Assembly (NCBI RefSeq): GCF_001570905.1
Contig: NZ_BCSO01000001.1
Coordinates: forward strand, 372,001 to 436,000
Direction of reading: 5' to 3'
Length of the DNA stretch: 64,000 nucleotides
DNA from: [Zimmermannella] alba NBRC 15616
Lineage (GTDB): Bacteria; Actinomycetota; Actinomycetes; Actinomycetales; Microbacteriaceae
Shown here: positions 1 through 64,000 of the stretch, one piece after another
Numbering within the stretch: position 1 is the first letter of the stretch
Layout: each line of letters opens with the position of its first letter
Notes under the pieces: model-generated
What the model saw: the letters and a program-made list of their open reading frames with translations, nothing else
The model's database searches: none
Told to the model about the DNA's origin: nothing
Translations under genes and position numbers: made by a program

Positions 1-2177
1 AGGATGCCCTCGGCGTCAACGTTCTCCGGCTCTGCTGGCTGCGGCATCGGCTCGTTGTACATCGTGAGGTAGTACATGACGTTCGGGTCGTCGTGCTTCC
101 CGCCGTACATGCGCTCAAGACCGGCTTCCACGATATGGGCGATCTCGTAGACGTAGGCCGGGTCGTAGGAGATCACGGCCGGGTTCGTCGCGGCAAGCAC
201 GTGCGAGTGGCCATCCATGTGCTGAAGGCCTTCACCCGAAAGGGTCGTGCGGCCCGCAGTACAGCCCATGAGGAAGCCACGCGCAAGCTGGTCGGCCGCA
301 GCCCACATCGAGTCGCCCGTGCGCTGGAAGCCGAACATCGAGTAGTACATGTAGATCGGCACCATCGCCTCGCCGTGCGAGGAGTACGAGGTACCGGCAG
401 CCGTGAAGGCACCCATTGCACCGGCCTCGTTGATGCCGACGTGCTGAATCTGGCCCACCTCGGACTCACGGTAGGCGAGGAGGAGTTCACGGTCGACCGA
501 CATGTAGTGCTGGCCGTTCGGGTTGTAGATCTTCGCGGTCGGGAAGAACGCGTCGACACCGAAGGTGCGTGCCTCGTCCGGGATGATCGGGACGATGCGC
601 TTGCCGATCTCCTTCGAACGCATGAGGTCCTTGAGGATGCGGACGAAACCCATGGTCGTCGCGACCGGCTGATTGCCCGAACCCTTCTTGCCGACCTTGT
701 AGAGGTCGCTGGCGGGAAGCTCGATCTGCGTGTACTTCGATCGGCGCTCCGGCACGAAACCACCGAGGGCGCGGCGGCGTTCCTGCATGTACTGGATCGC
801 CTCGTCGTCCTGACCGGGGTGGTAGTACGGCGGCTGGTAGAGGTCCTTCTCGAGCTCAGCGTCCGAGATCGGCACGTGCATGTGGTCACGGAAGGTCTTG
901 AGATCTTCCATCTTGAGCTTCTTCATCTGGTGGGTCGCGTTGCGGCCCTCGAAGTGCGTGCCGAGACCGTAGCCCTTAATCGTGTGGGCGAGGATGACCG
1001 TCGGCTGGCCCTTGTGCTCAAGCGCTGCTTTGTACGCCGCGTACATCTTGCGGTAGTCGTGGCCACCGCGCTTGAGGCCCCAGATCTGGTCGTCGGTGTA
1101 GTCCTCGACGAGCTTCGCGGTGCGGGGGTCGCGGCCGAAGAAGTGCTCGCGGACGAAGGCGCCCGACTCTGCCTTGTAGGTCTGGAAGTCGCCGTCGGGG
1201 GTGACGTTCATGAGGTCGCGGAGGGCGCCGTCGTGGTCGCGCTCGAGGAGGGCATCCCACTCGCGGCCCCAAATGACCTTGATGACGTGCCACCCGGCGC
1301 CACGGAAGAAGCTCTCGAGCTCCTGGATGATCTTGCCGTTACCGCGCACTGGGCCATCGAGACGCTGCAGGTTGCAGTTGACGATGAAGGTGAGATTGTC
1401 GAGCTTGTAGTTGGCAGCGATCTGCAGCTGACCACGCGACTCAGGCTCGTCCATTTCGCCGTCACCGAGGAACGCCCACACATGCGACTTCGAGGCGTCC
1501 TTGATGCCGCGGTTCGTGAGGTACTGGTTGAACTGTGCCTGCCAGATCGCGTTCATCGGGCCAAGACCCATCGACACGGTCGGGAACTGCCAGAACTCGG
1601 GGAACTGACGCGGGTGCGGGTATGAGGGGAGGCCATTCTTACCCTTGGAAGCCTGCTGACGGAAACCGTCAAGCTGGTCGGCCGTGATCTGGCCGAGGAG
1701 GTAGGCGCGGGCGTAGTTACCGGGGGAGGCGTGGCCCTGGAAGAAGACCTGGTCGGGGCCGTCCGGGTGGTCGTAGCCCTTGAAGAAGTGGTTGAGGCCG
1801 ACTTCGTAGAGCGAGGCCTGGGCGGCGTAGGAGGAGATGTGGCCGCCGACGCTGATGCGCTCCTGCTGGCCGCGCTGCACGGTCATGGCGGCGTTCCAGC
1901 GGATCCACGAGCGGTAACGGCGCTCAATCTCCTCGTCGCCGGGGAACTCGGGCTCGTCGCCGGGGGCAATCGTGTTGATGTAGTCCGTCGTTGGCACCAT
2001 CGGCACGCCAAGGTGCTGCTCACGCGAGCGCTGCAGGAGGCTCAGCATGACGTCGCGACCGCGCTGGTGACCTTTCTCCGCGACAACAGCGTCGAGCGAC
2101 TCTTTCCACTCAGCGGTTTCCTGGGGATCGCTGTCCACGTAGTTCTCGGAGTACGGGTCCTGCGCGTGTACCGACAT
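1..2177 (-). CDS. aceE: Pyruvate dehydrogenase E1, homodimeric type (C-terminus off window)
   Basis: Thiamine-diphosphate (ThDP) E1 subunit that decarboxylates pyruvate and acetylates the E2 lipoyl groups; cytosolic. 725 codons are present and roughly 190 C-terminal residues of the usual ~910 lie beyond the left edge. The ThDP motif opens with GDG at residue 238 and closes with NCN at 267-269. The start ATG follows an AGAGG Shine-Dalgarno (in AAAGAGGTCGCCG). It diverges from the peroxiredoxin gene with 126 bp between the starts; aceE and ahpE are also close in Mycobacterium. A matching E3 (lpdA) and an E2-type gene (sucB) lie about 30 kb away in this window. Confidence 0.96.
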
Positions 2178-2291
2178 CGGCGACCTCTTTTCTGCGTTGC
2201 GGGTGGGTCACGGAGTGGACACAGCTTCGTCAGGGAAGTCGTGTCCCAGGACAGCCTAGCGATGTGCGGGTACTCCTGCTGAACCGTGGCG

Positions 2292-2297
2292 TAGGGT
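2292..2297 (+). promoter_or_regulatory. -10 hexamer TAGGGT of a probable leaderless ahpE mRNA
   Basis: TAGGGT ends 6 nt before the ATG at 2304 and no Shine-Dalgarno is present, so transcription would start at or next to the start codon. Leaderless mRNAs with TANNNT at this distance are common in actinobacteria; the assignment here is inference. Confidence 0.6.
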
Positions 2298-2303
2298 TCA
2301 CGC

Positions 2304-2810
2304 ATGACATCCCTCGAGGCAGGCACGCAACCGGAAAACCCGCTCGCGAAGGGCGACCGCTGTCCAACGGTTCAGCTTGATTCACACCGTGGTCCGCGCG
2401 TGGAGATTGGCCGCATGGATCAGCCGATGCTCCTGGTGTTCGTACCCGCTGCGTACACACCCGTGTGCGGGAGCGAACTCGATGAGCTCCTGGAGCTCGT
2501 GCCGCGCGCTGAGGAAGCTGGCGTGCAGCTGGCGATCGCAAGTTGCGACTCGACCGCAACGCTTGCCTCCTGGCTTGACGCGCACGGTGCCTCCGAGCGT
2601 GTGCTGGGGCTCAGTGACTTTTGGCCGCACGGCGACGCGGCCCGAGCCTTCGGCATCTTTGATGAACACAGCGGACAGCCGAAGCGCTACTCCTTCGCCA
2701 TCACGAGGGATGGCGTGATTGCAGATGTCGCGTGGGCATTCCCGGGTGACGCTCGTCCGCTCGCGCACCATGCCCGCTTGCTGCGCCGCGTGCGGGCTGC
2801 GGGCGCCTGA
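2304..2810 (+). CDS. ahpE: AhpE-type peroxiredoxin
   Basis: Thiol peroxidase that reduces hydroperoxides and peroxynitrite in the cytosol. The 168-residue chain has the peroxiredoxin motif P48-x3-T52-x2-C55 with Cys55 as peroxidatic residue, and the LSDFWPHG and FGIFDEHSG segments typical of mycobacterial AhpE. Cys20 and Cys81 are additional cysteines; whether Cys81 resolves the sulfenic acid cannot be told from sequence. The AhpE subgroup is usually called 1-Cys. The gene diverges from aceE and ends 3 bp before the convergent PH-domain gene. Confidence 0.88.
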   Translation: MTSLEAGTQPENPLAKGDRCPTVQLDSHRGPRVEIGRMDQPMLLVFVPAAYTPVCGSELDELLELVPRAEEAGVQLAIASCDSTATLASWLDAHGASERVLGLSDFWPHGDAARAFGIFDEHSGQPKRYSFAITRDGVIADVAWAFPGDARPLAHHARLLRRVRAAGA

Positions 2811-2813
2811 GCG

Positions 2814-3314
2814 TTACGCCTGCAGGGGAGCGGCGACCAGCTCGCTGATCTGCACTTCCAGCGACTGCACGTTCGGCACATCATCCAGTCGCACCGGCTG
2901 CTCGGCCGAGGTTGCGAGCATGAGCGTGCCGCAGCCGAAGAGGCGGTCTGAGAGGGAGCGTTCGGTGCTCACCGCTGAGATACTCCGGATCGGGATGTCG
3001 TGTCCGTGACGCGTGAGGATGCCACGGCGCGTCATGATGCGGCGTGTGGTGACGATGTACGTCGTCGTGAGCCAGCGAAGCACCGACGGCACGACAATCA
3101 CGATGATAAGGATGGCCGCGACGATCCAGATACCGCCGACCACCCACGGGCCCATCTCCGGCGACACCGTAGGCGGTAGGAGCATGGCGCCAGCGGCGGC
3201 AGCGATGAGCAAGACAAGACCGAGCAGCACGGGGCCGAAGATGCGCTTTGGGTGGGTGCGCAGGTGCGCGATCTGAACTTCGTCCTGACCGAGGTGCGTG
3301 TTGCGAGGGCTCAT
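2814..3314 (-). CDS. PH-domain membrane protein (bPH2 / YdbS-like)
   Basis: 166-residue protein of unknown role. Two membrane segments are visible at about residues 24-45 and 57-77, followed by a bacterial pleckstrin-homology-like domain (WLTTTYIVTTRRIMTRRG onwards, about 84-160) of the type found in YdbS-like proteins. I start at ATG 3314; the longer open frame upstream runs through a tRNA gene and is not coding. A GACACT hexamer 6 nt upstream could serve a leaderless transcript. It is convergent with ahpE. No specific function is claimed. Confidence 0.82.
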   Translation of the reverse strand: MSPRNTHLGQDEVQIAHLRTHPKRIFGPVLLGLVLLIAAAAGAMLLPPTVSPEMGPWVVGGIWIVAAILIIVIVVPSVLRWLTTTYIVTTRRIMTRRGILTRHGHDIPIRSISAVSTERSLSDRLFGCGTLMLATSAEQPVRLDDVPNVQSLEVQISELVAAPLQA

Positions 3315-3364
3315 GGGGACAGTGTCCCACGCGCGGGTGACGCAGACGCGCCCGGAGACCAGAG

Positions 3365-3437
3365 TGGGCCCCGCCGGGATCGAACCGACGACCTTCACGG
3401 TGTAAACGTGCTGCTCTACCAGCTGAGCTAGGGGCCC
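3365..3437 (-). tRNA. tRNA-Val (anticodon UAC)
   Basis: On the minus strand the 73 nt fold as a tRNA: acceptor stem GGGCCCC pairs with GGGGCCC and is followed by discriminator A; the D arm is GCTC...GAGC; the anticodon loop is TTTACAC with anticodon TAC; the T arm is GTCGG-TTCGATC-CCGGC. No CCA is encoded. The outermost anticodon-stem pair is G-A, a position often unpaired in this tRNA. Confidence 0.95.
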
Positions 3438-3515
3438 GTGCCGCCTCAGCCTACTTGGCGAGGCAACAACATCTCGAATCGGGTGGCGTGTGTTTCCACA
3501 CCCAGACATGAAGAC

Positions 3516-3545
3516 GGGGCCCGGTGGACGAATCCACCGGGCCCC
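3516..3545. terminator. Hairpin terminator after the YfcC-family gene
   Basis: A perfect 13-bp GC-rich stem (GGGGCCCGGTGGA with its complement) closes on loop CGAA. It lies 29 bp past the transporter stop and before the tRNA gene. There is no clear U tract, as is usual in high-GC actinobacteria. Confidence 0.75.
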
Positions 3546-3574
3546 ATCCGGCCTTGGGAGGGCCTCCTTACCAG

Positions 3575-5173
3575 CTACGAGGTAAGGAGCACTTGGGCGA
3601 CGAGCAGGATGCCGCCGAAGACGAGGACGAAGACGACCATCGGCCAGACGAACTTCAGCCAGTGGCTGTACTTCATGTTGAGCATCTGGAGCGTGGCCAT
3701 CACGAGGCCGGTCGGTGCGAGGTAAAGCATGGCGTACTGGCCCCACTGGTAGGCGCAGACGACCGTGTAGCGCTCGATGCCCACCGTGTCCGCGAGCGGA
3801 GCAAGAATCGGCATGGAGAGCACTGCGAGACCGGAGGAGGAGGGGACAACGAAGCCGAGGACGAAGAAGACGAGCATCATCATGATGATGAAGATCGGAC
3901 CGCTCATGCCCTGGACGAGGTTCGATGCGCCGTAGAGCATCGTGTCGGAGATGAGGCCTTCCTCCATGACGAGGTTGATACCGCGGGCGAGACCGATGAT
4001 GAGCGAGACACCAACGAGCGAGCTTGCTCCTTCGGTGAAGGCTTCAACCGTCTTCTGCTCGCCGAGGCCCTCGGGGCCCGTGCCAGCGAGGAACATCACG
4101 ATGATCGCGATCGTAAGGAACGAGGCAGCCATCGTCGGGAACCACCAGCCGGCGGCCATAACGCCCCACACCATGAGCGGGAAGGCAGAGACGAAGAGGA
4201 CGAGGATGACCTTCTTGCGCCAGTCGAAGTTCACCTTCGAAGCGTCACCCTTGAGGGCCCAGCGCTCGTTGAAGCTCTCGTGGTCTTCGTAGGTGTACGA
4301 AGCAGCCGGGTTGGCCTGGACCTTCTTGCCGTACCACCAGAGGTAGCCGACCACGACGATCGAACCGACGATGAGGCCGATGATGCGCCACATGATGCCG
4401 TCCGTGAAGGTGATACCAGCGGCGTTCGCCGCGATAACGACCGAGAAGGGGTTGATGGTCGACATCGTCGTACCCATCGAACCGGCGAGGAAGATCGCAC
4501 CGACACAGATGATGGAGTCGTACCCGAGCGCGAGGAAGACCGGAACCAGGATCGGGTAGAAGGCGACAGCTTCTTCTTCAAGACCGCAGGTGGTACCACC
4601 GGCGAGCATGATGAGCGAAACGATGAAGACGAGTGCGAACTCGCGACCCTTGGTCTTCTTGGTGAGGGCCGTGAGGCCTGCGGTGAAGGCGCCGGTGGCG
4701 TTCACCACACCGATGAGACCACCGAGCACAAGGATGAAGACAATGATGTCGATCGCTTCGATCGTGCCGTGGACCATCGTCTGCGGGATGTCTTCGATGC
4801 CGGCCGGGTTGGCAGGGAGCTGCTCGTAGGTGCCCGGGATCGAAACCGGCTTGCTCAGCGTGCCCGAAGTGAACTTCTCGATCTCGATCTTCACACCGAG
4901 CTGATCAAGGGTTTGCTGCGTTGCCGGCTGTTCTGTGACCGTGCCATCAGGGGCGGTAACCGAGAGCATCTGAGTCTCATCGTTGAACTCGAGCTTCGAG
5001 TACGAGCCGGCCGGAATCAGCCACGTGCCGATGACGGCGATGATCGTCAGGGCAAACAGAATGGTGAATGCGCCGGGGAAGGTGAACTTCCTCTTGCGGC
5101 GGCCAGTGTCCTTCGAGTCAGTCGACTGCGTTGTTGGTGGTTCGACGGCTGTTGCCGCGCTTTCAGTGGACAC
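3575..5173 (-). CDS. YfcC-family transporter (C4-dicarboxylate carrier DcuC/ArgD-like superfamily)
   Basis: 532-residue inner-membrane protein with roughly twelve hydrophobic segments. The N-terminus is a hydrophilic Thr/Lys-rich tail (about 1-30), then the first membrane helix, a ~90-residue hydrophilic loop and the transport core. The AGGTTCGLEEEAVAFYP segment near residue 210 is characteristic of YfcC proteins, which belong to the anaerobic C4-dicarboxylate carrier superfamily; substrates in the family are poorly defined and may be amino acids or peptides. I chose GTG 5173 because GGAAGGG lies 8 nt upstream; the longer upstream reading lacks a ribosome site. It diverges from the LuxR-type gene, which may regulate it. 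Confidence 0.85.
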   Translation of the reverse strand: MSTESAATAVEPPTTQSTDSKDTGRRKRKFTFPGAFTILFALTIIAVIGTWLIPAGSYSKLEFNDETQMLSVTAPDGTVTEQPATQQTLDQLGVKIEIEKFTSGTLSKPVSIPGTYEQLPANPAGIEDIPQTMVHGTIEAIDIIVFILVLGGLIGVVNATGAFTAGLTALTKKTKGREFALVFIVSLIMLAGGTTCGLEEEAVAFYPILVPVFLALGYDSIICVGAIFLAGSMGTTMSTINPFSVVIAANAAGITFTDGIMWRIIGLIVGSIVVVGYLWWYGKKVQANPAASYTYEDHESFNERWALKGDASKVNFDWRKKVILVLFVSAFPLMVWGVMAAGWWFPTMAASFLTIAIIVMFLAGTGPEGLGEQKTVEAFTEGASSLVGVSLIIGLARGINLVMEEGLISDTMLYGASNLVQGMSGPIFIIMMMLVFFVLGFVVPSSSGLAVLSMPILAPLADTVGIERYTVVCAYQWGQYAMLYLAPTGLVMATLQMLNMKYSHWLKFVWPMVVFVLVFGGILLVAQVLLTS

Positions 5174-5334
5174 GATTGGTTCCCTTCCAAGACGGTGGAC
5201 CGGGGGAGTGATGTGGATCCATTCCGACGGCCGGGTCGGGCTGGACATCAACTATTCAAGCGATGTTGGTGAGAAAGTTCGCGACGAATTGGGGTGAATC
5301 CTTGGTGGAACCTGGGGCTAACTTCTACCTCACA

Positions 5335-5354
5335 GGTGTAAACCCGACTACACC
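5335..5354. promoter_or_regulatory. Inverted repeat GGTGTA-N8-TACACC, candidate operator
   Basis: The 374-bp divergent intergenic region (5174-5547) holds this 6-bp inverted repeat with an 8-nt spacer. Two-fold symmetry at this spacing fits a dimeric helix-turn-helix regulator. No convincing -35/-10 pair could be assigned in the region. The link to the adjacent LuxR protein is inference. Confidence 0.35.
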
Positions 5355-5458
5355 CCCGGAATCATGCGGAACACTGCGCCATTGCATCCCCAATTCTCGA
5401 TGAACAGCACCGCTCTGGGTGGACCCAACTGAACCTCTGTGACGGCGTTTAGGGTGTT

Positions 5459-5471
5459 TGTTCACTGAACA
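5459..5471. promoter_or_regulatory. Inverted repeat TGTTCA-C-TGAACA, candidate operator
   Basis: A 6-1-6 palindrome 77 bp before the LuxR-type start. It is the second symmetric element in the divergent promoter region and could be the autoregulatory or transporter operator. Confidence 0.35.
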
Positions 5472-5547
5472 CAACCCGTGCGCAACCTGAATGCCCCTGT
5501 GACTAACCTGGGAATCGAGCATCACGACCTTGACGGGAGCGCACCAC

Positions 5548-6510
5548 ATGACCATCGGTTTGTATTACTACACGCTGGCGATCCTGCTCATGTCGGTGGT
5601 CTCGGCAGCCATGTGTGTGGCGATGCTCGTGGTGACGCGTCGTCGCATTCACTTCTACGGTGCCTTGGGCCTGTGTATCGCCTTCCTCGACGTGGGGTTG
5701 ACGTTCCGTACTGACTTCATGGGCGCTGGTCGCGAGGCACACATCAGCTCGGCATACGACATCAACGGCCCTATCGAGTCGTTTATCTTGGCGGCCTCGC
5801 TCGTGGCGTGCATGTATCTCGTCATGCTCGAGTTCTTCGGGAAATCCCGCCTGGGTGCGATCGTGCCTACCGCGCTCGTCCTCACACTGAGTCCGTTGGC
5901 CTTGCTCATCGAACATCCGATGTGGCGCGAATACGCCTTCTTCTCGGTTCGCGACCTTGCCTTCCTGAGCGTCTTCATTTGTGCCGCCATCTGGTACTTC
6001 CAGACCAAGGACAAGACCGAACGACTGCGGATTCGCGAACACCGACAGTTCTATTGGTGGGCGGTGTTCTTTACCGTGGCAACGCTCGTCTGGAATACCT
6101 ACTTCTTGGTGTTCGTGAGCTACGACCATGTCTCACTGGATGCCATCCCATTCCTTCCGGAACGAAACTTTGCCGAGAACGCGTTGCTGGTCACCTTTGG
6201 TGTCCAGGCGTGCCACGTCGCGGTGACCTCGCTCCGGATGCGCTACGAACAGGCGCCCAAGTACACGGACGACGACCGCCGCCAGGAGTATCTCCGCAGG
6301 CGCAGCGGAGATTTCGGCAAGGCGCACGGGCTCTCGGCGCGTGAAACCGAGGTGCTGTTCCACCTCGTGTCCGGTAAAGACAACAAGGAAATCGCCGAGA
6401 CGCTCTTCCTGGCCGTGAGCACCGTGAAGGTGCACATTCACCACATTCTCGCTAAGACCGGCCACAGTAATCGTGTTGAGCTCACACAACAGTTTTGGAG
6501 CCGTCTGTAA
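5548..6510 (+). CDS. Membrane-anchored LuxR-family transcriptional regulator
   Basis: 320 residues. The first ~220 hold about seven hydrophobic segments (starting LYYYTLAILLMSVVSAAMC), and the C-terminus (about 262-315) is a LuxR helix-turn-helix: LSARETEVLFHL, then NKEIAETL and VSTVKVHIHHIL. There is no receiver or kinase domain, so the membrane part itself is probably the sensor. Start ATG 5548 has GGGAG 9 nt upstream; a TTG six codons earlier is possible. It diverges from the YfcC-family transporter, which makes that gene its likely target. The signal is unknown. Confidence 0.88.
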   Translation: MTIGLYYYTLAILLMSVVSAAMCVAMLVVTRRRIHFYGALGLCIAFLDVGLTFRTDFMGAGREAHISSAYDINGPIESFILAASLVACMYLVMLEFFGKSRLGAIVPTALVLTLSPLALLIEHPMWREYAFFSVRDLAFLSVFICAAIWYFQTKDKTERLRIREHRQFYWWAVFFTVATLVWNTYFLVFVSYDHVSLDAIPFLPERNFAENALLVTFGVQACHVAVTSLRMRYEQAPKYTDDDRRQEYLRRRSGDFGKAHGLSARETEVLFHLVSGKDNKEIAETLFLAVSTVKVHIHHILAKTGHSNRVELTQQFWSRL

Positions 6511-6575
6511 CACGTCTTTACACGCCAGCGGCCGCCGATACGCTGGAGCCTCGTTCGACGACAGGAGGTTGCAGC

Positions 6576-6650
6576 ATGGCTCGTTTCTCCGAAGTGACGC
6601 ATGACACTGTGCAGTCCATCGTGCGCGCACCTCGAGGAGCCGCTGAGTGA
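6576..6650 (+). CDS. 24-residue ORF translationally coupled to the DMT exporter
   Basis: A very strong ribosome site (ACAGGAGG, 6 nt spacer) precedes ATG 6576. The frame encodes MARFSEVTHDTVQSIVRAPR then GAAE and stops at TGA 6648-6650, which overlaps the exporter's GTG (GTGA, 4 nt). The peptide is too short for a domain and shows no run of one amino acid that would suggest classical attenuation. It could be a leader that drives or senses exporter translation. Its coding status is inferred from the ribosome site and overlap only. Confidence 0.5.
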   Translation: MARFSEVTHDTVQSIVRAPRGAAE

Positions 6651-7594
6651 CAGGGGCACTCGCCCGCATTCGGGTCGCTGTTGCTGGCGCGCCGCCGTGG
6701 CTGCTCGCTGTCTGCGCGATGCTGTCGATTCAGCTTGGCGCAGCCTGGTCTGTCCCCATCATCCAGACGATTGGACCTGCTGGCGCGGGGTGGCTGCGCT
6801 TGCTGGCAGCCAGCGTCATGTTCCTCACGATCGCGCGTCCGAAGCTGCGTCAAGTGCGCAAGAAGGATGTCCCGGTGCTTGTCGGGCTCGGGATTTCCAC
6901 CGCAGTGATGACGCTCGGCCTGTTTGCCGCCATTGACCGCATCCCGCTCGGCACCGCTGTCGCGGTCGAGTTCCTCGGGCCGCTCGCCGTCGCAGCGATT
7001 GGTGGACGCGACTGGAAGCGCATTATTTGGCCCTTCGTCGCACTCGCCGGCGTCATCCTCATGACCGAACCGTGGCATGGGCGAGTGGATCTTGTGGGTG
7101 TTGCGTTCGCGGCGCTCGCCGCAGCCGGCTGGGGTGGCTACATTGTGCTCACGCAACTTGTCGGTGACCGATTCGAGGGCTTTACGGGGCTCGCGATCAC
7201 GATTCCGATTGCTACCCTCGTCGCCACACCGATGGGGATCGCCGGTTCCTGGGGCAAGATCGATCTCACCGTGGTGGTGCTCACCTTTGGTGTCGCGATC
7301 GCGAACCCCGTGCTGCCGTACATGCTCGAGCTCTTGGCACTGAGGCGGATGGATCGCGCCGCCTTCGGGACACTCGTGGCGCTCGAACCGGCGGCAGGCC
7401 TCCTCATGGGTGCGATCATCCTGGCGCAGATGCCCGACCTCATTCAGATCGTGGGCATTGGCATCGTCATCGTCGCGGGTACGGTGGCCCAGCGCTGGGG
7501 TTCCCGCACGACATCCCCTGATGACGGCGTAGACGGCGAGGGTGAATTCGACGAAGACGCGGCCCCGTTTACCGGCCCCATCATGATCGGCTAG
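6647..7594 (+). CDS. EamA-family (DMT) exporter, RhtA-like
   Basis: 315-residue membrane protein with about ten hydrophobic segments, i.e. two EamA repeats of five, and an acidic C-terminal tail (DDGVDGEGEFDEDAAP). Conserved DMT features include LSIQLGAAWSVP in helix 1 and VAVEFLGPLAVA in the first repeat. RhtA relatives export threonine or homoserine, but the substrate cannot be fixed from sequence. GTG 6647 has GAGGAG upstream and overlaps the stop of the 24-codon ORF. It follows the LuxR gene on the same strand after a gap of about 65 bp to that short ORF. Confidence 0.87.
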   Translation: MTGALARIRVAVAGAPPWLLAVCAMLSIQLGAAWSVPIIQTIGPAGAGWLRLLAASVMFLTIARPKLRQVRKKDVPVLVGLGISTAVMTLGLFAAIDRIPLGTAVAVEFLGPLAVAAIGGRDWKRIIWPFVALAGVILMTEPWHGRVDLVGVAFAALAAAGWGGYIVLTQLVGDRFEGFTGLAITIPIATLVATPMGIAGSWGKIDLTVVVLTFGVAIANPVLPYMLELLALRRMDRAAFGTLVALEPAAGLLMGAIILAQMPDLIQIVGIGIVIVAGTVAQRWGSRTTSPDDGVDGEGEFDEDAAPFTGPIMIG

Positions 7595-7720
7595 CTGCCG
7601 CCTCGACTGCTGATCTCAAGGTCGCGAAATCTCGCGGATTGGAACCACGACAACAACTGGCCTCGACCAGCGACGAGCAACGCTCGAAAAAATCGTCCAC
7701 GGATGTGGAACCTTTGCCCC

Positions 7721-7744
7721 GGTCATTGCATCCAATCAATGACC
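7721..7744. promoter_or_regulatory. Inverted repeat GGTCATTG-N8-CAATGACC
   Basis: A perfect 8-bp inverted repeat with an 8-nt spacer ends 49 bp before the start of the Asp-loop repeat gene. It could be an operator or an mRNA hairpin in that gene's leader. The rest of 7595-7793 shows only a 5-bp hairpin (CGCGA/TCGCG near 7623), possibly a weak terminator for the exporter. Confidence 0.4.
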
Positions 7745-7793
7745 GCACAAGATGTGAGAACAAACTTCCAGCGAGGGACAAGGGGCAGGAACA

Positions 7794-8474
7794 ATGGCGA
7801 GCTACGACTACTACTACGGCAACGAGTGGGACACCGACGGCAACGGCACCGTGGACACCCTGAGCTACGACTTCGACGGGAACGGTTGGGCCGACGCTTG
7901 GGAGACCGACACCGACGGTGACGGCTACACGGACACCTGGTACAGCGACTACAACGAGGACGGCTACGACGACTATTCGGGCACCTCGTTCTGGAACGCC
8001 ACCAACGACAGCTACTACGCCGACACCACGAGCTACACGAACTCGGACGGCTACAGCTACTACGGCTACGAGTACGACGCCAACGGCGACGGCATCAACG
8101 AGACGAACCTCTACGACTACGACGGTGACGGCTGGGCCGACCACTGGGAGACCGACTCCAACCTCGACGGCTACAGCGACTACTGGGGCAGCGACCTCAA
8201 CGAGGACGGCTTCGACGACTACGACTACGAGACCACCTACAGCGCGGCTGAGGGGTACCACTCCTACGACTACTCGCAGACGACGAGCTACGGCTACGAC
8301 GAGTACACCGTTGACCTCAACGGCGACGGCTACGAAGAGACCGTCATGGTCGACTCGAACGGCGACGGCTACTACGAGACCGCCTCGGTAGACACCGACG
8401 GTGACGGCTGGACCGACACCGAGGTCGTCGACTACGACGGTGACGGCTACGCCGACGCAACGTACGACGTCTAA
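7794..8474 (+). CDS. Acidic calcium-loop repeat protein (12 x 13-residue Asp loops)
   Basis: 226 residues, dominated by Asp, Tyr, Gly, Thr and Ser. There is no Lys, Arg, Cys or Pro. Twelve loops of form D-x-[DN]-x-[DN]-G-x-x-[DE] begin at residues 13, 26, 39, 52; 95, 108, 121, 134; and 174, 187, 200, 213: three blocks of four at exact 13-residue pitch, joined by two Tyr/Ser/Thr-rich linkers (about 61-94 and 143-173). Such loops resemble the Ca-binding loops of dockerins, thrombospondin type-3 repeats and EF-hands, so Ca2+ binding is a reasonable inference. No signal peptide or membrane segment is seen. ATG 7794 has GGCAGG upstream. The gene stands alone before a strong hairpin. Function unknown. 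Confidence 0.8.
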   Translation: MASYDYYYGNEWDTDGNGTVDTLSYDFDGNGWADAWETDTDGDGYTDTWYSDYNEDGYDDYSGTSFWNATNDSYYADTTSYTNSDGYSYYGYEYDANGDGINETNLYDYDGDGWADHWETDSNLDGYSDYWGSDLNEDGFDDYDYETTYSAAEGYHSYDYSQTTSYGYDEYTVDLNGDGYEETVMVDSNGDGYYETASVDTDGDGWTDTEVVDYDGDGYADATYDV

Positions 8475-8512
8475 TCCATCCCGATACCTTCACAGCACAT
8501 CCCACAACAGCG

Positions 8513-8542
8513 CGCGGCGCCTCGGAATACCGGGGCGCCGCG
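8513..8542. terminator. Hairpin terminator of the Asp-loop repeat gene
   Basis: A 13-bp stem (CGCGGCGCC-T-CGG paired with its complement, with one T-G wobble) and loop AATA, 38 bp after the stop codon. Confidence 0.7.
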
Positions 8543-8585
8543 TGGCCATTGGAAGGTGCCCGTGCGCTGCTTGCGCCTCCGCAGC

Positions 8586-8591
8586 TAGGCT
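8586..8591 (+). promoter_or_regulatory. -10 hexamer TAGGCT for leaderless nif3-like mRNA
   Basis: TAGGCT ends 6 nt before ATG 8598; no Shine-Dalgarno is present. Confidence 0.55.
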
Positions 8592-8597
8592 GAGCGC

Positions 8598-9419
8598 ATG
8601 GTGTGCACCCTTCGCGACATGCTCGAAACTGTGGAAGCGCTCTGGCCAAAAAACGGAGCCGAAGACTGGGACAGGGTGGGGCTCGTCACTGGCGACCCGG
8701 ACGCCGAGATCACGAAGGTTCACCTCGCGGTCGACCCGGTGCGAGCAACCGTGGATGAAGCGATCGATGCAGCGGCGAGCCTCCTCATCACCCACCACCC
8801 GCTCTTGCTGCGCGGCGTCGCCTCGATCGCGGAAGACACCTACAAGGGGGCACTCCTTGCCGATCTCATCCGCGGCAATTGCGCGCTCATCGCAGCGCAC
8901 ACCAACGCGGACGTCGTCGAGGAAGGCCCGACCGGTGTTGTCATGCGCAAGCTCGGCGTCGAGAATGTCCGTCCCATGAACCCGCTCAAGGACCGCCCCG
9001 AACGAGGCATCGGCCTCGTCGGTGAGCTGCCGGAATCCGAACCACTTGGCCGCTTCGCACAACGCGTCGCCGCGCTCCTTCCGGCAACGGCTCAGGGCAT
9101 TCGCGTGGCAGGCGAGTACGAGCGCCCCGTCACGCGCGTGGCGATGTGCTCGGGCGCAGGTGACTCCCTCCTCGGACACCCGATGGTGCGAGAAGCCGAC
9201 GTCTACCTCACGAGCGATCTGCGGCACCACCCCGCATCCGAGGCGCTTGAACAGTCGTTGGTGACCGGTGGCCCAGCCCTCATCGATACGGCTCACTGGG
9301 CAAGCGAATGGGTCTGGCTTGACGGTGCCGCCGAGCGGATCCGAGCGCGTCACCCCGGCGTTGAGGTGGTGGTTTCGGAGCTCAACACCGATCCGTGGAC
9401 CTTCCTCATTCCGCAGTAG
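8598..9419 (+). CDS. Nif3-like dinuclear metal centre protein
   Basis: 273 residues of the Nif3/YbgI family, hexameric proteins with a di-metal site whose true substrate is unsettled (often misnamed GTP cyclohydrolase I type 2). Metal-binding motifs are visible: LITHHPLLLRGV around residue 58, AHTNADV around 97, and near the C-terminus ADVYLTSDLRHHPASEA followed by DTAHWASE. In actinobacteria it is regularly next to the zinc-ribbon-like gene, as here (43 bp downstream, same strand). Confidence 0.9.
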   Translation: MVCTLRDMLETVEALWPKNGAEDWDRVGLVTGDPDAEITKVHLAVDPVRATVDEAIDAAASLLITHHPLLLRGVASIAEDTYKGALLADLIRGNCALIAAHTNADVVEEGPTGVVMRKLGVENVRPMNPLKDRPERGIGLVGELPESEPLGRFAQRVAALLPATAQGIRVAGEYERPVTRVAMCSGAGDSLLGHPMVREADVYLTSDLRHHPASEALEQSLVTGGPALIDTAHWASEWVWLDGAAERIRARHPGVEVVVSELNTDPWTFLIPQ

Positions 9420-9461
9420 ACAACGGCCCCCCACGAGAAGAGTGCGACAATAGACGCCACC

Positions 9462-10199
9462 ATGAAAGCCTCCCCGAACGCCCAGCTCCAACTGCTCGAG
9501 CTTGCTCGCCTCGACGCCCAGCGCGCACGTCTGGAGCACACAGCCAAGAACCTGCCCGAGCAGCACCACCTCCTGCAATTGAAGGACGAACGCTCGACGC
9601 GTCGCGCTGAGCTCGTTCGTCTCACGGGCGTGGTCGAGGACTCAGAGGCCGAGCTACGTCGCCAGCAGAGCGACGTCGAACTTGTTGAGCAGCGCCTCAA
9701 GCGTGATGAAGCGCGTCTTGCTGCGAGCACGAGCGTCAAGGATATGCAGGGACTAGAGCGCGAAATCGCGACGCTCAAGAAGCGCCGCAGCGACCTGGAG
9801 GACATCGAGCTGGAGCTCATGGCCCGTCTCGAACGCGAACGTGCTGAGCTCACCGACGCCCGCGAACAGCGCAACGCCGTCGAGCAGCAAGCCGATGAAC
9901 TTACGGAGCTGCGCGACCGCGCCGTCGAACACCTCAAGCAGGAGGCGAAGACGAACGCGCTTGCTCGCCGTGAAGTGCTCAAGCAGCTGCCGCAGGACGT
10001 CATCGAGCTCTACGAATCGTGCCGTGGCCGCGGCGGCGTCGGTGCTGCCGAACTCGTCGGTGCCGTCACGATGGCAACCGGTGTCACGCTCGACCACGCC
10101 GACCTCACGCGCATCGCGGCTGCATCGGCTGACGACATCGTCATGTGCCCCGACTCGGGTGCGATTCTCGTGCGCACGGAGCGCTCCGCTCGCAGCTAG
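9462..10199 (+). CDS. Coiled-coil protein with degenerate C4 zinc-ribbon (CT398-like)
   Basis: 245 residues. A long charged coiled coil (about 1-165, rich in Glu/Arg/Leu heptads) precedes a C-terminal domain that normally carries a CxxC...CxxC zinc ribbon (zf-RING_7). Here the first pair is replaced (EL-VGAVTMATG) and the second is CPDSG, so only one of the four expected cysteines remains and zinc binding is doubtful. The family lies between nif3-like and RNase H genes in other actinobacteria. It is probably cotranscribed with the nif3-like gene. Function unknown. Confidence 0.85.
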   Translation: MKASPNAQLQLLELARLDAQRARLEHTAKNLPEQHHLLQLKDERSTRRAELVRLTGVVEDSEAELRRQQSDVELVEQRLKRDEARLAASTSVKDMQGLEREIATLKKRRSDLEDIELELMARLERERAELTDAREQRNAVEQQADELTELRDRAVEHLKQEAKTNALARREVLKQLPQDVIELYESCRGRGGVGAAELVGAVTMATGVTLDHADLTRIAAASADDIVMCPDSGAILVRTERSARS

Positions 10200-10220
10200 A
10201 CTCGCTCCGAACAATGTTTA

Positions 10221-10559
10221 GGGCCGGCCAGACGGTCGCGTCACCCGCAAGGGTGCCGAGGAACGTCCGGGCTCCACAGAGCAGGACGGTGGGTAACGCC
10301 CACCCGGGGTAACCCGCGAGACAGTGCCACAGAAAGCAAACCGCCCTTCGGGGTAAGGGTGAAAGGGTGGGGTAAGAGCCCACCGGGGGATTGGTGACAA
10401 TTCCCGCACGGTAAACCTCGTCCGGAGCAAGGTTGAACAGAGATCGCTGACGCTGCTCGCCGAGATCTCGGGTTGACCGCTAGAGCGGCACGGCAACGTG
10501 TCGCCGAGAGAGATGGCCGTCCGGAGCAATCCGACAGAACCCGGCGTATCGGCCGGCCC
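10221..10559 (+). ncRNA. rnpB: RNase P RNA, bacterial class A
   Basis: Catalytic RNA that removes 5' leaders from tRNA precursors. The ends GGGCCGGCC (10221) and GGCCGGCCC (to 10559) form P1. The universally conserved P4-side sequences are present: GAGGAACGTCCGGGCTCC near 10258 and ACAGAACCCGGC near 10534. Length about 339 nt fits actinobacterial RNase P RNA. It follows the zinc-ribbon-like gene by ~20 bp. Apparent reading frames across it are not genes. Confidence 0.97.
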
Positions 10560-10610
10560 GCTCATTGTTCGTGCCAAGACCGCACGCTCGGTGCAGCAGC
10601 AGCCTGCGGG

Positions 10611-11504
10611 TCAGTGTGTTGGGGGAGTGTCTGCGTCGGCACGGAGCGAAGCAGCCTCATCGGCGAGGATCGCCGCTCCGATGATGCCAGCATTGTTGCG
10701 CAGCGCCGCCGGAATGATCGGCGTCTGCACCTCGATGAGATGCAGAAACTCCTCAGCCTGCTTTGAAATACCGCCGGACAGGATAAACACATCTGGGCAG
10801 AACAGCTGCTCAAGCTTTCGGTAGTACGGCGTGAGACGCGCCCCCCACGCTTCGAAGTTGAGGTTCTCGATTTTGCGGGCGCGTGCCGAGGCGAATCGTT
10901 CGTAGTCTGCGTGGCCGTCCAGCTCGAGGTGACCGAGCTCGGTGTTCGGGAAGAGATGCCCGCCGTGGATGAGGGCGGTGCCGATGCCCGTGCCGAGCGT
11001 CGTGACGAGGACTGAATCGAGGCGGCCGTGTGCCGCGCCAAATCGCTGCTCGCCAAGGCCAGCTGCATCCGCATCATTCGCGAGCGCAACGGCCTGCCCG
11101 AGACCGTCACTGAAGAGATGCTCGGCGTGGAGCCCGAGCCATCGCTTCGAGATGTTCGCCGCCGAATGCGTGACGCCGTGGCGAACGATGCTCGGCAGGC
11201 AGATGCCGATCTCGACGTGGTCCGAGCCACGAATGGACTTGTGCTTGCGGAGCTTGTCCGAGAGCTCCATGACCGCGTTCAGGACGTCTTCCGGTTCAGC
11301 GCCCTCGGGCGTTGAGATCTTCTTCCGCTTCGAGAGGAGCTCGCCCGTCTCGAGGTTGACAACGGCACCCTTGATACCCGTACCGCCGATGTCGATGCCG
11401 ATCGCAGCTCGAGTCGGGGGAGTGAGCTCGTCATCGTGCTGCTGCTCGGGAGCGTCGTCTGCGTCGTCGAGGGCGGTGTCGCGGAGGGCATTGTGGTCGA
11501 TCAC
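10611..11504 (-). CDS. ppgK: Polyphosphate glucokinase
   Basis: ROK-family kinase that phosphorylates glucose with polyphosphate or ATP; cytosolic. 297 residues. The phosphate-binding motif GIDIGGTGIKGA is near residue 36, NDADAAGLGE near 143 and LGTGIGTALI near 170; TELGHLELDGH carries the ROK substrate residues. A Pro/Asp-rich extension of ~30 residues precedes the fold. GTG 11504 is supported by a TAGGGT hexamer 6 nt upstream, i.e. a leaderless start; an alternative start could be internal. Confidence 0.93.
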   Translation of the reverse strand: MIDHNALRDTALDDADDAPEQQHDDELTPPTRAAIGIDIGGTGIKGAVVNLETGELLSKRKKISTPEGAEPEDVLNAVMELSDKLRKHKSIRGSDHVEIGICLPSIVRHGVTHSAANISKRWLGLHAEHLFSDGLGQAVALANDADAAGLGEQRFGAAHGRLDSVLVTTLGTGIGTALIHGGHLFPNTELGHLELDGHADYERFASARARKIENLNFEAWGARLTPYYRKLEQLFCPDVFILSGGISKQAEEFLHLIEVQTPIIPAALRNNAGIIGAAILADEAASLRADADTPPTH

Positions 11505-11510
11505 ACGAAA

Positions 11511-11516
11511 ACCCTA
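11511..11516 (-). promoter_or_regulatory. -10 hexamer TAGGGT for leaderless ppgK mRNA
   Basis: On the minus strand TAGGGT is followed by TTTCGT and then the GTG start, exactly 6 nt, identical in hexamer and spacing to the ahpE promoter. Confidence 0.55.
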
Positions 11517-11603
11517 GCCGGGCCCGCCGACAAGCCGCCGTGAGTGGCCAAGCTTTCCAGGCGCTCCTCCTACAGTGGAGATTCACCAATCCCTAGGAGA
11601 AGC

Positions 11604-12650
11604 ATGCGGAAACCGACGCGATCCGAGTGGGTCAATTGGAACGATCTCATTGCTGGCGCGCCTGGCGGGCATTCGTTCTGGCAGCTCACGGAGTTTGCCG
11701 ACCACAAGCTCCCTGAGTGGCGACCGCGACCCATCATCCACGACACCAGTGCCGGTCCCGTTCCCGTGCTGTACCTGGTTCGACGGATTCCCCTGCACGG
11801 TGAGTTTTGGTATGCCCCGATGGGGCCCTGCGTTCGTGAAGCTCAGCACCTGCGGGAGATCTGCGACGAGCTCCGCCGCGAGAGCGGTGCCTTCACTGTC
11901 GTGTTGGAACCTCTCGTGGACGTGTCGTCGGCAGAGGACGAAGCACGCATCGTCGCCTCGATTCCGGGGCTTCGGAAAATCGACGATATTCAACCCGATG
12001 CGCACACGGTCGTGCTTAACCTCGAGCAGAGTGAAGAGGAGCTGCTCGCATCCTTCAAGCAGCGCACGCGACGATCGATCCGGAAGGCTGAAAAGAACGG
12101 GGCGATCATCGAACACATCGACGATGAGTCGGCCTTTGAACCATTCTGGAAGCTCTACGAGGCGATGGCGCAGCGCGCCGATCTGCTTGGCGTCCGTCCG
12201 CGCGAATACTACGAGTCGCGGTGGCGGCTCTGGCTTGCCGCCGGCAAGGGACATTTTGTGCTGGCGAAACCTAATGCCGACATGGACTACGCCGCCGGCG
12301 CATTCCTCTGGCACGACAAGCAGTTTGTCGCCTACAAGGATGGCGGTTCACTCCGGATTCCCGAGGCGAACGGGCTGCAGTATCTCGTGCAGTGGGAGGC
12401 AATCCGTTGGGCGAAGGCTCACGACGCCACACAGTACGACCTGGTGGGCATGCCACCGAGCTGGGAGCTTGACGACCCCAACCACTTCATGCACGGACTT
12501 GTGCAGTTCAAGACTGGCTTCGGCAATGTGATCGACCGCCTTGGTGCGGTGCAGCTTGATCTGAGGCCACGCAGCACCTACTTCTTTGAGCGAGGCACGC
12601 GACGTGCCATCAGTCTCGTTGAGCGGCGACGGGGCGCAACCTTCTTCTAG
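11604..12650 (+). CDS. FemAB/FmhB-like peptidoglycan aminoacyltransferase
   Basis: 348 residues. Fem-family proteins transfer amino acids from aminoacyl-tRNA onto lipid II side chains and contain two GNAT folds. Recognisable elements are HSFWQLTEFADHK near residue 24, RTRRSIRKAEKNG near 155, a charged pair of helices, and VAYKDGGSL...ANGLQYLVQWEAI...WAKAHDATQYDLVG in the C-terminal half. ATG 11604 has TAGGAGA 6 nt upstream. The amino acid transferred cannot be predicted. It is convergent with map, with a hairpin between them. Confidence 0.85.
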   Translation: MRKPTRSEWVNWNDLIAGAPGGHSFWQLTEFADHKLPEWRPRPIIHDTSAGPVPVLYLVRRIPLHGEFWYAPMGPCVREAQHLREICDELRRESGAFTVVLEPLVDVSSAEDEARIVASIPGLRKIDDIQPDAHTVVLNLEQSEEELLASFKQRTRRSIRKAEKNGAIIEHIDDESAFEPFWKLYEAMAQRADLLGVRPREYYESRWRLWLAAGKGHFVLAKPNADMDYAAGAFLWHDKQFVAYKDGGSLRIPEANGLQYLVQWEAIRWAKAHDATQYDLVGMPPSWELDDPNHFMHGLVQFKTGFGNVIDRLGAVQLDLRPRSTYFFERGTRRAISLVERRRGATFF

Positions 12651-12702
12651 ACATGCCGCCTCGTCTGCGGTGCCGCTCTGAACGCAACACCGCACCCGCA
12701 AT

Positions 12703-12744
12703 TGCATGTGGCCGCCACGCAGCGTGCACGGGCGGCCACATGCA
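12703..12744. terminator. Bidirectional hairpin between femAB-like gene and map
   Basis: A 14-bp perfect stem (TGCATGTGGCCGCC and its complement) with a 14-nt loop lies between two convergent stop codons. Confidence 0.7.
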
Positions 12745-12750
12745 TGTTCA

Positions 12751-13656
12751 CTAGGTGTTCGGGAGGGCGTTGGGGGTACGTCTGCTTGAGGGGAGCGTGA
12801 GGATCTCTGCGCCGTCTTCGGTGATGACGACCGTATGCTCCCACTGCGCGGTGCGGGAACCATCGGCGGTGACCACTGTCCAGTCGTCGTCCCACATGCG
12901 CCAATCCGGAGAGCCACCGAGGGTGAGCATCGGCTCAATCGTGAACACCATGCCGGGCTCGATGATGTCGTCACGGCTCGGATCATCCCAGTGCGGGATG
13001 ATGAGGCCCGAGTGGAACGCGGGGCCGACACCGTGGCCCGTGTAGTCCTCGACGACGCCGTAGCCGAAGCGCTTCGCGTAGCTTGCGATGACGCGGCCGA
13101 TGATGTTCACCGAACGGCCGGGCTTTGCTGCCTGGATGCCTCGGAGCATGGCCTCGTGCGTGCGTTCCACGAGCAGGCGGGATTCCTCATCAACGTCGCC
13201 AATGAAGTACATCCGGTTCGTGTCGCCGTGCACACCGTCGAGGTACGCGGTGATGTCGACGTTGAGGATGTCGCCCCCTTCGAGCACCGTTGAATCGGGG
13301 ATGCCGTGGCAGATGACCTCGTTGAGCGAGGTGCAGATCGACTTCGGGAAGCCCCGGTAGCCAAGGCACGACGGGTAGGCGCCGCGCTCGGTGAGGAACT
13401 CGTGCGCAATCCGATCGAGCTCATCCGTGGTCGTGCCCGGGACCGCAAACTGCTCAAGGTGCTCGAGTGCATCGGCAGCAAGCTGCGACGCGACCCGAAT
13501 CTTCGCGATGGTCTCCTCATCGTGTACGTCACCGCCGGTCCACGGGGTCGGCGCGTCTTTTCCGACGTATTCCGGTCGAGCAATGGAGGCCGGCACACCG
13601 CGCTCCGGAGAGAGTGTCCCGGGAACAAGCAGCTTGGTCTGAGGATCCTTAGGCAT
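12751..13656 (-). CDS. map: Methionine aminopeptidase (type I, actinobacterial MapB-like)
   Basis: 301 residues; removes the initiator Met from nascent proteins using a di-metal site. Pita-bread fold metal ligands are visible: DGVHGDTNRMYFIGD (two Asp), HGVGPAFHSG (His), GMVFTIEPML (Glu) and AQWEHTVVITEDG (Glu). A ~40-residue N-terminal extension precedes the catalytic core, as in mycobacterial MapB. I use ATG 13656 because TAGAGT lies 6 nt upstream (leaderless); GTG 13662 is the alternative. It diverges from a small-protein gene with starts only 11 bp apart. Confidence 0.93.
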   Translation of the reverse strand: MPKDPQTKLLVPGTLSPERGVPASIARPEYVGKDAPTPWTGGDVHDEETIAKIRVASQLAADALEHLEQFAVPGTTTDELDRIAHEFLTERGAYPSCLGYRGFPKSICTSLNEVICHGIPDSTVLEGGDILNVDITAYLDGVHGDTNRMYFIGDVDEESRLLVERTHEAMLRGIQAAKPGRSVNIIGRVIASYAKRFGYGVVEDYTGHGVGPAFHSGLIIPHWDDPSRDDIIEPGMVFTIEPMLTLGGSPDWRMWDDDWTVVTADGSRTAQWEHTVVITEDGAEILTLPSSRRTPNALPNT

Positions 13657-13659
13657 ACT
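13654..13659 (+). promoter_or_regulatory. Candidate -10 (CATACT) for the 62-residue protein gene
   Basis: CATACT ends 8 nt before ATG 13668 and sits over the start of map on the other strand. A weak match, kept because the 11-bp gap between the two divergent starts leaves no room for a conventional leader. Confidence 0.35.
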
Positions 13660-13662
13660 CAC

Positions 13663-13668
13663 ACTCTA
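13663..13668 (-). promoter_or_regulatory. -10 hexamer TAGAGT for leaderless map mRNA
   Basis: On the minus strand TAGAGT is followed by GTGAGT and then ATG 13656, a 6-nt spacing. It overlaps the first base of the divergent small-protein start codon. Confidence 0.5.
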
Positions 13669-13856
13669 TGACGACTGACAAGCAGGAATTTTGGTTCAAC
13701 ACGAAGACGGGTCAGGTTGAAGAGGGCAAGCAGTCGCTCGCATCCGACCTTCTCGGGCCGTTCGGGAGCAGCGAGGAGGCAGCTCGCGCGCCGGAACGCC
13801 TGCAGGAGAACGCTCGCACGTGGGCTGAGGAAGAGGCCCGCGAAGAAGCCGAGTAG
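13668..13856 (+). CDS. Small conserved actinobacterial protein (annotated SPOR-like in relatives)
   Basis: 62 residues, very acidic and charged. It opens with EFWFNTKTGQVEEGKQS and continues with GPFGSSEEAARAPERLQENA. Small proteins of this type next to map are widespread in Micrococcales and are sometimes labelled SPOR-domain, though the domain is too short to support peptidoglycan binding. It diverges from map with an 11-bp gap between the two start codons and ends before a strong hairpin. Confidence 0.78.
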   Translation: MTTDKQEFWFNTKTGQVEEGKQSLASDLLGPFGSSEEAARAPERLQENARTWAEEEAREEAE

Positions 13857-13874
13857 TCGGCAGGATGCGAAACA

Positions 13875-13914
13875 CGACGGTGGGGTGCAGCACGGATGCT
13901 GCACCCCACCGTCG
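13875..13914. terminator. 18-bp bidirectional hairpin terminator
   Basis: CGACGGTGGGGTGCAGCA pairs perfectly with its complement across a CGGA loop. It separates the small-protein gene from the convergent amidase operon. Confidence 0.85.
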
Positions 13915-13929
13915 TCGTGTGTACGTGGC

Positions 13930-15183
13930 CTAGGCGTCGAGCGCGCCGCGCGTCATGCGCGTGACCACCTCGGTGAGAAGCGTCACACCATCGAGGAGGT
14001 CCTCGTCCTTGGTGTACTCCTTCTCGTTGTGTGAGATGCCGTCAACGGACGGCACGAAGAGCATGACCGTCGGGACGTGGTCCTTCATGTTCGTCGAGTC
14101 GTGGCCAGCCACCGTGAAGGCACGGTCGTGCGAGAGACCAAGGTCGGCAGCGCAGGCACGCGCGAGCTCGATACCAGCGTCGTCGTAGGGGTTCGCGCCC
14201 CAGGAGTGCGACTCTTGCTGCTCGATCGTGACTGAGGCGTACTCCTCGATGCCAGCCCAGCGAGCACGGAGCGCCTCATCGGCCTTCGTGAGCTCGTCGG
14301 CGTCAATGCAGCGGATGTCCATGAGCATGCGCACCTCGCTCGGCACGACGACCGGCGAGTTCGGGAACACCGTGAACTCGCCACAGCTCGTCACGATGTC
14401 GACGCCGCGGGCGAGGAACTCATCGGCAATCTCACGGGCTGCAATGACGAGCTTGGACGCGCCGACGAGGGCATCGTGGCGGTCCTGCATGCGTGTCGCC
14501 GAGTGGGCCTGGTCGCCCTTCACGGTGATGTCGTATTTCACGGCACCCCAGGTCGACTCGACGAGACCGATCGTGAGGCCGCGGTCTTCGAGGGTGTGGC
14601 CCTGCTCGACGTGAATCTCGGCGTAGCCGGCGATCTTGGGTGCCTCTTCGGTGCCGATCATTTCGAGCGCCTCGAGTGCTTCGCCGACGGTGACGCCGTC
14701 GTGGTCCTGGCTTGCGAGCGCATCCTCGATCGTGAGCTTGCCGGTGAGGACGCTCGAGCCCATCATCGAGGGCTTGAAGCGCGAGCCCTCCTCGTTGAAC
14801 CAGTTGACGACACCGATGTTGTACTTCGCCGTCTCGCCGCTCTCGCGGAGGTTCTCGACCCAGCGCATTGCGGCGTGGGCTGCGGCGAGCACGCCATACG
14901 AGCCGTCGAAGCGGCCACCGAAGGGCTGCGAGTCCATGTGCGAACCGGCGAGGATGTACGGCGCACCCGGCACGAGTTCGTAGAGCGCGAACTGGTTGCC
15001 GATCTTGTCGAAGTACACGCGGAAGCCACGCGATTCCAGGATGCCGCGGAGCCAGGTTCGAACCTGAGCATCCGGGAGCGTCGCTGCCTGGCGGTCGATG
15101 CCGCCACCCGCGGTCGCACCGAAGGTCGACATCGATGCGAAGTCGGCGAGGAACGCTTCCTCACGGGTTGCCTGTGCGGTCAT
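13930..15183 (-). CDS. M20-family Zn-dependent amidase (carbamoylase/allantoate amidohydrolase type)
   Basis: 417 residues of the hydantoinase/carbamoylase branch of M20, which hydrolyses N-carbamoyl amino acids, beta-ureidopropionate or allantoate. Metal ligands are clear: SHMDSQPFGGRFDG (His82, Asp84, Asp93), the FNEEGSRF pair (Glu131, Glu132), HVEQGHTLEDRG and the C-terminal GISHNEKEY. The substrate is not predictable from motifs. Its ATG shares one base with the stop of the upstream ThDP-enzyme gene (TAATG), so the two are translationally coupled. The divergent PucR-type regulator fits a nitrogen or purine/pyrimidine catabolic role. Confidence 0.88.
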   Translation of the reverse strand: MTAQATREEAFLADFASMSTFGATAGGGIDRQAATLPDAQVRTWLRGILESRGFRVYFDKIGNQFALYELVPGAPYILAGSHMDSQPFGGRFDGSYGVLAAAHAAMRWVENLRESGETAKYNIGVVNWFNEEGSRFKPSMMGSSVLTGKLTIEDALASQDHDGVTVGEALEALEMIGTEEAPKIAGYAEIHVEQGHTLEDRGLTIGLVESTWGAVKYDITVKGDQAHSATRMQDRHDALVGASKLVIAAREIADEFLARGVDIVTSCGEFTVFPNSPVVVPSEVRMLMDIRCIDADELTKADEALRARWAGIEEYASVTIEQQESHSWGANPYDDAGIELARACAADLGLSHDRAFTVAGHDSTNMKDHVPTVMLFVPSVDGISHNEKEYTKDEDLLDGVTLLTEVVTRMTRGALDA

Positions 15184-16838
15184 TACTCGGACACCTCCAG
15201 GTTCTCGGTCGTGGGGGACATCGTGGCGGGGTCCGTGACGATGTGGATGAGGCGCGGGCCGTCGAACGCGAGTGCACGCTCGAAGGCGCCGGCAAGCTCA
15301 GAGGTTTCGGTGATGGTCTCGCCGAAGCCGCCGAAGGCGCGCATCCAGGCGCCAAGGTCGGGGTTCGTCATTCCGGTACCGCTCGGGCGACCCGGGTACT
15401 GGCGACGCTGGTGCTCCACGATCGTGCCGTAGATGCCGTTGTCGACGACGAGCACGAGGGGCTTCGCGCCGTAGCGAGTCGCGACAGCGAGCTCCTGCGC
15501 GTTCATGAAGAAGTCGCCGTCACCGCAAATTGCGAAGGCGAGGCGGTCGGGGAAGGTGAGCGAAGCGGCAACCGCGGCCGGCACCGAAAGACCCATCGCG
15601 CCGTTTCGCGGACCGACGAGCGTGTTCGAGTGCAGGTGCGGAAGGTAGCGGTGGCCCCAAATGGTGGCGTTGCCGGCACCGTAGGTCATGACGGTGTCTG
15701 CCGGGATGAGGTCGCGGATGGCACCGATGGCGGCACCGAGGTCGACGCCCTCGCCGCCGTCAGGACGCGGGGTGCGGTAGCGGAGGTCGTCTGCGTGTGC
15801 CTCGTCCATGGCGGTGCGGTCGGCGCCGCTGCGCGAGGTGAGCGCGTCGAGCTTCGAGGTGAAACCGACCGGGTCTGCGTGCAGGTGCAGGTCGAGGCGG
15901 CCTGAGTGCGAGAGGAGGTCGGTGTCGGTCGAGACGATGACGGTCGTTGCGTCGAAGCCGGCGCGGTAGCCCTCCGAGAGGACATCGCTACGGCTGCAGC
16001 CGATGAAGACGAGCAAGTCGGCCTGCTTGTAGCGTTCGACGAGCGTGTCGGCGCGGCCATAGCCGAGCCAGCCCGCGTAGCAGGGGGCGTCGTGCGAGAT
16101 GGCGTCGTAGGCGCGCCAGTCGAGGGCGACCGGGAGAGCCTGCGAGGTGGCCCACTCGGCGAGACGGTCGGAGGCTTCCTGCGTCCAGCCGTCGCCACCG
16201 GCAACCACCATGGGGCGCTCGGCCTTGGCGAGGAGCTCGTTGAGTTCGGCGAGGTCGTCCGGGTGGGGGAGCGCATGCTGCTTCGCGCGTGGTGCGAGGA
16301 CCGGCGCATCCGTGAGCTCCTGGATGACATCCTCGGGAAGACCAATGATGACCGGGCCCGGGCGGCCGCTCGAAGCGAGGTGGAAGGCGTCGCGGACGTA
16401 CTCGGCGGCGCGGGCGGCGTCGTCAAGGATCATGACGCGCTTGGCGGTCGAACCGAACCATGCGCGCAGGTCGAACTCCTGGAACGACTCGCGGTCGCGG
16501 TCGGCGACCGGGATGAGGCCGACGAAGAGGACCATCGCGGTGGCGTCCTGGTAGGCGGTGTGGACGGCGATGAAGGCGTTCGCAGCACCCGGACCGCGCG
16601 TCACCATGCACACACCGGGAACTTCGGTGAGACGGCCTTCGGCGAGTGCCATGAAGCCGGCGCCACCTTCCTGGCGGCACACGATCGTCTCGATCGAGGA
16701 GTCGTGGAGGCCGTCGAGCACATCGAGGTAGCTCTCGCCCGGAACTCCGTAGACGCGCTTGACGCCCTGCGCTTCGAGCTGCTTGACGAGCAGGTGGCCG
16801 CCGGAGAGGCGAGCCTCGGTCGTGGGTGCAGTGGTCAT
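15183..16838 (-). CDS. ThDP-dependent acetolactate-synthase-like enzyme
   Basis: 551 residues with the three-domain ThDP layout: N-terminal pyrimidine-binding domain (catalytic Glu57 in CRQEGGAGFMALAEG), central domain (about 190-320), and C-terminal diphosphate-binding domain (GDG at 439 through VVDN at ~467). Because the activating Glu is present it is not glyoxylate carboligase, which has Val there. Relatives include acetolactate synthases, benzoylformate decarboxylases and oxalyl-CoA-type enzymes, so the 2-oxo acid is unknown. ATG 16838 has GAGGAG 8 nt upstream; the longer frame upstream lacks such a site. It is the first gene of a coupled pair with the M20 amidase. Confidence 0.86.
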   Translation of the reverse strand: MTTAPTTEARLSGGHLLVKQLEAQGVKRVYGVPGESYLDVLDGLHDSSIETIVCRQEGGAGFMALAEGRLTEVPGVCMVTRGPGAANAFIAVHTAYQDATAMVLFVGLIPVADRDRESFQEFDLRAWFGSTAKRVMILDDAARAAEYVRDAFHLASSGRPGPVIIGLPEDVIQELTDAPVLAPRAKQHALPHPDDLAELNELLAKAERPMVVAGGDGWTQEASDRLAEWATSQALPVALDWRAYDAISHDAPCYAGWLGYGRADTLVERYKQADLLVFIGCSRSDVLSEGYRAGFDATTVIVSTDTDLLSHSGRLDLHLHADPVGFTSKLDALTSRSGADRTAMDEAHADDLRYRTPRPDGGEGVDLGAAIGAIRDLIPADTVMTYGAGNATIWGHRYLPHLHSNTLVGPRNGAMGLSVPAAVAASLTFPDRLAFAICGDGDFFMNAQELAVATRYGAKPLVLVVDNGIYGTIVEHQRRQYPGRPSGTGMTNPDLGAWMRAFGGFGETITETSELAGAFERALAFDGPRLIHIVTDPATMSPTTENLEVSE

Positions 16839-16943
16839 GTGACTCCTCATGGATGACAGGCGACGATGCCGTGGTCGGTCTTGGCTCATCATCCCAGGGC
16901 GAGTGCAACGCGGAGGGGAGCGAAAGTCACTGTTTCAACTGCT

Positions 16944-16949
16944 TAGGAT
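16944..16949 (+). promoter_or_regulatory. -10 hexamer TAGGAT for leaderless regulator mRNA
   Basis: TAGGAT ends 6 nt before ATG 16956; no ribosome site is seen. Confidence 0.55.
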
Positions 16950-16955
16950 GGGCAT

Positions 16956-18155
16956 ATGCACACTGAAGCGCGTGATCAGGCTCCAAGTCAGGCTGATTCG
17001 GCCGCGACAGCACGGTGGCGGGTGCTCATTGACGAGCTCATCGCACATCTCGATGCAATTGCTGAGCGCTTCGTGGAGCGTGCGAGCAGCGTTCCCGCCT
17101 ACGCGTCCGGCCCCATTCCGCGCCAGGACGTTCGTCGCACGGCACGCGATTCGATTGGCGCACTGCTCGAACTTGCCCGCGAACACGACGGTGAACAGGG
17201 GAGCGTCTCGGCAACCGAACAGGTGCAGGCCATCGCCGACCGGATCGGTGTTCGGCGAGCGCGCGCGGACGTGCAACTTGATGACCTCTTGAGCGCGGTG
17301 CGTCTCGACTTCTCGATCATTTGGGACGAGCTCATCCGGATTGCTGAAGAGCGAGATGCGATGCTGCTCGTCACCCGCGCAAACTCCCTCTGGCTTGCCG
17401 TTGACGAGTATGCGGACCGCGTGCGCGAGAGCTACCTACGCGAGCGTGAACTCATGCGCCGCGAAGCCTCTGCTGCTCGGCATGAACTCCTGGAGCGGAT
17501 CTTCCATCCGACGCCGCTCGGCGAAGACCTCAGCGAGCGCGTCCGCACCGAGTTTCGTTTTCGTCCGGATGATCGCTTCATCGTTGCGTTCGCACACGCT
17601 GCCGAGGCACAAGCTCTCGAAGAAAGCGCGGCGGTCCTTCGACGAGCCGGGGTTCTCGGCGTGACGCACGCCCGTGGTGCCGACCGACTGGCCCTCTGGG
17701 CACAACCTCGCACCGCCCGCGACCGGCAGCGAGTGGATGACACGCTGTCCGGACTCCGCTGCGGTCTCGTTGATGACATCCCCGATCTTGATCAGATCGC
17801 TGCGGCCGCCCACACGGCAGCACGTCTTGCCGCGAGTTTGACGCCCGAAGATGCGGGTGCCCTGCGCGTGATGGTGGGTTGGCCTCGTCTTGCCAGAGAA
17901 GCGCTCCGTGACGAGGGCCTCGACATTCGTGCCCGAGTTGACCAGCCGCTGCAGCGGCTTCGCGCGCCAGACCGCCGGACACTCGTCACGACCGTGCTCG
18001 GCTATCTCGAGCTCGGGAGTGTGTCGGCCGTCGCTGAGCGTGAATTTTGCCACCGGAACACGGTGCTCAACCGCTTGCGTCGCTTTGAAGAGCTCACGGG
18101 GCTCGACGTCACTGTGCCCGATGATGCGGCGATCGTCGTGCTCGCCTGGCGGTAG
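16956..18155 (+). CDS. PucR/CdaR-type helix-turn-helix regulator
   Basis: 399 residues. The N-terminal ~170 residues are helical (RVLIDELIAHLDAIAERF onwards) and resemble the sensor-like region of actinobacterial PucR-family proteins. The C-terminus carries the PucR_C helix-turn-helix: TTVLGYLELGSVSAVAEREF then HRNTVLNRLRRFEELTGLDV (about 345-390). PucR-type proteins activate purine and other nitrogen catabolic operons. It diverges from the ThDP enzyme/amidase pair (117 bp between starts) and is the obvious candidate regulator of that pair. Confidence 0.86.
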   Translation: MHTEARDQAPSQADSAATARWRVLIDELIAHLDAIAERFVERASSVPAYASGPIPRQDVRRTARDSIGALLELAREHDGEQGSVSATEQVQAIADRIGVRRARADVQLDDLLSAVRLDFSIIWDELIRIAEERDAMLLVTRANSLWLAVDEYADRVRESYLRERELMRREASAARHELLERIFHPTPLGEDLSERVRTEFRFRPDDRFIVAFAHAAEAQALEESAAVLRRAGVLGVTHARGADRLALWAQPRTARDRQRVDDTLSGLRCGLVDDIPDLDQIAAAAHTAARLAASLTPEDAGALRVMVGWPRLAREALRDEGLDIRARVDQPLQRLRAPDRRTLVTTVLGYLELGSVSAVAEREFCHRNTVLNRLRRFEELTGLDVTVPDDAAIVVLAWR

Positions 18156-18158
18156 CGC

Positions 18159-19733
18159 TTACATCACGAGGAATGCTGCGAGGAAGACCTTCAAGATCAT
18201 CGACAGTGGATAGGCGAGCGAGTAGCCGAGCGCCACACGCGAGTCCTCGTTCGTCTGGTCGTTGCCGAAGGCCAAGAGGCTTGACTGTGTCTGCATACCG
18301 GCCAACATGCCCGCGAAGCGTGTGCGGCCCATCTTGCCGAGCCAGCGGATGAGAACGAGCGCAACTGCGACCATCGTGATGCTCAGGATGATGCCGAGGA
18401 GCGCAATGCGCGACCAGAGGTCGCTCTCGAACGCCTGGAGAAGGTGGCCACCTGCGCGCAGCCCCGCCGCTGCGGTAAAGAGCATGAGGCCAAGATCGGT
18501 GAGCACCGTCGCTGCCGTGTGCGGCATCGCCGTGAGGAGCGGACCAATGCGCCCACCACGGCCAAGGACGAGGCCGAGCAAGAGCGGTCCCGAGCCGCCG
18601 AGCGTGAAATGACCACCCGAAGGAAGCGGAATCGGGACAGCACCGAGCGCGAGCCCCAAGGCAATACCCGCGCCGAGGAGGACGGGGTTGAGGTCGCTCA
18701 GGCCGCGGCTTGAGTCGCCGAAGAACTCGGTGAGTTCCTTCATTCGCCGCTTCGGAGCAATGACGCGCACCCGGTCACCGAGGCGGAGCACGAAGTCTGC
18801 CGTGCCAGCCATGTCGACGTCGCCACGGCGGACGCGCGAGATCGTTGCGGAGAAGCGTCGCTCAAGGTCGAGCTCCTCGATCATGCGGCCAGCGACGCCA
18901 CGGTCCGAGACGGTGACGCGCATGACGTCCAGCGATCGGCGGTCTTCGGCGATGCGATAGTGCGAAACGTGTCCGAGCTCGCGAGCGATCGCTTCCAGAC
19001 GGTCGGCCGGACCCACGACGTTGACGATGGAGCCCTGCGGGAGCGTATCGTCTGGCCGAACCACCACCTGGGGTGCTTCCGCGCTTCGGCTCAATCGCAC
19101 AAAGCAGACCTCATCGCCGTGCTGGGCGAGAATCTCCGACACCTGCGGCGAGTCGCTCCGTTCGACACGGATCGCGCGCTCGAACAGCTCCGGCGGCGCA
19201 TCCTGGTCGCGAGCGCGCCGCTGCAGGAGGACGTCCATGACCACCATGACGATGACGATGCCAATGAGGTAGGTCACCGAGTAGGCGACGGTGGCCTCTG
19301 GGCCGCCGCCCGTCGCCGCGAGACCCGGCGTCGAGTTGAGCGCGCCAGCAAAGGTACCGGCGATCGTCTGCTCATTGAGACCGAGGAACGGGCCGATGAG
19401 CCGTGCTGCGAGCGCAGCCAGCCCTAGGGCAAGTGCAACCGCGACAAGCCACGGCCACGAGCGAAAGAGGCCGTTAAAAAAGGACGGGCCGCTCGCCACA
19501 CCGATCGTGAAGGCAAAGACCGCAAGGCCCAGCTGGCCGACGATCTCCGGCAGCTCCAGCGAGACACCGTACGTCGAGGCAAACACCGACATCGCGATGG
19601 CGATGAAGAGTACCGCGCTGGCCCCGAGCCGGACCCCGGCAATAGAGATCCTGCCAACGCCAGCACCAAGGGCAATAGCGATGAAGAGCGTGATGAGTGG
19701 CTGGCTAGCGAGCCACGCGAGGATCTCGGCCAT
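18159..19733 (-). CDS. AspT/YidE/YbjL-type transporter with two RCK_C domains
   Basis: 524-residue membrane protein. About five hydrophobic segments (1-165) precede a soluble region with two TrkA_C/RCK_C domains (about 195-265 and 280-345), followed by about six more segments. GTFAGALNSTPGLAA and MQTQSSLLAFGNDQTNED are the paired repeat motifs of the AAEx (AspT) family, whose characterised member exchanges aspartate and alanine. panB ends 8 bp upstream on the same strand, so the two are probably cotranscribed; aspartate decarboxylation yields the beta-alanine needed for pantothenate, which makes an aspartate or beta-alanine substrate attractive but unproven. It is convergent with the PucR-type gene (3 bp gap). 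Confidence 0.85.
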   Translation of the reverse strand: MAEILAWLASQPLITLFIAIALGAGVGRISIAGVRLGASAVLFIAIAMSVFASTYGVSLELPEIVGQLGLAVFAFTIGVASGPSFFNGLFRSWPWLVAVALALGLAALAARLIGPFLGLNEQTIAGTFAGALNSTPGLAATGGGPEATVAYSVTYLIGIVIVMVVMDVLLQRRARDQDAPPELFERAIRVERSDSPQVSEILAQHGDEVCFVRLSRSAEAPQVVVRPDDTLPQGSIVNVVGPADRLEAIARELGHVSHYRIAEDRRSLDVMRVTVSDRGVAGRMIEELDLERRFSATISRVRRGDVDMAGTADFVLRLGDRVRVIAPKRRMKELTEFFGDSSRGLSDLNPVLLGAGIALGLALGAVPIPLPSGGHFTLGGSGPLLLGLVLGRGGRIGPLLTAMPHTAATVLTDLGLMLFTAAAGLRAGGHLLQAFESDLWSRIALLGIILSITMVAVALVLIRWLGKMGRTRFAGMLAGMQTQSSLLAFGNDQTNEDSRVALGYSLAYPLSMILKVFLAAFLVM

Positions 19734-19741
19734 GGATGCGG

Positions 19742-20569
19742 TTATGCGGCGGGCGTGGAGTCGGGGTAGCTTTCGGATTCGTTCGGGAAGGCGCCCGAGG
19801 CGACGGCCTCACGGTAGTCCTGGGCAGCGCCGAGGAGCGTCTCGTGGAGCTCGGCAAACTTCCGGACGAACTTCGGCAGGCGACCGCTGTTGAGACCGAA
19901 GGCGTCCTGCCAGACGAGGATCTGCCCGTCGCACTCAACGCCTGCGCCGATGCCAATCGTCGGGATGTTGAGTGACTTCGTGACCTCGGCGGCCACTGAT
20001 GCGGGAACCAATTCGAGGACGACAGCGAAGGCACCGGCTTCCTGGACGGCGAGCGCGTCGTCCATGAGCTGCTTGGCTGCGGCGCCGCGTCCTTGGATGA
20101 CGTGTCCACCGAAGCCGTGCTCCGACTGCGGCGTGAAGCCGATGTGAGCGACGACGGGGATGCCTGCGTCGACAACCTTGCGAATCATCGCCTGCGAGCG
20201 GACACCGCCCTCAAGCTTCACCGCCTGGACGCCAGCTTCCTTCATGAAGCGGATCGAGGTCTCGAGCGCCTGCTCCGGCCCCTGCTCGTAGCTGCCGAAG
20301 GGGAGATCGGCGACGACGAGGCAGTGTGGTGCGGCTGTGGCGACGGCACGGGCAAGAGGGATGAGCTCATCAACCGTGACCCCGAGGGTCGTCTCGGCCC
20401 CGTAGACCACATTCGCAGCCGAGTCGCCCACGAGCAGCAGGTCGATACCGGCTTCGTCAAAAATGCGCGCCGTCATGCAGTCGTAGCTCGTCAGCGCAGT
20501 GATCCGACGTCCTTCGGCCTTCGCTTGGGCGATCTGGCGAACACGGATTCGTTTGCGAGGCTCTGACAT
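19742..20569 (-). CDS. panB: 3-Methyl-2-oxobutanoate hydroxymethyltransferase
   Basis: Adds a hydroxymethyl group from methylene-THF to ketoisovalerate, the first committed step of pantothenate synthesis. 275 residues from ATG 20569. Family motifs are present: [17 protein letters not shown] near residue 25, [27 protein letters not shown] and [16 protein letters not shown] use ATG 20569 because TACGAT lies 7 nt upstream (leaderless); ATG 20578 would add three residues. Location upstream of glnA2 matches the conserved panB-glnA2-glnE neighbourhood. Confidence 0.95.
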
Positions 20570-20576
20570 GCTGCTC

Positions 20577-20582
20577 ATCGTA
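20577..20582 (-). promoter_or_regulatory. -10 hexamer TACGAT for leaderless panB mRNA
   Basis: On the minus strand TACGAT is followed by GAGCAGC and ATG 20569. The divergent glnA2 start, by contrast, has a good Shine-Dalgarno and hence a leader. Confidence 0.5.
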
Positions 20583-20629
20583 GCCACGGCACTAGCCTGG
20601 AGTCAGCGTTTCCAACGGAGGAGTTTCTT

Positions 20630-21964
20630 GTGGACAAGCAACAGGATTTTGTGCTGCGCACGATCGAGGAGCAAGGCGTTCGCTTTGTCCGGCTCTGGTT
20701 CACCGACGTTACGGGGACGCTGAAATCGGTCGCCGTTGCACCCGCTGAAATCGAAGGTGCGTTCACGGAAGGCATCGGCTTCGACGGCTCCGCGATTGAG
20801 GGCTTTGCTCGCGTGAGCGAAGCGGACATGCTCGTGCACCCCGATCCCGACACCTTCCAGGTGCTGCCGTGGCGGGGGGACGTCGACCAGACCGCGCGCA
20901 TGTTTTGCGACGTCCGTACACCGGATGGCCAGCCTTCGCCAACGGATCCGCGACACGTCCTGCGCCGCACGCTCGAGCGCGCCGCAGGAGAGGGGTTCAC
21001 CTTCTTCGTGCACCCGGAGATCGAGTTTTACCTCCTACAGCACGACAACTTCCGCCAGGGCATCGCACCGGTCGACGAGGCAGGGTACTTCGACAACGTC
21101 CCTGGTGGTACCGCACACAACTTCCGCCGCCGCGCGGTGCGCATCCTCGAAGAGCTCGGCATCTCGGTCGAGTTCAGCCACCACGAGGGTGGTCCTGGCC
21201 AGAACGAAATCGATCTGCGCTACGCGGACGCGCTCGATATGGCCGACAACATCATGACCTTTCGCACGGTCATTAAGGAGGTCGCGATCGAGCAGGGCGT
21301 GCACGCGACCTTCATGCCGAAGCCCATGTGGCAGCACCCCGGTTCGGGCATGCACACGCACCTGTCCCTCTTCGAGGGCGACGAGAACGTCTTCTACGAC
21401 CCGAGCGCCGAGCACCAGCTTTCGACGACCGGTCGTCGCTTCGTGGCCGGCCTCCTGCGTCACGCACCGGAAATCACGGCGGTCACGAACCAGTGGGTGA
21501 ACAGCTACAAGCGCCTCTGGGGTGGCGACGAGGCACCGAGCTACGTGTGTTGGGGCCACTCGAACCGCTCGGCGCTCGTGCGCATCCCTCGTTACAAGCC
21601 GAGCAAGTCCTCCTCGGCCCGCGTGGAATACCGCGCGATGGACTCGGCGGCAAATCCATACCTCGCCTTCTCACTGCTGCTCGCGGCGGGGCTTAAGGGC
21701 ATTGAGGGGGAGTACGAGCTCCCGGCCGAAGCCCTCGACGATGTGTGGCAGATGACACCGCGCGAGCGCCAGGTGCTTGGCTACACGCCGCTCCCGACGA
21801 GCCTCAAGGAAGCGATCACGCTCATGGAGGACTCGGAGCTTGTCGCGGAGACGCTCGGCGAGCAGGTGTTCTCGTACTTCCTCGCAAATAAGCGCGAGGA
21901 GTGGAACGGTTACCGCGCCCAGGTCACCGACTACGAACTCGAGCACTCCTTTCGGGCTCTGTAA
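20630..21964 (+). CDS. glnA2: Glutamine synthetase, GlnA2-type
   Basis: 444 residues of the type I glutamine synthetase family; ligates ammonia to glutamate with ATP. FTDVTGTLKSV and GIGFDGSAIEGF are N-terminal motifs, HPEIEFYL and HHEGGPGQNEIDLRY carry metal ligands, and HSNRSALVRIPRYKP is in the ATP site. The segment where GlnA1 has its adenylylation Tyr reads LDDVWQMTPRERQ, with Trp and no Tyr, so regulation by GlnE is not expected. GTG 20630 has ACGGAGGAG upstream. glnE starts 2 bp after the stop. Confidence 0.94.
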   Translation: MDKQQDFVLRTIEEQGVRFVRLWFTDVTGTLKSVAVAPAEIEGAFTEGIGFDGSAIEGFARVSEADMLVHPDPDTFQVLPWRGDVDQTARMFCDVRTPDGQPSPTDPRHVLRRTLERAAGEGFTFFVHPEIEFYLLQHDNFRQGIAPVDEAGYFDNVPGGTAHNFRRRAVRILEELGISVEFSHHEGGPGQNEIDLRYADALDMADNIMTFRTVIKEVAIEQGVHATFMPKPMWQHPGSGMHTHLSLFEGDENVFYDPSAEHQLSTTGRRFVAGLLRHAPEITAVTNQWVNSYKRLWGGDEAPSYVCWGHSNRSALVRIPRYKPSKSSSARVEYRAMDSAANPYLAFSLLLAAGLKGIEGEYELPAEALDDVWQMTPRERQVLGYTPLPTSLKEAITLMEDSELVAETLGEQVFSYFLANKREEWNGYRAQVTDYELEHSFRAL

Positions 21965-21966
21965 TC

Positions 21967-24900
21967 GTGACGCGACGCCCAGGTGAACGTGGCGAGCTGA
22001 TCCGCCACGGCTTTCGCTCGCCGAGCGAGGCTGACGAGGCACTGACGCGGGTCGAGACCGAACGCGGGATGTCCCGCGAGCGCATCCTTGCCCAGATCTC
22101 CCGCGCCGTGGCCGACCCTGACCAGGCGGTGCAGTTCCTGGCACGAGCGATTGATCGAGCACCCGAGCTCGTCGCGAGCTGTGAGGATGACACGCTCCTC
22201 GAGACGGCCCTCATCGTCATGGGCGCCTCGAGCGGGCTTGCCGAGTTCCTGCTGCGCTCGCCGGAATCGCTGCTGGCCATGCACGACGGTGTGGCGGGCT
22301 TCGACCACCCAGGGCGAATCGTCGACCGGATCACCGCGAGCGTCAGGGAGGAAACGCCCGGCGCTGCTTCCCGCATCCTCACTGGCCACGAGGCGCGGAC
22401 AGCGCTTCGTCAGGCATGGCGTCGTGAGCTTGGCCGTATCGTCCGGACGGACCTCCCCTCGGAGGAGCCGCGTGAGATTGTCGACCAGGTCGCGGCGCTT
22501 ATGAGCACGCTCGCGGACGCGGTGCTGCACGCGGCGCTCACCGTGGCACGTGAGGAACTCGCCCAGATCAAGGTGGGGCCGGGACGCGTGCGGGATGGGG
22601 AACTCGATGCCCTTCGCTTCGGCATCCTCGCCATGGGCAAATGCGGTGCGCAAGAGCTCAACATTGTGAGCGACGTGGACGTCATGTTCGTTGTTGACGT
22701 CGTCGACGGCACCGAGATGGAAACTGCTCGCGCGATCGACGTGGGGTCGAAGCTTGCCACCCGCGTCATGCAGATCATCAACGAGGCCGGCGTGGAACCG
22801 CCACTCTGGGAGCTCGACGCGAACCTGCGACCGGAGGGCAAGGACGGTGCGCTCGTGCGCACACCAGACTCGTACCTGAAGTACTACGAGCGGTGGGCGA
22901 AGAATTGGGAGTTCCAGGCGCTGCTCAAGACTCGTGCCGCCGCTGGTGACCTCGCGCTCGGCAACGAACTCGTGGAGCGGCTCGCCCCGCTCGTGTGGGC
23001 GAGCGCCGGGCGCGAAGACTTCGTCAAACAGGCTCGCGCGATGCGAGAGCGCGTGACCGACCACATCCCGCGTGACGAACTCGATGTGCAGCTCAAGCTC
23101 GGCCCTGGTGGCCTGCGCGACATCGAGTTCACAGTGCAACTCCTGCAACTCGTCCACGGACAAAACGACGAAACGCTTCGCGTGCGCTCGACGCTCGAGG
23201 CGATTGAGCGGCTTTGTGACGGCGGCTACATCGGCCGTGACCTCGCGGAGCGCTTCGACGTCGGCTATCGGAGCCTTCGGCTCCTCGAGCACCGTCTGCA
23301 GCTGCGTCGCCTCCGGCGTACGCACCTCATGCCGCGCGAGGAAAGTGAACTCGCCGTCCTTGCGCGCGCCACCCGCACAAAGAACTCGGGCGAGCTCATT
23401 CGCACCTGGCAGCGCCTCCGCATCGAAATTCGCGGCCTCCACGAAAACGTCTTCTACCGGCCGCTCCTGTCCGCAGTCGCGAGCCTTCCGGAGGAGAGCT
23501 TCTACCTCACGAACGAGCAGGCCGCCGCGCGCCTTCGCGCCATTGGATTCCAAGACACGAAGGGTGCGCTGACGCACCTCGCGAAGCTCATCGACGGCGT
23601 CTCACGCGGAGCACAGATCCACCGCCACCTCTTGCCGGTCATCCTGCTGTGGCTCGGCCAACGTGGAAACCCGGACCAGGGGCTTCTCGCGTATCGGAAG
23701 CTCTCCGAACAGCTCGGCGACAGCAGCTGGTATCTGCGGCTGCTTCGCGACTCGAACGCGGCTGCCGAACGCTTGACACAGCTGCTCGGCGATTCGCGCT
23801 TCTTCGCGAACTTCCTCGAAGTGCATCCAGAGGCTGTTCGCTGGCTTGATTCCCCGACGCACCTCGAACCGAAGACACCCGAGGCGCTGCGCAGAGAACT
23901 GGAACGGACCATTCGGCGGTACGACGACGAAGCCGGGATGCGACGTGCCATCCGCACCGTCCGCCGCCGCGAAATGCTGCGGCTTGCGATCGGCCGTTTC
24001 CTCGACCTCAACAGTGTGGATGTCACAGCGCGCGGCCTCGCAGAGCTCTCGACCGAGATTCTCCAGGCAGGGCTCAACGCGATCGAACGCCTCGACGACC
24101 TCGCCGAAGTAGCAGCATCCGAGCGTCCGCCACGCTTCGCTATCATCGCCATGGGGCGCTACGGCGGCATGGAACAGTCTTTCGGCTCCGACCTCGACGT
24201 CCTGTACGTGGCCGATCCCGCCGAGGATGACGACGCCGAGCGCGCCATGAAGGCCGCCCACCAGCTCGTGAACCGACTCACGAAGCTGCTCGACGATCCG
24301 CGACTCCCGATCGAACTCGACGCTGAGCTCCGGCCGGAGGGCAAGAAGGGTCCGCTCGTGCGCTCACTCGCGGCGTACACGAGTTACTACGAGAGCTGGT
24401 CACTCGGATGGGAAGCGCAGGCACTCCTGCGCGCCCGCCCCGTCGCAGGCGATGAGGAGCTTGGCCGCGCCTTCATGGCACTCGCCGACACCATCCGCTA
24501 CCCAGCACAGCTCGATGCGCGCGAACTTGTCGAGATCCGCCGCATCAAGGCCCGCATCGAAGCCGAGCGTCTGCCACGCGGGGCCGACCCACGCCGACAC
24601 TTGAAGCTTGGACCCGGCAACTTGAGCGATGTCGAGTGGCTCGTGCAGTGCTTGCAGCTGCAGCACGGTGCCGAAATCCCGGGCCTTCGCACGGCATCCA
24701 CCATGGACGCGCTTCAGGCGGCCCAGGACGCGGGACTCATCACCGCCGAGGAACACGAGACACTGCAAACTGCGTGGCAGCTGGCTTCCGCGATTCGCGG
24801 CGCGATCTTCCTCGCGAGCGGCAAGCGCCAGGACGTGCTGCCGGAGTCGATGGTCGATCTCGAGGCGATTGCACGTGTCCTCGGATACAGACACGGCGAG

Positions 24901-24981
24901 GGAGCGATCCTGGAAGATCACTACCTGGCCGTGTCGAGGCGCTCACGAAAAGTGTTCGAAGAGCGCTTCTACGGGGCTTAG
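21967..24981 (+). CDS. glnE: Bifunctional glutamine synthetase adenylyltransferase/deadenylase
   Basis: 1004 residues from GTG 21967, 2 bp past glnA2 and without its own ribosome site, so translation is probably coupled. Two nucleotidyltransferase halves are visible: the N-terminal one with GKCGAQELNIVSDVDVMFV (SDVD near residue 235; deadenylase half in this family) and the C-terminal one with GRYGGMEQSFGSDLDVLYV (SDLD near 741; adenylylating half). Helical linker domains follow each. Expected target is Tyr402 of GlnA1 encoded 0.8 kb away. An upstream extension overlapping glnA2 is unsupported. Confidence 0.94.
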   Translation: MTRRPGERGELIRHGFRSPSEADEALTRVETERGMSRERILAQISRAVADPDQAVQFLARAIDRAPELVASCEDDTLLETALIVMGASSGLAEFLLRSPESLLAMHDGVAGFDHPGRIVDRITASVREETPGAASRILTGHEARTALRQAWRRELGRIVRTDLPSEEPREIVDQVAALMSTLADAVLHAALTVAREELAQIKVGPGRVRDGELDALRFGILAMGKCGAQELNIVSDVDVMFVVDVVDGTEMETARAIDVGSKLATRVMQIINEAGVEPPLWELDANLRPEGKDGALVRTPDSYLKYYERWAKNWEFQALLKTRAAAGDLALGNELVERLAPLVWASAGREDFVKQARAMRERVTDHIPRDELDVQLKLGPGGLRDIEFTVQLLQLVHGQNDETLRVRSTLEAIERLCDGGYIGRDLAERFDVGYRSLRLLEHRLQLRRLRRTHLMPREESELAVLARATRTKNSGELIRTWQRLRIEIRGLHENVFYRPLLSAVASLPEESFYLTNEQAAARLRAIGFQDTKGALTHLAKLIDGVSRGAQIHRHLLPVILLWLGQRGNPDQGLLAYRKLSEQLGDSSWYLRLLRDSNAAAERLTQLLGDSRFFANFLEVHPEAVRWLDSPTHLEPKTPEALRRELERTIRRYDDEAGMRRAIRTVRRREMLRLAIGRFLDLNSVDVTARGLAELSTEILQAGLNAIERLDDLAEVAASERPPRFAIIAMGRYGGMEQSFGSDLDVLYVADPAEDDDAERAMKAAHQLVNRLTKLLDDPRLPIELDAELRPEGKKGPLVRSLAAYTSYYESWSLGWEAQALLRARPVAGDEELGRAFMALADTIRYPAQLDARELVEIRRIKARIEAERLPRGADPRRHLKLGPGNLSDVEWLVQCLQLQHGAEIPGLRTASTMDALQAAQDAGLITAEEHETLQTAWQLASAIRGAIFLASGKRQDVLPESMVDLEAIARVLGYRHGEGAILEDHYLAVSRRSRKVFEERFYGA

Positions 24982-25070
24982 CAAGACGTCTGCGCGAGGC
25001 TGGTAACGGCACCTCTTAGAGGAGGTGGGTCCGCTCAACTCAACCTTGCACAACGCGTCAAGAACGAGAG

Positions 25071-25409
25071 CTAAAGCAGCAGCTCAATGTTGAAGCTATC
25101 GCCCACATGTTCGTGGAGGAGCTGGGCGAGTTCCCGCCCTCGCTGCTCCCATTGGGCTTTTGAACCAGGCGGGAAGAAATCCCCTGTCTCGTAGTCGGAG
25201 TAACGGGTGAAGTAATCGCACCAAGCTTTAAGCTCAGCGACAAGTTCATCGCCGAGGAGATCATGCCAATTGACAGTTCCCCAAGGGGTAGGCCAGCATG
25301 CGTCGGACAACGGCCAGTTCATTCCATAATCTGCTTGCATGCGCAGCTCGATCCGCCCCTGCGCATCGCGTGGGGGTCCGTCTGGGTATGGACTTCGATT
25401 TACTTGCAA
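25071..25409 (-). CDS. Hypothetical 112-residue protein
   Basis: Unrecognised protein of unknown function. The readable part is GRIELRMQADYGMNWPLSDA, then WPTPWGTVNWHDLLGDELVA, a helical stretch around ELKAWCDYFTRY and a C-terminal helix (RGRELAQLLHEHVG). Trp/Asp-rich small orphans with an N-terminal beta strand and an ELKAW-like helix occur scattered in actinobacteria, some next to toxins, but I cannot assign it as an immunity protein. TTG 25409 is the first start; ATG 25334 is an alternative. Codon use includes more A/T-ending codons than its neighbours, consistent with transfer. Confidence 0.5.
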   Translation of the reverse strand: MQVNRSPYPDGPPRDAQGRIELRMQADYGMNWPLSDACWPTPWGTVNWHDLLGDELVAELKAWCDYFTRYSDYETGDFFPPGSKAQWEQRGRELAQLLHEHVGDSFNIELLL

Positions 25410-25635
25410 TGCACTGTCCGATCGTGATGGGATTCAGACCGAGGGGCTGGGACGTATCTTCGCCGGAGGTATCGGGGGCTGGGGTTGCAGCCATGGGGAC
25501 CTCAATCGACTGTCCTGTTTCGAGCGCTGTCAAGGTGTAGCACTCGTACTGCTCACACAGGTCTGGGGTATACCCACCCGCGATGTCAGGAGTGTCTTCT
25601 TGTGCGTAAACCTCAAGTGGTTCGAACGAGCGGGA
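25261..25635 (-). pseudogene. Possible decayed coding frame upstream of the orphan gene
   Basis: On the minus strand a frame stays open for 125 codons and contains protein-like sequence such as PDIAGGYTPDLCEQYECYTL and MAATPAPDTSGEDTSQPLGL, with acidic and Thr/Pro-rich composition. It has no credible start with a ribosome site (TTG 25533 is the best) and its end overlaps the neighbouring 112-codon frame by ~150 nt, which points to a frameshifted remnant rather than two intact genes. Low confidence. Confidence 0.25.
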
Positions 25636-25750
25636 CTACGTTCAGCACACATGCGTCTCTGCACTCAGATTCCTAATCCAGCGCAGTTTTGCACCTGCAA
25701 CGTGTAGACGAGGTTGGAGTTCACAACCACTTGGGGCCAAATTCTGGGGC

Positions 25751-27175
25751 CTAGCAGCCGAACGTCGTCTCGTACTCGTAGGGGTGCGGACGCTGCGCGA
25801 GCGGCGTGATTTCGAGGTCACGCTTGAGCTGGATCCATGTGTTGATGAGGTCCTCGTCGAAGACGCCACCCTGGAGCAGGTACTCGTGGTCGTCCTCGAG
25901 CGCCTGCAGCGCCGCTTCAAGCGAAGTGGCAAGCTGCGGGATCGACTTTGCCTCCTCCGGCGGGAGCTCGTAGAGGTCCTTGTCGATCGGCTCGATCGGC
26001 TCGATGCGGTTCTGGATACCGTCAAGACCAGCCATGAGCTGTGCGGCAAAGGCGAGGTATGGGTTGGCCGAGCCGTCCGGCACGCGGTACTCGATGCGCT
26101 TGGCCTTCGCGCTCGTGCCCGTGATCGGGATACGGATCGCGGCGGAACGGTTGCCCGCCGAGTAGACGAGGTTGATTGGCGCCTCGAAGCCCTTCACGAG
26201 ACGGTGGTACGAGTTCGCGCTCGGGTTCGTGAACGCAGCAAGCGAGTTCGCGTGCTTGAGGATGCCGCCGATGTACCAGCGAGCAATGTCCGAGAGCGAA
26301 CCGTAGCCCGACTCGTCGTAGAAGAGGGGCTTCCCGTCCTTCCAGAGTGACTGGTGGGTGTGCATGCCTGAGCCGTTGTCGCCCATGAGCGGCTTCGGCA
26401 TGAAGGTGGCAGCCTTGCCCCACTCGTCGGCAACGTTTTTCACGATGTACTTGAACTTCAGGACGTCATCTGCCGAGTGCACCATCGTGTCGAAGCGGTA
26501 GTTGATCTCGCCCTGGCCACCCGTGCCCACCTCGTGATGGCTGCGCTCGAGGTGGAAGCCCGACTCGATGAGCTGCATGCAGATCGCGTCGCGAAGGTCG
26601 GCGTGCTTGTCGACCGGGCTTACGGGGAAGTATCCGCCCTTGTACGGGGTCTTGTTGCCGAGGTTGCCGCCCGGCTCCTCGCGGCCCGAGTTCCACGCGC
26701 CCTCTTCGGCATCCACTGCGTAGAAGGAACGGTTCGGTGCGACCTCGTAGCGGACATCGTCAAAGATGTAGAACTCGGCCTCGGGCGCGAAGTAGGCGGT
26801 GTCCGCGATGCCAGTTGAGGCGAGGTACGCCTCAGCCTTCTTCGCAACCTGGCGGGGGTCACGCGGGTAGATCTCGCCCGTGCGCGGGTTGTAGATGTCG
26901 AAGATCATGATGAGCGTCTTCTCCGTGCGGAACGGGTCAATGTACGCCGTCGTGACGTCCGGGATGAGCTGGAGGTCGGAGTTGTCGATGGATGCGAAAC
27001 CGCGCATCGAGGAGCCGTCGAAGAGCTGACCGATCTCGAAGAATTCGTCGTCCACCATCGAGGCCGGGATATTGAAGTGCTGCTGGATGCCGGGGAGGTC
27101 GGTGAACCGCAGGTCAAGGAACTTGACCTCGTGCTCGGCGATGTAGGCAATGACTTCCGACGGTTCGGTGAACAT
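25751..27175 (-). CDS. glnA: Glutamine synthetase type I
   Basis: 474 residues, the exact usual length. [17 protein letters not shown] opens the beta-grasp domain; [15 protein letters not shown] and [17 protein letters not shown] carry the metal ligands; [30 protein letters not shown] and NRSAAIRIP line the active site. Tyr402 in [12 protein letters not shown] is the adenylylation site, matching GlnE encoded nearby. ATG 27175 has GAGGAG 5 nt upstream; the longer upstream frame has no ribosome site. Convergent with glnA2-glnE. Confidence 0.97.
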
Positions 27176-27305
27176 GTCGCTCCTCGTCCTCATGGCAGGC
27201 GACTTTCGCCATGCCTGGAGTGCAGGCTGTATCCCGCTCAGAGTTCGATAGTACGCGCACGGGGGCCTGCGGCCATACGGCACACGCGACGAGAGTGCGG
27301 CGATC

Positions 27306-27311
27306 TAGACT
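27306..27311 (+). promoter_or_regulatory. -10 hexamer TAGACT for leaderless RDD-protein mRNA
   Basis: TAGACT ends 6 nt before ATG 27318. Confidence 0.55.
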
Positions 27312-27317
27312 GCTGGG

Positions 27318-27740
27318 ATGTCGCGTGAGGGTCAATCACCTGTGAACAACGAGTACCCCGGTTACCGCCTCGGCCTTCCTGCCGAGGGGCCTGGATCGAT
27401 CGGAGGCTTCGGTCGTCGCGTGCTCGGACTCATCGTTGACTGGGCCCTCGCCACGGGTGCGTCGTGGCTCATCGCGCATGAAGCGGGCACGACGATGCCG
27501 CTCATCACGACGGCAGCCTTCGTGGTCATCACAAGCCTTGGCCTGGTCATCTTTGGTTCGACGCCCGGGCATCTTGTGGCAGGCCTGCACCTCCGCCGCG
27601 TGGATGGTTCGCCGGCAGGCTTTTGGCGTCCGATCGTGCGCCAGTTGCTCCTCGCCATCGTGATTCCCGCCCTCGTGTGGGACACCGACCACCGCGGCGG
27701 TCACGACATCATCGCCCAGACCGTGCTTCGTCGCCGCTAA
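27318..27740 (+). CDS. RDD-family membrane protein
   Basis: 140 residues with the RDD signature: GFGRRVLGLIVDWAL (Arg and Asp of the motif near residues 33-42), two to three hydrophobic segments, FGSTPGHLVAGLHLRRVDG and a final segment ending in WDTDHRGGHDIIAQTVL. Function of the family is unclear; some members are ion or solute transporters. It diverges from glnA and is convergent with the DUF4191 gene, matching mycobacterial gene order. Confidence 0.88.
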   Translation: MSREGQSPVNNEYPGYRLGLPAEGPGSIGGFGRRVLGLIVDWALATGASWLIAHEAGTTMPLITTAAFVVITSLGLVIFGSTPGHLVAGLHLRRVDGSPAGFWRPIVRQLLLAIVIPALVWDTDHRGGHDIIAQTVLRRR

Positions 27741-27757
27741 GCGTCCAAAGACACAAA

Positions 27758-27790
27758 GATGGCGGCACCCGGTGATCGGGTACCGCCATC
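27758..27790. terminator. Bidirectional hairpin between RDD and DUF4191 genes
   Basis: 14-bp stem GATGGCGGCACCCG with one mismatch, loop of 5 nt, between convergent stop codons. Confidence 0.75.
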
Positions 27791-27805
27791 ATGTCGTGCG
27801 AAGAA

Positions 27806-28528
27806 CTAGCGCATCGCCTTGCGCGAGGGACGAACGCGCATGGGGTCGATGCCCTTCGGGATCGGCATTTGGTTCGTCTTGAGCGAACTCAGGCGGTTCG
27901 CGATGGCCTGGATCTCGGGCTTCGTGAGCGAGCCGGGGAGCTTGCCGAGCGCACGGCGCAGTCCACCGAGCTTCACCTCGTCGGAGCCAGAACCCACGTG
28001 CACGTGGTGGATCGGCACGTTCGGTGCGACCCGCTGGGTCTTGCGGCGCTCGTCAGCGAGCAGTCGCTTGACGCTCTCCGGGTGGCCCTCGGTGACGAAG
28101 ACAATGCCGGGCTTGCCAATGGCGCGGAACACGCAGTCCTGGGTCTTCGGGTTGAAGGCGACCGGCATGTCGCTTGCGACCCACGCGCCGCGCAGCTGCG
28201 AGTTGAGGACCTGGCCGGCAGCGCCGGTACGGCCATCAATCTGCTGGAAGGCAACCTTCTCGGCACGCCAGTTGAGCGCAAACATGAAGAACAACAGGCC
28301 CAGTAGCACGCCGACGATGAGCAGCAGGATCCACATGAGCCAGTTGCTCAGGTAGAGCGTTGCTGCAAGCACGATCGCCGCGATGACCGGGAGCAGGAAT
28401 GCCGCGAGGAAGATCCAACGCGAGGCCGCATCGTGCTTCACCGTCATCTTCGTGACCTGACGGATCTGTGCGATGCGGCCTGGTTCCTTTGCGGCCTCGT
28501 TCGTGCCGCTGGAAGTCGATTTCGCCAT
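27806..28528 (-). CDS. DUF4191 membrane protein
   Basis: 240 residues, conserved in actinobacteria, function unknown. The short cytosolic N-terminus includes RIAQIRQVTKMTVKHD, followed by two membrane helices (about 39-62 and 66-87) and a basic soluble domain with KPGIVFVTEGHPESVKRLL. The C-terminus is rich in Arg/Lys. In Mycobacterium the orthologue (Rv2219) is also beside the RDD gene and glnA1. Convergent with the RDD gene. Confidence 0.87.
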   Translation of the reverse strand: MAKSTSSGTNEAAKEPGRIAQIRQVTKMTVKHDAASRWIFLAAFLLPVIAAIVLAATLYLSNWLMWILLLIVGVLLGLLFFMFALNWRAEKVAFQQIDGRTGAAGQVLNSQLRGAWVASDMPVAFNPKTQDCVFRAIGKPGIVFVTEGHPESVKRLLADERRKTQRVAPNVPIHHVHVGSGSDEVKLGGLRRALGKLPGSLTKPEIQAIANRLSSLKTNQMPIPKGIDPMRVRPSRKAMR

Positions 28529-28633
28529 AGTGATTCAAGGATACCGGTGATGTCACGATCCATTCACATGGCGGATAACTTGTCGTCATCCCCAGGAATT
28601 TACGTCGGATCTGCGGGATGAATCGTGGGTCGA

Positions 28634-28639
28634 CACGAT
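28634..28639 (+). promoter_or_regulatory. Candidate -10 (CACGAT) for the pseudokinase-like gene
   Basis: CACGAT ends 6 nt before ATG 28646, the same geometry as the other leaderless starts but with C at position 1. Confidence 0.35.
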
Positions 28640-28645
28640 ACCGCC

Positions 28646-30115
28646 ATGCGATCACACGAGCGACAGCCCCGACACGAGCCCGACGCGACGATTCCCCTCG
28701 ACATTGGCGGGTGGCGAATTGTCCGCCGACTGCCGCCGCGCCCAGGCCGCGAACGCTTCCTCGTCACGCTGGATGTAGCGCAGCGATCGGCGGCTGACGA
28801 TTGGTCCTATTCCCCTCGTGAAGAGCATCCAATCATTGCCCGCTCGAGTGGAAGGGCGCTCGAGCTGCATCGCGAAACCCTGGACGCGTCGCTGGCGCTT
28901 CGCGATGAGCTGGCCCTCCGGTCCCAACTGCGCGTCGCGTATCAGCAGGAGATCCTCGACAGCTCCGTGTGTGCGAACGGCGCGACCTTTGCGGTCGTGG
29001 AACGGATCGAGCTGACGCTTGCGGAACTTGTTGGGCGGGTGGCGCTCGACGACGGAGCCATCGTGTCGCTGCTTGCGCCGCTCGTGGAGACGATCGCGGA
29101 GGTACACGACCGCGGCTACACGCTAGAAGGCCTCGGTCTGCAGGACGTTGGCCTAGAGAATTCAGGGCGACCCGTCGTGCTCAGCTGGGAGCGTCTGAAA
29201 GCCACCCGTTCGCAGGACATGACGAAGCGCGATCCCGCGGTGGCTGAGGATTGGCGGCAGCTGGCCGGGATTGCGCGGCAGCTGGGGCTTGAGCCGGGGC
29301 CTGCACTGCCGAAACGACTTGCTGAACTGATTGACCTCGCCGCGCGCGGAGACATGGGGGACGAGCACGCACCGGCCGTTCTGGAAGCGCTCTTCGATTT
29401 CGCGCCGGGCGGCGAGATTCCGCTCCCGGATGGTGACTCAGAGGATCGTCGCGAGGTCGAACCGGCGTTTTCGCCACGTCGTCGTGCCCGCGAGCGGGCA
29501 GCTGGGGGCGGGCAGCCAAAGCTTGCGCAACGGGCCCTCGAGCTCGCACGCGAGGAGTTCAGCAAGGTTCGAAAGCCGGTGTGGATCGTTGCCGCCGCGA
29601 GCTGTCTCGCAGCGCTGTGTGCGCTCTGGGTCGCGATGCAGGGCGGCAGCGAGCGTGAGGCCGTTGCAGCGACCGCTGCAACACCAAGCATCACCGTTGT
29701 GAGCACAGGAACCCCCGCCAGCTCGAGCACGCCCGAGGCCAGTGACGCAACGGCATCCAGCGGATCATCCGCCGAGCCGCGCGCCACTCCAGGCTCCGAA
29801 GACCGGCTCGCGGAGCTTCTCACGCTCCGAAACGAGGCCGTCGCGACGGGCGAGGTATCCCAACTTCGAGCAGCATTCGCCGAGGGATCCCCAGGCCTTG
29901 AACGGGAGCTGCTCGCACTCGAGGCGGGCGGAAAGGAGCAACTCCCGCTCACCGGGTGGAAACAGCGTGACGCGTTCGGCGAGGTCATCGTGTTTGAACA
30001 CAGCGATGGCATCCTCGTGACGATGCAGGGGAGCGGCGACGAGTGGCTCCTCCGAGACATTGCACGCTCAGACGGGGTGAATCCGGTGGCGCCGAGTAGT
30101 ACTCCAGCTGGGTAA
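28646..30115 (+). CDS. Membrane protein with degenerate kinase-like domain
   Basis: 489 residues. The N-terminal ~250 look like a decayed Ser/Thr-kinase C-lobe: helix AIVSLLAPLVETIAEVHDRG, then LEGLGLQDVGLENSGRPVVL where a kinase has HxDLxxxNVLL...DFG. The catalytic Asp, the DFG motif and the beta-3 Lys are absent, so it is at best a pseudokinase. One membrane helix (about 312-332) follows a basic stretch. The C-terminus is a Ser/Thr/Pro-rich linker and a ~100-residue extracytoplasmic domain (EDRLAELLTLRNEAVATGEV onwards). The start is ATG 28646; GTG 28625 would add seven residues. Function unknown; such proteins often sit in cell-wall regulation. Confidence 0.7.
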   Translation: MRSHERQPRHEPDATIPLDIGGWRIVRRLPPRPGRERFLVTLDVAQRSAADDWSYSPREEHPIIARSSGRALELHRETLDASLALRDELALRSQLRVAYQQEILDSSVCANGATFAVVERIELTLAELVGRVALDDGAIVSLLAPLVETIAEVHDRGYTLEGLGLQDVGLENSGRPVVLSWERLKATRSQDMTKRDPAVAEDWRQLAGIARQLGLEPGPALPKRLAELIDLAARGDMGDEHAPAVLEALFDFAPGGEIPLPDGDSEDRREVEPAFSPRRRARERAAGGGQPKLAQRALELAREEFSKVRKPVWIVAAASCLAALCALWVAMQGGSEREAVAATAATPSITVVSTGTPASSSTPEASDATASSGSSAEPRATPGSEDRLAELLTLRNEAVATGEVSQLRAAFAEGSPGLERELLALEAGGKEQLPLTGWKQRDAFGEVIVFEHSDGILVTMQGSGDEWLLRDIARSDGVNPVAPSSTPAG

Positions 30116-30119
30116 GACG

Positions 30120-30154
30120 ATCGTGGCCCCGACGCGATGCGCCGGGGCCACGAT
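30120..30154. terminator. Bidirectional hairpin between pseudokinase-like gene and sucB
   Basis: 12-bp perfect stem ATCGTGGCCCCG with an 11-nt loop, between convergent stop codons. Confidence 0.75.
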
Positions 30155-30168
30155 GAGTCGTTGGGTGA

Positions 30169-31926
30169 CTAGATGCCGAGCTTGTCCTCGAAAAGGCCTT
30201 CCTCGAGACGAGCCTTCACCTGACCGAGGTAGCGGGCAGCGTCCGCACCATCGATGATGCGGTGGTCGTAGCTCAGCGCCAGGTAGACCATCGAACGGAT
30301 CGCGATCGACTCCTGACCGTCGGCCGTCTTCACGACCGCGGGGCGCTTCGCGACGATGCCCGTGCCGAGAATCGCGCTCTGCGGGAGGAACACGACCGGG
30401 GTGTCGAAGAGCGCACCACGCGAGCCGGTGTTCGTGACGGTGAACGTGCCGCCCTGGAGCTCGTCCGGGAGGAGCTTGTTGTCACGCGTACGCGAGGCAA
30501 GATCAGCGATCGCAGCGGTGAGGCCTGCGATATCGAGCGAGGCAGCGTCCTTGATGACCGGGGTGAGCAGGCCGCGCTCCGTGTCGACAGCCATCGAGAT
30601 GTTCTCGGTGGCCGGGTACACGATCTCGCTGTCTTCGACGGTCGCGTTGATGATCGGGTACGTCTGAAGAGCCTCGACCGCAGCGAGCGTGAAGAACGGG
30701 AGGAAGGAGAGCTTGTGACCTGTCTTCTCGAGGAACTGGCCCTTCACGCGGTCACGCAGCTGCGCGATGCGGGTGACGTCCACCTCGACCACGGTCGTGA
30801 GCTGAGCGGTCGAGGTCATCGACTCGACGGCACGCTGGGCAACAACCTTGCGCAGACGCGACATCTTCTGACGCGTGCCACGAAGCTCCGAAACCTCGTG
30901 CGGCTTCGCCGAGGCCTGGCCCTGAGGCGCAGCGGCAGCCGGGACTGCGGATGCCTTGGCCTCTGCAGCGGTGAGGACATCCTCCTTGCGGATGCGACCG
31001 CCAACGCCCGTACCGGTGACCGTCGAAAGGTTGACACCCTTTTCGTTTGCGAGCTTGCGGACGATCGGGGTCACGTAGCGGGCAGCGTTTGCCGGAGCAT
31101 CCTTCGACTCGGTGGCCTTCGGTGCCTCAGCCTTCGGTGCCTCAGCCTCCTTCGGAGCGACAGCCTCAGGCTTCGGAGCCGGGGGGCCAGGGATAGTCGT
31201 GGCCGGCGCTGGCTGCGATGCGGGTACCGGTGCTTCAGCCTTCGGCTCCTCGGCCGGTGCCGGAGCAGCGGCCGGAGCCTCAGCCTTGGCAGTCTCAGCC
31301 TTGGCAGCCGGTGCGCCCGAACCGATGCGAGCGAGCACCGCACCAACCTCAGCGGTCTCGTCCTCGTCCACCAGCACCTCGAGGAGGGTGCCAGCAACCG
31401 GCGAGGGGATCTCGGTGTCGACCTTGTCGGTCGACACCTCGAGCAGAGGTTCGTCAACGGCAACCTCGTCGCCTGGCTGCTTGAGCCAGCGGGTGACGGT
31501 ACCTTCGGTCACGCTCTCGCCGAGCGCGGGCAGGGTGACATCCTGTGCGTCGCCCGAAGCAGCCTCGCTCGCGGCGGGAGCGTCGTCAGTCGGGGCATCC
31601 TCGTCAGCGACCTCTTCAGCGGGAGCCTCCTCTGCCGGGGCGGCCTCGGCGGCGTCGGCACTGTTATCCGACTTCGCGCCTGCACCCGAGCCGTCACCGA
31701 TGCGTGCGAGGACAGCACCAACCTCAGCGGTCTCGTCTTCGTCCACGAGGATCTCCTCGAGCACGCCAGCAACCGGCGAGGGGATCTCGGTGTCGACCTT
31801 GTCGGTCGAGACCTCGAGCAGGGGTTCGTCAACGGCAACCTCGTCGCCCGGCTGCTTGAGCCAGCGGGTGACGGTACCTTCGGTCACGCTTTCCCCGAGC
31901 GCGGGGAGTACGACGTCTTCACTCAT
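30169..31926 (-). CDS. sucB: 2-Oxoglutarate/2-oxoacid dehydrogenase E2 with two lipoyl domains
   Basis: 585-residue dihydrolipoyl acyltransferase. Lipoyl domain 1 spans about 4-77 (lipoyl Lys43) and domain 2 about 130-203 (Lys168), each followed by Ala/Pro/Glu-rich linkers. The E1/E3-binding domain is near 285-320 (YVTPIVRKLANEKGVNLS). The acyltransferase domain runs from about 350 to the end with active-site DHRIIDG. In actinobacteria this gene is annotated sucB but the protein usually supplies the E2 core for PDH. lpdA is upstream on the same strand, 54 bp apart. ATG 31926 follows AAGGAG. Confidence 0.94.
   Translation of the reverse strand: MSEDVVLPALGESVTEGTVTRWLKQPGDEVAVDEPLLEVSTDKVDTEIPSPVAGVLEEILVDEDETAEVGAVLARIGDGSGAGAKSDNSADAAEAAPAEEAPAEEVADEDAPTDDAPAASEAASGDAQDVTLPALGESVTEGTVTRWLKQPGDEVAVDEPLLEVSTDKVDTEIPSPVAGTLLEVLVDEDETAEVGAVLARIGSGAPAAKAETAKAEAPAAAPAPAEEPKAEAPVPASQPAPATTIPGPPAPKPEAVAPKEAEAPKAEAPKATESKDAPANAARYVTPIVRKLANEKGVNLSTVTGTGVGGRIRKEDVLTAAEAKASAVPAAAAPQGQASAKPHEVSELRGTRQKMSRLRKVVAQRAVESMTSTAQLTTVVEVDVTRIAQLRDRVKGQFLEKTGHKLSFLPFFTLAAVEALQTYPIINATVEDSEIVYPATENISMAVDTERGLLTPVIKDAASLDIAGLTAAIADLASRTRDNKLLPDELQGGTFTVTNTGSRGALFDTPVVFLPQSAILGTGIVAKRPAVVKTADGQESIAIRSMVYLALSYDHRIIDGADAARYLGQVKARLEEGLFEDKLGI
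31318..31539 (-). repeat. Second lipoyl-domain copy in sucB (partner 31696-31917)
   Basis: Residues 132-179 are identical to residues 7-54 of the same protein, 48 positions in a row, and the DNA is nearly identical. Two direct repeats of ~220 bp, offset by 378 bp, are therefore present in one gene. Confidence 0.85.
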
Positions 31927-31980
31927 GTGTATGTCTCCTTGGAGTGAGTCGTGATTCGACTCTGTTTGCTTCGGGGTGTC

Positions 31981-33354
31981 TTAGAGCGCGTGGAGCGGAC
32001 GGCCAGCGAGTGCCATGTGCGCCTCGCCGATCGTCTCACCCTGCGTCGGGTGGGCGTGGATGAGCTGGGCGACATCCTCGGGGTAAGCCTCCCAGTTCAC
32101 GATGAGCTGGGCTTCCGAGACGAGTTCGCCGACACGGGCACCGATCATGTGCACACCGACGACGGGGCCGTCGTTGACACGCACGACCTTGACCGAACCT
32201 GCCGTGCCGAGGATCGAGCTTTTCGCGTTGCCCGCGAGGTTGTACTCGTACGAGCTGATTTTGTCGTCACCGTACTGTTGCTTTGCGTCGGCCTCCTTGA
32301 GCCCCACCGAAGCGATCTCGGGCGTGCAGTAGGTGATCTTCGGGATGTTGACGTCCGGGACCATAACCGGGTTCTGGCCCGCGATCTGCTCGGCGACAAA
32401 GATGCCGTGCTGGTACGAGCGGTGGGCGAGCTGGAGGCCCGGGGTGATGTCACCGATGGCGTAGACGCCCGGAACCGAGGTCTCGAGCTTCTCGTCGACG
32501 ATGACGAAGCCGCGCTCCATTTTGATGCCGGCCTCTTCGAAGCCGAGGCCCTGAGTCACCGGGCCACGGCCGACAGCGACGAGGAGGAGATCTGCCTCAA
32601 GCGTCTCGCCCGACTCGAGCGAGACCTTGACGCCGTGGTCGTCCTGCTCAACGCCCGAGAAACGGACACCGAGCTTGAAGTCGATGCCGCGCTTCTTGTA
32701 GGCGCGCTCGAGCTGCTTCGACACCGAGGGCTCTTCAGCGGGAGCAAGGTGGTCGAGGCCCTCGATAATCGTGACCTCAGCACCAAAGGAACGCCACATG
32801 CTCGCGAACTCGAGGCCGATGACGCCACCGCCGAGGACGAGTGCGCGCTTCGGGATCCAGTTGAGCTGGAGGCCCTGGTCGCTCGTGATGACACGGCCCT
32901 CGATGGCCAGGCCGGGCAGCGACTTTGCGTAGGAGCCGGTTGCGAGGAGGACGTTCTTGCCCTTGAGGGTGGTGTCACCAACCTGGACGGTGTTCGCCGA
33001 GGTGAGCTTGCCTTCGCCCTGGAAGACCTCGATCTTGCGAGCCTTGAGCAGGCCCTGCAGGCCCTTGAACTTGCTCGCGACGATGCCGTCACGGAAGGCG
33101 CCAACCTTGTCAATGTCGACGCTCTCGAGCGTCGTGTTCACGCCGATTGCTGCGCCTTCATTGGCGCCGTCAGCGAGTTCCGCTGCGTGCAGCATTGCCT
33201 TGGTGGGGACGCAGCCGCGGTGGAGACAGGTGCCACCAAGCTTGTCCTTCTCAACGAGGGCCACCGTTGAGCCAAGCTGGACGGCGCGAATCGCGGCTGC
33301 ATAGCCGGCGCTACCGCCACCGAGGACGACGAGGTCAAAGTTCTGTTCTGCCAC
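31981..33354 (-). CDS. lpdA: Dihydrolipoyl dehydrogenase (E3)
   Basis: 457-residue FAD flavoprotein that reoxidises lipoyl groups with NAD+. GGGSAGYAAAIRAVQLG binds FAD; the redox disulfide is in GGTCLHRGCVPTKAML (Cys near 42 and 47); a second Rossmann motif GGGVIGLEFASMW binds NAD; AIGDITPG is the second FAD motif; the catalytic His is in HAHPTQGETIGEA at the dimer interface. GTG 33354 has AAGGAG 9 nt upstream, which decides against the longer frame. First gene of an lpdA-sucB operon. Confidence 0.96.
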   Translation of the reverse strand: MAEQNFDLVVLGGGSAGYAAAIRAVQLGSTVALVEKDKLGGTCLHRGCVPTKAMLHAAELADGANEGAAIGVNTTLESVDIDKVGAFRDGIVASKFKGLQGLLKARKIEVFQGEGKLTSANTVQVGDTTLKGKNVLLATGSYAKSLPGLAIEGRVITSDQGLQLNWIPKRALVLGGGVIGLEFASMWRSFGAEVTIIEGLDHLAPAEEPSVSKQLERAYKKRGIDFKLGVRFSGVEQDDHGVKVSLESGETLEADLLLVAVGRGPVTQGLGFEEAGIKMERGFVIVDEKLETSVPGVYAIGDITPGLQLAHRSYQHGIFVAEQIAGQNPVMVPDVNIPKITYCTPEIASVGLKEADAKQQYGDDKISSYEYNLAGNAKSSILGTAGSVKVVRVNDGPVVGVHMIGARVGELVSEAQLIVNWEAYPEDVAQLIHAHPTQGETIGEAHMALAGRPLHAL

Positions 33355-33450
33355 GCTGTGAGCTCCTTGATGGTGAACGAAATCGTGCGGGTCGCCAGCA
33401 GGGTCGGCGTCTCGCATCTACGCAAAGCGCGCTGCATAGACACTACACCC

Positions 33451-33482
33451 GGGGCCCGAACGAAACATGCTGTTCGGGCCCC
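33451..33482. terminator. Hairpin terminator after pepA
   Basis: 11-bp perfect stem GGGGCCCGAAC, 10-nt loop, 30 bp beyond the pepA stop and before the lpdA promoter region. Confidence 0.75.
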
Positions 33483-33512
33483 TCATCTGGGATTCAGCTG
33501 GGTGCTGTCGGC

Positions 33513-34994
33513 CTACTTCGTGGCTTCGCTCTCAGCGAGGGCAACGAGCGTGCGCACCATGCATCCGGTCGCACCCTTCGGGGTGTAGCCGTAGGCCGAT
33601 CCTTCGTTGTTCGAGGGGCCTGCGATGTCGAGGTGGGCCCAGGGAAGAAGCTGACCCTCAGCATCCTCACCAATGAAGCGCGAGAGGAAGGCTGCGGCCA
33701 TCACCATGCCGCCATTGCGGTTGCCCGGGCGGGCGTTCGCGAGGTCGGCGACGTCCGACTTGAGCGGTTCGTGGATCTCTTCCGGGATCGGCATCGGCCA
33801 GGCAGGCTCGCCGACTTCGCGGGATGCTTCGATGACGCGGTCGATGAGGTCCTCGTTGTTGCCCATGACACCCGTCGTGCGCTCGCCGAGTGCGATGAGC
33901 TGTGCGCCCGTGAGGGTCGCGATGTCGATGATGGCGTCAGGACGCAGTTCGTCCTGGCTGGCCATGACGAGACCGTCGGCGAGGACGAGGCGTCCCTCAG
34001 CATCCGTGTTCGTCACTTCGACGGTCGTGCCGCCCTTCATCGTGATGATGTCGTCGGGACGCGTGGCGCGGTCGCTCGGCATGTTCTCGGCCATGCAGAG
34101 CCAACCGGTCACGTTGATCTTGACCTCGAGCGCTGCGAGCGCCTCGATGACACCGAGGATCGTGGCCGCTCCGGCCATGTCGAACTTCATGCCGACCATG
34201 GCGCCAGCGGGCTTCAGCGAGAGGCCACCGGTATCGAAGGTGATGCCCTTGCCAACGAGGGCGATGTGCTTGGTGGCACCTGCCGGACGGTAGGCAAGGC
34301 GTGCGAGGCGCGGCGGGCGGATCGAGCCCTTGCCAACACCAATGTGGCCGCCAAAGCCTTCGGCCTCGAGTTGCTGCTCATCCCAGACGCGGAACTCGGC
34401 ACCGGCGCGCTCGGCGCTTTCACGGGCGCGCTCGGCGAACGACTCAGGGTAGAGGTGGTTCGGCGGGGTCATGACGAGGTCGCGAACGCGGTTCACGGCA
34501 TCCGCGATGACCTTGGCACGGTTGAGGGCCTCACCGATCTCTGCGCCCTTGTCCTCGATCGAAGCAACCCGGAGTGACGGGGTCTGGGCACCCTGCTCGC
34601 TGAGGTACGACTCGAAGCGATAGTCACCGAGAAGGTAGCCAGTGGCAAAGGCCTCAATGGCCTCGGGGGAGTGCGAGCCTGCGAGCGCGAGTACTTCGAC
34701 TTCGAGGTGCTTGCGGCCGAGTGCGCCACCGGCGAGGCGGTAGGCGTCAATGTTCTCGGCGTCTGTGCCGAGGCCAACAAACACGATCGGGCGAAGCGAA
34801 CCGTTGACGGGGAGCGCGGCAGGGATGAGTTCATCCTTCGCGCCGCTCGCGCCAACAGCCTGGCCGAGTTCGGCAAGCCCTTCGACGTCATTGATGAGCA
34901 GGACGACGCCGTCCGTGCCCTTCTGCGTGAGGACGACGGTGAGTGCATCCTCGGCGATCGTGAATTCCTGGCGGGTCAACTCAGTAGCTGTCAT
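33513..34994 (-). CDS. pepA: Leucyl aminopeptidase (M17)
   Basis: 493-residue cytosolic di-metal aminopeptidase. The C-terminal catalytic domain has VGKGITFDTGGLSLKPAG (metal and catalytic Lys region), MKFDMAGAAT, and the family signature NTDAEGRLVLADG; SNNEGSAYGYTPKGATGCMV is near the end. The N-terminal ~170 residues form the macro-like domain. ATG 34994 is chosen because TATGGT is 7 nt upstream (leaderless); ATG 35000 is two codons earlier. Divergent from the PAC2 gene, 23 bp between start codons. Confidence 0.95.
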   Translation of the reverse strand: MTATELTRQEFTIAEDALTVVLTQKGTDGVVLLINDVEGLAELGQAVGASGAKDELIPAALPVNGSLRPIVFVGLGTDAENIDAYRLAGGALGRKHLEVEVLALAGSHSPEAIEAFATGYLLGDYRFESYLSEQGAQTPSLRVASIEDKGAEIGEALNRAKVIADAVNRVRDLVMTPPNHLYPESFAERARESAERAGAEFRVWDEQQLEAEGFGGHIGVGKGSIRPPRLARLAYRPAGATKHIALVGKGITFDTGGLSLKPAGAMVGMKFDMAGAATILGVIEALAALEVKINVTGWLCMAENMPSDRATRPDDIITMKGGTTVEVTNTDAEGRLVLADGLVMASQDELRPDAIIDIATLTGAQLIALGERTTGVMGNNEDLIDRVIEASREVGEPAWPMPIPEEIHEPLKSDVADLANARPGNRNGGMVMAAAFLSRFIGEDAEGQLLPWAHLDIAGPSNNEGSAYGYTPKGATGCMVRTLVALAESEATK

Positions 34995-35001
34995 GGCCAT
35001 A

Positions 35002-35011
35002 ACCATACGAT
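35002..35011. promoter_or_regulatory. Overlapping divergent -10 hexamers for pepA and PAC2 gene
   Basis: TATGGT on the minus strand (35007-35002, 7 nt from ATG 34994) and TACGAT on the plus strand (35006-35011, 6 nt from ATG 35018) share two base pairs. Both genes lack Shine-Dalgarno sites, so both mRNAs are probably leaderless from one bidirectional element. Confidence 0.5.
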
Positions 35012-35017
35012 GGGCAC

Positions 35018-35935
35018 ATGCTCGACTCGTCACCCTTGCACGACCGGCTGCAGCGAATGAGCGAAACCCCACAGGGATTGCCGCTTGTTGGCGCGCTCAC
35101 GGGGTTTCGAGACGCTGGACTCGTGGTGCGCCAGATCACGGATGCCTTGCGCGTCGAGGGCGACGACACGGCGATCGTGCGATTCGACACCGACAGTCTC
35201 ATTGACTACCGTTCCCGCCGTCCAAAGCTCTCGGTCGCGGCAGGTTCCATCGTCGATGTGGAGATGCCGGAGCTGCGCATCGACCTCCTGCACGACGAGC
35301 TCGGCGCGCCATACCTTTTTCTCAATGGCGCAGAACCCGATTTCCACTGGGAGCAATTCGCCGAGGAGCTCGCCTCGATCATTCGTGATCTTGAGGTGCC
35401 GTCGACAACCTTCATCCACTCGATTCCCTTGCCCGTGCCGCATACTCGTCCGACGCAGCTGACCGTGACTGGGAATCGGCAGGAACTCGTGGATTCCCTC
35501 TCGGTGTGGTCACCGACGACGCAGGGCCCCGCGCATGCACTGCACCTCGTAGAGCGACGCTTGCAGGAACGAGACCACCCGGTGACTGGGCTGGTCACGC
35601 TTGTCCCGCACTACGTCCTTGACACGGAGTTTCCCGGCGCAGCGATTGCGGCCCTTGCCGCAACCTCGACCGCGACATCCCGGATGTTCGCCACGGAACC
35701 ACTTCGCGAGCAGGAACGCTTCTTCCAGAATGTGATGCAGGAGTACTTGGCGAAAGACACGGATACCGCTGAACTCGTGAAGAAGCTCGAAGTGCGCCAC
35801 GACGCCTATCTTGCGCAGGTGCCAAGTAGCGGTAGCTTTGCCGGAAGCGATGGCTCCTTGCCGAGTGCCGACGAGCTGGCTGAGGAGCTCGAGCGCTATC
35901 TCGCCAACCGTCGTCCGTTCGACGCGCAGAACTAG
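35018..35935 (+). CDS. PAC2-family protein
   Basis: 305 residues of the PAC2 (proteasome assembly chaperone 2-like) family, frequent in actinobacteria and of unknown role. Readable motifs are PLVGALTGFRDAGLVVRQIT near residue 22, FDTDSLIDYRSRRPKL, YLFLNGAEPDFHWEQF and GLVTLVPHYVLDTEFPGAAI. The C-terminal ~60 residues form a charged helix. Divergent from pepA; followed by sigA after a 208-bp gap. Confidence 0.88.
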   Translation: MLDSSPLHDRLQRMSETPQGLPLVGALTGFRDAGLVVRQITDALRVEGDDTAIVRFDTDSLIDYRSRRPKLSVAAGSIVDVEMPELRIDLLHDELGAPYLFLNGAEPDFHWEQFAEELASIIRDLEVPSTTFIHSIPLPVPHTRPTQLTVTGNRQELVDSLSVWSPTTQGPAHALHLVERRLQERDHPVTGLVTLVPHYVLDTEFPGAAIAALAATSTATSRMFATEPLREQERFFQNVMQEYLAKDTDTAELVKKLEVRHDAYLAQVPSSGSFAGSDGSLPSADELAEELERYLANRRPFDAQN

Positions 35936-35950
35936 CCCGTGCCTCACGGG
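35936..35950. terminator. Short hairpin immediately after the PAC2 gene
   Basis: CCCGTG-CCT-CACGGG followed by AATAT; it begins directly after the stop codon. A 6-bp stem is modest for a terminator. Confidence 0.4.
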
Positions 35951-36020
35951 AATATCGCTCGTGCCATCGACGTTGAGTTGACGAGGTATGGCATCGATGC
36001 GATTCACCTGCAGCGATCAC

Positions 36021-36048
36021 CGCGCATGCAGGCTTTCTGCATGGCGCG
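36021..36048. other. Hairpin in the sigA upstream region
   Basis: CGCGCATGCAG pairs with CTGCATGGCGCG (one bulged base) across loop GCTTT. A second stem (AAGCCTTTC with GAAGGGCTT) lies at 36075-36098. They could belong to a sigA leader or terminate the PAC2 transcript. Two TTGACA boxes (36057, 36097) have no good -10 at 16-18 bp. Confidence 0.4.
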
Positions 36049-36143
36049 TGCCATACTTGACAGACGGTCCCAGCAAGCCTTTCGTTCGGGAAGGGCTTGA
36101 CATGGGCCTTCCTTGTGCCCGCACAGCAGCAAAGAGGTAAACC

Positions 36144-37877
36144 ATGGCAGCACGCACGACGGGATCATCGGATTCCGAGCAGGAGACAGCAGCCGCTGCG
36201 AAGCCGGCAGCCAAGCGCACGTCGACTCGCACCTCGACCCGCGCGTCGTCGAGCACGACGGCGAAGAAGCCGAGCACGCGCAAGACCGCTGCTCAGAAGA
36301 AGGCCGAAGCAGAGGCTGCTGCCGCCGCTGAGGGTGCAGGCGAGCAGAGCGCTGAGGCCGGGACGGCAGCCAAGAAGCCTGCCGCGAAGAAGCCCGCGAC
36401 CAAGCGCACCACCACGCGCAAGAGCGCTGCTCAGAAGAAGGCCGAGGCAGAGGCCGCAGAGGCACCCGCCGAGGACGCCAAGCCTGCCGCGAAGAAGCCC
36501 GCGACCAAGCGCACCACCACACGCAAGACGGCCGCCCAGAAGAAGACGGAGGCAGGGGCTGCCGCAGCCGAGACGAAGCCTGAGCCGAGCGACGAGAGCG
36601 CGGAGGCTGAGGAGAAGAAGCCCGCGACGCGTCGCCGCACGACGACCGCCAAGAAGACCACGGCCAAGAAGACCACGGCCAAGAAGACGACCGCGAAGAA
36701 GTCGACGGCCAAGAAGGTCGCCGAGGACGAGATCGTCGAAGACGAGATTGACGCCGAGGACGAGCTCGACGTCCACGCTGCCGACGACGTCGACACCGAC
36801 GACGACACCGAGGCAGAGTCCGACGACAAGGATGACGAAGTCGACGACATGGATGACTCGGATGCACCGCTCACCGCGGTGGCCGCAGGCGCTATGGTCC
36901 TCTCGGCCTCCTCGGGTGACGACGAAGCCCCCGTCTACTCGGCAGCCATCACGGGTGCCACCGCTGACCCGGTGAAGGACTACCTCAAGCAGATCGGTAA
37001 GGTCGCGCTCCTCAACGCAGCTGAAGAGGTCGACCTCGCGATGCGTATCGAGGCAGGTCTGTTCGCAGAAGAGAAGCTCAAGGAGGCAGAGGCCTCGGGC
37101 GAGAAGCTCGACAAGCAGCTCATCCGTGAACTCAAGTGGGTCGCCCGTGACGGCCAGCGCGCGAAGAGCCACCTGCTCGGCGCGAACCTCCGTCTCGTCG
37201 TCTCGCTCGCGAAGCGCTACACGGGCCGCGGCATGCAGTTCCTTGACCTCATCCAGGAAGGCAACCTCGGTCTCATCCGTGCCGTCGAGAAGTTCGACTA
37301 CACGAAGGGCTTCAAGTTCTCGACCTACGCCACGTGGTGGATCCGTCAGGCCATCACGCGCGCCATGGCCGACCAGGCGCGCACCATCCGTATCCCGGTG
37401 CACATGGTCGAGGTCATCAACAAGCTCGCCCGAGTCCAGCGCCAGATGTTGCAGGATCTCGGTCGCGAACCCACCCCGGAAGAGCTCGCCGCTGAACTCG
37501 ACATGACTCCCGAGAAGGTCGTCGAGGTGCAGAAGTACGGTCGTGAGCCGATCTCGCTCCACACGCCGCTCGGTGAAGACGGTGACTCGGAGTTCGGCGA
37601 CCTCATCGAAGACACCGAAGCTGTCGTGCCAGCAGACGCCGTGAGCTTCACGATGCTGCAACGCCAGCTCGAGTCGCTCCTCGACTCGCTGTCCGAGCGT
37701 GAAGCGGGCGTCATCCGCATGCGCTTCGGCCTTGGTGACGGCATGCCGAAGACACTCGACCAGATTGGTGACACCTTTGGCGTAACGCGCGAGCGCATCC
37801 GCCAGATCGAGTCGAAGACCATGGCAAAGCTCCGCCACCCCTCGCGTTCGCAGTCGCTGCGCGACTACCTCGAGTAG
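36144..37877 (+). CDS. sigA: Primary RNA polymerase sigma factor
   Basis: 577-residue sigma-70 factor. A ~260-residue N-terminal extension has three copies of a [22 protein letters not shown] unit, then TTAKK repeated four times, then a strongly acidic run (about 198-240). The sigma core begins near residue 273: region 1.2 [17 protein letters not shown], region 2 with [39 protein letters not shown] and [18 protein letters not shown]-type motif ([18 protein letters not shown]), region 3, and region 4.2 with [24 protein letters not shown] 36144 has AAAGAGG 7 nt upstream. murT follows 8 bp later. Confidence 0.97.
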
Positions 37878-37885
37878 GAGACACG

Positions 37886-39169
37886 ATGGCTTTCAACCCT
37901 TTGACGCCGCTCGCGGTCGGTCTCGGCCGCGCGACCCGTGTTGCCATGCGTCTGCGTGGCGGTGGCTCGGCCATGCCCGGTCACGTCGCGCGCACGCTTG
38001 ACCCCAACTTCCTGGGGCGCGCCGTTGAACGCCTGCCTCGCGGGGTGGTGTTCGTGACCGGCTCCAACGGGAAATCCACGACCACCGCCTACGTCACGAG
38101 CGTGCTCCGGGGCCATGGCCTTCGCGTCTTCACGAACGGTTCGGGCGGCAACATGCCGCAGGGCATCGTCTCAGCGATGCTCGGAGATGTCGACTGGCAG
38201 GGACACCTCAACGCCGACATCGCCGTGCTCGAAGTGGATGAGGCGATCTGTCGTCTTATCGCTCCGGCCCTGAAGCCTCGCGTTGGCGTCCTCCTCAATG
38301 TCCAGGTGGACCACCTCAACCGCTTCTACGACCCGGCTCGCGTCGCGAACTACCTGCTCGACTTCGCCAAGATGTGCGGCGAAGCCGTCGTCTTGAACGC
38401 TGACGACACGAATCTCCGCCGCATTGCGCCGGAGATGGTCGTTGACCGCGCCTGGTTCGGCATCGACTCCGAGGTCGCAGCTCGCGTGTCGAGTGGCCTC
38501 CCGAGCTACAAGGCCCCCGGCGTAGAGATCGACGAGATTCCGGCATCTGAGCGCACCGCGCAGGTCGTGGACCTTGTCGGCCAGACGGCAACGATCGAGT
38601 TCCATGGTGAAGTTGCACGCGTCGAGCTGCCCGCTCGCGGCATGCACTACGCGATTGACGCGGCAGCGGCGCTCACGGCTGGCTACCGCCTCCTCGGCGA
38701 GGAGTTCTCGCTCGAAGCGGGTGCTCGCGCGCTCTCGACGATGGACACGGTCTACGGCCGCGGCGAAATCATGATGGTCGAAGGTCAGGAGATCGAGATC
38801 ATCCTCATGAAGAACCCGCCGAGCCTGCGCATGAACCTCGACGCGCTCGAGAAGAAGCCGGACGTGCTCATGTTCGCGATGGATGAAGGCAGCCCCGACC
38901 CGTCGTGGATGTACGGCATCGACCTCTCGAAGCTGGGCGGCGTTGACATCACGACCGGTACGAAGGCCGCCCAAGTTGCCACCTTCTTCGGCTACCAGCA
39001 CCTGCCGGTGGGCAAGGTCATCCCGAATAACGCCGAAGCGATCCGCGCGTTCCTCGCCCTCCCGGCACCCGAGGAGGGGCGCAAGCTCATCATCGCCAAC
39101 TACGAACAGACCATCGCACTGCGCCGCATTATGGGCCAGTCGGGTATCGAGGGGAAGCACAACTCGTGA
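37886..39169 (+). CDS. murT: MurT-like Mur-ligase, diverged (no Cys4 ribbon)
   Basis: 427-residue homologue of MurT, the ligase half of the lipid II isoglutaminyl synthase that activates the alpha-carboxyl of D-Glu. The Mur-ligase P-loop is intact (TGSNGKSTTTAYVTSVL), as are LEVDEA and KNPPSLRMN. However the Cys4 zinc-ribbon insert of staphylococcal MurT is absent (only two Cys in the whole protein, both elsewhere), the FRDQxDR segment reads NVQVDHLNRF, and the DGxDxSWxxD motif of the DUF1727 domain is reduced to PDPSWMYG. It starts 8 bp after sigA and overlaps gatD by 4 bp. Probably still a Mur-type ligase, with the acceptor or amine changed. Confidence 0.85.
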   Translation: MAFNPLTPLAVGLGRATRVAMRLRGGGSAMPGHVARTLDPNFLGRAVERLPRGVVFVTGSNGKSTTTAYVTSVLRGHGLRVFTNGSGGNMPQGIVSAMLGDVDWQGHLNADIAVLEVDEAICRLIAPALKPRVGVLLNVQVDHLNRFYDPARVANYLLDFAKMCGEAVVLNADDTNLRRIAPEMVVDRAWFGIDSEVAARVSSGLPSYKAPGVEIDEIPASERTAQVVDLVGQTATIEFHGEVARVELPARGMHYAIDAAAALTAGYRLLGEEFSLEAGARALSTMDTVYGRGEIMMVEGQEIEIILMKNPPSLRMNLDALEKKPDVLMFAMDEGSPDPSWMYGIDLSKLGGVDITTGTKAAQVATFFGYQHLPVGKVIPNNAEAIRAFLALPAPEEGRKLIIANYEQTIALRRIMGQSGIEGKHNS

Positions 39170-39936
39170 GCATCGACATCCTTCACCTGTTCCCGGACGA
39201 ACTCGGCATCAACGGTGACGTCGGCAACGCCATGGCCCTCGCCGAGCGCGCACGCGCGCGCGGCATCGACGCGACGATCACCAAGATTGGCCTGAACGAC
39301 GAGCTCCCCGAGCACGCGGACGCCATCGTGATCGGCTCCGGCCCGCTTGCTGCTGTGCAGGCGGTGCTTCGGGCACTTGAGCGCATGGCTCCGCAGCTTC
39401 GCCGCTGGCGTGACCGCGGCGTCGAGTTTGTTGCCATCGGTGGCGGCTGGGATGCCCTCGGAGAGCGCATCACCCTCGCGGACGGGGCAGTCCTCAACGG
39501 TGCAGGAGTGTTTCCGACGCGCTCGATTCGCGGCGGCAAGCAGCGCGTGGGGGAGACCGTCGTCCGGATGCCCGAAGGCCTCATCGTCACCGGCTTCTCG
39601 AACCACGACTCGATCATGGAAGGCATCGACCAGGCCACCATGCTCGGCACGGTGCTCAAGGGCCACGGCAACGAGGCAACGAAGAAGAGCGCGGAAGGCT
39701 ACCGTCGCGAGAACCTTCTCGCCTCAAACCTTCACGGCTCGCTCCTCACGATGAACCCGCGCCTTGCTGACGACGCGCTCTATCACGCGGCCGAGCACGC
39801 CCGCGCACGCGGTGCGATCGCGAACACGATCGACCTCAACCTGCGTACGAGCTGGCTCGACGAGGTGGACGGCTACGCCGAAGCGAGCCGCCGCGCACTC
39901 ATTGCGCGCGTGGGCGTGAAGATCGAACACTCCTAG
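39166..39936 (+). CDS. gatD: GatD-like amidotransferase subunit lacking the catalytic Cys
   Basis: 256-residue homologue of GatD, which normally hydrolyses glutamine to give NH3 to MurT. The usual ICGGYQLLG nucleophile elbow reads IGGGWDALG (91-99), so Gly92 stands where Cys94 is in S. aureus. The GGGQDREQ segment reads GSGPLAAVQ (57-65). The catalytic-type His (His190 in NLHGSLLTMNP) and the GFxNH segment remain. The fold is kept but glutaminase activity is not expected. GTG/ATG overlap with murT (4 nt) indicates a fixed-ratio complex. Confidence 0.87.
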   Translation: MSIDILHLFPDELGINGDVGNAMALAERARARGIDATITKIGLNDELPEHADAIVIGSGPLAAVQAVLRALERMAPQLRRWRDRGVEFVAIGGGWDALGERITLADGAVLNGAGVFPTRSIRGGKQRVGETVVRMPEGLIVTGFSNHDSIMEGIDQATMLGTVLKGHGNEATKKSAEGYRRENLLASNLHGSLLTMNPRLADDALYHAAEHARARGAIANTIDLNLRTSWLDEVDGYAEASRRALIARVGVKIEHS

Positions 39937-39954
39937 GAAAGGAATCAGCTGAGC

Positions 39955-42051
39955 GTGGCCACACCGCAAAGCGAGGACCAGTATTCGGCACGACACCTCT
40001 CGGTCCTTGAGGGCTTGGATGCCGTCCGGAAGCGTCCTGGCATGTACATCGGTTCGACCGATTCACGTGGCCTCATGCACTGTCTCTGGGAGATCATCGA
40101 CAACTCTGTCGATGAAGCGCTCGCAGGGCACGGCGATTCCATCACCATCGGGCTTGACCCGGACGGCTCGGTCGTGGTGGAAGACCACGGCCGTGGCATC
40201 CCGGTTGATATCGAGCCGAAGACAGGCCTGTCGGGCGTTGAAGTCGTCTTCACGAAGCTCCACGCTGGTGGCAAGTTTGGCGCCTCGAACTACGGCGCCG
40301 CCGGTGGTCTCCACGGTGTCGGTGCCTCCGTCGTGAATGCGCTCTCGGCACGCCTGGACGTCGAAGTTGATCGTGGCGGCAAGACCTATGCGATGAGCTT
40401 CCGCCGCGGCGAGCCCGGCGTCTTTGACGACCCGAATGGGGTGAAGAGCCCTGACTCGCCGTTCACCCCCTTCCAGGCAGGCACGGAACTGCCCGTGATC
40501 GGTAAGGCGAAGCGCGGGGTCACAGGTACGCGTGTGCGCTACTGGGCAGACCCGCAGATCTTCATCAAGGAAGCTGTCTTCTCGCTGGACGACCTCCTCG
40601 CGCGCGCACGCCAGACCGCCTTCCTCATCCCGGGGCTCGAGATCGTGCTTGAAGACCGCCGAAGCGACGAGCACGTGCGCCAGGCGTTCAAGTTCGACGG
40701 CGGCATTTCGGAGTTCGCCGATTTCCTTGCCAGCGATGCACCAACGACCGACACCTGGCGCTTTGAAGGCGACGGCGACTACAGCGAAACCGTGCCAATG
40801 CTCGACGACAACGGCCACATGGTCTCGCGCGAGGTCGAACGCAGGATGCACGTGGATGTGGCGCTGCGCTGGGGGACCGGCTACGACACGACGGTGAAGA
40901 GCTTCGTCAACATCATCGCGACGCCCAAGGGCGGTACGCACCAGCAGGGCTTCGAACAGGGCCTCATGCGCACGATCCGGGCCGAGGTGGAGAAGAACGC
41001 ACGCCGCCTCAAGGTCGGCAACGACAAGCTCGAGAAGGACGACGTACTCGCGGGTCTCACGGCGGTCGTGACCGTCCGCATCCCCGAGCCCCAGTTTGAG
41101 GGCCAGACGAAGGAAGTGCTCGGTACCCCGCCTGCCCGTCAGATCGTCGCGAACGTTGTCGCTCAGGGCATCCGTGAGCGCTTTGCCGCGACCGGACGTA
41201 TGCAGAAGGCCGAATGCTCCCTGCTGCTCGACAAGGTCGTCTCCGAGATGAAGTCGCGCATCTCCGCGCGCGCCCACAAGGAGACGCAGCGCCGCAAGAA
41301 CGCGCTCGAATCGAGCTCGCTGCCCGCAAAGCTCGTCGACTGCCGATCGAATGATGTTGAGCAGTCCGAACTCTTCATCGTCGAGGGTGACTCGGCGCTT
41401 GGCACCGCGAAGCCTGCCCGTAACTCTGAGTTCCAGGCGCTCCTGCCGATTCGAGGCAAGATCCTCAACGTGCAGAAGGCGTCCCTCTCGGACATGCTCT
41501 CGAACGCGGAATGCGCGAACATCATCCAGGTGATCGGCGCTGGTTCCGGGCGCAGCTTTGACCTTGACGCGGCACGCTACGGCAAGGTCATCCTCATGAG
41601 CGACGCGGACGTCGACGGCGCCCACATTCGCACGCTGCTGCTGACGCTCTTCTTCCGCTACATGCGTCCCATGATCGACGCCGGGCGCGTCTATGCCGCA
41701 GTGCCGCCACTGCACCGCGTGGTCGTCTTGAATCCCGGCTCAAAGCCGAACGAGACCATCTACACCTACTCGGAGCGTGAGCTCCACACGCTGCTGAAGA
41801 AGCTCGAGCAGCGCGGCAAGCGTTACCAGGATCCGATCCAACGGTACAAGGGCCTTGGTGAGATGGATGAAGACCAGTTGTGGGAGACGACCATGAACCC
41901 TGCCGCCCGTCTACTGCGCCGTGTTACGGTCAGTGACGCTGCGGCAGCCGAGCGAGTCTTCGAGCTGCTCATGGGCAATGACGTCGCCCCGCGCAAGGAA
42001 TTCATCGTTGCCGGCGCACAACACATCGACCAGGAGGCCATTGACGCATGA
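39955..42051 (+). CDS. parE: DNA topoisomerase IV / gyrase-like subunit B
   Basis: 698-residue type IIA topoisomerase ATPase subunit. The GHKL ATPase has IIDNSVDEALAGHG, DHGRGIPVDIEPKTG and LHGVGASVVNALS; the Toprim domain has LFIVEGDSALG and MSDADVDGAHI. It lacks the long insert of Gram-negative GyrB. Placement near sigA and opposite parC supports ParE over GyrB. GTG 39955 has AAAGGA upstream at wide spacing. azlC overlaps its stop (ATGA). Confidence 0.93.
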   Translation: MATPQSEDQYSARHLSVLEGLDAVRKRPGMYIGSTDSRGLMHCLWEIIDNSVDEALAGHGDSITIGLDPDGSVVVEDHGRGIPVDIEPKTGLSGVEVVFTKLHAGGKFGASNYGAAGGLHGVGASVVNALSARLDVEVDRGGKTYAMSFRRGEPGVFDDPNGVKSPDSPFTPFQAGTELPVIGKAKRGVTGTRVRYWADPQIFIKEAVFSLDDLLARARQTAFLIPGLEIVLEDRRSDEHVRQAFKFDGGISEFADFLASDAPTTDTWRFEGDGDYSETVPMLDDNGHMVSREVERRMHVDVALRWGTGYDTTVKSFVNIIATPKGGTHQQGFEQGLMRTIRAEVEKNARRLKVGNDKLEKDDVLAGLTAVVTVRIPEPQFEGQTKEVLGTPPARQIVANVVAQGIRERFAATGRMQKAECSLLLDKVVSEMKSRISARAHKETQRRKNALESSSLPAKLVDCRSNDVEQSELFIVEGDSALGTAKPARNSEFQALLPIRGKILNVQKASLSDMLSNAECANIIQVIGAGSGRSFDLDAARYGKVILMSDADVDGAHIRTLLLTLFFRYMRPMIDAGRVYAAVPPLHRVVVLNPGSKPNETIYTYSERELHTLLKKLEQRGKRYQDPIQRYKGLGEMDEDQLWETTMNPAARLLRRVTVSDAAAAERVFELLMGNDVAPRKEFIVAGAQHIDQEAIDA

Positions 42052-42908
42052 TCGCCCCACGGTTGCGTCATCGAGCCGCTGAACTGCAGCCCGACACTAT
42101 CCGAAGCATCGTCGTCGTCCTCCTCTCGCTCACGGTCGTGGGCGTCTCCTACGGCGCCATTGCGCACCAGGCTGGCATGCCCACGTGGCTCACGGTCGGC
42201 ATGGCCTTCCTGCTGCTCGCCGGCAGCAGCGAAATCCTGTTCGTCGGCATGATCATGACCGGCAGCGCGCCCATCGTGGCTGCGATCGCCGGAATCCTCG
42301 TGAACACCCGCAATTTCGCGTACGGCATGCACGCCTCGACGTTCTTGCGTCCCGGCCCCTCGCGCCTGCTCGCCGCCCACATCGCGAATGATGAGGGCGC
42401 AGCTCTCGCTGTCATCCAGCCGACCACGCGCGCTCGTCGCACCGCCTACTGGATCACGGGCAGCGCGATCATCTTCGTCTGGCCCATGAGCTCGTGGCTC
42501 GGCACCGTGGTCGGCGGCCTCATCGAGCACCCGGACATGCTCGGTCTCGACGCAGCCATGCCCGCCATGTTCTTCGCGTTCATTTCGAAGGCCGTCCGCG
42601 AGGATGCCGCATCACGGGCTGCCGCCATCACTGGCGGTGTCATTGCTCTGGCCACGACGCCCTTCGTGCCTGCCGGCGTCTCACCAGTGCTCGGTCTCGC
42701 TGGCATGTTCGCGGGCTGGTACGTCGACCGTCGCCGGGCACCCCGCGCGAGTACGCCCGAAGTGGACCCGGTCACCGGAGCCATCACACTTCCGGACCTC
42801 GAGACGCCAGAACCCCGGACTGGCACGATCACGCTTCCTGACCTGGACGGCCCCATGCCGAGCACGGGAGCGATTCGACTTCCGAACGAAGAGGAACTCC
42901 ACGAATGA
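42048..42908 (+). CDS. azlC: AzlC-family branched-chain amino-acid exporter, large subunit
   Basis: 286 residues. Membrane segments start with SIVVVLLSLTVVGVSYGAIA; AFLLLAGSSEILFVGMI and NTRNFAYGMHAS are AzlC motifs. The C-terminal ~60 residues are an unusual soluble tail with repeated (T)GxITLPDLExPxPxTG units. AzlCD exports branched-chain amino acids or analogues. It overlaps parE upstream and azlD downstream by 4 nt each. Confidence 0.9.
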   Translation: MIAPRLRHRAAELQPDTIRSIVVVLLSLTVVGVSYGAIAHQAGMPTWLTVGMAFLLLAGSSEILFVGMIMTGSAPIVAAIAGILVNTRNFAYGMHASTFLRPGPSRLLAAHIANDEGAALAVIQPTTRARRTAYWITGSAIIFVWPMSSWLGTVVGGLIEHPDMLGLDAAMPAMFFAFISKAVREDAASRAAAITGGVIALATTPFVPAGVSPVLGLAGMFAGWYVDRRRAPRASTPEVDPVTGAITLPDLETPEPRTGTITLPDLDGPMPSTGAIRLPNEEELHE

Positions 42909-43231
42909 ACGGCGTGAACATGGGTGACATGCTGCTCGCCGTCGGCGTGCTCTTCCTCGGCACCTACGGCCTGCGCCTCGGTGGCGTGCTCCTCGGCAAG
43001 CGCATCAAAGACCCGGAGCGGGCGATCGCGATCCTCGACCGCGGCGTCATCGTCCTCCTCATGGCCGTGCTCGTGATGAGTTGCTTCGACGGGCAGGACT
43101 TTGCTGGTTGGGCGCGACCGGCCGGCGTCGCCGCCGGTGGCCTTGCGGCACTCCTCAAAGCCCCACTCCTTGTGGTGCTCGTCGTCGCCCTCGGCGTCAC
43201 CGCTGGACTGCGAGCACTCGGTATCCAGTAG
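42905..43231 (+). CDS. azlD: AzlD-family small membrane partner
   Basis: 108 residues with four hydrophobic segments (GDMLLAVGVLFLGTYGLRLG, GVIVLLMAVLVMS, a middle helix, LLVVLVVALGVTAGLRALG). Standard small subunit of AzlCD exporters. ATGA overlap with azlC shows coupling. Its stop is 21 bp from the convergent parC stop; no hairpin is visible there. Confidence 0.88.
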   Translation: MNGVNMGDMLLAVGVLFLGTYGLRLGGVLLGKRIKDPERAIAILDRGVIVLLMAVLVMSCFDGQDFAGWARPAGVAAGGLAALLKAPLLVVLVVALGVTAGLRALGIQ

Positions 43232-43252
43232 CGACGTTCCGATCGGATCCGG

Positions 43253-45730
43253 CTACTCCTGCGGCTCCTCACCGAGGACGACACCGAGCTGGGCGACGGC
43301 CGCATCCAGCGGGATGCCTGAACCATCGCGCTTGCCAATGAGTTCCGGCAGTTGACGCTGGGCACCGTCCTGCGCGTTCGCGCGAAGCGGCGCGGCAGCC
43401 ACGAGGGCCAGCGCGAGGTGCGTTTCGCCGCGAATGAAGCGGTGCGATCGCACGCCACCCGTTGCGCGTCCCTTCGAGGGGTACTCGGAGAAGGGGGTGA
43501 TCTTCGCGCTGCCGGGATCGTCCGCTTCGTCGCTGCGCGCGATTGTGACGAGCTGCGCGGTCTCCATCTCGGACGGCGCAACCACGCTCATCTGCACCAC
43601 TCGGGCACCATCGGCGAGGCGGATGCCTGCCATGCCCGCGGCGCTCCGACCTTGCGGGCGCACCTTCTCAGCCGCGAAGTGGAGCAGCGAGCTGTCACTC
43701 GAGACGAACACGAGTTCGTCCTCGTCTTCGGCACGACCCGCAGCGACGAGTTCATCGCCGTCCTTGAGCGTGATGATGTCGATCTCTCGACCACGGCCGA
43801 AATCAAGCTCGGCAACACGCTTGACGACGCCCTGGCGCGTCGCGAGCACGAGCGGCTTCTCGTCGTCGCCCAGCGAGATGAGCTGGATGATGCGCTCCTT
43901 CGGGTCGGGCAGGGCCGCGTAGTCCTTGAGCTTCACACCCGCGCCAAGCAGCACCGAATTCACCGGTGCCGCCGGCAGCGAGACGACGGGGAGGCGAACG
44001 ATGCGTCCCGTGTTTGTGATCGCGCCCACATCCCCTCGGACACTCGTGGTCACGACTGCTCGAATGGCGTCGTGCTTCGAACGGCGGGCGGGGCGCGGAA
44101 TGCTTTGTTCAGGGTCCTCGAGATCGACGCGCAGGACACGACCTGTGGCACTCAGCACGACCTTCGCGGGAGCGTCTTCGAGCTCGAGCGATTGTGCTGC
44201 TGCGCCCTTGCCGCGCTTCGCGGTGACAATGTGGTTGCCCTCGGTGAGGAGCGTGCGGCGCGGGGTCGCAAACTGCTTCGACACCGCCGCGAGCTCGTCG
44301 CTCACGGTGCGCTTCAAGAGCTGCTCATCGCCGAGGATCGCTTCGAGTTCCGCGATGGCGCGACGCAGCTCATCCGCTTCGGCCTCGAGCTCGATGCGCG
44401 AGAACTTTGTGAGGCGACGCAGACGAAGTTCGAGGATGTACTCCGACTGGGCCTCAGAGAGGTCGAAGACCATCCGCAAGCGTTCGCCAGCTTCCGCGGG
44501 GTCGTCACTCGAGCGGATGATCTGGATGACCTCGTCAATATCGACAATCGCAATGAGGAGGCCTTCAACGAGGTGCAGACGTTCCCGCTTGCGGGCCAGT
44601 CGATAGGCGCTGCGGCGACGGACGACCTGGATGCGGTGGTCGAGGAACACCTGCAGCAGTTCGATGAGGCCGAGCGTCTTCGGCTCACCATCGACGAGCG
44701 CGACATTATTCATGTGGAAGGGCTCATCGAGCGGCGTGTGACGGTAGAGCTGTTCGAGGACAGCAGCCGGGTCGAAGCCCGTCTTGATCTCGATGACGAG
44801 TCGCAGGCCGTGCTTTCGGTCGGTGAGGTCAACGACGTTCGAGATACCGGCGAGCTTCTTCTTCTGGACGCCGTCCTTGATCTTTTCGATGACCTTTTCG
44901 GGGCCCACCATGTAGGGGAGATCCGTGACGACGATGCCTTGCTTGCGCGCGGTCACTCGTTCAAAGGAGGCGGTGGCCCGCATTCGGAAGGACCCGCGTC
45001 CATTCGCGTAGGCGTCGCGAATGCCCGAGAGACCAACGATGGTGCCGCCCGAGGGAAGGTCAGGACCCGGGATGAACGCCATGATGTCGTCGAGGCTCGC
45101 ATCGGGGTGGGCGAGCAAGTGCCGAGCACCGTCAATGACTTCGCCCAGGTTGTGCGGCGCCATCGAGGTCGCCATGCCAACGGCAATACCCTGGGCACCG
45201 TTCACGAGTAGGTGCGGCCAGGCTGCCGGGAGCACGGAGGGTTGTTGCTCGGAGTTGTCGTAGTTCGGGACGAAATCAACGACATCTTCGTCGAGCGACT
45301 CCGTCATCGCGAGCGCAGCGGGCGCAAGACGAGCCTCCGTGTAGCGAGGAGCTGCGGGGCCATCATCGAGCGAACCAAAGTTGCCGTGCCCATCCACAGT
45401 CGTCACGCGCTGCACGAAGGGCTGCGCCAGGCGCACAAGCGCGTCGTAGATGGCCGTGTCACCGTGTGGGTGAAGACGGCCCATGACTTCACCGACGACG
45501 CGCGAGCACTTCACGTGACCTCGATCCGGACGCAGCCCCATCTCCGTCATCTGGTACAGGATGCGGCGCTGCACCGGCTTCAGACCGTCACGGGCATCCG
45601 GAAGCGCGCGCGAGTAGATGACCGAGTAGGCATAGTCGAGAAAGGACGACTCCATTTCCTGCGCGACATCAACATCATCAATTCGCTCACCGGCGGGGGA
45701 GGACAATGGAGAAGCAGCGCGAGGGGTCAT
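43253..45730 (-). CDS. parC: DNA topoisomerase IV / gyrase-like subunit A
   Basis: 825-residue DNA-cleaving subunit. The start of the breakage domain is FLDYAYSVIYSRALPDARDG with MTEMGLRPDRGHVKCSRVVG next; the catalytic Tyr is in PAAPRYTEARLAP near residue 125; the coiled-coil DHRIQVVRRRSAY follows; the C-terminal beta-pinwheel has the repeats around GRVLRVD and GRIVRLPV. The convergent neighbour parE supports ParC. ATG 45730 is preceded by AGGACACC. Confidence 0.93.
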   Translation of the reverse strand: MTPRAASPLSSPAGERIDDVDVAQEMESSFLDYAYSVIYSRALPDARDGLKPVQRRILYQMTEMGLRPDRGHVKCSRVVGEVMGRLHPHGDTAIYDALVRLAQPFVQRVTTVDGHGNFGSLDDGPAAPRYTEARLAPAALAMTESLDEDVVDFVPNYDNSEQQPSVLPAAWPHLLVNGAQGIAVGMATSMAPHNLGEVIDGARHLLAHPDASLDDIMAFIPGPDLPSGGTIVGLSGIRDAYANGRGSFRMRATASFERVTARKQGIVVTDLPYMVGPEKVIEKIKDGVQKKKLAGISNVVDLTDRKHGLRLVIEIKTGFDPAAVLEQLYRHTPLDEPFHMNNVALVDGEPKTLGLIELLQVFLDHRIQVVRRRSAYRLARKRERLHLVEGLLIAIVDIDEVIQIIRSSDDPAEAGERLRMVFDLSEAQSEYILELRLRRLTKFSRIELEAEADELRRAIAELEAILGDEQLLKRTVSDELAAVSKQFATPRRTLLTEGNHIVTAKRGKGAAAQSLELEDAPAKVVLSATGRVLRVDLEDPEQSIPRPARRSKHDAIRAVVTTSVRGDVGAITNTGRIVRLPVVSLPAAPVNSVLLGAGVKLKDYAALPDPKERIIQLISLGDDEKPLVLATRQGVVKRVAELDFGRGREIDIITLKDGDELVAAGRAEDEDELVFVSSDSSLLHFAAEKVRPQGRSAAGMAGIRLADGARVVQMSVVAPSEMETAQLVTIARSDEADDPGSAKITPFSEYPSKGRATGGVRSHRFIRGETHLALALVAAAPLRANAQDGAQRQLPELIGKRDGSGIPLDAAVAQLGVVLGEEPQE

Positions 45731-45781
45731 GGTGTCCTGTCAACAGCAACACAGCGCGACGGCTGTGGGAAACTTGGGCAG

Positions 45782-46930
45782 ATGAACCCCATGGTATTGA
45801 GCGCTGAATCGGGAAAGCCGACGCTGGCCGACGTGTTGCCGAATTGCGTGAGTGCGCTCCGCGGGGAGACTGGCTCGATGGGGCTTCCTCCGGTCGATCA
45901 AGCGGTGGTACTCCTCGTGGATGGGCTCGGCGCAGTGAACCTCAAGCCGAACACGGCCTACGCCCGTCGCATGGTGACGACCTGGGGTAAACGCGATCTC
46001 GCCTTCTCCTTCCCCTCCACCACCGCGTCGGCAATCGCGACCCTCACGACCGGTGAACGTGCGGGCGTGCACGGGATGCTCGGGTACGCGGTGCTTGATC
46101 GATCAACCGGAACCGTCCGGAATCAGCTCTCCGGCTGGGGAGACGGTATGGATCCCGCCACCTGGCAGCCGTGCCCCACGATCTTCGAGCAGCTTGCCGA
46201 GGGGCCTGACGCGCTGCCGAGCTTCGTCGTCGGTGTCCCGGCCTACGCGGAATCCGGTCTCACCCAGGCGTGTTTGCGTGGTGCCGAGTACGTGGCGGCT
46301 TCGAGCATCATGGAGCGTATCGAGGCGACCCTCGAGCTCCTCGCACGAGAACCCCGCTGCCTCATCTACTGCTATGTTGCCGAGCTCGACCAGGCCGGCC
46401 ACCGCTACGGTGCCGAGAGCTCCGAATGGCTTGCCGCGCTCGAAGAACTCGACCAGGCGGTGGGTGTCTTGACCCAGTACCTACCCTCGCGTGCGGGCCT
46501 CATCATCACCGCCGATCACGGCATGGTGGATGTCCCGCATACTCGCCACATCGACATGGAGTACGCCTCACCGCTCCTCGAAGGCGTGGCCCACATTGGC
46601 GGTGAGCCGAGGCTTCGTCACCTCTACCTCGAGGACGCCTCGGCAACTGCGACGGAGCGCCTGCTCGAACGCTGGCGCGAACACGACGGCCACAGGGCAC
46701 TCATTGTCTCGCGAGAGGACGCGATGTCCGCGGGATGGTTTGGCGCAACGGTGACGGAGGCTGCCCGCAGCCGCATCGGCGACATTCTCATCGCGACGCA
46801 GAAGCTCGTTGGCTATTACCCCGAAGACGTGACCGGCCACGGTCGCATGATCGTCGGCCAGCACGGCTCGATCACACCGGAGGAGTGCATCGTCCCCGTC
46901 ATCCGGCACGGGGCCTTCGCCCGCAACTAG
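45782..46930 (+). CDS. Alkaline phosphatase superfamily nucleotide pyrophosphatase/phosphodiesterase
   Basis: 382 residues. Metal and nucleophile residues of the type I phosphodiesterase fold are clear: VVLLVDGLGAVN (Asp), FPSTTASAIATLTTG (nucleophile Thr), YVAELDQAGHRYG and ITADHGMVDVP (Asp, His). Substrate is unknown; relatives cleave nucleotides or phosphonates. No signal peptide, so cytosolic. ATG 45782 has no good ribosome site; AAACTT 6 nt upstream is a poor -10. Divergent from parC and convergent with sepH. Confidence 0.88.
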   Translation: MNPMVLSAESGKPTLADVLPNCVSALRGETGSMGLPPVDQAVVLLVDGLGAVNLKPNTAYARRMVTTWGKRDLAFSFPSTTASAIATLTTGERAGVHGMLGYAVLDRSTGTVRNQLSGWGDGMDPATWQPCPTIFEQLAEGPDALPSFVVGVPAYAESGLTQACLRGAEYVAASSIMERIEATLELLAREPRCLIYCYVAELDQAGHRYGAESSEWLAALEELDQAVGVLTQYLPSRAGLIITADHGMVDVPHTRHIDMEYASPLLEGVAHIGGEPRLRHLYLEDASATATERLLERWREHDGHRALIVSREDAMSAGWFGATVTEAARSRIGDILIATQKLVGYYPEDVTGHGRMIVGQHGSITPEECIVPVIRHGAFARN

Positions 46931-46977
46931 CGAGCGGGGAGCCATACACTCATCGAACCAGCCCGTAGGGCCAGCGG

Positions 46978-48255
46978 CTACTCGTCGTCGCGCTTCGTGC
47001 CGAAGACGATCTCATCCCAGCTCGGCATTGCCTTGCGGGATCGCTTCTTACCGAGCGACGCCGTCGTGTTGCGCTGCTGGGTTCCCGGGTGTGCGGGCGG
47101 TTCCGGCTTCTGCTCAGTCACGGGCGCAGCCTTCGCGCGCTCGGGGCGAGCTGCCGTCGATGACGCCCCAGCCGCCGGTCGCTCTTCACGGGCATCCGAG
47201 TCCTGGACCTCGTCGAAACCGTGGAGCGGAACGTCCACGATGCGGGGGCCGTTCTTCGTCTGCTTGCCGTGGCTGCCGCGACGGATGCGGTCGACGCCAC
47301 CGGTCATGCCCGACGTACGGTTCGGTGCTGGCAGTGCGCCCGGGTCGTCGATGCCGGAGTCTTCACGAAGGCCACCCTGTCGAGGGGTGAAGGCGATCGG
47401 CGGACGGTGCGGCTGGGGAACTTCGGGTGCGGGGAACTGCTCGTCGTACTCCGCCTCGAGCTCCGGATCCTGGAAGGTCAGCGGTTCACGCTCACCGCGT
47501 CGACGGCGAAGGGCCTCAAGAAGATCTGCCGTCTCATTGCCAGGGATACGCGGCGCAGCGGCTGTCGGGTGCCGGGGGATGTCACGCGCTTCAGCCTCGT
47601 GCGTTGGCGCCATGCGCGCGGTCGAGCGCTCAATGGGCGCGACCATCTCGCCTTCCTGCTGCACGGCACGCAGCGTCGGGGCTGCCAGTGACTCGAGCTC
47701 GCCCTGCTGCGAGAGCGTCGTCGCGTGGTCATTCTTTGGCGAGAGCGCGCGGGACTTCGGCTCAAACGTCCAAATGGCCTCACGCTCGAGCGAGTCGACC
47801 GTGAACGACAGTTTGATGTGCCAACCCGTCTCCGGGTCCTTCCAACCGTCCCAGGCAATGTCGCGCGCGTTGATCGTCTCGAGGCGCTCATCGAGGACGC
47901 CGCCGAACGTGGCACCGTCACTGCCCATCGGATCGACATCCGATTGCACACGCACCGACACACCCCGTGCCTGCTCAACCATGTAATCGCGCTCCGCGCG
48001 AATGGGAGCCTCAAAACGTTCCACGTCCGCCTTCTCGGCGCCCGTCATCGTGACGATCTCATCGATGGAGTGGCCAGCACGGATGAGCTGCTGAATCTCG
48101 CGAGGCGCCACCTTCGGTGCCGTGCGGCGCTCCTGAGGCTTCGGGCGCACCGCGTCCCGCAGCGCATCATCAATGGGGACCTGGAACTGTCGTCCGTCGT
48201 CGCCGGAGACGATGAGCCGGTTGTCCTCGACGCCGATGAAGCGAAGTTCGGTCAT
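46978..48255 (-). CDS. sepH: Septation protein SepH (DUF3071)
   Basis: 425 residues. The N-terminal domain (about 1-180) has the conserved LRFIGVEDNRLIVSGDDG opening, an IQQLIRAGHSIDEIVTMTG helix-turn-helix-like segment and WDGWKDPETGWHIKLSF. The rest is a disordered Pro/Arg/Glu-rich tail ending in KRSRKAMPSWDEIVFGTK, the conserved C-terminal motif. SepH binds and stabilises FtsZ in Streptomyces and Mycobacterium. ATG 48255 follows AAGGGG at 9 nt. Confidence 0.92.
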   Translation of the reverse strand: MTELRFIGVEDNRLIVSGDDGRQFQVPIDDALRDAVRPKPQERRTAPKVAPREIQQLIRAGHSIDEIVTMTGAEKADVERFEAPIRAERDYMVEQARGVSVRVQSDVDPMGSDGATFGGVLDERLETINARDIAWDGWKDPETGWHIKLSFTVDSLEREAIWTFEPKSRALSPKNDHATTLSQQGELESLAAPTLRAVQQEGEMVAPIERSTARMAPTHEAEARDIPRHPTAAAPRIPGNETADLLEALRRRRGEREPLTFQDPELEAEYDEQFPAPEVPQPHRPPIAFTPRQGGLREDSGIDDPGALPAPNRTSGMTGGVDRIRRGSHGKQTKNGPRIVDVPLHGFDEVQDSDAREERPAAGASSTAARPERAKAAPVTEQKPEPPAHPGTQQRNTTASLGKKRSRKAMPSWDEIVFGTKRDDE

Positions 48256-48419
48256 GACGTGCAACCCCTTGTTCCTCGTTCGGTCTCCTGGGCGATCACG
48301 TGCCGCTGGATCTGAGCAGCGACAACACGCGTCCGCGTCAGTGTCACACGATTCTTGTGGTGAACCCGGAATCCGGGCCGCGTGCCGTCCACTCTCACGA
48401 AACGGTCAGACGTGCCGGT

Positions 48420-48448
48420 TTGCAGATCTGGCATTCCTCGTACATAAT
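48420..48448 (+). promoter_or_regulatory. Promoter TTGCAG-17-CATAAT upstream of the DUF4193 gene
   Basis: A near-consensus sigma-A promoter with ideal 17-bp spacing; transcription would start near 48456, leaving a ~50-nt leader. The sepH/DUF4193 intergenic region is 249 bp. Confidence 0.55.
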
Positions 48449-48504
48449 CTCGGCCCGAGGGGCGCGATTGGCGCCCCCATTCGCCTGACGTATTGGACTC
48501 CCTC

Positions 48505-48804
48505 ATGGCCACCGACTATGACGCACCGCGTAAGACCGACGACGACGCGACTGACTCCATTGAGGCGCTCAAGGAACGAGTGCCCGATGCGATGAGCAGC
48601 AACGTCGACGTCGACGACGCCGACAACCCGGGCAGCTTTGACCTTTCTGCCGCTGACCTTGCTGATGTTGAGCTTGAAACCGTTGTGATCCCGAAGCAGG
48701 CGGACGAGTTCACCTGCATCGAGTGCTTTCTTGTGAAGCACCACTCGCAGCTTGCCGAAGAAAGCTCGCTCGGCCCGGTGTGCAGCGACTGCGTCGGGGC
48801 TTAG
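48505..48804 (+). CDS. DUF4193 zinc-binding protein
   Basis: 99 residues, strongly acidic in the first 75 (VDVDDADNPGSFDLSAADLA) with a C-terminal CxxC pair: CIEC near 75 and CSDC near 94, a probable zinc site. Conserved in actinobacteria next to sepH and DUF3093. Function unknown; resemblance to RbpA-type or CarD-type RNAP partners cannot be claimed. ATG 48505 is used; an in-frame ATG 12 bp earlier is possible. Its TAG overlaps the convergent DUF3093 stop. Confidence 0.87.
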   Translation: MATDYDAPRKTDDDATDSIEALKERVPDAMSSNVDVDDADNPGSFDLSAADLADVELETVVIPKQADEFTCIECFLVKHHSQLAEESSLGPVCSDCVGA

Positions 48805-49293
48805 TCCCGCAACGACCCCTTCACTCGGGCTCTACCACGACGAGTCAACTCCTCGCGCGCGTCAGCAATGACGCGCGCGACGTCGTTTGGCTGGCGCGTC
48901 GAAAACAGCCAGTAGGGGACAGGGTCGTTCGGGTCGTCAATGTTGATGCGGAGTGAGGTTCCCACCCAACCGCGCAAGCAGAGCCAGGCGCGTGCATCGA
49001 GCTCTGGGCCAACGGCAAGACGCGTAGCTTCCTTCGTCGTGAGGGGCGTCGCGTCACCCGCAAACACGAGGGGGAGTCGGGCGCTACCGACCGCAAGCTG
49101 GCTCTCGGTGACTTCAATGACGGGGGGATGCCCACACGAGCACCGCGCAACATCCGAGGTAGAGAGCGACTGCCAGAATGACGCCGACGATGAAGTTGAT
49201 CGGCGCGAAGACGAGGATGACCGCGGGGAGGATGAGCGCACTCCCCAGGAAAATCCAGGGGGCCGGCCACAGACGTTCGCGGTACTTACTCAC
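48801..49293 (-). pseudogene. DUF3093 membrane protein, frameshifted
   Basis: The first part (GTG 49293) reads SKYRERLWPAPWIFLGSALI with two membrane helices to VLVWASP; the second part, in another frame, continues VIEVTESQLAVGSARLPLVF, DARAWLCLRGWVG and NDPVPYWLFSTRQPNDVARV. The switch falls in a run of six G at 49122-49127; five G would restore one ~164-residue DUF3093 protein. Either the gene is broken, or the extra G is a sequencing error. The family is conserved, of unknown function, and always near dut. Confidence 0.85.
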
Positions 49294-49379
49294 AGACGTA
49301 TTTGAACACGCACCTCCCGAAGGTCTGCTGAATGCGGCATCCAGAACTTGGACGCTGTTGTCCACTACGCTCGGCACTC

Positions 49380-49823
49380 ATGACCCCGCTCTCGATTCCC
49401 TTCCTCGGCGCGCCGCCGCGTCACGCGCACGCGACCGACGCTGGCGCTGACCTCATGGCGGCTGAGGGTTGCGTCCTTGCGCCCGGTGAACGACGTCTCG
49501 TTGGTACCGGCACGAAGATTGCGCTGCCGGAAGGAACGCTCGGCTTTGTCGTCCCACGCTCAGGTCTTGCTGCCAAGCATGGCATCACCATCGTGAACGC
49601 CCCGGGGACGATTGACGCAGGCTACCGCGGTGAGATCAAGGTGTGCCTGCTCAATACTGATCAGCACGAGCCGTTCGAGATCGCAGCGGGCGAGCGCATT
49701 GCGCAGCTCATTGTCTTGCCGTTCCCGCCCGTCGAATATGTGGCCGTTGATGAACTGCCTGACGGCGAACGCGGCGAACGCGGATTTGGTTCAACCGGAC
49801 GCGAAGCACTCAAGGAGGCATAA
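49380..49823 (+). CDS. dut: dUTP diphosphatase
   Basis: 147-residue trimeric dUTPase that hydrolyses dUTP to dUMP. Five motifs are visible: ATDAGADLMAAE (1), PRSGLAAKHG (2), NAPGTIDAGYRGEIKVCLLN (3), RIAQLIV (4) and RGERGFGSTG (5). ATG 49380 lacks a ribosome site; TACGCT ends 8 nt upstream. It is followed 2 bp later by the DUF3710 gene. Confidence 0.95.
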   Translation: MTPLSIPFLGAPPRHAHATDAGADLMAAEGCVLAPGERRLVGTGTKIALPEGTLGFVVPRSGLAAKHGITIVNAPGTIDAGYRGEIKVCLLNTDQHEPFEIAAGERIAQLIVLPFPPVEYVAVDELPDGERGERGFGSTGREALKEA

Positions 49824-49825
49824 GC

Positions 49826-50527
49826 GTGGGACTGTTCGACATCTTCAAGACCCCGGAAGAAGCTCGACCCAAGGCCGACAAGCTCGTCGTGCCAGGCGAA
49901 GAGGTTGAGGAGCTCGGCGACACCGAGCTCGAGGAGCCAGACTTCGACGATTCGAAGTGCGCACCTGCTGACCGCGCCGAACGCGGCCCCTTCGACTCCG
50001 AAGAAGCAACGCTCGAGGGTCCGATGGTCGACCTTGGCTCGCTTCGCATTCCCGCCCGCGAAGGCATGGGGCTCCGACTTGAAGTTGAAGAAAAGACAAA
50101 GCGTCTCGTCGCAGTCGCGCTCGACTACCGCGAGTCGACGGTCCAGGTGCAGGCCTTTGCCTCGCCGCGTTCGACCGGGCTTTGGAATCGCATCCGCGTG
50201 CAGCTTGCCGAGCAGGTTGAGCAGCAGGGCGGTAGCGCACGCGAACTCGAAACCGACCTCGGTATTGAGCTTGAGACGCGTCTGCCGCTCATGGCTGGTG
50301 CTCCTGACGGCGCCTACCGGGCTGCACGCTTCATCGGTGTGGACGGACCGCGCTGGTTCCTGCGTGCCGTCCTGAGTGGCAAGGCGCTTCACGATGAGGA
50401 TGCTGCGCGCGAGGTTGAGGAGCTCTTCCGCAGCATTATCGTCGTCCGTGGCGACCGTCCGATTCCGCCGCGCGACCTGCTGCCGATTCAGATTCCTGAA
50501 GCAATGGCGCAGCAGCTCGGCAAGTGA
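49826..50527 (+). CDS. DUF3710 protein
   Basis: 233 residues, soluble, function unknown, conserved downstream of dut in actinobacteria. Acidic N-terminus (GEEVEELGDTELEEPDFDD), then VDLGSLRIPAREGMGLRLEV, VQVQAFASPRSTGLWNRIR and ARFIGVDGPRWFLRAVLSG. GTG 49826 has AAGGAGG 7 nt upstream, and it overlaps the next gene by 4 nt (GTGA). Confidence 0.9.
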   Translation: MGLFDIFKTPEEARPKADKLVVPGEEVEELGDTELEEPDFDDSKCAPADRAERGPFDSEEATLEGPMVDLGSLRIPAREGMGLRLEVEEKTKRLVAVALDYRESTVQVQAFASPRSTGLWNRIRVQLAEQVEQQGGSARELETDLGIELETRLPLMAGAPDGAYRAARFIGVDGPRWFLRAVLSGKALHDEDAAREVEELFRSIIVVRGDRPIPPRDLLPIQIPEAMAQQLGK

Positions 50528-51198
50528 GCGACCGCTCCGAGCGGTTCCGTGCGGCCGCAGAAGAAGGCTTGACCGCGCGTTCCCTTGCCGAATCGGTCGG
50601 GGGAGTGCGCGGCATTGTCGAGTCGATGGTGCCGGGGATGCTGTTCCTCGGCGTCTATGCGTTCACCAACGAGCTCATGAGTGCACTCATCGGCCCGGTC
50701 GCATTCGGTGTCGTCTCGTTGCTCGTGCGGTTCGTGCGTCGTGAGCCCGTCATGCCGGCACTGGCGGGACTCTTGGCGCTGGCGCTCTCGGCATTCCTCG
50801 CCCTGAGGAGTGGCAACGACGCCGACTACTTCCTCCTCGGCTTCGTCATGAACGCTGGCTGGATTGTTGCGTTCACGGTGTCACTCTTGGTCAATTGGCC
50901 GCTTGTAGGTGTTGGAGCGGGACTCTTGTCGGGCACGGGGAGCGCGTGGCGCGCCCATCGTCCCTGCCTCATCGCTATGCGATGGCTCACACTCGCCTGG
51001 ATCGCCGTTTCGGCGCTTCGCCTTGCTGTCCAGCTGCCGCTGTACCTCGCAGGCAACGTCACTGGCCTCGGTACGGCCAAGCTCCTCATGGGCACGCCGA
51101 TGCAAGCGGTGCTGCTCGTCGGCACGTTCCTGGTCGCGAAGGGTGTGCTCGAAAAGTCAGGCATCCTCCATCCCAACGCTCGAGGTATCTCGACATAG
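50524..51198 (+). CDS. DUF3159 membrane protein
   Basis: 224 residues with about six hydrophobic segments after a soluble helix (ESVGGVRGIVESMVPGMLFL). Further motifs are LVNWPLVGVGAGLLSG and RLAVQLPLYLAG. Conserved in actinobacteria after DUF3710; function unknown. Last gene of a dut-DUF3710-DUF3159 operon. Confidence 0.9.
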   Translation: MSDRSERFRAAAEEGLTARSLAESVGGVRGIVESMVPGMLFLGVYAFTNELMSALIGPVAFGVVSLLVRFVRREPVMPALAGLLALALSAFLALRSGNDADYFLLGFVMNAGWIVAFTVSLLVNWPLVGVGAGLLSGTGSAWRAHRPCLIAMRWLTLAWIAVSALRLAVQLPLYLAGNVTGLGTAKLLMGTPMQAVLLVGTFLVAKGVLEKSGILHPNARGIST

Positions 51199-51232
51199 AG
51201 ATAGTTTGCTAAGCTCTGCACGAGCGGAGCGG

Positions 51233-51261
51233 TTGTTCAGGCCGAATTCGGCAGAATAGAA
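51233..51261 (+). promoter_or_regulatory. Candidate acnA promoter with a palindrome in the spacer
   Basis: TTGTTC and ATAGAA are 17 bp apart. A perfect 12-bp palindrome GCCGAATTCGGC (51241-51252) lies between them, where a repressor would block RNA polymerase. The leader to the acnA start would be ~85 nt. Confidence 0.45.
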
Positions 51262-51351
51262 CTCGTGCTGCCCGCACCAGTGCCGTCGGGCCGCGTTCGG
51301 GCTCGTGCCCATTGCGCGGAGACGGTGTGTTTCCTTGATTGGAGTAACCAC

Positions 51352-54168
51352 GTGACCGCAGTGAACAGCTTCGGCGCCAAGGACACCCTTGCGGTGGACG
51401 GCACCGAGTACGACATCTTCCGCATCGATTCGGTGAACGGCTACGACAAGCTGCCGTTCAGTCTCAAGATCCTCCTCGAAAACCTGCTGCGCACCGAGGA
51501 CGGCAAGAACGTCACCGCCGAGCAGATCAACGCGCTTGGCTCGTGGGACCCGCAGGCTGAGCCGAACACCGAGATTCAGTTCACGCCGGCCCGCGTCGTC
51601 ATGCAGGACTTCACTGGCGTTCCCTGCATCGTTGACCTTGCCACGATGCGTGAGGCTGTTCTCGAGCTTGGCGGCGACCCGAAGAAGATCAACCCGCTTG
51701 CTCCGGCCGAACTGGTTATCGACCACTCCGTCATCGCTGACCTCTTCGGTCGCGAGGATGCCTTCGAGCGCAACGTCGAAATCGAGTACGAGCGCAACGG
51801 CGAGCGCTACCAGTTCCTCCGCTGGGGCCAGACGGCCTTCGACGACTTCAAGGTCGTTCCTCCGGGTACCGGTATCGTCCACCAGGTCAACATTGAGTAC
51901 CTCGCTCGCGTCGCCTTCGTGCGCGAAGTTGACGGTGCGCTCCAGGCCTACCCGGACACCCTCGTCGGCACCGACTCGCACACCACGATGGTGAACGGCC
52001 TCGGCGTCCTCGGCTGGGGTGTCGGTGGCATCGAAGCCGAGGCTGCCATGCTCGGCCAGCCCGTCTCGATGCTCATCCCGAAGGTCGTCGGCTTCAAGCT
52101 CAAGGGCCAGATCCCTGCTGGCGTGACGGCAACGGACGTCGTCCTCACGATCACGGACATGCTCCGCCAGCACGGTGTCGTCGGTAAGTTCGTCGAGTTC
52201 TACGGTGACGGTGTCGCCGAGGTTCCGCTCGCGAACCGCGCCACGATCGGCAACATGTCGCCCGAGTTCGGTTCGACCGCCGCGATCTTCCCGATCGACG
52301 AGGAGACCCTCAACTACCTCCGCTTCACCGGCCGCAGCGAGTCGCAGGTCAAGCTCGTCGAGGCCTACGCCAAGGAACAGCACCTCTGGCACGACCCCTC
52401 GGTTGAGGCGAACTACTCGGAGTACCTCGAGCTCGACCTCTCGACGGTTGTTCCCTCGATCGCTGGCCCGAAGCGTCCGCAGGACCGCATCGAGCTCACC
52501 GAAGCACAGGCCCAGTTCGCCCGCGACCTTGCGAACTACGCGAAGCCGGTCAAGCACGACCTCGTCGACCACCAGGCCAGCGAGTCGTTCCCGGCATCCG
52601 ACCCGGCCTCGACGACGCCCGAATCCGACGAGACCGACGTCATTGAGCAGAAGCCCGCGGCCCCGGTCACTCGCATCTCGAACCCGGTCGAGGTCACGAA
52701 CAGCGACGACACCTTCACGATCGACCACGGTCACGTCGCGATCGCTGCCATCACCTCGTGCACGAACACCTCAAACCCCTCGGTCATGCTCGCGGCTGGC
52801 CTCGTGGCACGCAACGCCGTCGCCAAGGGGCTCACGCGCAAGCCGTGGGTGAAGACGACGATGGCACCCGGCTCGAAGGTCGTCACCGACTACTACGAGA
52901 AGGCAGGACTCTGGAAGGACCTCGAGGCGCTCGGCTTCTATCTCGTCGGCTACGGCTGCACGACCTGCATCGGTAACTCGGGCCCCGTCGACGAGCCCAT
53001 CTCGAAGGCCATCAACGACAACGACCTCGCTGTCACGGCAGTCCTCTCGGGTAACCGCAACTTTGAGGGCCGCATCAACCCCGATGTGAAGATGAACTAC
53101 CTCGCATCGCCGCCGCTCGTAATCGCCTATGCGCTCGCCGGCACGATGGACTTCGACTTCGACTCGACGCCGCTCGGCCAGGACCAGGACGGCAACGACG
53201 TCTACCTCAAGGACATCTGGCCGACCGCCGAAGAAGTGCAGGCCACGATCGACTCCTCGATCGACACCGAGATGTTCAACAAGCAGTATGGGGCCGTCTT
53301 CGACGGTGACGAGCGCTGGCGTTCGCTGCCGACGCCGACCGGTGCCACCTTCGAGTGGGACACCGAGTCGACTTACGTCCGCAAGCCCCCGTACTTCGAG
53401 GGCATGCAGCTCGAGCTCACGCCGGTCTCGGACGTCAAGGGCGCACGCGTGCTCGCGAAGCTCGGCGACTCGGTCACGACCGACCACATTTCGCCGGCCG
53501 GTTCGATCAAGGCTGACTCGCCCGCGGGTGAGTACCTCGCCGCGAACGGCGTTGACCGCAATGACTTCAACTCCTACGGCTCGCGCCGTGGTAACCACGA
53601 AGTCATGATTCGCGGTACCTTCGCGAACATTCGTCTCAAGAACCTCCTCCTCGACGGTGTCGAGGGTGGCTACACGCGCGACTTCACGATGCCGGATGCC
53701 CCGCAGTCGTTCATTTACGACGCGGCCCAGCACTACGCCGAGAGCAACACGCCGCTTGTCGTGCTCGGTGGCAAGGAGTACGGTTCGGGTTCCTCGCGTG
53801 ACTGGGCTGCAAAGGGCACGCGCCTGCTCGGTGTGAAGGCTGTCATCGTTGAGTCGTTCGAACGCATCCACCGTTCGAACCTCATCGGCATGGGCGTTGT
53901 CCCGCTCCAGTTCCCGGCAGGGGAGAGCTGGGAATCGCTCGGCCTCGACGGCACCGAGTCGATCTCGATCACGGGCCTCGAAGAGCTCAACGAGGGTCGC
54001 ACCCCGAAGACGGTGCATGTCGTGGCAGAGACCACCGAGCACTCGCCGGAAGGCAAGCAGACCGTCGAGTTCGACGCGATCGTCCGCATCGACACGCCTG
54101 GTGAAGCCGACTACTACCGCAACGGCGGCATCCTCCAGTACGTGCTGCGCCAGCTCGCCAGCAAGTAG
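51352..54168 (+). CDS. acnA: Aconitate hydratase
   Basis: 938-residue [4Fe-4S] enzyme of the TCA cycle that interconverts citrate and isocitrate. The three cluster Cys are in [11 protein letters not shown] and [30 protein letters not shown] is the conserved substrate-site motif; the swivelling domain has [12 protein letters not shown] and [17 protein letters not shown]. An ~35-residue acidic insert ([20 protein letters not shown]) follows residue ~400. GTG 51352 with GGAG 9 nt upstream is favoured over longer readings. Ends at a strong hairpin. Confidence 0.96.
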
Positions 54169-54182
54169 TCACTCGAGTCTCA

Positions 54183-54220
54183 GGGAGCTTGGGCAGACCA
54201 ACCGGTCTGCCCAAGCTCCC
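54183..54220. terminator. 17-bp hairpin terminator after acnA
   Basis: GGGAGCTTGGGCAGACC pairs perfectly with its complement across loop AACC. The dxs -10 hexamer begins only 7 bp past the stem, so the dxs -35 region lies inside the stem. Confidence 0.85.
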
Positions 54221-54226
54221 TCTCGC

Positions 54227-54232
54227 TAGGAT
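54227..54232 (+). promoter_or_regulatory. -10 hexamer TAGGAT for leaderless dxs mRNA
   Basis: TAGGAT ends 7 nt before ATG 54240; no Shine-Dalgarno precedes it. Confidence 0.5.
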
Positions 54233-54239
54233 GGGTTCG

Positions 54240-56162
54240 ATGAGCACCAAGATTCTCCCGACGATCACCAAGCCAGCCGATTTGCGGCGGCTCGGGCTCG
54301 AGGAAGAGCGCCAATTGGCGCAGGAGATCCGCGAATTCCTCATCGAACACGTCTCCCGCCAGGGTGGCCACCTTGGGCCGAACCTCGGTGTGGTTGAACT
54401 CACACTCGCGCTGCACCGCGTCTTCGATTCGCCGCGGGACGCGATCGTGTTCGACACCGGTCACCAGTCGTATGTGCACAAGCTGCTGACCGGTCGCCAA
54501 GACTTTTCCCGTCTCCGTGAACGCGGTGGCCTTGCCGGCTACCCGCAGCGCTCGGAGTCCCCGCACGACATCGTTGAGTCGTCGCACGCCTCAAGCTCAC
54601 TGAGCTGGGCCGACGGCATCTCTCGCGCCTTCAGCCTCACCGGTCAAGACGACCGCCACGTCGTTGCCGTTGTCGGCGACGGTGCTCTGACCGGCGGCAT
54701 GACGTGGGAAGCGCTCAACAACATCACCGACGACAACAAGCGCAAGCTCGTCATCGTCGTGAACGACAACGGCCGCTCCTACGCCCCGACGATCGGCGGC
54801 ATGGCCCGGTTCCTCAACACGGTGCGTACGCAGCGCTCGTACCTCGCGCTGCAGTCGCAATCCTCGAAGGCGTTCCGTCAGCTCGGTGGCGGGCTCGGAA
54901 ACCGCTTCTACCGTGGCGTGCGTGGCGGCATCCACGGTTTCCTCTCGCGCTTCTCGAATGGTGAGGCGCTCTACTCGAATCTCGACATCAAGTACCTCGG
55001 ACCGGTTGACGGCCACGACATCGAGGCGCTGGAAGACACGCTGCGTCAGGCGAAGGACTATGGCGCTCCCGTCATCGTGCACGCGATCACGCAGAAGGGC
55101 CGCGGCTACCAGCTGGCCCTCGACAACGACGCGGACCAGTTCCACGCCGTCGGCAAGATGGACCCGACGACCGGTGAACCGCTCAAGGCCGACCAGGGCG
55201 AATCCTGGACGAGCGTCTTCGCGGACGAAATCGCTGAGCTTGCCGCCACGAACCCGAAGCTCGTCGGCATTACCGCTGCCATGCTGCGCCCCGTCGGGCT
55301 GCACCGCTTCAAGGAACGCTTCCCGGAACGCGTCCTCGACGTGGGCATCGCAGAACAGCACGCGGTCACGAGCGCCGCAGGCCTCGCCTACGGCGGCCTC
55401 CACCCGGTCGTGGCTATCTATTCGACCTTCATGAACCGCGCCTTCGACCAGGTGCTCATGGATGTGGGGCTCCACCGCGCCGGCGTCACCTTCGTGCTCG
55501 ACCGTGCGGGTGTCACTGGCCCCGACGGGCCGAGCCACCACGGCGTGTGGGACCTCGCGCTCCTGCAGATCGTCCCGACGATTCGCCTGGCGGCGCCCCG
55601 CGATGCGAGCCGTCTGCGTGAGGAGCTGCGCGAAGCAGTCGCCGTCGACGACGCACCCACCGTCATCCGTTTCTCGAAGGGTGTCGTCGACGACGAACAC
55701 GACGCCGTCGAGCGCCTCGAAGACGGTGTCGACGTACTCGTCCGCGGTTCCAAGCAGGATGTGCTCCTCGTCACGGTGGGCCCGATGGCCACGCTCGGGC
55801 TTGATGTGGCACGCCTTCTTGAAGCCGAAGGCATCGGCGCGACCGTGGTTGACCCGCGCTGGGTCGTGCCGGTCCCGCAGAGCGTGCTGTGCCTCTCAGG
55901 CGAACACCGCATCGTCGTCACCATCGAAGACGGTGTTGTCGTGGGCGGCATCGGCACCCGCGTGCGTCAAGACCTCCGTGCCGCTGAGATTGACACCACG
56001 GTCACGGAGCTCGGTATTCCAGACGAATTCATTGCCCACGCAAGCCGCTCACAAATCCTCAAGGATGCCGGTCTGACGGCCGAGAACATCGCCGCAAACG
56101 TCATCGCGCAGGTGCGTGGAACGCGCATCCCGTACGCCCGTCCAGAGCGCACACGCAAGTAG
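54240..56162 (+). CDS. dxs: 1-Deoxy-D-xylulose-5-phosphate synthase
   Basis: 640-residue ThDP enzyme, first step of the MEP isoprenoid pathway: pyruvate plus glyceraldehyde-3-phosphate. HVSRQGGHLGPNLGVVELTL, FDTGHQSYVHKLLTG, the ThDP motif GDGALTGGMTWEALNN and, in the transketolase domain, RFPERVLDVGIAEQHAVTSA with catalytic Glu are clear. ATG 54240 (leaderless) is preferred; ATG 54231 would add three residues. In Mycobacterium dxs also neighbours the rnd/DUF3000 pair. Confidence 0.95.
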   Translation: MSTKILPTITKPADLRRLGLEEERQLAQEIREFLIEHVSRQGGHLGPNLGVVELTLALHRVFDSPRDAIVFDTGHQSYVHKLLTGRQDFSRLRERGGLAGYPQRSESPHDIVESSHASSSLSWADGISRAFSLTGQDDRHVVAVVGDGALTGGMTWEALNNITDDNKRKLVIVVNDNGRSYAPTIGGMARFLNTVRTQRSYLALQSQSSKAFRQLGGGLGNRFYRGVRGGIHGFLSRFSNGEALYSNLDIKYLGPVDGHDIEALEDTLRQAKDYGAPVIVHAITQKGRGYQLALDNDADQFHAVGKMDPTTGEPLKADQGESWTSVFADEIAELAATNPKLVGITAAMLRPVGLHRFKERFPERVLDVGIAEQHAVTSAAGLAYGGLHPVVAIYSTFMNRAFDQVLMDVGLHRAGVTFVLDRAGVTGPDGPSHHGVWDLALLQIVPTIRLAAPRDASRLREELREAVAVDDAPTVIRFSKGVVDDEHDAVERLEDGVDVLVRGSKQDVLLVTVGPMATLGLDVARLLEAEGIGATVVDPRWVVPVPQSVLCLSGEHRIVVTIEDGVVVGGIGTRVRQDLRAAEIDTTVTELGIPDEFIAHASRSQILKDAGLTAENIAANVIAQVRGTRIPYARPERTRK

Positions 56163-56204
56163 TTCGTCTGCACGAAACCCACAATCAACTTTTTTCACAA
56201 CTTC

Positions 56205-56234
56205 TTGGGCGCTCGGCACCCTCGCTCATAGACT
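56205..56234 (+). promoter_or_regulatory. Candidate cstA promoter TTGGGC-18-TAGACT
   Basis: An 18-bp-spaced promoter; the transcript would begin near 56241. A perfect 12-bp palindrome TCTCAGCTGAGA (56250-56261) lies just downstream in the leader and could be an operator. Confidence 0.4.
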
Positions 56235-56290
56235 CCCCTCACAGCCGTTTCTCAGCTGAGACGGCAGTTTCCAAACTTGAGGGAGACGCA

Positions 56291-58594
56291 ATGACGAGTT
56301 CAACTCGGGAACAGGTGGAGCCAACGACGGCTCCACGCGATTGGGCAGAGCAGCCGATTGAGATGCCGACTGACCTACCCCCAACCTCGGTCGATCCGGA
56401 CGCCAAGAAGGGCAAGCTCTGGAAGACCATCCTTGTCTGGTCGCTCGTGGGCCTGCTCGGCGCCGTGAGCTGGACGATCCTCGCACTCCACCGTGGCGAA
56501 ACCATCAACGCTGTCTGGTTCGTCTTCGCTGGTGTGTGCTCCTACTTCATCGCGCACCGCTTCTACGCGAAGTACATCGAAAACAGGGTGGCAATGCCGG
56601 ACGACCGCCGTGCAACGCCCGCCGAATACGCGGCCAACGGTAAGGACTTCGTTGCTACCGACCGCCGCGTGCTCTACGGTCACCACTTCGCCGCTATTGC
56701 AGGTGCTGGCCCCCTCGTCGGCCCGGTCCTTGCAGCCCAGATGGGCTTCCTGCCAGGCACGATCTGGATCATCCTCGGCGTGATCTTCGCCGGTGCGGTC
56801 CAGGACTACCTGGTGCTCTTCTTCTCGATGCGCCGTAAGGGCCGCTCGCTCGGCCAGATGGCCCGTGAGGAACTTGGTCCGATCGGTGGTACGGCAGCAA
56901 TCTTCGCCACGCTCATGATCATGCTCATCATCGTGGCCATCCTCGCCCTGGTCGTCGTGAACGCTCTCGGCGAGAGCGCCTGGGGTGTCTTCTCCGTCTC
57001 GATGACGATCCCGATCGCCATTTTCATGGGCTGCTACCTGCGCTTCTTCCGCCCCGGCAAGGTCATGGAGATCTCCTTCATCGGCTTCGGTCTCCTCCTC
57101 GCCGCGATCATCGGCGGTGGCTACATCGCAGGCACCGAGTGGGGCCAGGCGATCTTCCACCTCGACAAGATCTGGATCGCCATCGCGATCATCATCTACG
57201 GCTTCGTTGCCGCTGTGCTCCCGGTGTGGCTGCTCCTCAGCCCCCGCGACTACCTCTCGACCTTCATGAAGATCGGCGTCATCGCCATGCTCGCTGGCGC
57301 GATCCTCATCGTTCGCCCGGAGATTTCGGCCCCCGCCTTCTCCGAGTACATCGGTCGTGAAGACGGCCCGATCGTTGCTGGTTCGGTTTTCCCGTTCCTC
57401 TTCGTGACGATCGCCTGTGGTGCACTCTCCGGCTTCCACGCCCTCATCTCCTCGGGTACGACCCCGAAGATGGTGCACAAGGAACGCCAGACCCGCTTCA
57501 TCGGCTACGGCGGCATGCTCATGGAATCGTTCGTCGCACTCATGGCGATCGTGGCAGCGCTCTCGATCGACCGCGGCATCTACTTCGCGATGAACGCACC
57601 CGCCGCCGCAACCGGTGGCACGGTCGAGACCGCAGTCCAGTTCGTGAACAACCTTGGTCTCACGAACGTGAACCTCACGCCGGACATGCTCACGCAGCTT
57701 GCCCAGAACGTGGGCGAGAAGTCGGTCGTCTCGCGCACTGGTGGTGCACCGACCCTCGCAGTCGGTATCGCAACGATCATGCAGCACCTCACAGGCCCGG
57801 GCCTCATGGGCTTCTGGTACCACTTCGCCATCATGTTCGAGGCGCTTTTCATCCTCACGGCTGTCGACGCCGGTACTCGTGTCGCCCGCTTCCAGCTTCA
57901 GGAGGCCGTCGGCAACATCTGGCCGAAGTTCGCCGACAACAATTGGAAGCCCGCGGTCTGGGGTGCAACGGGTCTCATGGTCCTCGGTTGGGGCTCGATC
58001 CTCATCCTCGGCGTGACCGACCCGCTCGGTGGTATCAACACCTTCTTCCCGCTCTTCGGTGTGGCAAACCAGCTCCTCGCGGCCGTCGCGCTCGCTGTGT
58101 GTGCCTCGATCGTCGCGAAGCGTGGACGTCATGCCTTCAAGGTGCTCTGGGTGGTCCTCGCCCCGCTCGCCTTCGACCTCGCCGTGACGCTCACCGGTTC
58201 GTGGTTGAAGATCTTCTCGCCGAACCCGAAGGTTGGCTACTTCGCCAACATGCACGCTTTCCAGAACGCACTTGCTGAAGGCAAGACGAGCTTCGGTAGC
58301 GCGAAGAACGTTGAGGCGATGCAGGCTGTTGTCCGAAACACGATGGTGCAGGGCTCGCTCTCGGTAGTCTTCGCCATCCTCACGATCATCGTCGTGGTGA
58401 GTGCGATCGTCTCCATGGTGAAGTCGTGGAAGCTCGACGGCCAGCCGACGACCGAGCCGCGTCCCATCCCGAGCCGCACCTACGAGCCGTCGGGTTTCAT
58501 CCCGACTGCCGCTGAGCGTGAGGTTGAGCAGCAGTGGGATGCGCTCCCGGTTGACCTTCGCCTGACAGCATCCGCAGACGGAAAGCACGCCTAA
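56291..58594 (+). CDS. cstA: Carbon starvation protein A (pyruvate/peptide transporter)
   Basis: 767-residue membrane protein with about 16-18 hydrophobic segments. CstA members import pyruvate or peptides during carbon limitation. Conserved features are RFYAKYIENRVAMPDDRRAT, YGHHFAAIAGAGPLVGPVLA, WIILGVIFAGAVQDYLVLF and GTTPKMVHKERQTRFIGYGG. The N-terminus (35 residues) and C-terminus (RTYEPSGFIPTAAEREVEQQ) are soluble. ATG 56291 has GAGGGAG 6 nt upstream. The ybdD-like gene follows within 15 bp, the usual partner. Confidence 0.95.
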   Translation: MTSSTREQVEPTTAPRDWAEQPIEMPTDLPPTSVDPDAKKGKLWKTILVWSLVGLLGAVSWTILALHRGETINAVWFVFAGVCSYFIAHRFYAKYIENRVAMPDDRRATPAEYAANGKDFVATDRRVLYGHHFAAIAGAGPLVGPVLAAQMGFLPGTIWIILGVIFAGAVQDYLVLFFSMRRKGRSLGQMAREELGPIGGTAAIFATLMIMLIIVAILALVVVNALGESAWGVFSVSMTIPIAIFMGCYLRFFRPGKVMEISFIGFGLLLAAIIGGGYIAGTEWGQAIFHLDKIWIAIAIIIYGFVAAVLPVWLLLSPRDYLSTFMKIGVIAMLAGAILIVRPEISAPAFSEYIGREDGPIVAGSVFPFLFVTIACGALSGFHALISSGTTPKMVHKERQTRFIGYGGMLMESFVALMAIVAALSIDRGIYFAMNAPAAATGGTVETAVQFVNNLGLTNVNLTPDMLTQLAQNVGEKSVVSRTGGAPTLAVGIATIMQHLTGPGLMGFWYHFAIMFEALFILTAVDAGTRVARFQLQEAVGNIWPKFADNNWKPAVWGATGLMVLGWGSILILGVTDPLGGINTFFPLFGVANQLLAAVALAVCASIVAKRGRHAFKVLWVVLAPLAFDLAVTLTGSWLKIFSPNPKVGYFANMHAFQNALAEGKTSFGSAKNVEAMQAVVRNTMVQGSLSVVFAILTIIVVVSAIVSMVKSWKLDGQPTTEPRPIPSRTYEPSGFIPTAAEREVEQQWDALPVDLRLTASADGKHA

Positions 58595-58606
58595 ACGGTG
58601 ACGACC

Positions 58607-58798
58607 ATGTCGAATGCTCGTGACGTCGCGCGCCGCTTCTGGAAGGGGCTTCGCGGCGTCATGGGCGCGGATGCCTACGACCGCTACCTCGCACACCACC
58701 AGCGGCATCACCCGGGTGAACCGGTGATGACCGCCCGCGAGTTCTGGCGCGACAAGGCGGACGAACAAGACCGAAACCCGGGCGCGCGCTGCTGCTAG
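58607..58798 (+). CDS. YbdD/YjiX-family small protein (CstA partner)
   Basis: 63 residues from ATG 58607; GTG 58598 would add three. It contains the family core RDVARRFWKGLRGVMGADAY, HHPGEPVMTAREFWRDKADE and the C-terminal RCC. In E. coli YjiX/YbdD proteins are needed with CstA-type transporters for pyruvate uptake. Cotranscribed with cstA and followed by a strong hairpin. Confidence 0.9.
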   Translation: MSNARDVARRFWKGLRGVMGADAYDRYLAHHQRHHPGEPVMTAREFWRDKADEQDRNPGARCC

Positions 58799-58815
58799 CG
58801 TTCGGGAACGCGAAA

Positions 58816-58851
58816 GGGGTTGGCCCAGTGAGTGATCACTGGGCCAACCCC
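58816..58851. terminator. 16-bp bidirectional hairpin terminator
   Basis: GGGGTTGGCCCAGTGA pairs perfectly with its complement across loop GTGA, between convergent ybdD-like and fadB stop codons. Confidence 0.85.
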
Positions 58852-58864
58852 ATTGCTGTGTGCC

Positions 58865-61009
58865 CTATCGGTGGGCGGCACCACGCTTCGGCGGCGTGTG
58901 GAAGGTGCCGCCGAAGGCCTTCTCAGATGCGCCGACTCGGTCGAGGAACGGCGTGAGGCCACCCGCCTGGAATGGGTATCCGGCACCGAGGATGAGGCAG
59001 AGGTCGATGTCTTCCGCCTCGGCGACCACGCGCTCGTCGAGCATGTGCTTGACTTCGTCGGCGAGACCCACGAAGACCTCGTCACGGAACTCTTCGGCGG
59101 TCTTGTTGCTCTTCGGAATGCCGCCCTGAACAAGCTTCACGGCCTTCTTGTCGAAGTCCTTGATCTTGCCCTTGCCGTCGCGGTCGAAGATCTTGCCGTA
59201 GTCGGCAAGCTTGTGCAGATTTTCGGATGCGTGGAAGCGCTCCGGGAACGCGGTCGCGTTCGTGTCGAGGACGTGCGCACCAACCTTGAGCCCGACAAGC
59301 TCGAGGAGTTCGAAGGGCGTCATCGGGAGCCCGAGTGGGTCGAGCGCATGGTTCACCGTCTCAAACGGCATGCCGGTGTCGACGGCGTGCATGGCGTCAC
59401 CGAGCACCTTTGCGAGGATGCGGTTCACCACGAATCCCGGCGTATCCGTCGTGATGACCGCATTCTTCTTAAGGTTCTTCGCGGTAGCCATCGCCGTTGC
59501 GAGCGTCACATCGTTCGTCTTCGTCGTCTTCACGACCTCGATGAGCGGCATGACTGCCACCGGGTTGAAGAAGTGGAACCCAACCACGCGCTCCGGGTGC
59601 TCGAGGTCTGCCGACATCTCTTCAATGGAGAGGCCCGAGGTGTTCGTGGCGAGGATCGCCTCGGGGGAGATGATCGCCTCCATCGAGGCGAAGACATCCT
59701 TCTTCACCTGCATCTCTTCGAAAACGGCCTCGATGACCCAGTCGCAGTCCGCGAATTCGCTGCGGTCGGTCGTGCCGTGCACGAGTGCCTTGAGGCGGTT
59801 GAGCTCGTCATCCCCGATGCGCTCCTTGGCGTGGAGCTTGTCGAGTTCGCCGTGAATGTACTCGAGACCCTTGTCGACGCGAGCCTGGTCGAGGTCGGTG
59901 ATAACGACCGGCACCTGGAGGCGGCGGACGAAGAGCGTCGCGAACTGGCTTGCCATGAGACCTGCGCCGACGATGCCGACCTTTGTGACGGGGCGTGCAA
60001 GCTCCTTGTCGGGCGCGCCGGCAGGCTTCTTCGCGCGCTTGTTCACGAGGTTGAACGCGTAAATTGACGCGATGAACTGGTCGCCGGCGATGAGATCGGC
60101 GAGTGCCTCCGACTCCATCTGGAAGCCCTTCGCGACAGCACCAGACTTCGCAGCTTTGAGGATGTCGAGCGCCCGGTACGGGGCGAGTGGGACCGTGCCG
60201 AGCTTGTCTTCGAGCGTCTTCTTCGCGACGTTGATGGCGATGTCCCACTTCGTGAGACGCTCCATCTTGCCGGGTGCGTAGGGACGCTTCACCTCGATCT
60301 CGCCGCCGAGGACCGCATCCGCCCACGCAAGTGACTCCTCGAGGAAGTTCACTGCGGGGAACATGGCGTCTGCGATGCCGAGTTCGAAGGCCTGCGGGCC
60401 CTTGAGCATGCGGTTGTTCTTGAGCGGATTCGAGATGACGACCTCGAGCGCTTTCTCAATACCGATGAGGTTCGGAAGCAGCGTCGCCCCACCCCAACCC
60501 GGAACAAGGCCGAGGAAGACTTCCGGCAGCGCGAACGCCGGCACGGACTCGTCGATCGTGCGGTACGTGGAGTTCAGGCCCACCTCCACGCCGCCGCCGA
60601 GTGCCATGCCGTTGTAGAAAGTGAAGCTCGGAACAGGGAGTGTGCTCAGCGAACCGAGCACTTCGTGGCCGAGCTCACCAAGCTGCAGCGCAACCTCACG
60701 GCTCGGGATGGCGTCCACCTGGGAGAGGTCGGCACCTGCGGCAAAGCAGAAGCGCTTGCCCGTGACACCAACGGCCTGGATCTCACCGGCCTCGGCGCGG
60801 GTGTGGAGCTCGCGGATGGTCTCGCCGAGCGCCACGAGCGTGTGCGGTCCGAGCGTGTTCGGACGCTTGTAGTCACGACCGTTGTCGAGCGTGATGAGGG
60901 CGAGAATGCGCCCTGAAGCGAGGCGAATATCGCGCACATGGGCGTGTGTGACGACCTCGTCGCGGGAAGCATCAAGGAGTGCGGCGTACTGCGTTCGGAG
61001 TTCTGACAT
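58865..61009 (-). CDS. fadB: Multifunctional fatty-acid oxidation protein: enoyl-CoA hydratase / 3-hydroxyacyl-CoA dehydrogenase
   Basis: 714 residues. The N-terminal crotonase domain (about 1-270) has GKRFCFAAGADLSQV, the oxyanion-hole segment ALGGGVEVGLN and ALPEVFLGLVPGWGG with the catalytic Glu. A Rossmann NAD domain starts near residue 360 (KVGIVGAGLMASQFA) and the C-terminal 3HCDH domain includes HFFNPVAVMPLIEVV with catalytic His and GFVVNRILA. The ATG shares a base with the fadA stop (TAATG), giving tight coupling. Confidence 0.95.
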   Translation of the reverse strand: MSELRTQYAALLDASRDEVVTHAHVRDIRLASGRILALITLDNGRDYKRPNTLGPHTLVALGETIRELHTRAEAGEIQAVGVTGKRFCFAAGADLSQVDAIPSREVALQLGELGHEVLGSLSTLPVPSFTFYNGMALGGGVEVGLNSTYRTIDESVPAFALPEVFLGLVPGWGGATLLPNLIGIEKALEVVISNPLKNNRMLKGPQAFELGIADAMFPAVNFLEESLAWADAVLGGEIEVKRPYAPGKMERLTKWDIAINVAKKTLEDKLGTVPLAPYRALDILKAAKSGAVAKGFQMESEALADLIAGDQFIASIYAFNLVNKRAKKPAGAPDKELARPVTKVGIVGAGLMASQFATLFVRRLQVPVVITDLDQARVDKGLEYIHGELDKLHAKERIGDDELNRLKALVHGTTDRSEFADCDWVIEAVFEEMQVKKDVFASMEAIISPEAILATNTSGLSIEEMSADLEHPERVVGFHFFNPVAVMPLIEVVKTTKTNDVTLATAMATAKNLKKNAVITTDTPGFVVNRILAKVLGDAMHAVDTGMPFETVNHALDPLGLPMTPFELLELVGLKVGAHVLDTNATAFPERFHASENLHKLADYGKIFDRDGKGKIKDFDKKAVKLVQGGIPKSNKTAEEFRDEVFVGLADEVKHMLDERVVAEAEDIDLCLILGAGYPFQAGGLTPFLDRVGASEKAFGGTFHTPPKRGAAHR

Positions 61010-62238
61010 TATGCGCGTCCCTTCGTCGACTGTCCTGCGCGTGCGTGACGCTTTCCATTCCAGTGCGGGTTCTCCCAAATGACCGTGCCGCCCTGTCCGA
61101 GGCCGACGCACATGGCCGTGATGCCATACCGCACCTCGGGGTGCTGCTCGAACTGGCGGGCGAGCTGGGTCATGAGGCGCACGCCCGAGGAGGCGAGCGG
61201 GTGTCCGAAGGCGATCGCGCCACCGTACGGGTTCACCGCCGGGTCATCGGCGTCGATCTTGAAGTGGTCGAGGAACGAGAGCACCTGCACGGCAAAGGCT
61301 TCATTGAGTTCAAAGAGGCCGATGTCGTCGATCGTGAGCCCCGCCTTGGCGAGTGCCTTTTCGGTGGACGGGATGGGGCCAAGTCCCATGACGTCCGGCT
61401 CCACGCCTGCGAAGGCGAAGGTCACCATGCGCATGCGGGGCGTGAGACCAAACTCCGTGACGGCCTCACCGGAGGCGAGGATCGCTGCTGTTGCACCGTC
61501 GTTCAAGCCAGAGCTGTTGCCGGCGGTGACGCGGCCGTGCGGACGGAAGGGGGTCTTCAGCGTGGCGAGTGTCTCGAGGTTGGTGTCGGGTCGGAGGGTT
61601 TCGTCGCGCGTGGCGAGATCCCATCCGGTCTCCGACTCAATCGCGACCGGTACGAGGTCAGGCTGGATATCGCCGTTCTGGTAGGCGAGGGCCGCCTTCT
61701 GCTGCGAGCGCATCGCAAAGTGGTCAGCGCGTTCACGCGTGAGCTCCGGGAAACGATCGTGCAGACGCTCCGCGGTCTTGCCCATGTTGAGCGCGTCTTC
61801 GCTCACGAGCTTCTCCGCGACGAAGCGCGGATTCGGTTCCGCGCCCGCACCCAGCGGGTGACGTCCCATGTGCTCGACACCACCGGCGATCGCAATGTCG
61901 TAGGCACCGAACCCGATACCCGACCCCATCGTCGTCGTCGTGGTCATGGCTCCTGCACACATGCGGTCAATCGCAAGACCGGGCACCGACTGGGGGAGCC
62001 CAGCAAGCATTCCGGCGGAGCGGCCGAGCGTGAGCCCCTGATCGCCCTCTTGCGTGGTGGCCGCGATGGCCACGTCATCGACCCGATCCAGTGGAATGTT
62101 CGGGTTGCGGTCGAGGACACCTCGGATGGCTTTCACCACCAGGTCGTCGGCTCGGGTCTTCCAGTACATGCCCTTTTCACCGGCGCGTCCGAACGGCGTC
62201 CGGATGCCGTCGATGAAGTGCACTTCGCGAGTTGACAC
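61009..62238 (-). CDS. fadA: Acetyl-CoA acyltransferase (3-ketoacyl-CoA thiolase)
   Basis: 409-residue thiolase that cleaves 3-ketoacyl-CoA. The nucleophile Cys is in DRMCAGAMTTTT, the substrate His in GHPLASSGVR, the second Cys in CVGLGQGGTVIW, and FELNEAFAVQ is the loop motif. GTG 62238 has GGAGG 4 nt upstream. First gene of the fadA-fadB pair; 109 bp separates it from rnd. Confidence 0.94.
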   Translation of the reverse strand: MSTREVHFIDGIRTPFGRAGEKGMYWKTRADDLVVKAIRGVLDRNPNIPLDRVDDVAIAATTQEGDQGLTLGRSAGMLAGLPQSVPGLAIDRMCAGAMTTTTTMGSGIGFGAYDIAIAGGVEHMGRHPLGAGAEPNPRFVAEKLVSEDALNMGKTAERLHDRFPELTRERADHFAMRSQQKAALAYQNGDIQPDLVPVAIESETGWDLATRDETLRPDTNLETLATLKTPFRPHGRVTAGNSSGLNDGATAAILASGEAVTEFGLTPRMRMVTFAFAGVEPDVMGLGPIPSTEKALAKAGLTIDDIGLFELNEAFAVQVLSFLDHFKIDADDPAVNPYGGAIAFGHPLASSGVRLMTQLARQFEQHPEVRYGITAMCVGLGQGGTVIWENPHWNGKRHARAGQSTKGRA

Positions 62239-62347
62239 TGTGCCTCCACATTGTTGCATCGTTGCTTGGCACACATCGTAGGGAGGCTCTCCTGAAGAAC
62301 GACTTGACTGGACAATATCGACGAGCGCGAACTGTCTCTACGTGAAG

Positions 62348-63544
62348 TTATTTGTCGAAACTCACCAGAACCGCGGCGAGCATAGTTGCGGTCTCCTCGA
62401 TCTGCCAGGGGCGAGCGCCGAGCGAGACAAGCTCGATGGCCACGCTTGCCGGGGAAACGGGCTCCGGCGGATTCCACGCGAGATGGCGCAGGTGATCAGG
62501 AGTGAGCAGGTTCTCGATCGGGAGCGAACGCTCCTCGGCTAGCTCACCGACGAGGTGCTTCACTGCCTGGTAGCGCTCATGCGCAGCAGGGTGGCGCTGC
62601 TTCCAGCTGCGGTGGTGCGGCATCGCGTCCGGGTCTCGCGGTGGCGCCTGGAACGGCGCAAGATCAGCATCACGGCCGCGCTCAATGGCTTTCCACCACC
62701 GGTCAAGCTCAGTTCGGGACTCGCGGCCCTGGAACTCCTTAAGCTCGGCGAGCTGCTGCTTCGTGCGCGGCGGCTTCTGGGCAATGAGCGCCATGGAGCG
62801 GTCGGGGACGAGTCGGCCGGGGGAGACGTCCCGGGTGCGGGCAAGTTCATCGCGGGCGTGCCACAGCTCGTGCGCGATGGCGACGGTTCGGGCGTGACGG
62901 GTGCGGGTGCCGACGAACTTCATCCAGGGTTCGCGTTTCGCGGGCACTTCCCGGGCGAGCACGGAAGCGAATTCCTGCTGGGCCCAGACGGACTTGCCTG
63001 CCTCGGCGAGCTTCGTTTCCAGGACATCCCGAAGGTCCACAAGCACCTCAACGTCAAGAGCCGCGTAGGCCAGCCACGTTTCGGGCAGAGGGCGAGTTGA
63101 CCAGTCGTCCGCGGAGTGGGCCTTTGCAAGGCGGACGCCGAGAAGTTCTTCCGTGACCGCACCGAGGCCAACACGCTCGAGACCGAGCAGGCGCGCTCCG
63201 AGTTCAGTGTCAAAGATTCGGACGGGATGGAGGCCCAGCTCGCGCAGGCAGGGCAGATCCATGGCGGCGGCGTGGAAGACCCACTCTTCGTCGGCGATGA
63301 CGTCGTTGAGGGGTGAGAGGTTCTCAAAGGCCAGCGGGTCGATGAGGAGCGTCCCGGCACCTCGGCGATATATCTGCACGAGGTAGGCGCGCTCAGAATA
63401 GCGGTAGCTCGAAGCGCGTTCAGCATCGAGTGCAACGGGCCCGTGACCTGCTTCCAGGCGCGCACATGCGGCCTCGAGCTCCTCAGGGGTGTCGATAAGG
63501 TCGAGGCCGCCCTCGCTCAGACGCTCAGTATCTCGGTCGCTCAC
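62348..63544 (-). CDS. rnd: HRDC-domain ribonuclease D-like 3'-5' exoribonuclease
   Basis: 398 residues. DEDD active-site motifs are visible: VALDAERASSY (Asp, Glu), FHAAAMDLPCL (Asp) and YAALDVEVLVDL (Asp, Tyr). A first HRDC domain begins near SPGRLVPDRSMALIAQ and a second C-terminal helical domain ends the protein. The product would trim tRNA or other RNA 3' ends. GTG 63544 overlaps the DUF3000 stop by 4 nt. DUF3000-rnd adjacency is conserved near dxs in Mycobacterium. Confidence 0.9.
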   Translation of the reverse strand: MSDRDTERLSEGGLDLIDTPEELEAACARLEAGHGPVALDAERASSYRYSERAYLVQIYRRGAGTLLIDPLAFENLSPLNDVIADEEWVFHAAAMDLPCLRELGLHPVRIFDTELGARLLGLERVGLGAVTEELLGVRLAKAHSADDWSTRPLPETWLAYAALDVEVLVDLRDVLETKLAEAGKSVWAQQEFASVLAREVPAKREPWMKFVGTRTRHARTVAIAHELWHARDELARTRDVSPGRLVPDRSMALIAQKPPRTKQQLAELKEFQGRESRTELDRWWKAIERGRDADLAPFQAPPRDPDAMPHHRSWKQRHPAAHERYQAVKHLVGELAEERSLPIENLLTPDHLRHLAWNPPEPVSPASVAIELVSLGARPWQIEETATMLAAVLVSFDK

Positions 63545-64000
63545 GCGCGCCTCCGGGGACGAAGAACCGTCACGCCCTCACTCTCAACCGGCGGAAGACC
63601 CGCGAGCATGCACAGGAGTTCACCCCAGGCGGCGGCATGTGCGCCGAGGTCGAGGTCGCGCGGCGTCCACGAGGCGCGGAGTTCAATCTGGGCACCTTCG
63701 CCCTGCTCGGCAAGTTCGCCGTATCCCTTGGAATTAATGGTGGTGGCGGTCCCAGAGGGGTGATCGTAGGCAGCGCCGCGTGAGTCGAGCGCGTCAATGA
63801 GCCACGACCAGGCTACATCGGCGAGGAAGGGATCCACGCCAATCTCCGTTTCGAGCGGCGCCTGGGCAAAGCAGACGACGCGGAAGTCACCACGCCAGGC
63901 TTCCGGCTCAGCCTCGTCGTGCAGCAGGATGAAGCGGCCCGTGCCGAGATCGGAGTCCTCGCCGTGGACTCGCGGCTGGACGTCGCCCGAGAGTGCAAGG
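63541..64000 (-). CDS. DUF3000 protein (N-terminus off window)
   Basis: 153 C-terminal codons are present; the start lies beyond the right edge. The sequence contains GRFILLHDEAEPEAWRGDFR, CFAQAPLETEIGVDPFLADV and AWSWLIDALDSRGA, and ends with VTVLRPRRRA. The DUF3000 family precedes rnd in many actinobacteria and has no known function. It overlaps rnd by 4 nt, so the two are translated from one mRNA. Confidence 0.88.
   Translation of the reverse strand, partial: LALSGDVQPRVHGEDSDLGTGRFILLHDEAEPEAWRGDFRVVCFAQAPLETEIGVDPFLADVAWSWLIDALDSRGAAYDHPSGTATTINSKGYGELAEQGEGAQIELRASWTPRDLDLGAHAAAWGELLCMLAGLPPVESEGVTVLRPRRRA

Follow-up and report, generated by a model that had tools for sequence, protein, structure and literature searches.

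A Cys-less MurT/GatD-type pair between rpoD and parE as a candidate ligase for type B cross-bridges in Microbacteriaceae

MurT/GatD amidates the alpha-carboxyl of D-Glu in lipid II using ammonia derived from glutamine. MurC-MurF ligases have a UDP-binding N-terminal domain. In type B peptidoglycan, a long-used taxonomic marker, cross-linking proceeds via D-Glu instead of residue 3. According to the accessible parts of the published reports, the RDQxDR loop of MurT has a role at the ammonia gate (PMC6085368), and mutation of C94 to Ser or Gly inactivates Staphylococcus aureus GatD (PMC6113224). Within the partly accessible open-licence full-text literature we saw no enzyme named for the first type B bridge bond, and nothing was found there on MurT in Microbacteriaceae, on the relation of the Cys4 ribbon to the catalytic Cys, or on a heterodimeric alanine racemase.

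The window, a 64,000 nucleotide stretch of the [Zimmermannella] alba NBRC 15616 genome, contains two adjacent reading frames of this type, located as the first-pass annotation had placed them; these and all other features described below lie on the forward strand. The first (37886..39169) codes for a ribbon-less MurT-like protein of 427 aa, a putative bridge amino-acid ligase. The second (39166..39936), with a GTG start overlapping the murT stop, codes for a GatD-like subunit of 256 aa without the catalytic Cys. The MurT-like protein matches Mur_ligase_M (1.9e-14), while MurT_C (0.013) stays under its cut-off. Its closest solved relative by sequence in PDB is MurT, and the best PDB matches of its predicted structure (pLDDT 88) are MurT chains; further matches of the model include MurF, MurC, MurD and MurE chains. 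The GatD-like protein matches GATase_3 (3.8e-17), its best solved relative by sequence being GatD (PDB 5n9m, 3.7e-19). Neither protein reaches the NCBIfam thresholds: the MurT model gives 93.5 bits against an equivalog cut-off of 800, and the two GatD models give 91.6 and 71.6 bits against 450 and 400, respectively.

The ligase half is well preserved. The P-loop GSNGKSTTT (residues 59-67, 38060..38086) is intact, Asn89 and Asp118-Glu119 are present, and the protein combines a MurT fold with the Mur P-loop and the Mg-binding residues. The two other MurT motifs reported as changed behave differently. The counterpart of the ammonia-gate RDQLDR loop, VDHLNRF (residues 141-147, 38306..38326), has indeed lost the gate Arg, replaced by Val141, and carries His143 instead of Gln. 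The second motif is altered only in part, since DPSW (residues 338-341, 38897..38908) retains Asp338, which corresponds to D349 of S. aureus MurT. His143 was considered as a return to Mur-ligase chemistry, but Gln, or rarely some other residue, occupies this position in the other Cys-less members that were read, and the idea was rejected.

The glutaminase half has lost its key elements. As the first-pass annotation had noted, Gly92 (39439..39441) stands where the catalytic Cys is expected, and Cys occupies this position in 34 out of 34 Cys-type pairs. The GGG(Q/E)D segment is replaced by GSGPL (residues 57-61, 39334..39348), and the window's pair lacks both the oxyanion GGG and the ammonia-gate Arg. 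His190 (39733..39735), the former catalytic His, is retained, as is Arg126 (39541..39543), which stands where GatD has its glutamine-capturing Arg and in our reading of the alignment matches Arg128 of the S. aureus protein. The search proposed earlier for a second, Cys-bearing GatD found none in the 2.14 Mb genome of this organism, where the only other GATase_3 matches are three genes which we read as PurQ, HisH and PdxT; the HisH-like one adjoins hisA- and hisB-like genes, and the name PdxT is based only on a PdxS-like neighbour.

The pair is not an isolated decayed copy, as we had considered, since Cys-less pairs are present in 77 of 120 sampled Microbacteriaceae genomes (group A), a count in which G038 and G081 figure by MurT alone, no GatD being seen there, and G099 by its Cys-less GatD, its MurT being truncated by the contig end. 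Lys63, Asn89, Glu116, Asp118, Glu119 and Asp338 are retained in 100% of 152 sequences selected for their lack of Cys; these are not all independent, as several loci come from the same strain (e.g., L011 and L100). In the same set Arg126 is retained in 93% and His190 in 63%, while the oxyanion Gly58 (the second Gly of the replaced segment) is found in 2%, and the gate Arg141 and Tyr16 in none. In the 34 Cys-type pairs each of the latter three and of the six invariant residues is conserved in at least 97%, the gate Arg in all 34. The conservation set leaves out L001, which duplicates L005, a weak match in L210, and L002-L004, which are GATases of other kinds.

It is therefore hardly conceivable that the pair is a degenerating, functionless pseudo-enzyme: the glutaminase site is lost, but the pair is retained in 77 of 120 genomes with fully conserved ligase residues and, as described below, is the exact complement of another ligase across 109 genomes.

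The absence of CxxC, and hence of the Cys4 ribbon, from the window's MurT was correctly noted before, but the ribbon turned out not to be part of the oddity, nor to define it, because many Cys-type pairs lack it too: 12 of 12 in Microbacteriaceae (group B) and 14 of 20 outside the family, the latter judged by a scan for two CxxC motifs, with two of the 14 still holding a single CxxC. Ribbon loss is older than the loss of Cys and unrelated to it, and was rejected as a meaningful change.

The 48 sampled Cys-less ribbon-less MurT sequences form one clade (SH-aLRT 100) beside the Cys-type ribbon-less MurT. A second kind of Cys-less pair, the D-type, constitutes a separate MurT clade (support 97). 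Cys was therefore probably lost twice, and the D-type pair seems, from its sequences, to have lost it independently. Two genomes out of 120 (G054 and G066) possess a Cys-type and a Cys-less pair together, suggesting different jobs for the two.

Genomic context provides a further distinction. In the window the pair is bordered on the left by an rpoD-like sigma factor gene (36144..37877) and on the right by a parE-like topoisomerase subunit gene (39955..42051). rpoD adjoins murT in 80 of 80 named loci, and parE is found in 79 of them, the 80th being ended by a contig edge. All group A and D-type pairs beside rpoD lack Cys, and none of 14 Cys-type pairs of Microbacteriaceae has rpoD nearby within the stretch read. 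Different amide ligases take each other's place in this interval, which in this respect resembles a cassette: it holds the Cys-less pair, the D-type pair, or a CofE-like ligase, usually accompanied by an ATP-grasp gene. The CofE-like gene occurs in 17 of the 120 genomes and does not overlap with the 77 pair genomes (2e-9, assuming independence and ignoring kinship). PF01996 scores on two such proteins were 29.6 and 47.1 bits against a cut-off of 25. The ATP-grasp gene accompanies CofE in 14 of the 17 genomes and is absent from 75 of the 77 pair genomes, not counting weak matches in G014 and G051. Among 109 genomes of one Microbacterium-like genus, 18 contain the pair and the remaining 91 contain CofE, with no genome containing both. 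Here and below, the genus of genomes without a name is assigned by similarity. The near-complete exclusivity is not absolute, since in G053 a Cys-less pair is immediately preceded by a CofE-like gene, both of them divergent; the two are not fused, as was considered, because the CofE-like part is a separate 239-aa reading frame in another frame directly upstream of murT. With G053 counted as CofE, 19 of the 120 genomes have no group A, D-type or CofE ligase in the interval, which was not judged in G022 (no true rpoD match) and G065 (interval not shown). Many of these 19 genomes have Cys-type pairs.

The interval often includes genes of alanine racemase families and, at two loci, a class III aminotransferase. 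In the 109-genome genus, alrB-alrA follow either ligase module (4/4 and 4/6 loci read). According to the alignment, the PLP-binding Lys is present in all 69 readable AlrA sequences and in none of 52 AlrB sequences. Strict complementation between the two was nevertheless rejected, as in several pairs neither member has the catalytic Tyr, so that an AlrA/AlrB heterodimer is only a suggestion; a single-sequence structure prediction of AlrA (pLDDT 41) was of no use. In the genome of the window's organism a single alanine-racemase-like gene was found, beyond which nothing matches alrA or alrB. Genomes of the DAB clade that includes Rathayibacter and Plantibacter mostly have one such gene as well (two in G078, four in G097).

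MurT phylogeny was compared with wall chemistry taken by genus rather than by strain, for named genera only, and the relation of Cys loss to wall type was examined at the same level. The accessible parts of the descriptions report D-Orn, D-Lys or Lys/Orn bridges for Agreia (D-Orn), Frondihabitans, Frigoribacterium and Salinibacterium, and DAB bridges for Clavibacter, Herbiconiux, Subtercola, Cryobacterium and Rhodoluna (PMC5945732, PMC7033078, PMC9603630, PMC10011130, PMC4156110). In the MurT tree the former four genera fall into one clade and the DAB genera lie outside it. Within the limits of these partial texts, ten genera with group A loci, nine of them in the MurT tree, have type B peptidoglycan and a bridge amino acid that the pair tracks. 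The agreement is partly shared ancestry. In the RpoD+ParE+PAC2-like tree Agreia joins Subtercola and H. gentiana (96/95, the bootstrap being not fully settled), but in the MurT tree it does not. Two MurT positions are predicted to help set specificity: residue 145, Asn/Asp in the DAB clades and Tyr in the Orn/Lys clade, and residue 308, Val/Met in the former and Phe in the latter.

The first-pass annotation had suggested a repurposed type B bridge ligase with a non-glutaminase GatD. Comparative evidence supports this: the glutaminase parts are lost while the ligase half is intact, the interval is shared with racemase-like genes, unrelated amide ligases replace the pair, and its clades follow the bridge amino acid as far as the partial texts give it. 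We consider it rather probable, from sequence comparisons, that the pair is a glutaminase-dead ligase which, in type B peptidoglycan, attaches the bridge amino acid to D-Glu, with GatD as its partner. As to reaction, substrate and the role of GatD, we infer the following. The pair would descend from a ribbon-less MurT/GatD. MurT, in which the ATP, Mg and acceptor residues expected of a Mur-type amino-acid ligase are intact, would use a nucleotide triphosphate to activate the alpha-carboxyl of D-Glu2 in the peptidoglycan precursor, and the acyl phosphate would be attacked by an amino acid rather than by channelled ammonia. The incoming amino acid, most likely D-DAB, D-Orn, D-Lys or another D-diamino acid, would form the first residue of the cross-bridge and, in these genomes, probably its sole one. 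GatD would stay as a partner, and its old glutamine pocket, where Arg126 is retained, may bind the incoming amino acid. For the window's organism we predict D-DAB. In the 109-genome genus a bridge of one diamino acid would be expected in species with the pair, and one of Gly plus a diamino acid in species with CofE and ATP-grasp.

Against this reading stand the exception in G053, the 19 genomes that have none of these ligases in the interval and the single alanine-racemase-like gene of the window's organism. The retention of Asp338, Arg126 and, often, His190 leaves room for a role of glutamine or ammonia. With the MurT site intact, the pair could still amidate D-Glu using free ammonia in place of glutamine, GatD being a relic scaffold. 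We regard this as improbable: Clavibacter has the pair (L113), yet its D-Glu bears a D-DAB bridge according to the accessible part of the source (PMC9603630), two genomes keep a Cys-type pair too, and neither the racemase-like neighbours, nor the exclusion of CofE, nor the MurT clades tracking the diamino acid would be explained.

An equally small chance is given to the pair ligating glycine or another residue, with a different enzyme adding the diamino acid. Microbacterium bridges contain Gly plus a diamino acid, and the ATP-grasp gene found with most CofE-like genes is what two-residue bridges would need; however, nearly all pair genomes are devoid of it, and it is the diamino acid that the MurT clades follow. 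Even less likely is an acceptor other than peptidoglycan D-Glu, be it another polymer or not. The acceptor is putative, but the invariant Asn89 aligns with the GAN-motif Asn tied to the acceptor carboxylate in the available part of the report (PMC6085368), and the link between MurT clades and bridge chemistry also argues against it.

Returning to the bridge ligase reading, a broader scheme can be offered at roughly even odds: the rpoD-parE interval of Microbacteriaceae would be a type B cross-bridge cassette, in which unrelated or independently altered ligases (two Cys-less MurT/GatD lineages, CofE-like and ATP-grasp) and a split alanine-racemase pair set the amino acid joining D-Glu to the neighbour's D-Ala. 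In the MurT/GatD version GatD, formerly the source of ammonia, would now serve a Mur-type ligase as the subunit that binds the amino acid. If true, this would provide candidate genes for the first type B bridge bond, document the conversion of an amidotransferase to amino-acid ligation and allow wall type to be predicted from genes; it may also explain differences in bridge amino acids between and within genera.

Compared with the MurT/GatD lipid II isoglutaminyl synthase of S. aureus and S. pneumoniae, as described in the accessible parts of the reports (PMC6113224, PMC6085368), the window's pair shares the fold, two-gene order, P-loop, Mg-binding Asp-Glu, acceptor Asn and the DxSW Asp; it differs by the lack of Cys, the second oxyanion Gly, the gate Arg and the ribbon, by adjoining rpoD and by occurring in Microbacteriaceae, for which type B walls are well known. 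With MurC-MurF it would share the proposed reaction, in which an amino acid attacks an acyl phosphate, but these ligases have no GatD partner, and the proposed acceptor of the window's pair is a side carboxyl. The CofE (F420-0:gamma-glutamyl ligase) family, amide ligases by name, occupies the same interval in pair-less genomes but represents an unrelated Pfam family, PF01996, and its role at the locus is putative. Finally, the 2,4-diaminobutyrate racemase PddB interconverts L- and D-DAB and, in the accessible text, is DapF-like and PLP-independent (PMC8225329), whereas the racemase-like genes of the cassette belong to alanine racemase families.

The MurT-like gene of the window (37886-39169, + strand) and the GatD-like gene (39166-39936, +), which begins with a GTG that overlaps the murT stop, lie between an rpoD-like gene (36144-37877, +) and a parE-like gene (39955-42051, +). 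The products match Pfam Mur_ligase_M (1.9e-14) and weakly MurT_C (0.013), and GATase_3 (3.8e-17), respectively; MurT and GatD are the closest solved proteins by sequence comparison. The predicted MurT model (pLDDT 88, pTM 0.88) is matched best by MurT chains, then by pseudomurein ligase, MurC and MurF. The first-pass annotation described a pair that has lost the GatD catalytic Cys and the MurT Cys4 ribbon and has a changed GGGQD segment. All three features were borne out: Gly92 occupies the Cys position, the GGG(Q/E)D segment reads GSGPL and the MurT contains zero CxxC motifs. The window MurT is 52-53% identical to that of Pseudoclavibacter, which adjoins the window in the housekeeping-gene tree, and the Pseudoclavibacter genome G073 (the strain of L100) carries a label of the same genus. 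Gate-loop Gln143, conserved in 99% of the Cys-less set, is replaced by His (38312-38314), making DHL, in the window alone among the sequences read.

The GatD query found matches in 92 of 120 Microbacteriaceae genomes, and a MurT profile search pointed to further genomes among the matches listed. The loci were fetched, read and then sorted into four groups: A (window-like, 77 of the 120 genomes), B (Cys present, no ribbon; 12 genomes), C (Cys and ribbon; two) and D (His at the GatD Cys position; seven). Of the seven group D MurT, five have two CxxC motifs (L088, L091, L094, L097, L246), whereas the ribbon region of L089 and L096 has just one. Genomes G005 and G053 carry divergent Cys-less relatives, and A and B coexist in two genomes (G054, G066). 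Of 47 genomes outside the family with a match, 20 pairs from other families of the order were fetched; the Cys is present in 20/20, and the two-CxxC ribbon is absent in 14, two of which retain one CxxC. A divergent Cys-less pair at L065 adjoins a racemase-like gene. Under the title Planococcus sp. APC 4015, the L129 record holds a Microbacterium-like locus and is probably mislabelled.

When 90 MurT sequences were placed in a tree (quick search, midpoint root), group A formed a single clade (SH-aLRT 100) next to the Cys-type ribbon-less sequences; group D, on long branches, formed a second clade (support 97) on the Cys4 side of the tree. The GatD Cys was thus probably lost twice, in the A and D lineages. 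rpoD lies beside the pair in 80/80 A loci of named organisms, 68 of 73 further A loci and 7/7 D genomes, and in 0/14 B or C pairs within the stretch read. Most of the five A loci lacking it (L011, L021, L026, L083, L087) are short or cut stretches, and L087 is a second copy in an assembly with 6% contamination. In each of the seven D loci, a Cys-less GatD, apparently separately derived, occupies the interval between rpoD and parE together with its MurT.

Because the 152 sequences of the A set were selected by their lack of the Cys, its absence is itself no test. We compared other positions, each with a conservation of at least 97% among 34 Cys-type pairs. GatD oxyanion Gly58 is kept in 2% of the A sequences, Tyr16 and MurT gate Arg141 in 0%, and GatD His190 in 63%. 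MurT Lys63, Asn89, Glu116, Asp118, Glu119, Arg146 and Asp338 are kept in 100%. In an excerpt of PMC6085368, Asn85 is linked with the acceptor carboxylate, Asp112-Glu113 with Mg, and loop 135-143, which includes Arg135, with the gate toward GatD. Amidation is lost in C94 and D349 mutants according to an excerpt of PMC6113224, whereas the mutant of the Asp matching D349 was only reduced in that of PMC6085368. GatD Arg126 aligns with the glutamine-capturing Arg and is conserved in 93% of A sequences, which suggests that GatD may still bind an amino acid. MurT residue 258 (38657-38659) corresponds by our own count to S. aureus N267. Asp occupies this position in 99% of the Cys-less sequences and Asn in Cys-type ones; N267 figures among the ATP-site mutants of the S. 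aureus study, and a changed nucleotide preference is conceivable.

Genomes without MurT/GatD can carry the same alanine-racemase-like genes in the rpoD-parE interval as genomes with the pair, which is replaced by genes for a CofE-like protein (PF01996) and ATP-grasp proteins (PF14397). CofE-like genes occur in 17/120 genomes, 0 among A or D genomes. At loci L189-L193, L218, L220, L247-L252 and L257-L260, all from genomes lacking murT-gatD, they are mostly accompanied by ATP-grasp genes and lie between rpoD and parE wherever both borders are seen. One of the 17 genomes, G053, is the one exception found to the exclusivity of pair and CofE. Its rpoD-parE interval holds a racemase-like gene alone; away from rpoD lie a divergent CofE-like gene (L219:4186-4902, -, 35% identity) and, directly after it, a divergent Cys4 MurT with a Cys-less GatD-like gene (L219:2107-4200, -). 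Clear ATP-grasp genes were identified in 20 genomes: they accompany CofE in 14, D in four and a divergent A pair in two (G018, G099). rpoD directly adjoins parE in nine B-only genomes, G005 and five genomes without any such ligase, except that transporter-like genes separate the two in G049 and G119. Nineteen of the 120 genomes lack an A, D or CofE ligase, and 13 of these have a B, C or divergent pair elsewhere.

Alternation also occurs inside single genera: three show either A or CofE and three either A or D, in addition to the genus of G106. The five MurT sequences nearest to that of G106 come from four loci with Microbacterium as record title and one with Planococcus. In this genus the A pair is found in 18/109 genomes and CofE in 91/109, with both in 0 and neither in 0. 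The chance of such an exact complement at random is 6e-21, a figure that ignores relatedness and therefore overstates. Gene order, read in stretches from ten of these genomes, is murT-gatD-alrB-alrA in 4/4 A genomes, and cofE is accompanied by ATP-grasp in 6/6 CofE genomes (both racemase-like genes in four, alrB at the stretch end in one, none in one). Alternative enzymes that serve a single necessary step would be expected to leave such a pattern.

Of the first 179 loci, 51 have one or two racemase-like genes near the pair, placed between gatD and parE wherever gene order was drawn for a named locus; the window's own genome has one such gene. Both alrA and alrB are present in 67 loci (L100:7074-8821, -, in the Pseudoclavibacter strain G073, and equivalents). 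The PLP lysine is kept in 69/69 readable alrA sequences and in 0/52 of the short alrB, which mostly has Arg instead and is missing the greater part of its N-terminal domain. Together they look like a two-subunit racemase, perhaps acting on the bridge amino acid. In L188 and L218 the genes that stand in for the pair include a class III aminotransferase (L188:3405-4670, -; L218:1145-2464, +), a candidate enzyme for diamino acid synthesis.

Bridge chemistry is documented by genus, here from excerpts of the cited papers: a D-DAB bridge on D-Glu in Clavibacter (PMC9603630); B2-gamma with D- and L-DAB in Herbiconiux (PMC10011130); B2-gamma with DAB in Subtercola, L-DAB with D-Orn in Agreia and B2-beta with D-Orn in Frondihabitans (PMC5945732); D-Lys in Frigoribacterium, DAB in Cryobacterium and Glaciihabitans, Lys and Orn in Salinibacterium (PMC7033078); D-DAB in Rhodoluna (PMC4156110); and D-Orn, L-Lys or DAB, by strain, in Microbacterium (PMC10757982). 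When the named A-type MurT sequences are placed in a tree, one clade (100/99) unites Agreia, Salinibacterium, Frondihabitans, Frigoribacterium, Curtobacterium and three Microbacterium; its Orn/Lys label comes from the chemistry of the first four genera. Clavibacter, Herbiconiux, Subtercola, Cryobacterium and Rhodoluna are not part of this clade, and Microbacterium BR1 has its ligase on the DAB side. The agreement between ligase clade and bridge amino acid is in part shared ancestry: housekeeping genes likewise place Frondihabitans, Frigoribacterium and Curtobacterium near one another. In the RpoD, ParE and PAC2-like tree, Agreia clusters with Subtercola boreus and Herbiconiux gentiana (96/95; bootstrap not fully settled), but its ligase belongs to the Orn/Lys clade. 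Eighteen positions set this clade apart, including 145 (gate loop) and 308 (adjoining Lys309-Asn310-Pro311); the window MurT has Asn145 and Met308, as in one DAB clade.

Overall, the best supported prediction for the A pair is that of a MurT/GatD derivative ligating the bridge amino acid to D-Glu. Among the CofE loci read, the L188-like ATP-grasp accompanies racemase-like genes, and the L195-like ATP-grasp alone goes with none (the L260 stretch is incomplete); these contexts would fit D- and L-diamino acids, respectively. Given that Microbacterium bridges hold Gly plus a diamino acid, A genomes, mostly with no second ligase, and CofE loci, mostly with ATP-grasp, would fit one- and two-residue bridges, respectively.
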